Shown here: one piece after another, positions 1 to 12,136 of the stretch
Layout: each line of letters begins with the position of its first letter
Numbering within the stretch: position 1 is the stretch's first letter
DNA from: Chroococcidiopsidaceae cyanobacterium CP_BM_RX_35
Lineage (GTDB): Bacteria > Cyanobacteriota > Cyanobacteriia > Cyanobacteriales > Chroococcidiopsidaceae
Length of the DNA stretch: 12,136 bases
Reading direction: 5' to 3'
NCBI GenBank assembly: GCA_019242465.1
Contig: JAFAVL010000304.1
Coordinates: 1 to 12,136, forward strand
The notes under the pieces: generated by a model
Told to the model about the DNA's origin: nothing
Databases searched by the model: none
Seen by the model: the letters and a program-made list of their open reading frames with translations, nothing else
Position numbers and translations under genes: made by a program

Positions 1-1
1 A

Positions 2-454
2 AAGTCTCACTACAACGATGCATTCGTGATCGCTGGTGGTACTACTCAGAGTCGAACCTGTCCATTACTGCTAGAACAAGTTCGTCATCACAAGCGGTCT
101 TTGGAGCAGTTTTATGATGCCAGGTATCTTGATACTAGAAACAAACAGGCTAAGACTGGGACAGAGTTATCTTCTGGCCGTAGGACTCGTAACAAAAATC
201 TTAATGGTGAAAACTTGCGTCCTTATCGTGGTCATCAACTTAGCAAGGGTAGGCGTGCCATTAAAAAGAAACGCTATCCCTACAAGCAGCACGATATGGT
301 GCTATTTGAGGGAAAAGCTTATGAAGTTATTGGGATGCAGAACTTGGGAACGCGACTTAGTTTAAAACCAGATGCTAATTCTCAGACCAAGTACAAGACT
401 GCTGCTATAAGCAAAGTTAAACCATTGAGAAGAAGAGGTGATATCTGTGCATAA
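2..454 (+). CDS. iscB: IscB RNA-guided endonuclease, C-terminal part (5' end outside window)
   Basis: IscB is the transposon-encoded, omega-RNA-guided nuclease related to the ancestor of Cas9. The frame is open from the first codons of the window, so this is the end of a longer gene and not a complete small one. It opens with SHYNDAFVIAGG, the RuvC-III segment that supplies catalytic His and Asp. Next comes the very characteristic SGRRTRNKNLNGENLR block, then a basic stretch (LSKGRRAIKKKRYPYKQHD) and a small beta-rich end (VLFEGKAYEVIGMQNLGTR) typical of the IscB C-terminal RNA/target-adjacent-motif interaction region. About 150 residues are visible; the family is usually roughly 400-500 aa, so the PLMP, RuvC-I/II, bridge and HNH parts lie upstream. 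No frameshift is seen in the visible part. A GTG at 26 is only an internal codon. Family identity is established knowledge; activity is not testable from this fragment. Confidence 0.87.
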   Translation, partial: KSHYNDAFVIAGGTTQSRTCPLLLEQVRHHKRSLEQFYDARYLDTRNKQAKTGTELSSGRRTRNKNLNGENLRPYRGHQLSKGRRAIKKKRYPYKQHDMVLFEGKAYEVIGMQNLGTRLSLKPDANSQTKYKTAAISKVKPLRRRGDICA

Positions 455-575
455 CCAAGATCCATTGTCATCTAGCAAAACATTGAACCAGATGAATAAC
501 TCCGCCATTCCTCTCGGCGTTGGCGGAATAGCTGAAGCTGAAGCTGAAGGAGAAAACAAATGGCAGATCTTATAA
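447..575 (+). CDS. Possible 42-aa ORF coupled to the end of iscB
   Basis: A GTG at 447 overlaps the last 8 bases of iscB and is preceded by AGAGGTGAT at fair ribosome-binding distance. The frame runs 42 codons, past the parM start (560), and ends with TAA at 573-575. The product would contain a Gly-rich stretch (IPLGVGGI) followed by AEAEAEGE, which comes from a three-fold GCTGAA repeat. I do not recognise it. It could instead be untranslated leader: the reading frame contains a 7-bp hairpin and low-complexity DNA. The overlap arrangement at both ends hints at translational coupling, but that is inference. An ATG at 492 would give a shorter version. Confidence 0.22.
   Translation: MHNQDPLSSSKTLNQMNNSAIPLGVGGIAEAEAEGENKWQIL
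501..527 (+). other. Hairpin in the iscB-parM spacer
   Basis: TCCGCCA (501-507) and TGGCGGA (521-527) form a perfect 7-bp, G+C-rich stem around a 13-nt loop. No T-run follows, so it does not look like an intrinsic terminator. It sits 33 bases before the parM-like start. It may be a leader structure or part of the 3' boundary of the iscB-bearing element, because IS200/605-type ends are hairpins. Confidence 0.45.
531..548 (+). repeat. Three tandem copies of GCTGAA
   Basis: GCTGAA is repeated exactly three times and runs directly into AAGGAG, the ribosome-binding site of the downstream actin-like gene (547-552, 7 bases before the ATG at 560). It is a simple-sequence repeat that could vary in copy number by slippage. 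In the overlapping small frame it encodes Ala-Glu repeats. Confidence 0.6.
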
Positions 576-1708
576 TCGTCGTAGATCCAGGAAGGTCATT
601 ATCGAAAATCTTTTATTCTTACCGTGGACAGAAGCCCAAGCTATTGTTGATGGAGCCGGAAGTCATAGAGATGGATGTTAATATCCTAAGTGAGGAATAC
701 GAGAATAAGGTCGCTGGTGCTCACCCGGAAGAGTGTGCTTGGGTGCAAGCTGAAAACAATGCTTGGGCAGTAGGCTCTTTTGCTAAAGATAGCTTTCGTG
801 CCTGTAAGAACCTAAAGGAACGCAAGTCCGTTGACTCTCTTCCCAAGGTCTTAGCTGCACTAGGCATAATCATGGAACGAGAGGAGATTCCGGCATCTAA
901 TCTCAGCATCTGTCTTGGCTTGTTGCTACCCAAGGAAGAATGGGAAGCCCGTAAAGGCTTTGAGGTGAGGGTTAGAGAGGCGATCGCGCATTTTCGATTT
1001 CGACATCAAAGTCTATCGCTCAGATTAGAGGAATTTAATTGCTCTCCTGAAGGAGCAGGGCTAATTTACGAGCGCCGTCGCCAACTGGGTCAGGAATTCA
1101 AATCCCTGAATATCGGAGTGGTAATTGCTGGCTATCAGCATTGTTCTTACCTGACAATGAAACATGGGGTATTTGGACCTTGCGACACGATCGATTTAGG
1201 GTTTGCTAGACTCGTCGAACTTGTTCGGGATAGCACATCAGGGTTAGCGATCGAGTCGCTAACACCTGCCATTTGCCAAGCGGGATTGAAGGTAGACTGC
1301 GAGAAACTAGCGTACCTGTTTGATGAGGATGACCCTAAGCGCATCCATGAGTTGCCCTTGCTCGTCAAGGCGATTGAAAATGCTCAAAAACGCTATTGGG
1401 CTGGTCTACGCAGCTGGCTGAAGAATAGCTTTCCCCATCGGATGATGGATGAAATTGTGTTATCAGGAGGAACTGTAGGGTACTTCAAACCCTGGTTCAA
1501 GCAACTTTATCCCTCAGCTAGTTATTTAGAACAGCTAGAAAAGACCATTAAGCTTACGTTTACTCGGTCGTATCCTTTTAGGCTAAGTGATGGTAATAGC
1601 TTTTTTAACTACCTCAATGACCAGAATAACAAACGAGCTAAGAAGCTGGTGAGTTTAGGTGTATCGGCTAGAGGACCAAACTCCACAGTTGTGTTGGAAA
1701 GTAGGTAG
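560..1708 (+). CDS. ParM/StbA-like actin-family plasmid segregation ATPase
   Basis: Predicted bacterial actin of the ParM/StbA type, which polymerises with ATP to push sister plasmids apart. The protein is 382 aa, near the size expected for ParM-like actins (about 320-400 aa). The N-terminal VVDPGRSLSKIFY (residues 7-19) is the phosphate-1 loop with Asp9. LSICLGLLLPKEEW (115-128) and SPEGAGLIYE (162-171) occupy the positions of the conserved central actin-like strands. NIGVVIAGYQHCSYLTM (184-200) is a degenerate phosphate-2 loop in which the usual DxGxGT is replaced by AGYQHCS. IVLSGGTVGYFKP (299-311) is the adenosine-binding motif. The ATG has AAGGAG 7 bases upstream. It is the first gene of a six-gene run. 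The divergent phosphate-2 loop is odd and could change hydrolysis. No parR homologue is obvious next door, so the adaptor must be one of the unknown neighbours or lie elsewhere. Confidence 0.8.
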   Translation: MADLIIVVDPGRSLSKIFYSYRGQKPKLLLMEPEVIEMDVNILSEEYENKVAGAHPEECAWVQAENNAWAVGSFAKDSFRACKNLKERKSVDSLPKVLAALGIIMEREEIPASNLSICLGLLLPKEEWEARKGFEVRVREAIAHFRFRHQSLSLRLEEFNCSPEGAGLIYERRRQLGQEFKSLNIGVVIAGYQHCSYLTMKHGVFGPCDTIDLGFARLVELVRDSTSGLAIESLTPAICQAGLKVDCEKLAYLFDEDDPKRIHELPLLVKAIENAQKRYWAGLRSWLKNSFPHRMMDEIVLSGGTVGYFKPWFKQLYPSASYLEQLEKTIKLTFTRSYPFRLSDGNSFFNYLNDQNNKRAKKLVSLGVSARGPNSTVVLESR

Positions 1709-1754
1709 TTGAAATACAAGGTTGCATAAGGGCGAAAGTAATAAGCAGAGAAAT

Positions 1755-2516
1755 ATGCAAACAGTTGATTTAGTGCGAAGTTGTCGTAAGAATTTTGTGA
1801 AAACAGCCGCTAAACCGTTGGTGTTCAAGGTCTTAGAGAGTGTAAGCCAAAACCACCTTCATTTCTACCTGATTTGGTATTGGAGATCGAACCGGACTGT
1901 AGCGCGACCTCGGCAAATGCTGTTTGCAGCTTTATCTGCCTACTGGATGCCCTTTGCCTTACAGGAGTGTGGTGAATTCAGTCCAGCTCAGTTGAGGGAG
2001 TCGGCAGCGATCGCAATCCGCCAGTTGCAAGAACAAGTCCACACAGTCAAAATGCACTTTCTGATTGGAACTGATGAATCGGTACAGAAAGCTACTGTAT
2101 CAGCTCCAGCTGTTATCCTGCCTACAAACGAGGGAGGTGAAAGTGAATTCAGAGCGGTTCATACAGTGCAGCCCAACCACCTCTACTCTTACCTGGTCAG
2201 GTATTGGAGGTCAAACCGGACAGTAATGGAACCCCGGCAGATGCTGTTTTCAGCCTTATCTGCTTTTTGGTTGCCCTTCGCCTTACACAGCAGTGGTCGA
2301 TTTAGTGTTGATGAATTGAGAGAATATGCGGCGATCGCCACTCAACAGATGGAAGACCAAATCGAGCTGCTCAAAACTCACTTTTATCCAATGGAAGTTA
2401 TTTCTTGTTCCAGTCCGCCTTCTAAAGTTGAACTTAATGATGCGTTGGAGCAGGAAGAGCTTGATGACGATTCGGATTTATTTAACTCTGAACCAGAAGA
2501 AAACGAAAACCTATGA
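1755..2516 (+). CDS. Unknown protein with an internal duplicated ~72-aa domain
   Basis: I do not recognise the family. From the ATG at 1755 the product is 253 aa; a TTG at 1722 would add 11 residues but is a weaker start. The protein contains two copies of one helical domain. The first begins NHLHFYLIWYWRSNRTVARP and the second NHLYSYLVRYWRSNRTVMEP. Both continue PRQMLF(A/S)ALSA(Y/F)W(M/L)PFAL, an acidic helix and a Gln-rich helix ending K-HF. The copies are 324 bases (108 codons) apart and remain clearly similar at the DNA level. The C-terminal 35 residues are very acidic (EQEELDDDSDLF). It lies 46 bases after the actin-like gene and 15 before the next, so it is probably co-transcribed. A ParM adaptor or DNA-binding partner is a reasonable guess from position alone; the Trp/Arg-rich YWRSNRT motif could bind nucleic acid. 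Function unknown. Confidence 0.7.
   Translation: MQTVDLVRSCRKNFVKTAAKPLVFKVLESVSQNHLHFYLIWYWRSNRTVARPRQMLFAALSAYWMPFALQECGEFSPAQLRESAAIAIRQLQEQVHTVKMHFLIGTDESVQKATVSAPAVILPTNEGGESEFRAVHTVQPNHLYSYLVRYWRSNRTVMEPRQMLFSALSAFWLPFALHSSGRFSVDELREYAAIATQQMEDQIELLKTHFYPMEVISCSSPPSKVELNDALEQEELDDDSDLFNSEPEENENL
1851..2390 (+). repeat. Intragenic duplication, two copies 324 bp apart
   Basis: Copy one spans about 1851-2066 and copy two about 2175-2390. Both begin AACCACCT and keep long near-identical runs, for example TATTGGAG(A/G)TC(G/A)AACCGGAC, and both encode the YWRSNRTV...PRQMLF core. The copies are separated by a ~108-bp unique linker encoding a Ser/Thr/Ala-rich stretch. Each copy has a HIP1 or near-HIP1 GCGATCGC in the same place (2007 and 2331), so the octamer was either duplicated with the domain or gained in both. 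Confidence 0.75.
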
Positions 2517-2520
2517 GGAG
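2515..2520 (+). promoter_or_regulatory. Ribosome-binding site GAGGAG for the 2532 gene
   Basis: GAGGAG overlaps the TGA stop of the upstream gene (2514-2516) and lies 11 bases before the ATG at 2532. This supports that start and translational coupling of the two genes. Confidence 0.6.
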
Positions 2521-2531
2521 TTAGCTTCTGT

Positions 2532-2984
2532 ATGGACTTAGATGAATTTCAATTTGATGGTGGCTTTATTTCGTATAAGTTTGAACCGTTACCTTGGTCT
2601 TACACATTTACTGATGAAGCTCGTGCTAAATGGTATGACAGCGTGCAGTATTCTAAGAATTACAAGAAGGACATAGATTATCTGCGCGAACAATATCCCG
2701 AAGTTGCTCACTGGAATGATATAGTTTTGGTTGAGGCTTGGCTAGAATTCTGCACTGATGTTTACTACGCAAGTTTCCTAACTCCTAGTCGGGATTACTT
2801 GTTTTTAGCTTGGCTGTATGACATCTGCGATAAATATAAACAGAATAGTAACAACAAAGAAACGCTAACTGATTTCAATAACCCAAAACTTATCAAAGCT
2901 GCTAACCAACTATGGGCAATGTCTGGTCAAGAACTCAAAGATGAATCCGACAAAGTTAGCTGTGAAACCGAGGAATTTAAGTAG
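2532..2984 (+). CDS. Hypothetical protein, 150 aa, actin-operon gene
   Basis: No family recognised. The product is acidic and rich in aromatic residues. It starts MDLDEFQFDGGFISYKFEPL, and the middle contains WLEFCTDVYYASFLTPSRDYLFLAWLYD in pieces that look like amphipathic helices rather than membrane spans. The C-terminus is charged and disordered-looking (SDKVSCETEEFK). No signal peptide, zinc motif or nucleotide-binding motif is visible. It follows its upstream neighbour by 15 bases with GAGGAG at the stop/start junction, and its TAG lies 6 bases before the next ATG. It is therefore almost certainly translated as part of the same message as the actin-like gene. Function unknown. Confidence 0.68.
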   Translation: MDLDEFQFDGGFISYKFEPLPWSYTFTDEARAKWYDSVQYSKNYKKDIDYLREQYPEVAHWNDIVLVEAWLEFCTDVYYASFLTPSRDYLFLAWLYDICDKYKQNSNNKETLTDFNNPKLIKAANQLWAMSGQELKDESDKVSCETEEFK

Positions 2985-2990
2985 GATAAA

Positions 2991-3395
2991 ATGCTTTATC
3001 AAAGCGCTACAATTTGGGAATTTGATTGGAAAGGTCTGCCTGGTTGGGGGATCGAGGTTCGATATGGCAAGTTCAATTCTATTGAGCGAGCTGCAAAATT
3101 TGGTGCTTCTGTTCGCGGACTTCACCACCTCTTAGGACAAAATCATCTCTTACTCTGTGACGGAACTGAGCAAGTTCATATTATTAATAAAGTGGATATT
3201 ACCTTACGTAAGTTAAGGGAAGAATCTTTTGGAAAGTTAACGACAAATTCTTTAGAAGATCTCACAATGATCGAGTTAGATTTTGTTGAAATTTCAGAAT
3301 TACCGAAATCTTTTCATTCACTAGTTTATGGAATTGCTGATGAAGATGGACGAAGGCTTGAGGTTGACGGTTATTTGTATTTTCTAAGTCATTAA
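2991..3395 (+). CDS. Hypothetical protein, 134 aa, actin-operon gene
   Basis: No family recognised. The compact product begins MLYQSATIWEFDWKGLPGWG, with an alternating hydrophobic/charged pattern suggesting a beta-rich fold. A central section reads HHLLGQNHLLLCDGTEQVHI, followed by a helix (ITLRKLREESFGKL) and an acidic end (IADEDGRRLEVDGYLYFL). There is no transmembrane segment or signal peptide. The ATG has AGGA four bases upstream within the end of the previous gene (stop at 2982-2984), so translation is probably coupled. An overlapping opposite-strand frame has no comparable ribosome-binding site or operon fit. Base use is A+T-richer than the flanking genes, as in the 2532 gene. Function unknown. 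Confidence 0.68.
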   Translation: MLYQSATIWEFDWKGLPGWGIEVRYGKFNSIERAAKFGASVRGLHHLLGQNHLLLCDGTEQVHIINKVDITLRKLREESFGKLTTNSLEDLTMIELDFVEISELPKSFHSLVYGIADEDGRRLEVDGYLYFLSH

Positions 3396-3401
3396 ACGCA
3401 T

Positions 3402-3407
3402 AAGGAG
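3402..3407 (+). promoter_or_regulatory. Ribosome-binding site AAGGAG selecting the ATG at 3414
   Basis: AAGGAG directly abuts an ATG at 3408, leaving no spacer, but lies 6 bases before a second in-frame ATG at 3414. The second ATG is therefore the better start, giving MNFTELQEKF as the N-terminus. Confidence 0.65.
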
Positions 3408-3413
3408 ATGCCA

Positions 3414-4004
3414 ATGAACTTCACTGAACTACAAGAAAAATTCCACATTTCTCTAGAAGTCACCAAAAAAACTTTAGAAGCTTGTGGTTTAAGCTCGAAT
3501 CAAGCTGAATACACAGAAGAGGAAGTCGAGCGATTTAGCATAGCAAGACAGAGGATGGCTGATGGTTTATGCCGTTCCTACAATGATGTCAGGCGTTACT
3601 TTGCCGAAGTTGGTGTTCGACCAAGGACAACCGAGCCAGCCACGGTACATGATTTTCAAATTGATATGCAGGCGGCGGCTGAAAGTGCCGAATCTCTAGC
3701 TCAAGATTTTGAACAGGTCGTAGCAATAATGGCTTACGAACGGATTCAACAGATGCACGATAGTGGGGAGATGCACGCAGCAGCTCTCCAACTGATCCAA
3801 GAGCGAGGACTAGGTCCCTCAAAATTCTCATTTTTGGATAAGGCAGAAGAGTACCTCAAAAGCAGACGGCAATCGCGAACGCAACTTGTTATAGACTCAT
3901 CAGACTTAAAACAATTACCCGAATCGACAGAGCCCTCCCTCGAGAATCAGACCGAAGACATCGAACAGGTCCAACATGTGCAAGAGGATGTAAGCAATGC
4001 ATGA
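3414..4004 (+). CDS. Putative DNA-binding protein with MerR/IF2-N-like N-terminus and module shared with the next gene
   Basis: The 196-aa product starts with MNFTELQEKFHISLEVTKKT, a helix-turn-helix-like segment. It is followed by YTEEEVERFSIARQRMADG, a layout resembling small winged-helix (MerR- or IF2-N-like) domains, and then SYNDVRRYFAEVGVRPR. Residues 81-132 form a helical module, FQIDMQAAAESAESLAQDFE onward to IQQMHDSGEMHAAALQLIQERG; 29 of its 52 positions are identical in the next protein. The last 40 residues are acidic and probably disordered. The gene ends within the start of the 3997 gene (8-base overlap). A DNA-contacting adaptor for the actin filament or an operon regulator would fit, but this is inference from the N-terminal pattern and position; the fold is not certain. 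Confidence 0.68.
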   Translation: MNFTELQEKFHISLEVTKKTLEACGLSSNQAEYTEEEVERFSIARQRMADGLCRSYNDVRRYFAEVGVRPRTTEPATVHDFQIDMQAAAESAESLAQDFEQVVAIMAYERIQQMHDSGEMHAAALQLIQERGLGPSKFSFLDKAEEYLKSRRQSRTQLVIDSSDLKQLPESTEPSLENQTEDIEQVQHVQEDVSNA

Positions 4005-4233
4005 TACGAATCTTCAGCACAATTTAGCTGGGCAGGGCGACCAGCAGAAGCTCACGGCAGCAACTGGAGCCAAAGCTTTTGAACTGGATATAGAGGCAGT
4101 GACTGAGACTGCTAGAGTCTTGGCACAACAGTACAGGGAAGTTGTGGCAGTAATGACCTGTGAATGTATTCAACAGATGGTTGATAGTGGGCAGATGCAC
4201 GCGGCTTACCTTCAGTTACTGCGGCAGCGGGGG
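3654..4233 (+). repeat. Duplicated 156-bp module in adjacent genes
   Basis: Copies at 3654-3809 and 4078-4233 (424 bp apart) encode the shared 52-residue helical module. Long DNA matches remain, including CAACAGATG, GATAGTGGG and AGATGCACGC. Because 424 is not a multiple of three the copies lie in different frames. The arrangement is best read as duplication of a gene segment followed by divergence of the ends. Confidence 0.7.
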
Positions 4234-4674
4234 GGGATACGTTCTCCCAAAGTTCCCACTGCTGAAGAAAATACTACTAAGACTTTTACACTTCCTGGGC
4301 CTGATGAACTGAGCCAGGTGACTAGAGCCTTACTGGAAGAGCAGCTCAAAACCTTAATAGCTTCAGATGAAAATCATCTCAGAATTGAGAGAGAACGAGC
4401 AGCTCTGAAAGAGGCAGAGGCAAAAAAACGGCATCAGCGACGGATGGAATTGGTAATGGCAATACCTGGGGCGATCGCTCAAAGAATGAATACCTGGGTA
4501 ATTATGGTGCTTTATGGGGGGGCAATGCTAATTACCGGAATTAATCTGCCTCCAGGTGTCCTCTGCGCCCATCGGGGAGACTTCTGCTATGTGTTCCGCT
4601 TTCAGGAAACCAAAATGGCAATGGACGACCCAGTAGTTCAGCATCAGCCCAAGCGCCTACAGCAGCAGAAATAA
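3997..4674 (+). CDS. Coiled-coil protein with one membrane segment and the shared module
   Basis: The 225-aa product has no recognised family. Residues 28-79 are the module shared with the preceding protein (DSGQMHAAYLQLLRQRGG at its end). Residues about 104-150 form a charged helix likely to be a coiled coil (LLEEQLKTLIASDENHLRIE, then ERAALKEAEAKKRHQRR). Residues about 165-182 (NTWVIMVLYGGAMLITGI) form one hydrophobic membrane-spanning helix, followed by a short tail with two cysteines and a Gln-rich end. The ATG overlaps the previous stop by 8 bases and has AAGAGG seven bases upstream, so it is translationally coupled. A membrane anchor partnered through the common module with the putative DNA-binding protein is an attractive idea for a segregation or localisation system, but unproven. 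Confidence 0.7.
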   Translation: MHDTNLQHNLAGQGDQQKLTAATGAKAFELDIEAVTETARVLAQQYREVVAVMTCECIQQMVDSGQMHAAYLQLLRQRGGIRSPKVPTAEENTTKTFTLPGPDELSQVTRALLEEQLKTLIASDENHLRIERERAALKEAEAKKRHQRRMELVMAIPGAIAQRMNTWVIMVLYGGAMLITGINLPPGVLCAHRGDFCYVFRFQETKMAMDDPVVQHQPKRLQQQK

Positions 4675-4710
4675 GCGCGCGATCACAATTCTATATCTTG
4701 TCAATTCTCT

Positions 4711-7206
4711 TCATAATTGGATGAAATCCTCAATTTTCTGACCCTTCTTGCCTTTCGGAATGTTGTGTCCCTCACTCAATTCGTGTTTGGCATTATGGTC
4801 AGCGATCGCCAAATGATGCTCCTCAAAGTAGCGGTTAATGGCTGGACGATTGGAACCACAGAGCCGAGCGACAGCCGAGGCAGTGATTGCCCATTTCTGG
4901 TCCTTTTCAGTGGCAGTGTAATTGTTGTAATTCATGATTGCCTGCACTGCCCGCTCAATTCGTTCCTCAGCTGGACCAGAAACCTTCCTTGACTGTGATT
5001 TTGGTGGCTCTGTTTCTAGAGCTGAGCTAGACGATTGAGTAGGTTGATTGGGTGGCAGTAGGGAGTGAGTAGTAGCCGCCAAGGGAGTAACCCCCTCCTC
5101 CGCAATCTCCTTGGGAATAGATGCTGACGGCTGTTGGGGTAGTTGCACAACCTGTTCAATTGCGAGTCCACGACGACCCTTACCAGTATTGTGTCGTTCT
5201 GTCAGGTTGTGCTTAGCATTGTGCTGGGCAATCTCCTGAGCGTGAGTAGTTAAATAGCGCTTCACGGCATCACGGTTGCTACCGCTAAGACGTTGGACTG
5301 AGGTTTGATTGATTGCCCACCTCTCGTCGTAGGTCCGCTCAGTTGAGTCATTAAACTCCATAAGGGCTTGCACCCAGCGATGAATTTTTTCCTCAGCACT
5401 ACCCTTCTTACGCACTAAGGGAGAACGGACGTTGCCTTGACCAACAACTGGCTGTGGCGATGTGGGAACTGCTGATTGCGGTATGTTGACGGCTGGTTGA
5501 AAGCGAGGAGGTGCTTGGGGTGTGGTAGCCGGCTGAGGTTGGGGCTGGATGGATTGTGATGGTTGTGCTTTGGTGACTACCAACTCAACCAGAACTTGTG
5601 AGAGCTGTTGAGTCAAACAGGTGACAGCTTTGGTCAATTCAGTAATCTGCCACCAAGCGGTGTTGAAGGCAGGTGCAGTGAAGGGAGCAATTGCTTGAGC
5701 GGTAGGAATTAAAGCTGGCGATTGAGCAACCGGGTCAGTGGTAGATTCAGGTCCAGTTTTTGCCTCAGCAGGGGAAACTGACTCTGAGCTGGAAGCCGGG
5801 GGAGCTGATTCTGAGGTGTCAACAGATGGTTCTGGTTGTGATGGTGGAGAAGTTGCTAGGGCGGCTAATTCCCTGACCTTGGTAACTATTGCCTCTGGTT
5901 CGGGAGAGACTCCTAACTCAGAAGCTAGTTCGACAACTAACTCAGCACTGGAGAGTGCAAAAGAGAGGGCTGTTTGCTGATTTGGAGCTGCAATTTGTGT
6001 AGCTAAAGTTATTAGGCGAGGGCGATCGCTCTTGTTAGCCCTGACTCTGATATCTGCGACATGAGCTTTGGCTGGAGTAGAGGCACTGAAGTTGTCAATT
6101 GCAGTCGGGCAATTAGAATTAGCTACAACTTGAACTGAAAGTGGTGAGACCTTACTTGTTTGACTGGATTTTTGAGTTGACATAACAGGAGTTAAAACAT
6201 TCAGACCAGATTCTGTTTCTCTAACCTCGATTTTTTTGGCAGAGTGACGGAAGATTTCTAGCACTTCGACTCCCGGTTGATTGAGTTTTATGCCCTGCCG
6301 TCCATCGATATTGCCTTGACCATCACTGATTTTGTAGTCAAAGTAGTTACGGGTAGAGGCGTAGGAGCGACGTAATTTAGCGGTAGGGGCTTCTAAGATC
6401 TGGTAATGTCCTTGGATAGCTGCCATGTACACAATATCTGCTACTCGCACTGGACAGTAGTAGAAAACAGCAATCCGAGCATATACAGCCCGAAATAGGT
6501 GAGTGTACAGGTTGTCTTTGCCTTCTCGCTGCGGTACCAAATTAGTGAAGTGGCGATCGCAAGCCTTAGCGACGGGACTGCCATACTTCTGATTGATTTC
6601 TCGGTTGCTTAAATCATGACAGCGTACTTCCCGGCGTAGAAAAGCTAGAGACTTAATGACTGTCTGCGCCGGTGCGAGGGTGGGGATTTCAAATTGCAGG
6701 AGTACGTCTTCTCCTTTCCGCTTGAGTTGACCAGTAAAAGTTACAGAATAATTTGACTTGGGCTCAAACCGAGCTGTTGCCAGTACCTCACTGCTACGAC
6801 GTCCGGTACAAACCACGATTCCGGCTGCTACTTCCGCCCAATCCCGACTGTCCAACAGCTCGGCAGCTTTAGCGACGATAGCATCAGGATGGTCCAGCAA
6901 TTGTTGGTTCTCATTGCGTTGCTCGACAGCATCTTCAGAAGGATTGTTCATCTCCCGCCACTGCTCGGTGGAAAAGTTCATTGATTCCAGAGCTATGTGA
7001 TGCGGGTCAATAGCTTTGATCGCATTGCGGGTGTCAGTCATCAGCGTCCGCTGTTGATTCAGAGTAGTCAAATCGCGCTCAGCCCACTTACCCCTAAGCC
7101 AATCCGCCCATTTTCGTGCTTGAGCGCGATCGGCTGGGGTGTCTTTAAGGGAAGCGATCGCAGGTATGTAGTTCTCTTCTAGCAGTTGAGCCAACCATTT
7201 TTTCAT
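4711..7206 (-). CDS. Protelomerase-like hairpin telomere resolvase with duplicated C-terminal domain
   Basis: Protelomerases are tyrosine-recombinase relatives that cut replicated palindromic telomeres and reseal them as covalently closed hairpins on linear replicons. Numbering here is from an upstream TTG at 7236 (841 aa). The ATG at 7206 (831 aa, AGGA 9 bases upstream) is my preferred start; the TTG also has AGG upstream. Recombinase signatures: VVCTGRRSSEVL (141-152, Arg146), FTGQLKRKGE (167-176, Lys172/174), IPTL (184-187), LFRAVYARI (247-255, Arg249), IQGHYQ (274-279, His277) and NYFDYKI (297-303, Tyr298 the likeliest nucleophile). Residues ~345-610 are a Pro/Gln/Ser/Ala-rich linker. Two ~88-residue repeats follow (612-699 and 755-840), sharing AEE-I-R-VQA-M and GSNR, HNAKH and GKG-K/R motifs; these are probably DNA-binding. 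The gene converges on the actin operon 36 bases away. Family assignment is strong by motifs. Alternative: an atypical integrase-type recombinase. Confidence 0.82.
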   Translation of the reverse strand: MKKWLAQLLEENYIPAIASLKDTPADRAQARKWADWLRGKWAERDLTTLNQQRTLMTDTRNAIKAIDPHHIALESMNFSTEQWREMNNPSEDAVEQRNENQQLLDHPDAIVAKAAELLDSRDWAEVAAGIVVCTGRRSSEVLATARFEPKSNYSVTFTGQLKRKGEDVLLQFEIPTLAPAQTVIKSLAFLRREVRCHDLSNREINQKYGSPVAKACDRHFTNLVPQREGKDNLYTHLFRAVYARIAVFYYCPVRVADIVYMAAIQGHYQILEAPTAKLRRSYASTRNYFDYKISDGQGNIDGRQGIKLNQPGVEVLEIFRHSAKKIEVRETESGLNVLTPVMSTQKSSQTSKVSPLSVQVVANSNCPTAIDNFSASTPAKAHVADIRVRANKSDRPRLITLATQIAAPNQQTALSFALSSAELVVELASELGVSPEPEAIVTKVRELAALATSPPSQPEPSVDTSESAPPASSSESVSPAEAKTGPESTTDPVAQSPALIPTAQAIAPFTAPAFNTAWWQITELTKAVTCLTQQLSQVLVELVVTKAQPSQSIQPQPQPATTPQAPPRFQPAVNIPQSAVPTSPQPVVGQGNVRSPLVRKKGSAEEKIHRWVQALMEFNDSTERTYDERWAINQTSVQRLSGSNRDAVKRYLTTHAQEIAQHNAKHNLTERHNTGKGRRGLAIEQVVQLPQQPSASIPKEIAEEGVTPLAATTHSLLPPNQPTQSSSSALETEPPKSQSRKVSGPAEERIERAVQAIMNYNNYTATEKDQKWAITASAVARLCGSNRPAINRYFEEHHLAIADHNAKHELSEGHNIPKGKKGQKIEDFIQL

Positions 7207-7318
7207 CAGGGCTTTTCCTGCACGCTTACTCTCCAAATTTAACCTGTATGAGTATGATCAGCAACTATATGTACAGTCAAAGTTTTGCAGAAGGTGTAGG
7301 CAAAAAGAACAAGGAGCA

Positions 7319-7327
7319 GGAGAGGAG
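7319..7327 (+). promoter_or_regulatory. Ribosome-binding site favouring the ATG at 7329
   Basis: AGGAGAGGAG-type purine-rich sequence lies immediately before the ATG at 7329. The upstream in-frame ATG at 7248 has no convincing ribosome-binding site and would leave only a 12-41 base spacer from the divergent gene. The downstream start is therefore preferred. Confidence 0.55.
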
Positions 7328-7328
7328 C

Positions 7329-8393
7329 ATGGAAAGCGCGACGCAATGGATCTATCATCTAGTAGAAAGATATCCCCCTGTACAGCTAATGACTAGCCAA
7401 TTGAAATGCCCTGCATGCCGTCAAGAGCTGTGCTTTCCTGAGCCTAGTGAGTGCCAGGAAGACGTTTTGGAAGCAGTCTGTAACAGATGCCGATATAAGT
7501 ACGGGCTAGTACATGCAAAAGTTAGAGCGTTTTACTCCCATGCCGAGGCTGTATATTCCAGTAGATACAGCAAACGTCCTAGACAGCGGCGGTTCTACCA
7601 ACTGCGGCTGGTGCAAGCAGACGAGACACTAATGCCTTTGCAGTTCTGGACAGAAGGTCCAGAAGAAAAACTCTCTGCTCTACCAGGCGATGAATTTCTA
7701 CTCTTGTACTTAATCCAGGGTCAGAAACCGAAGGAGCTAATTTGGGCACAGAATGCTACTACTAGGAGGAGCTGTTTGCTTACAGCACCAGGAGCTAGAG
7801 CTAGGCGAGCAGGCTTAGGCACTGCAGCGGTCACCTTTGCTAGTGGAATTTTGATAGCAACCTTCAACCATTTCCCAACGAATCAGATATTTTGGGCAAC
7901 AGAGATTCCGATCTCTGTCGGTGCTGGTCTGTTCATAACCAAACGACGCGAACCTAAAATTAGGGATGAAAATGAGTTGAAGCGGCTCAATTCAGAGCAG
8001 CAACTGCTACAGCAGAAATACGATCTTGAACAAAGACAGCAGGCATTGCGCCAAGAGCTAGAAGCCAATCGGCGGATGAGCGAGCGTCTTGCAGGATTAC
8101 GGAGCAAAATGAATGCTGAACCAGAGCAGTATACTACTCGAATAGAAACTGTTAGCAAGGGCATCACTCTACTGGAGCAACAAGTTGAGTTAGCACAAAA
8201 CTTACTGGCTGGATATGCACAGATAATCAATATTTTGGCAATCGAATATGAAACATCAAGGCTAGCAGAACAGCTCCCAAATGACATCACAAATCAGGTA
8301 TTAAGAAAATTAGAGGAATTGAAGGTAATTGAGACCAAGAAGGAGGAGTTATCTTTACTGACAAATCCACAGAAACTACTAAATATGTATTAA
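7329..8393 (+). CDS. Zinc-ribbon, two-helix membrane, coiled-coil protein of unknown function
   Basis: I do not recognise the family. From the ATG at 7329 the product is 354 aa (381 from 7248). Two CxxC knuckles, CPAC (27-30) and CNRC (51-54), form a zinc ribbon near the N-terminus. A beta-rich stretch follows (about 88-150). Next come two hydrophobic segments, ~162-179 (AGLGTAAVTFASGILIAT) and ~187-204, separated by a short loop and ending in positively charged KRREPK. The C-terminal 140 residues are Gln/Glu/Leu-rich coiled coil (QQLLQQKYDLEQRQQALRQE, then a second helix with LEQQVELAQNLL). By the positive-inside rule both ends may be cytoplasmic. The gene is divergent from the protelomerase gene with about 120 bases between preferred starts, so shared regulation is possible. 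Scaffolding or membrane tethering would fit; function unknown. Confidence 0.7.
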   Translation: MESATQWIYHLVERYPPVQLMTSQLKCPACRQELCFPEPSECQEDVLEAVCNRCRYKYGLVHAKVRAFYSHAEAVYSSRYSKRPRQRRFYQLRLVQADETLMPLQFWTEGPEEKLSALPGDEFLLLYLIQGQKPKELIWAQNATTRRSCLLTAPGARARRAGLGTAAVTFASGILIATFNHFPTNQIFWATEIPISVGAGLFITKRREPKIRDENELKRLNSEQQLLQQKYDLEQRQQALRQELEANRRMSERLAGLRSKMNAEPEQYTTRIETVSKGITLLEQQVELAQNLLAGYAQIINILAIEYETSRLAEQLPNDITNQVLRKLEELKVIETKKEELSLLTNPQKLLNMY

Positions 8394-8435
8394 CATATAG
8401 TTACAAACCATTCAGATTATCAAGATCTGAGTCTA

Positions 8436-8464
8436 TTGAAGTTTGATAAAGACCGTGTTACTAT
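8436..8464 (+). promoter_or_regulatory. Candidate sigma70-type promoter for the 8516 gene
   Basis: TTGAAG (8436-8441) and TACTAT (8459-8464) are separated by 17 bases, in the A+T-rich 122-base gap before the 8516 gene and about 50 bases from its ATG. The match is moderate: four of six for each hexamer or slightly better. An overlapping TATAAG offers an alternative -10 with longer spacing. Confidence 0.33.
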
Positions 8465-8503
8465 AAGTTAATTCTAAAATGATAATTTTTATTTTAAGTA
8501 AAA

Positions 8504-8510
8504 AAGGTGA
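8504..8510 (+). promoter_or_regulatory. Ribosome-binding site AAGGTGA deciding the ATG at 8516
   Basis: AAGGTGA ends five bases before the ATG at 8516. An in-frame GTG at 8507 lies inside this site and is unlikely to be the start. The MGTYIYSCAE N-terminus produced by 8516 also matches the beginning usual for this protein family. Confidence 0.6.
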
Positions 8511-8515
8511 TCTTG

Positions 8516-9133
8516 ATGGGAACTTACATTTATTCTTGTGCCGAAGTGAAAGATTCTGTAACAGGAGAATGGGAGATCGTAGACAAGATTTTCCAAGTTT
8601 GTTCCGAATATCAGCCTTACAAAGGGAATTTCACAGATGCTCCCTTTTACTGGCAGTCGTACAATTTATTTGCATTCTTAGCAAATTTGCGTAACGACTC
8701 AGGCTGTCCGGTAATTACTCCTCCTAGAGGGTTGCCAGAAGATTGGTTTGTTGAAGAAGAATACCCTGATTGTTGCTACTATGGCGACCCTAATCAATGG
8801 GTAAGAGGAATTCTACAGAACTATTCTCCTCATTCTTGGTTGTTGCTAAGCGAGCTTCTCGAATTCGATTACGATCAGCTATTTGAAGAAAAGGAGGAAT
8901 TAAACACTGAAGCTAGAGGAGTTGTAAACAGGGGTCAATCTAATCCTGGGTTACAGTTGCTCGAAATAATGGACCCTGATCGTAAGCCAAAAGAAAGCAC
9001 AGTAGTGCTGGAAAATATAGGTAGGCTTGTCAGCGTTCGTGAACATATAGGAGAAGAGTTTTTTAGAACACTAGACGTTTTAAAAACTTTAGGTGAACCA
9101 AATAATGTTCGAGTAGTTTTTTGGTTTGGTTGA
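8516..9133 (+). CDS. Phage-type conserved protein of unknown function, 205 aa
   Basis: The pattern matches a family common in phages and mobile islands whose members start M-G-x-(D/Y)-I and share several short blocks. Visible here are MGTYIYSCAEVKD with a following EW, PFYWQSYNLFAFLANLRN (about 43-60), TPPRGLPEDW (about 67-76) and HSWLLLSELLEFDYDQ (about 105-120). I recall the blocks from uncharacterised phage proteins but no named function, and I see no catalytic motif. The C-terminal ~80 residues are more variable and end in VVFWFG. The protein is soluble, acidic and cysteine-containing (CC pair near residue 86). It stands alone, with its own possible promoter upstream and 184 bases to the transposase remnant downstream. 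It is probably cargo of the mobile region, not part of plasmid maintenance. Confidence 0.68.
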   Translation: MGTYIYSCAEVKDSVTGEWEIVDKIFQVCSEYQPYKGNFTDAPFYWQSYNLFAFLANLRNDSGCPVITPPRGLPEDWFVEEEYPDCCYYGDPNQWVRGILQNYSPHSWLLLSELLEFDYDQLFEEKEELNTEARGVVNRGQSNPGLQLLEIMDPDRKPKESTVVLENIGRLVSVREHIGEEFFRTLDVLKTLGEPNNVRVVFWFG

Positions 9134-9253
9134 AAAATTTGTGAAGATGCAAGTTTGTCCTATACTACTTAAAGGTTCCAATTTTGTTTTCTCTGTTGTT
9201 CTTGATCTTGACGGCTACTAACGTAAAGCGGGACAGTTGGACGAAGTCAGATC

Positions 9254-9267
9254 AGAGTTTCAACTCT
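9254..9267 (+). other. Short perfect dyad in the 9134-9317 spacer
   Basis: AGAGTT, two bases, then AACTCT form a small perfect inverted repeat about 50 bases before the transposase start. It could be an operator or part of the left end of the insertion sequence. The rest of this 184-base spacer shows no gene; the 5' terminal repeat of the element should be here but cannot be paired because the 3' end is missing. Confidence 0.25.
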
Positions 9268-10026
9268 CCCTTGAAGGTTTAGACTAAGCTCTGAACCACA
9301 CAGCATGGGATTAAGGAATGAAGTTACGCCGACGTAGCCAACAGATATTTGAGGCAATCAAGGAAGGGGGCAAGCGTTCTATCAGGAAAATCGCCGAGGC
9401 TACGGGCATAGCTAAAAGTAGTGTCCACCGCCATCAACAAGCGATGAGACGGCGTAATCAGTATTCCGAGTCAGAATTATGGGAAACAGCAGTTGGGGGG
9501 GAATGGCTGCGGTTACTAGTATTGGGAACGATTTACATTTTTGGTATCAAGTGCGGCATCGGAGTTGAGACACTGTCAGAGTTCTTCTATCTGTTACAGT
9601 TGCCCATGCAGGTAGGAGTTTCGCCGAGTGCCCTACACAAGCTAGAAGCTGAAGTCAGGGAAAGGATTTTACAATACCAACAGGAGCAGCAATCGCTCTT
9701 AGGGCAAAGTCAGACAGCAATTGAGATTTGTGCGGCGGCGGATGAAACGGCTTTTGAGCAAGATGTGTTGGTGTTAATGGACTTGAAGAGTGGGTACATC
9801 CTTGTTGAAGAACAGGTGGAGAACCGACAATACGATACCTGGCTGGACAAAGCCCAAACAGCTTTAACCCAGGTAGGAGTGCGAGTCAGGTCATTGGTTA
9901 GTGATCCACCCGCTCTCATCAAGCTAGCTTTAGAAGGATTTAAGTGTCCTAGTGTTGCCGATCTGTTTCATCCACTTTGGGACTTGAGTAAGTCTGTTGG
10001 AGCCGCTCTGAGTCGGCAATTAGGGG

Positions 10027-10057
10027 TAGTGTTACGATCGCTGTCACTAAGTGCCAA
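10027..10057 (+). repeat. Left terminal inverted repeat of the MITE
   Basis: Begins TAGTGTTACGATCGC and continues TGTCACTAAGTGCCAA. It pairs with 10258-10288 at 26 of 31 positions. Confidence 0.8.
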
Positions 10058-10286
10058 GGCTCGTTATGAAGTTCCGAATAGGTTTTTGGAATTGGAACTT
10101 TGCCCTTTTTTCCTCTGTTTTATTGCCTGAAAGCTACTTTAACCCGCCCCAAACTGGGAAAATGTTCCGACTCCAGTAGAAATCGGAAATTATGAAAAAT
10201 TTTCAATAGATGCAAATTTCAGGTTGAAAGCTTGTAACAGCAAGGCTTTCAGCTTGGTTGGCACTTCCTGACAGCTACCGTAACAT
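10029..10286 (+). mobile_element. MITE of 258 bp with TA target duplication (IS630/Tc1-mariner type)
   Basis: The element interrupts the transposase gene. It is flanked by TA on both sides (10027-10028 and 10287-10288) and bounded by imperfect inverted repeats of 31 bp including the TA, matching at 26 of 31 positions. Both repeats contain TGTTACG, GCTGTCA and AAGTGCCAA when read inward. It has no coding capacity. An inner hairpin pairs TGAAAGC with GCTTTCA near 10225-10251. Deleting the element with one TA restores the host reading frame exactly, which fixes the boundaries. A TA duplication is the hallmark of the IS630/Tc1-mariner superfamily, so a related full transposase elsewhere in the genome probably moved it. 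Confidence 0.8.
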
Positions 10287-10288
10287 TA
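10258..10288 (-). repeat. Right terminal inverted repeat of the MITE
   Basis: Read on the complementary strand it begins TAATGTTACGGTAGC and continues TGTCAGGAAGTGCCAA. The five differences from the left copy are spread out, so the element is not freshly inserted or its ends are naturally imperfect. Confidence 0.8.
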
Positions 10289-10949
10289 GGCCAATTAAAT
10301 CAAGCGAATCAGAAGCGGACGCAGGCGCAACAGAAGCTAGCACAACTGACAGCTTTAGCTCAAGAGACAACAGCTCAACAACAGTTGGTGGAGCAACTAC
10401 AAGCTCACCTGGAATTTGTGCAATCGGGACAACGCAACTACCATCGACTGCGGCAGCAACTGACATTGACTGTGCATCCCTTCGCCTTGACCGACGGTAG
10501 CTTCAAAACCACAACCGAGGTGCAAGCTCAGTTAGAACAATTGCTACTCAAGTTGGAGACTCTCCAGCACAGGCAGCAACTGAAGGCTGACTCGGTATTG
10601 AAAAAATTTCAACAGCAAATTCCCGCTTTAGCAGTTGGAGTCAATAGTTGGTGGCAGTCGGTACAATACTCCCTCTCACTGGAAAACTTGGACGCATCTT
10701 GCAGCAACTGGCTACTAGGTCAACTGCTGCCAACTGTCTATTGGCAACATCAGTTCGCTAAGACCAAATCCCGCAGTTTGAGGCGAATCTACCGACAAGC
10801 GCATCGCCGGGCTCATCAGGTCCTGCTCCATCATCCCTTCACCGCTACCCTGGAAGATGGGGAGTTGCAACATTGGCAAGAGTGGGCTAAACGCATGGTG
10901 ACTCAATTCCATCGTGCTTCCTCTGCCGTAGAGGGTCGTAATGGCTATC

Positions 10950-11114
10950 TGTAGCGACCCGAAATTATAAACGCACGGACCCGAAATCATCGCGTTTTTG
11001 AGACCACATTAACTGAGAATAAGCAGGTGGTTGAGACCAGATTAAGTGAGAATCAAACCAGATTAAATGACACCAGACCGAAATCATAAATTTCAGACCG
11101 CATTAATTGAGAAT
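10950..11114 (+). mobile_element. Tn7/CAST-like transposon terminus with seven TnsB-type repeats
   Basis: Starts TGTAGCGACCCGAAATTATA. A GACC(C/A/G)-A-ATTA/ATCA motif recurs at 10956, 10978, 11002, 11035, 11056 (AACC variant), 11076 and 11096, spaced 20-33 bases. Several copies extend to TTGAGACCA(C/G)ATTAA-TGAGAAT. A 5' TGT followed by several phased ~20-bp transposase sites is the architecture of Tn7-like ends; the arrangement resembles ends of cyanobacterial type V-K CASTs, though that comparison is from memory. The terminus cuts the transposase gene and creates its TAG stop. If it makes the usual 5-bp duplication, the target was CTATC (10945-10949). The opposite end is not in the window. 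No tnsA/B/C/tniQ or cas12k is visible. Confidence 0.65.
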
Positions 11115-11166
11115 AAAGATGGTGAGGAAACCAGTAAAGAAAAGGGATGTTTGCAAGCCGCTAAAG

Positions 11167-11935
11167 TTAGGCATCTTTACGCGCTAAAACAGCCGATGGT
11201 GCAAAACTACCGAAAGTGACTGCCTTTAAGACGGTCTCTCGGACAGCATTGTTATGAAGTTGCACATCTTCTACACCACGCAGCCGTAAATATTTCGCAT
11301 ATTCAGCTTGATTGATAATATCTGCAAGCACAATCACCCCACCAGGTTTTAGAACTCGGACGATTTCATTTAATGCTTTTTGACGATCAGCCTCTGCTTC
11401 AAGATTATGCACCGCCCAATTTGAAGTGACGACATCGAAGTGGCTGTCTGGAAAAGGTAACTTACGCATATCGGCTGTTCTGACCTCAATGCGATCGGCG
11501 ACACCTTCAATCTGTGCATTTGTTTCTGTTGCTGAAGGCTCGTTGTTTGCTTGATCTTGTTGTTGCCATAAATCAATTCCGATGGCTTTACCAGAGTTGA
11601 GCCGCTTTGCTGCACCGATCAGCATTAAGCCACGCCCACAACCCACATCCAAAACCAGTTCCTCACCTGACCATTGAACGAGGTTGAGGAGCTTCTCTGC
11701 CTCTTTTAATTTCTCGACTTTACTGAAATAGAGCATGAAGCAACCCAAACCCAGCAAATAGAATGCTGCAACGCCCGAAAGCACGCTAATGGCTATTTTC
11801 AGTGTTTGCCCAAATATCGACGTGAATAGAGCCAGAACAAAAATAGCGAATGCTGCTGTGCCAGCGATAAAGAAGAAGCGAACGAGATCCGGTGCATCAA
11901 TAGCCGTATTGAGGACGCTGCATATTGCTACTCAT
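11167..11935 (-). pseudogene. Membrane-anchored class I SAM-dependent methyltransferase, frameshifted near the N-terminus
   Basis: The intact frame (11167-11784) encodes VLDVGCGRGLMLIGAAKRL, the SAM-binding motif I, followed by AIGIDLW (acidic residue of motif II), TADMRKLPFPD, DVVTSNWAVHNL and EIVRVLKPGGVIVLADI, all classic class I methyltransferase motifs. The nearest start in that frame is a GTG at 11784 with no ribosome-binding site. Upstream the same frame stays open and reads IDAPDLVRFFFIAGTAAFAI and further membrane helices, but has no start codon. One base out of frame lies MSSNMQRPQYG (ATG at 11935 or 11923), the N-terminus expected for this family, joining at 11902-11905 if one base is removed. 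The reconstructed protein is ~255 aa with N-terminal membrane helices. It is either a pseudogene or a sequencing error. It lies between two transposon ends as probable cargo; substrate unknown. Confidence 0.75.
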
Positions 11936-11960
11936 GATTAATGTATTATTGAACCCTAAC

Positions 11961-12025
11961 TGTAACGACCCGAAATTATAAACACATTGACCTGAAATCA
12001 TTGCGGTTGTGAGACCACATTAACT
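11961..12025 (+). mobile_element. Second Tn7/CAST-like terminus, same orientation
   Basis: Starts TGTAACGACCCGAAATTATA and matches the first terminus at 57 of 65 positions. Transposase-site-like motifs lie at 11967, 11989 and 12013 with the same 22- and 24-base spacing. Similarity stops after ATTAACT, and the distal repeats of the first end are not obvious here. The element interior should extend rightward beyond the window. A 5-bp duplication would be CTAAC (11956-11960). It lies 25 bases upstream of the methyltransferase ATG, so it has probably separated that gene from its promoter. Confidence 0.63.
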
Positions 12026-12061
12026 AATAAGGAAACGTGTAGCTAAAACTAATTAAGTGGC

Positions 12062-12136
12062 TCAAATTGGTAAACCTGCAGTTAGCATCTGCTCGGTCAA
12101 TTCCTTTGTTCGTACGGAGTCAAGTTGACCTCGAAA
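12062..12136 (-). CDS. Possible C-terminus of a gene entering from the right (partial)
   Basis: The complementary strand is open from the window edge for 24 codons to a TGA at 12062-12064. It reads like real protein (RGQLDSVRTKELTEQMLTAG then LPI). It would end about 36 bases inside the second transposon terminus, a normal place for the last cargo or transposition gene. It is too short for family recognition, and a 24-codon open frame can arise by chance. Confidence 0.28.
   Translation of the reverse strand, partial: FRGQLDSVRTKELTEQMLTAGLPI

What the first reader, a model, noticed from the sequence alone, without database searches (positions are those of the whole stretch)
4711..7236. Protelomerase in a cyanobacterium: evidence for a linear, hairpin-ended replicon
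The N-terminal ~340 residues carry the ordered active-site motifs of hairpin telomere resolvases (GRRSSEVL, GQLKRKGE, LFRAVYARI, GHYQ, NYFDY). Established members are in N15-like phages, Borrelia and Agrobacterium. Here the gene converges on a plasmid-segregation operon, which points to a linear plasmid instead of a lysogenic phage. His277 to Tyr298 is longer than the ~9-residue gap usual in tyrosine recombinases, so the active-site loop is unusual.
Basis: partly seen in the sequence, partly recalled or inferred. Interest (0 to 1): 0.85.

Follow-up and report, generated by a model that had tools for sequence, protein, structure and literature searches.

The report
Hairpin telomere enzyme in a cyanobacterium
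The gene makes an enzyme of the kind that seals the ends of linear bacterial DNA into hairpins; related genes sit on linear plasmids of several cyanobacteria and, it seems, on two linear chromosomes.

The parts
4711..7206 (-).
6907..7206 (-). N-terminal helical-bundle DNA-clamp region (residues 11-110 of the 841-aa numbering)
6400..6888 (-). ResT/TelK catalytic domain as matched by PF16684 (residues 117-279); R147, K172, H246, R249, H277
6343..6345 (-). Codon of Tyr298, predicted nucleophile (invariant in 121 of 121; aligns with the N15 TelN tyrosine of LHYKQF)
5404..6246 (-). Poorly conserved linker rich in Pro, Ser, Thr and Gln (residues 331-611)
   Evidence: sequence; mostly unconserved consensus
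5140..5403 (-). C-terminal ~88-aa helical module, copy 1 (residues 612-699)
4714..4977 (-). C-terminal ~88-aa helical module, copy 2 (residues 754-841); 51% identical to copy 1
560..1708 (+). ParM/StbA-like actin-type partition protein
1722..4674 (+). Downstream ORFs of the putative partition cluster (1722-2516, 2532-2984, 3408-4004, 3997-4674), no family match over a cut-off; the 3408 and 3997 genes share repeat D3

Best explanation
The gene encodes an active hairpin telomere resolvase of a cyanobacterial linear replicon system. After bidirectional replication of a linear, hairpin-ended replicon, the two daughters are joined at palindromic telomere junctions. A dimer of this enzyme binds the palindrome, uses Tyr298 (with R147, K172, H246, R249 and H277) to cut both strands a few bases apart, folds each overhang back and reseals it as a hairpin. 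For its wider clade I predict a target centred on TATC-W-GATA. The repeated C-terminal module probably binds subtelomeric DNA. Shown here by computation: domain, predicted fold, active-site residues and the family's link to hairpin-type ends. Inferred: cleavage, target, the C-terminal module's role and the linearity of this particular replicon. The reaction steps are those established for TelA (PMC3558466, passages) and carried over.
Against: No palindrome and no TATC-W-GATA in the window. The contig ends are not held. 20 of 38 PF16684 replicons showed no terminal repeat in the test. Homologs lie on large contigs without nearby palindromes (G536:C1, G037:C1), and a PF16684 hit rings in Synechococcus elongatus among the 14 control genomes. 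The TATC-W-GATA core rests on three palindromes plus one half site: G509:C11, of the same wider clade, starts with a 45-bp palindrome of another centre, and no palindrome with this core was seen at the ends read of other members (pLBX, pLBY, NIES-3755, BG0011, G389, G427, G489, G536, G606). The family test rows are not independent (several plasmids per strain), and its criteria were set after a first survey.
Confidence: 0.8

Rival explanations
1. The enzyme is a real telomere resolvase, but its gene sits on a circular replicon or circular chromosome and acts in trans on a linear replicon elsewhere in the cell.
For: Agrobacterium biovar 1 encodes the protelomerase on the circular chromosome (PMC13293297, passage); Borrelia resT is on circular cp26 (PMC4379921, passage). 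Homologs on 4.5- and 2.7-Mb contigs have no palindrome in the stretches read around them.
Against: 18 of 38 replicons with the family carry terminal repeats or palindromes themselves. The window has plasmid-type partition genes, though these do not tell linear from circular.
Confidence: 0.2
2. It is a protelomerase of an N15-like phage-plasmid, not of a plasmid proper.
For: Protelomerases are known from temperate phages. PHROG families match: 5272 over residues 57-277, 26709 over 4-306 and 34828 at the C-terminal module.
Against: No phage structural gene recognised: PHROGs, run on 7 of the window ORFs, gave only chance-level hits (tail tape measure E 0.1, head E 0.26, at the coiled-coil ORF 7248-8393); Pfam and NCBIfam gave none. 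No relative confirmed in two scans of viral contigs, though those scans use few short patterns. tblastn hits in named phages are distant, at 23-42% identity over 8-28% of the protein.
Confidence: 0.1
3. It is an ordinary tyrosine recombinase or integrase, or a resolvase-fold protein that has lost telomere resolution.
Against: No integrase Pfam match at E up to 1. TelA, TelK and ResT stand far above integrases. The active site is intact and invariant in close relatives. Association with hairpin-type ends.
Confidence: 0.03

Closest known systems
TelA of Agrobacterium (PDB 4e0p, 4dwp)
   Different: His246 where TelA has Tyr363; H-to-Y gap 21 instead of 11; long linker and two C-terminal modules beyond the part that aligns with TelA
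TelN/TelK of N15 and phiKO2
   Different: TelN has Lys at the H246 position and an H-to-Y gap of 9; the C-terminal module had no Foldseek match with E up to 0.001 in the PDB, which does not exclude kinship with TelK's C-terminal domain
Protelomerase family proteins of cyanobacterial plasmids (Chondrocystis NIES-4102 plasmids 2 and 3, L. boryana pLBX and pLBY)
   Same: 47-48% (pLBY 40%) identical over residues ~12-330, and a C-terminal module
   Different: One C-terminal module; the window and its two nearest relatives have two
Hairpin linear plasmids pNPM8-10 of Nostoc sp. N6 (PMC5987646)
   Same: Cyanobacterial, TIRs, covalently closed hairpins inferred from reads; pNPM8 and pNPM9 carry protelomerase-family genes
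   Different: End sequence AAATTAACRGAC, matching the centre found in Nostoc C052 and G079, whose enzymes fall in another clade
Linear chromosome of Crocosphaera subtropica (Cyanothece) ATCC 51142
   Same: Carries homolog P0183, 37% identical over residues 14-329
   Different: Sister subclade; telomere sequence not held here

Membership tests
Hairpin telomere resolvase (protelomerase) | ResT/TelK catalytic domain over the curated cut-off | tested here: met
   127.3 bits, cut-off 27
Hairpin telomere resolvase (protelomerase) | Active site R, K, (Y/K/H), R, H, Y | tested here: met
   R147, K172, H246, R249, H277, Y298, each in 121 of 121; alignment with TelN
Hairpin telomere resolvase (protelomerase) | N-terminal helical bundle that clamps DNA with the catalytic domain | tested here: met
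Hairpin telomere resolvase (protelomerase) | Palindromic telomere target on a replicon of the same cell | tested here: inconclusive
   None in the window; contig ends not held; found in relatives
Hairpin telomere resolvase (protelomerase) | Makes covalently closed hairpins in vitro | not testable with these tools
   Needs purified protein
Integrase-type tyrosine recombinase | Match to an integrase profile | tested here: not met
   No integrase family among the four Pfam matches at E up to 1
N15-like phage-plasmid | Phage structural genes on the same replicon | tested here: inconclusive
   None recognised in the window ORFs tested; rest of the replicon unseen
Low-copy plasmid with ParM-type partition | ParM/StbA actin-like gene | tested here: met
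   560-1708: NCBIfam FcmB 2.7e-9 (below its cut-off), PHROG partition protein 3.7e-4, tblastn to ParM/StbA up to 39%

The most novel reading that the evidence does not exclude
The window's enzyme belongs to a widespread cyanobacterial telomere system, with a common tip TATC-W-GATA in much of its clade, that maintains linear plasmids and, in some lineages, linear main chromosomes. G028 (4,681,111 bp, one contig) carries a palindrome with perfect 3,079-bp arms and a protelomerase gene 307 bp from the tip in each arm. G399 (5,458,034 bp, one contig, apparently Trichocoleus desertorum) has diverged inverted repeats near both ends, and one end stops exactly at ...TATTATC. Both would be megabase cyanobacterial chromosomes with hairpin ends; G028 would have gone unseen because it was closed into a circle on assembly.
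Probability: 0.55. Interest if true: 0.85.

Novelty: new variant of a known kind. Interest (0 to 1): 0.62.

Why it matters
Linear replicons are thought to be rare in cyanobacteria (PMC5987646 lists two besides its own three; passage), and the searches made here found no paper that ties them to an enzyme. The link made here gives one: PF16684 proteins that track with hairpin-type ends. It offers a marker for linear replicons in existing assemblies, a telomere core to test in vitro, a candidate enzyme for the ATCC 51142 linear chromosome, and two candidate linear main chromosomes. It also adds an architecture: a C-terminal module that is fused in most listed homologs, lies in a neighbouring gene in five plasmids, and is duplicated in the window's lineage.

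Tried and rejected

The end test asks for an inverted repeat of 60 bp or more that starts within 300 bp of both ends, or a palindrome of 40 bp or more at 90% within 20 bp of an end. These limits were set after a first survey with looser ones. Missed: W05, W06, W07, W11, W12, W14, W15, W17, W19, W20, W23, G427C2, G536C1, G606C2, G389C9, G519C2, G461C3, G281C1, G136C3, G399C1 (20 of 38). Of these, W05, W06, W07 and W11 show internal palindromes or inverted repeats and G399 diverged end repeats, which the test does not count; but two controls, W24 and W27, also have internal palindromes of 49 and 45 bp. One counted hit, G509C11, is a 45-bp palindrome that could be a plain stem-loop. Six contigs without terminal repeats by self-comparison, not run through the test script, were left out of the 38: G001:C162, G405:C79, G006:C11, G216:C47, G417:C45, G417:C73; with them 18 of 44, p = 1.1e-4. 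G028 and G586:C72 (internal palindromes, the latter across a run of N) were left out too. Other PF16684 contigs listed were read in part (such as G037, G297) or not at all. Named plasmids alone give 12 of 23 against 0 of 5, p = 0.04. Controls: 5 named plasmids and 18 contigs of 8 genomes, 6 of them chromosome-size; two more control contigs asked for do not exist. AP018304 (W26) was picked as a control but proved to carry PF16684 and was moved before the test.

Literature. Passages only: PMC3558466, PMC4379921, PMC8987985, PMC4674748, PMC5987646, PMC13293297. Search listings only for everything else. What I say of TelN's nucleophile is recalled; its alignment is. That no paper links cyanobacterial hairpin plasmids with a protelomerase, or reports a linear cyanobacterial main chromosome, rests on searches of one open-access library.

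Full report
1. The observation. The ORF at 4711-7236 on the minus strand is present with all the quoted motifs. The consensus of relatives begins at what is Met11 here, so the likely CDS is 4711-7206, 831 aa. Pfam PF16684, the ResT/TelK catalytic domain, matches at 6.4e-37 with 127.3 bits against a cut-off of 27. phmmer reaches TelA at 5e-7, TelK at 5e-5 and ResT at 0.045 in the PDB.

3. The C-terminal module. Residues 612-699 and 754-841 hold two 51%-identical copies of one helical module. Among the 240 homologs listed by two searches it occurs once in 229, not at all in 9, and twice only in P0001 and P0002, the two nearest relatives of the window's protein. In five plasmids (W02, W04, W06, W07, W18) the resolvase is short (about 336-353 aa) and the module lies in the next gene downstream; for W18 this rests on position alone. 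A module that is either fused or a neighbour suggests joint action, probably subtelomeric DNA binding; that is inference.

4. Replicon ends across the family. tblastn found protelomerase-type genes on many cyanobacterial plasmids. I tested both ends of 38 replicons with PF16684 and 23 without. A terminal inverted repeat, or a terminal palindrome, occurs in 18 of 38 and 0 of 23 (Fisher p = 2.6e-5; limits, misses and omissions are told under Tried and rejected). Chondrocystis plasmid 2 has an 8,629-bp perfect TIR and a 189-bp palindrome at each tip, which is what an assembler writes when it reads round a hairpin; Chondrocystis plasmid 3 has a 93-bp palindrome at one end; Fischerella plasmids 4, 6 and 7 have TIRs of 2,832, 2,213 and 1,491 bp at 100% though labelled circular; G479:C2 (774,507 bp) has a TIR of about 29 kb or more. 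The rows are not independent, as several plasmids come from one strain. Within Chondrocystis NIES-4102, plasmids 2, 3 and 5 carry the gene and are labelled linear, while plasmids 1 and 4 lack it and are labelled circular.

5. A telomere core. The palindromes of Chondrocystis plasmids 2 and 3 and of the G028 contig are centred on TATC-W-GATA with a single central base. The right end of G399 stops at ...AGTATTATC; its left end does not show the core. In a FastTree of 54 catalytic regions these enzymes fall in one group of 31 tips with the window (support 0.889), which also holds the homolog from the ATCC 51142 linear chromosome; the window's own 19-tip branch is weak (0.318), its nearer groups stronger (0.903, 0.952). 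Against a universal core: G509:C11, also in that group, starts with a 45-bp palindrome of another centre, and the ends read of other members showed no palindrome with this core. Outside the group, Nostoc C052 and G079 have the centre GTTAATTTAAATTAAC, which agrees with the AAATTAACRGAC published for Nostoc N6 (PMC5987646, passages), and records of Fischerella plasmids 4 and 7 begin and end with GGTTAGAT. So the core seems to follow the enzyme clade, and TATC-W-GATA is the best available prediction for the window. The window itself contains none, as expected if telomeres are at contig ends.

6. Possible linear main chromosomes. G028 is a 4,681,111-bp contig that begins near dnaA. At 2,113,190 it has a palindrome whose arms match without a mismatch for 3,079 bp, with identical 876-aa resolvase genes starting 307 bp from the centre on each side. 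A circular assembly of a linear chromosome with 3-kb TIRs would look like this. G399 is a single 5,458,034-bp contig; its length equals that of the longest contig of P0153, named from Trichocoleus desertorum. It has the gene about 8 kb from one end and diverged inverted repeats near both ends, but fails the strict end test. Neither has read-level proof here.

7. Limits. PF16684 is over the cut-off in only 14 of 386 sampled genomes of the phylum. It also lies on large contigs with no nearby palindrome and in the control genome of Synechococcus elongatus, not on that species' plasmid pANL, so it does not by itself show that its own replicon is linear; in Agrobacterium and Borrelia the gene can sit on a circular replicon (passages). 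The window's contig, host and ends are unknown.

8. Place in the literature. Hairpin telomeres in cyanobacteria are mentioned in the introduction of PMC3558466 (passage) and hairpin plasmids are documented in PMC5987646, whose main text does not contain the words protelomerase or resolvase. Rhizobiaceae linear plasmids with a protelomerase gene, hairpin ends and parM/stbA were reported in 2025 (PMC13293297, passages). The window is therefore a new variant of a known kind, not the first of its kind.

Noticed in passing
L070 (G028:C1:2103500-2123000), centre at contig 2,113,190: Palindrome with perfect 3,079-bp arms and a single central base in a one-contig 4.68-Mb cyanobacterial genome, resolvase gene in both arms: looks like a linear main chromosome assembled as a circle.
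   Followed up: partly
L082, L083, L102 (G399:C1, 5,458,034 bp): One-contig genome with diverged inverted repeats near both ends, one end stopping at ...TATTATC, resolvase gene about 8 kb from that end.
   Followed up: partly
L055 (W22, Nostoc C052 pC052_H): The last 12.4 kb of a record labelled linear is one palindrome (99.9%), an apparent hairpin read-through left in a public record; its two copies of the resolvase gene are probably an artefact of it.
   Followed up: no
L098, L112, L178, L179 (G479:C2, 774,507 bp): Terminal inverted repeat of about 29 kb or more (99.9%) on a contig carrying the resolvase.
   Followed up: partly
window 10945-11019 and 11956-12030: Two 75-bp direct repeats (85% identical, GACCCGAAATTATAAAC motif) flanking a methyltransferase gene 11167-11784 (-); possibly ends of a mobile element.
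   Followed up: no
window 9318-10954 (+): Broken transposase-like gene: IclR-type HTH at its start, weak IS256-variant match, DUF6399 at 10385-10954.
   Followed up: partly
window 2-454 (+): ORF cut by the window's left end, 150 aa, no Pfam or NCBIfam match at E up to 0.01; looks by eye like the C-terminal part of an IscB-type nuclease (recall, untested).
   Followed up: partly
window 1851-2060 and 2175-2384; 3717-3781 and 4141-4205: Internal duplications within and between the unknown ORFs of the partition cluster (71% and 78%).
   Followed up: no
W14 (Gloeothece verrucosa Cy782202; L015, L025): Eight PF16684 matches on one 474-kb plasmid, some as a second partial copy in the same frame; the G028 protein also has a degenerate second copy at residues 359-525.
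   Followed up: partly
pANACY.06, pNsp_f, UHCC 0870 plasmid (L006, L047, L007): Three short-form resolvases have Asp where the catalytic His277 is expected, yet stay on replicons with inverted repeats or palindromes.
   Followed up: no
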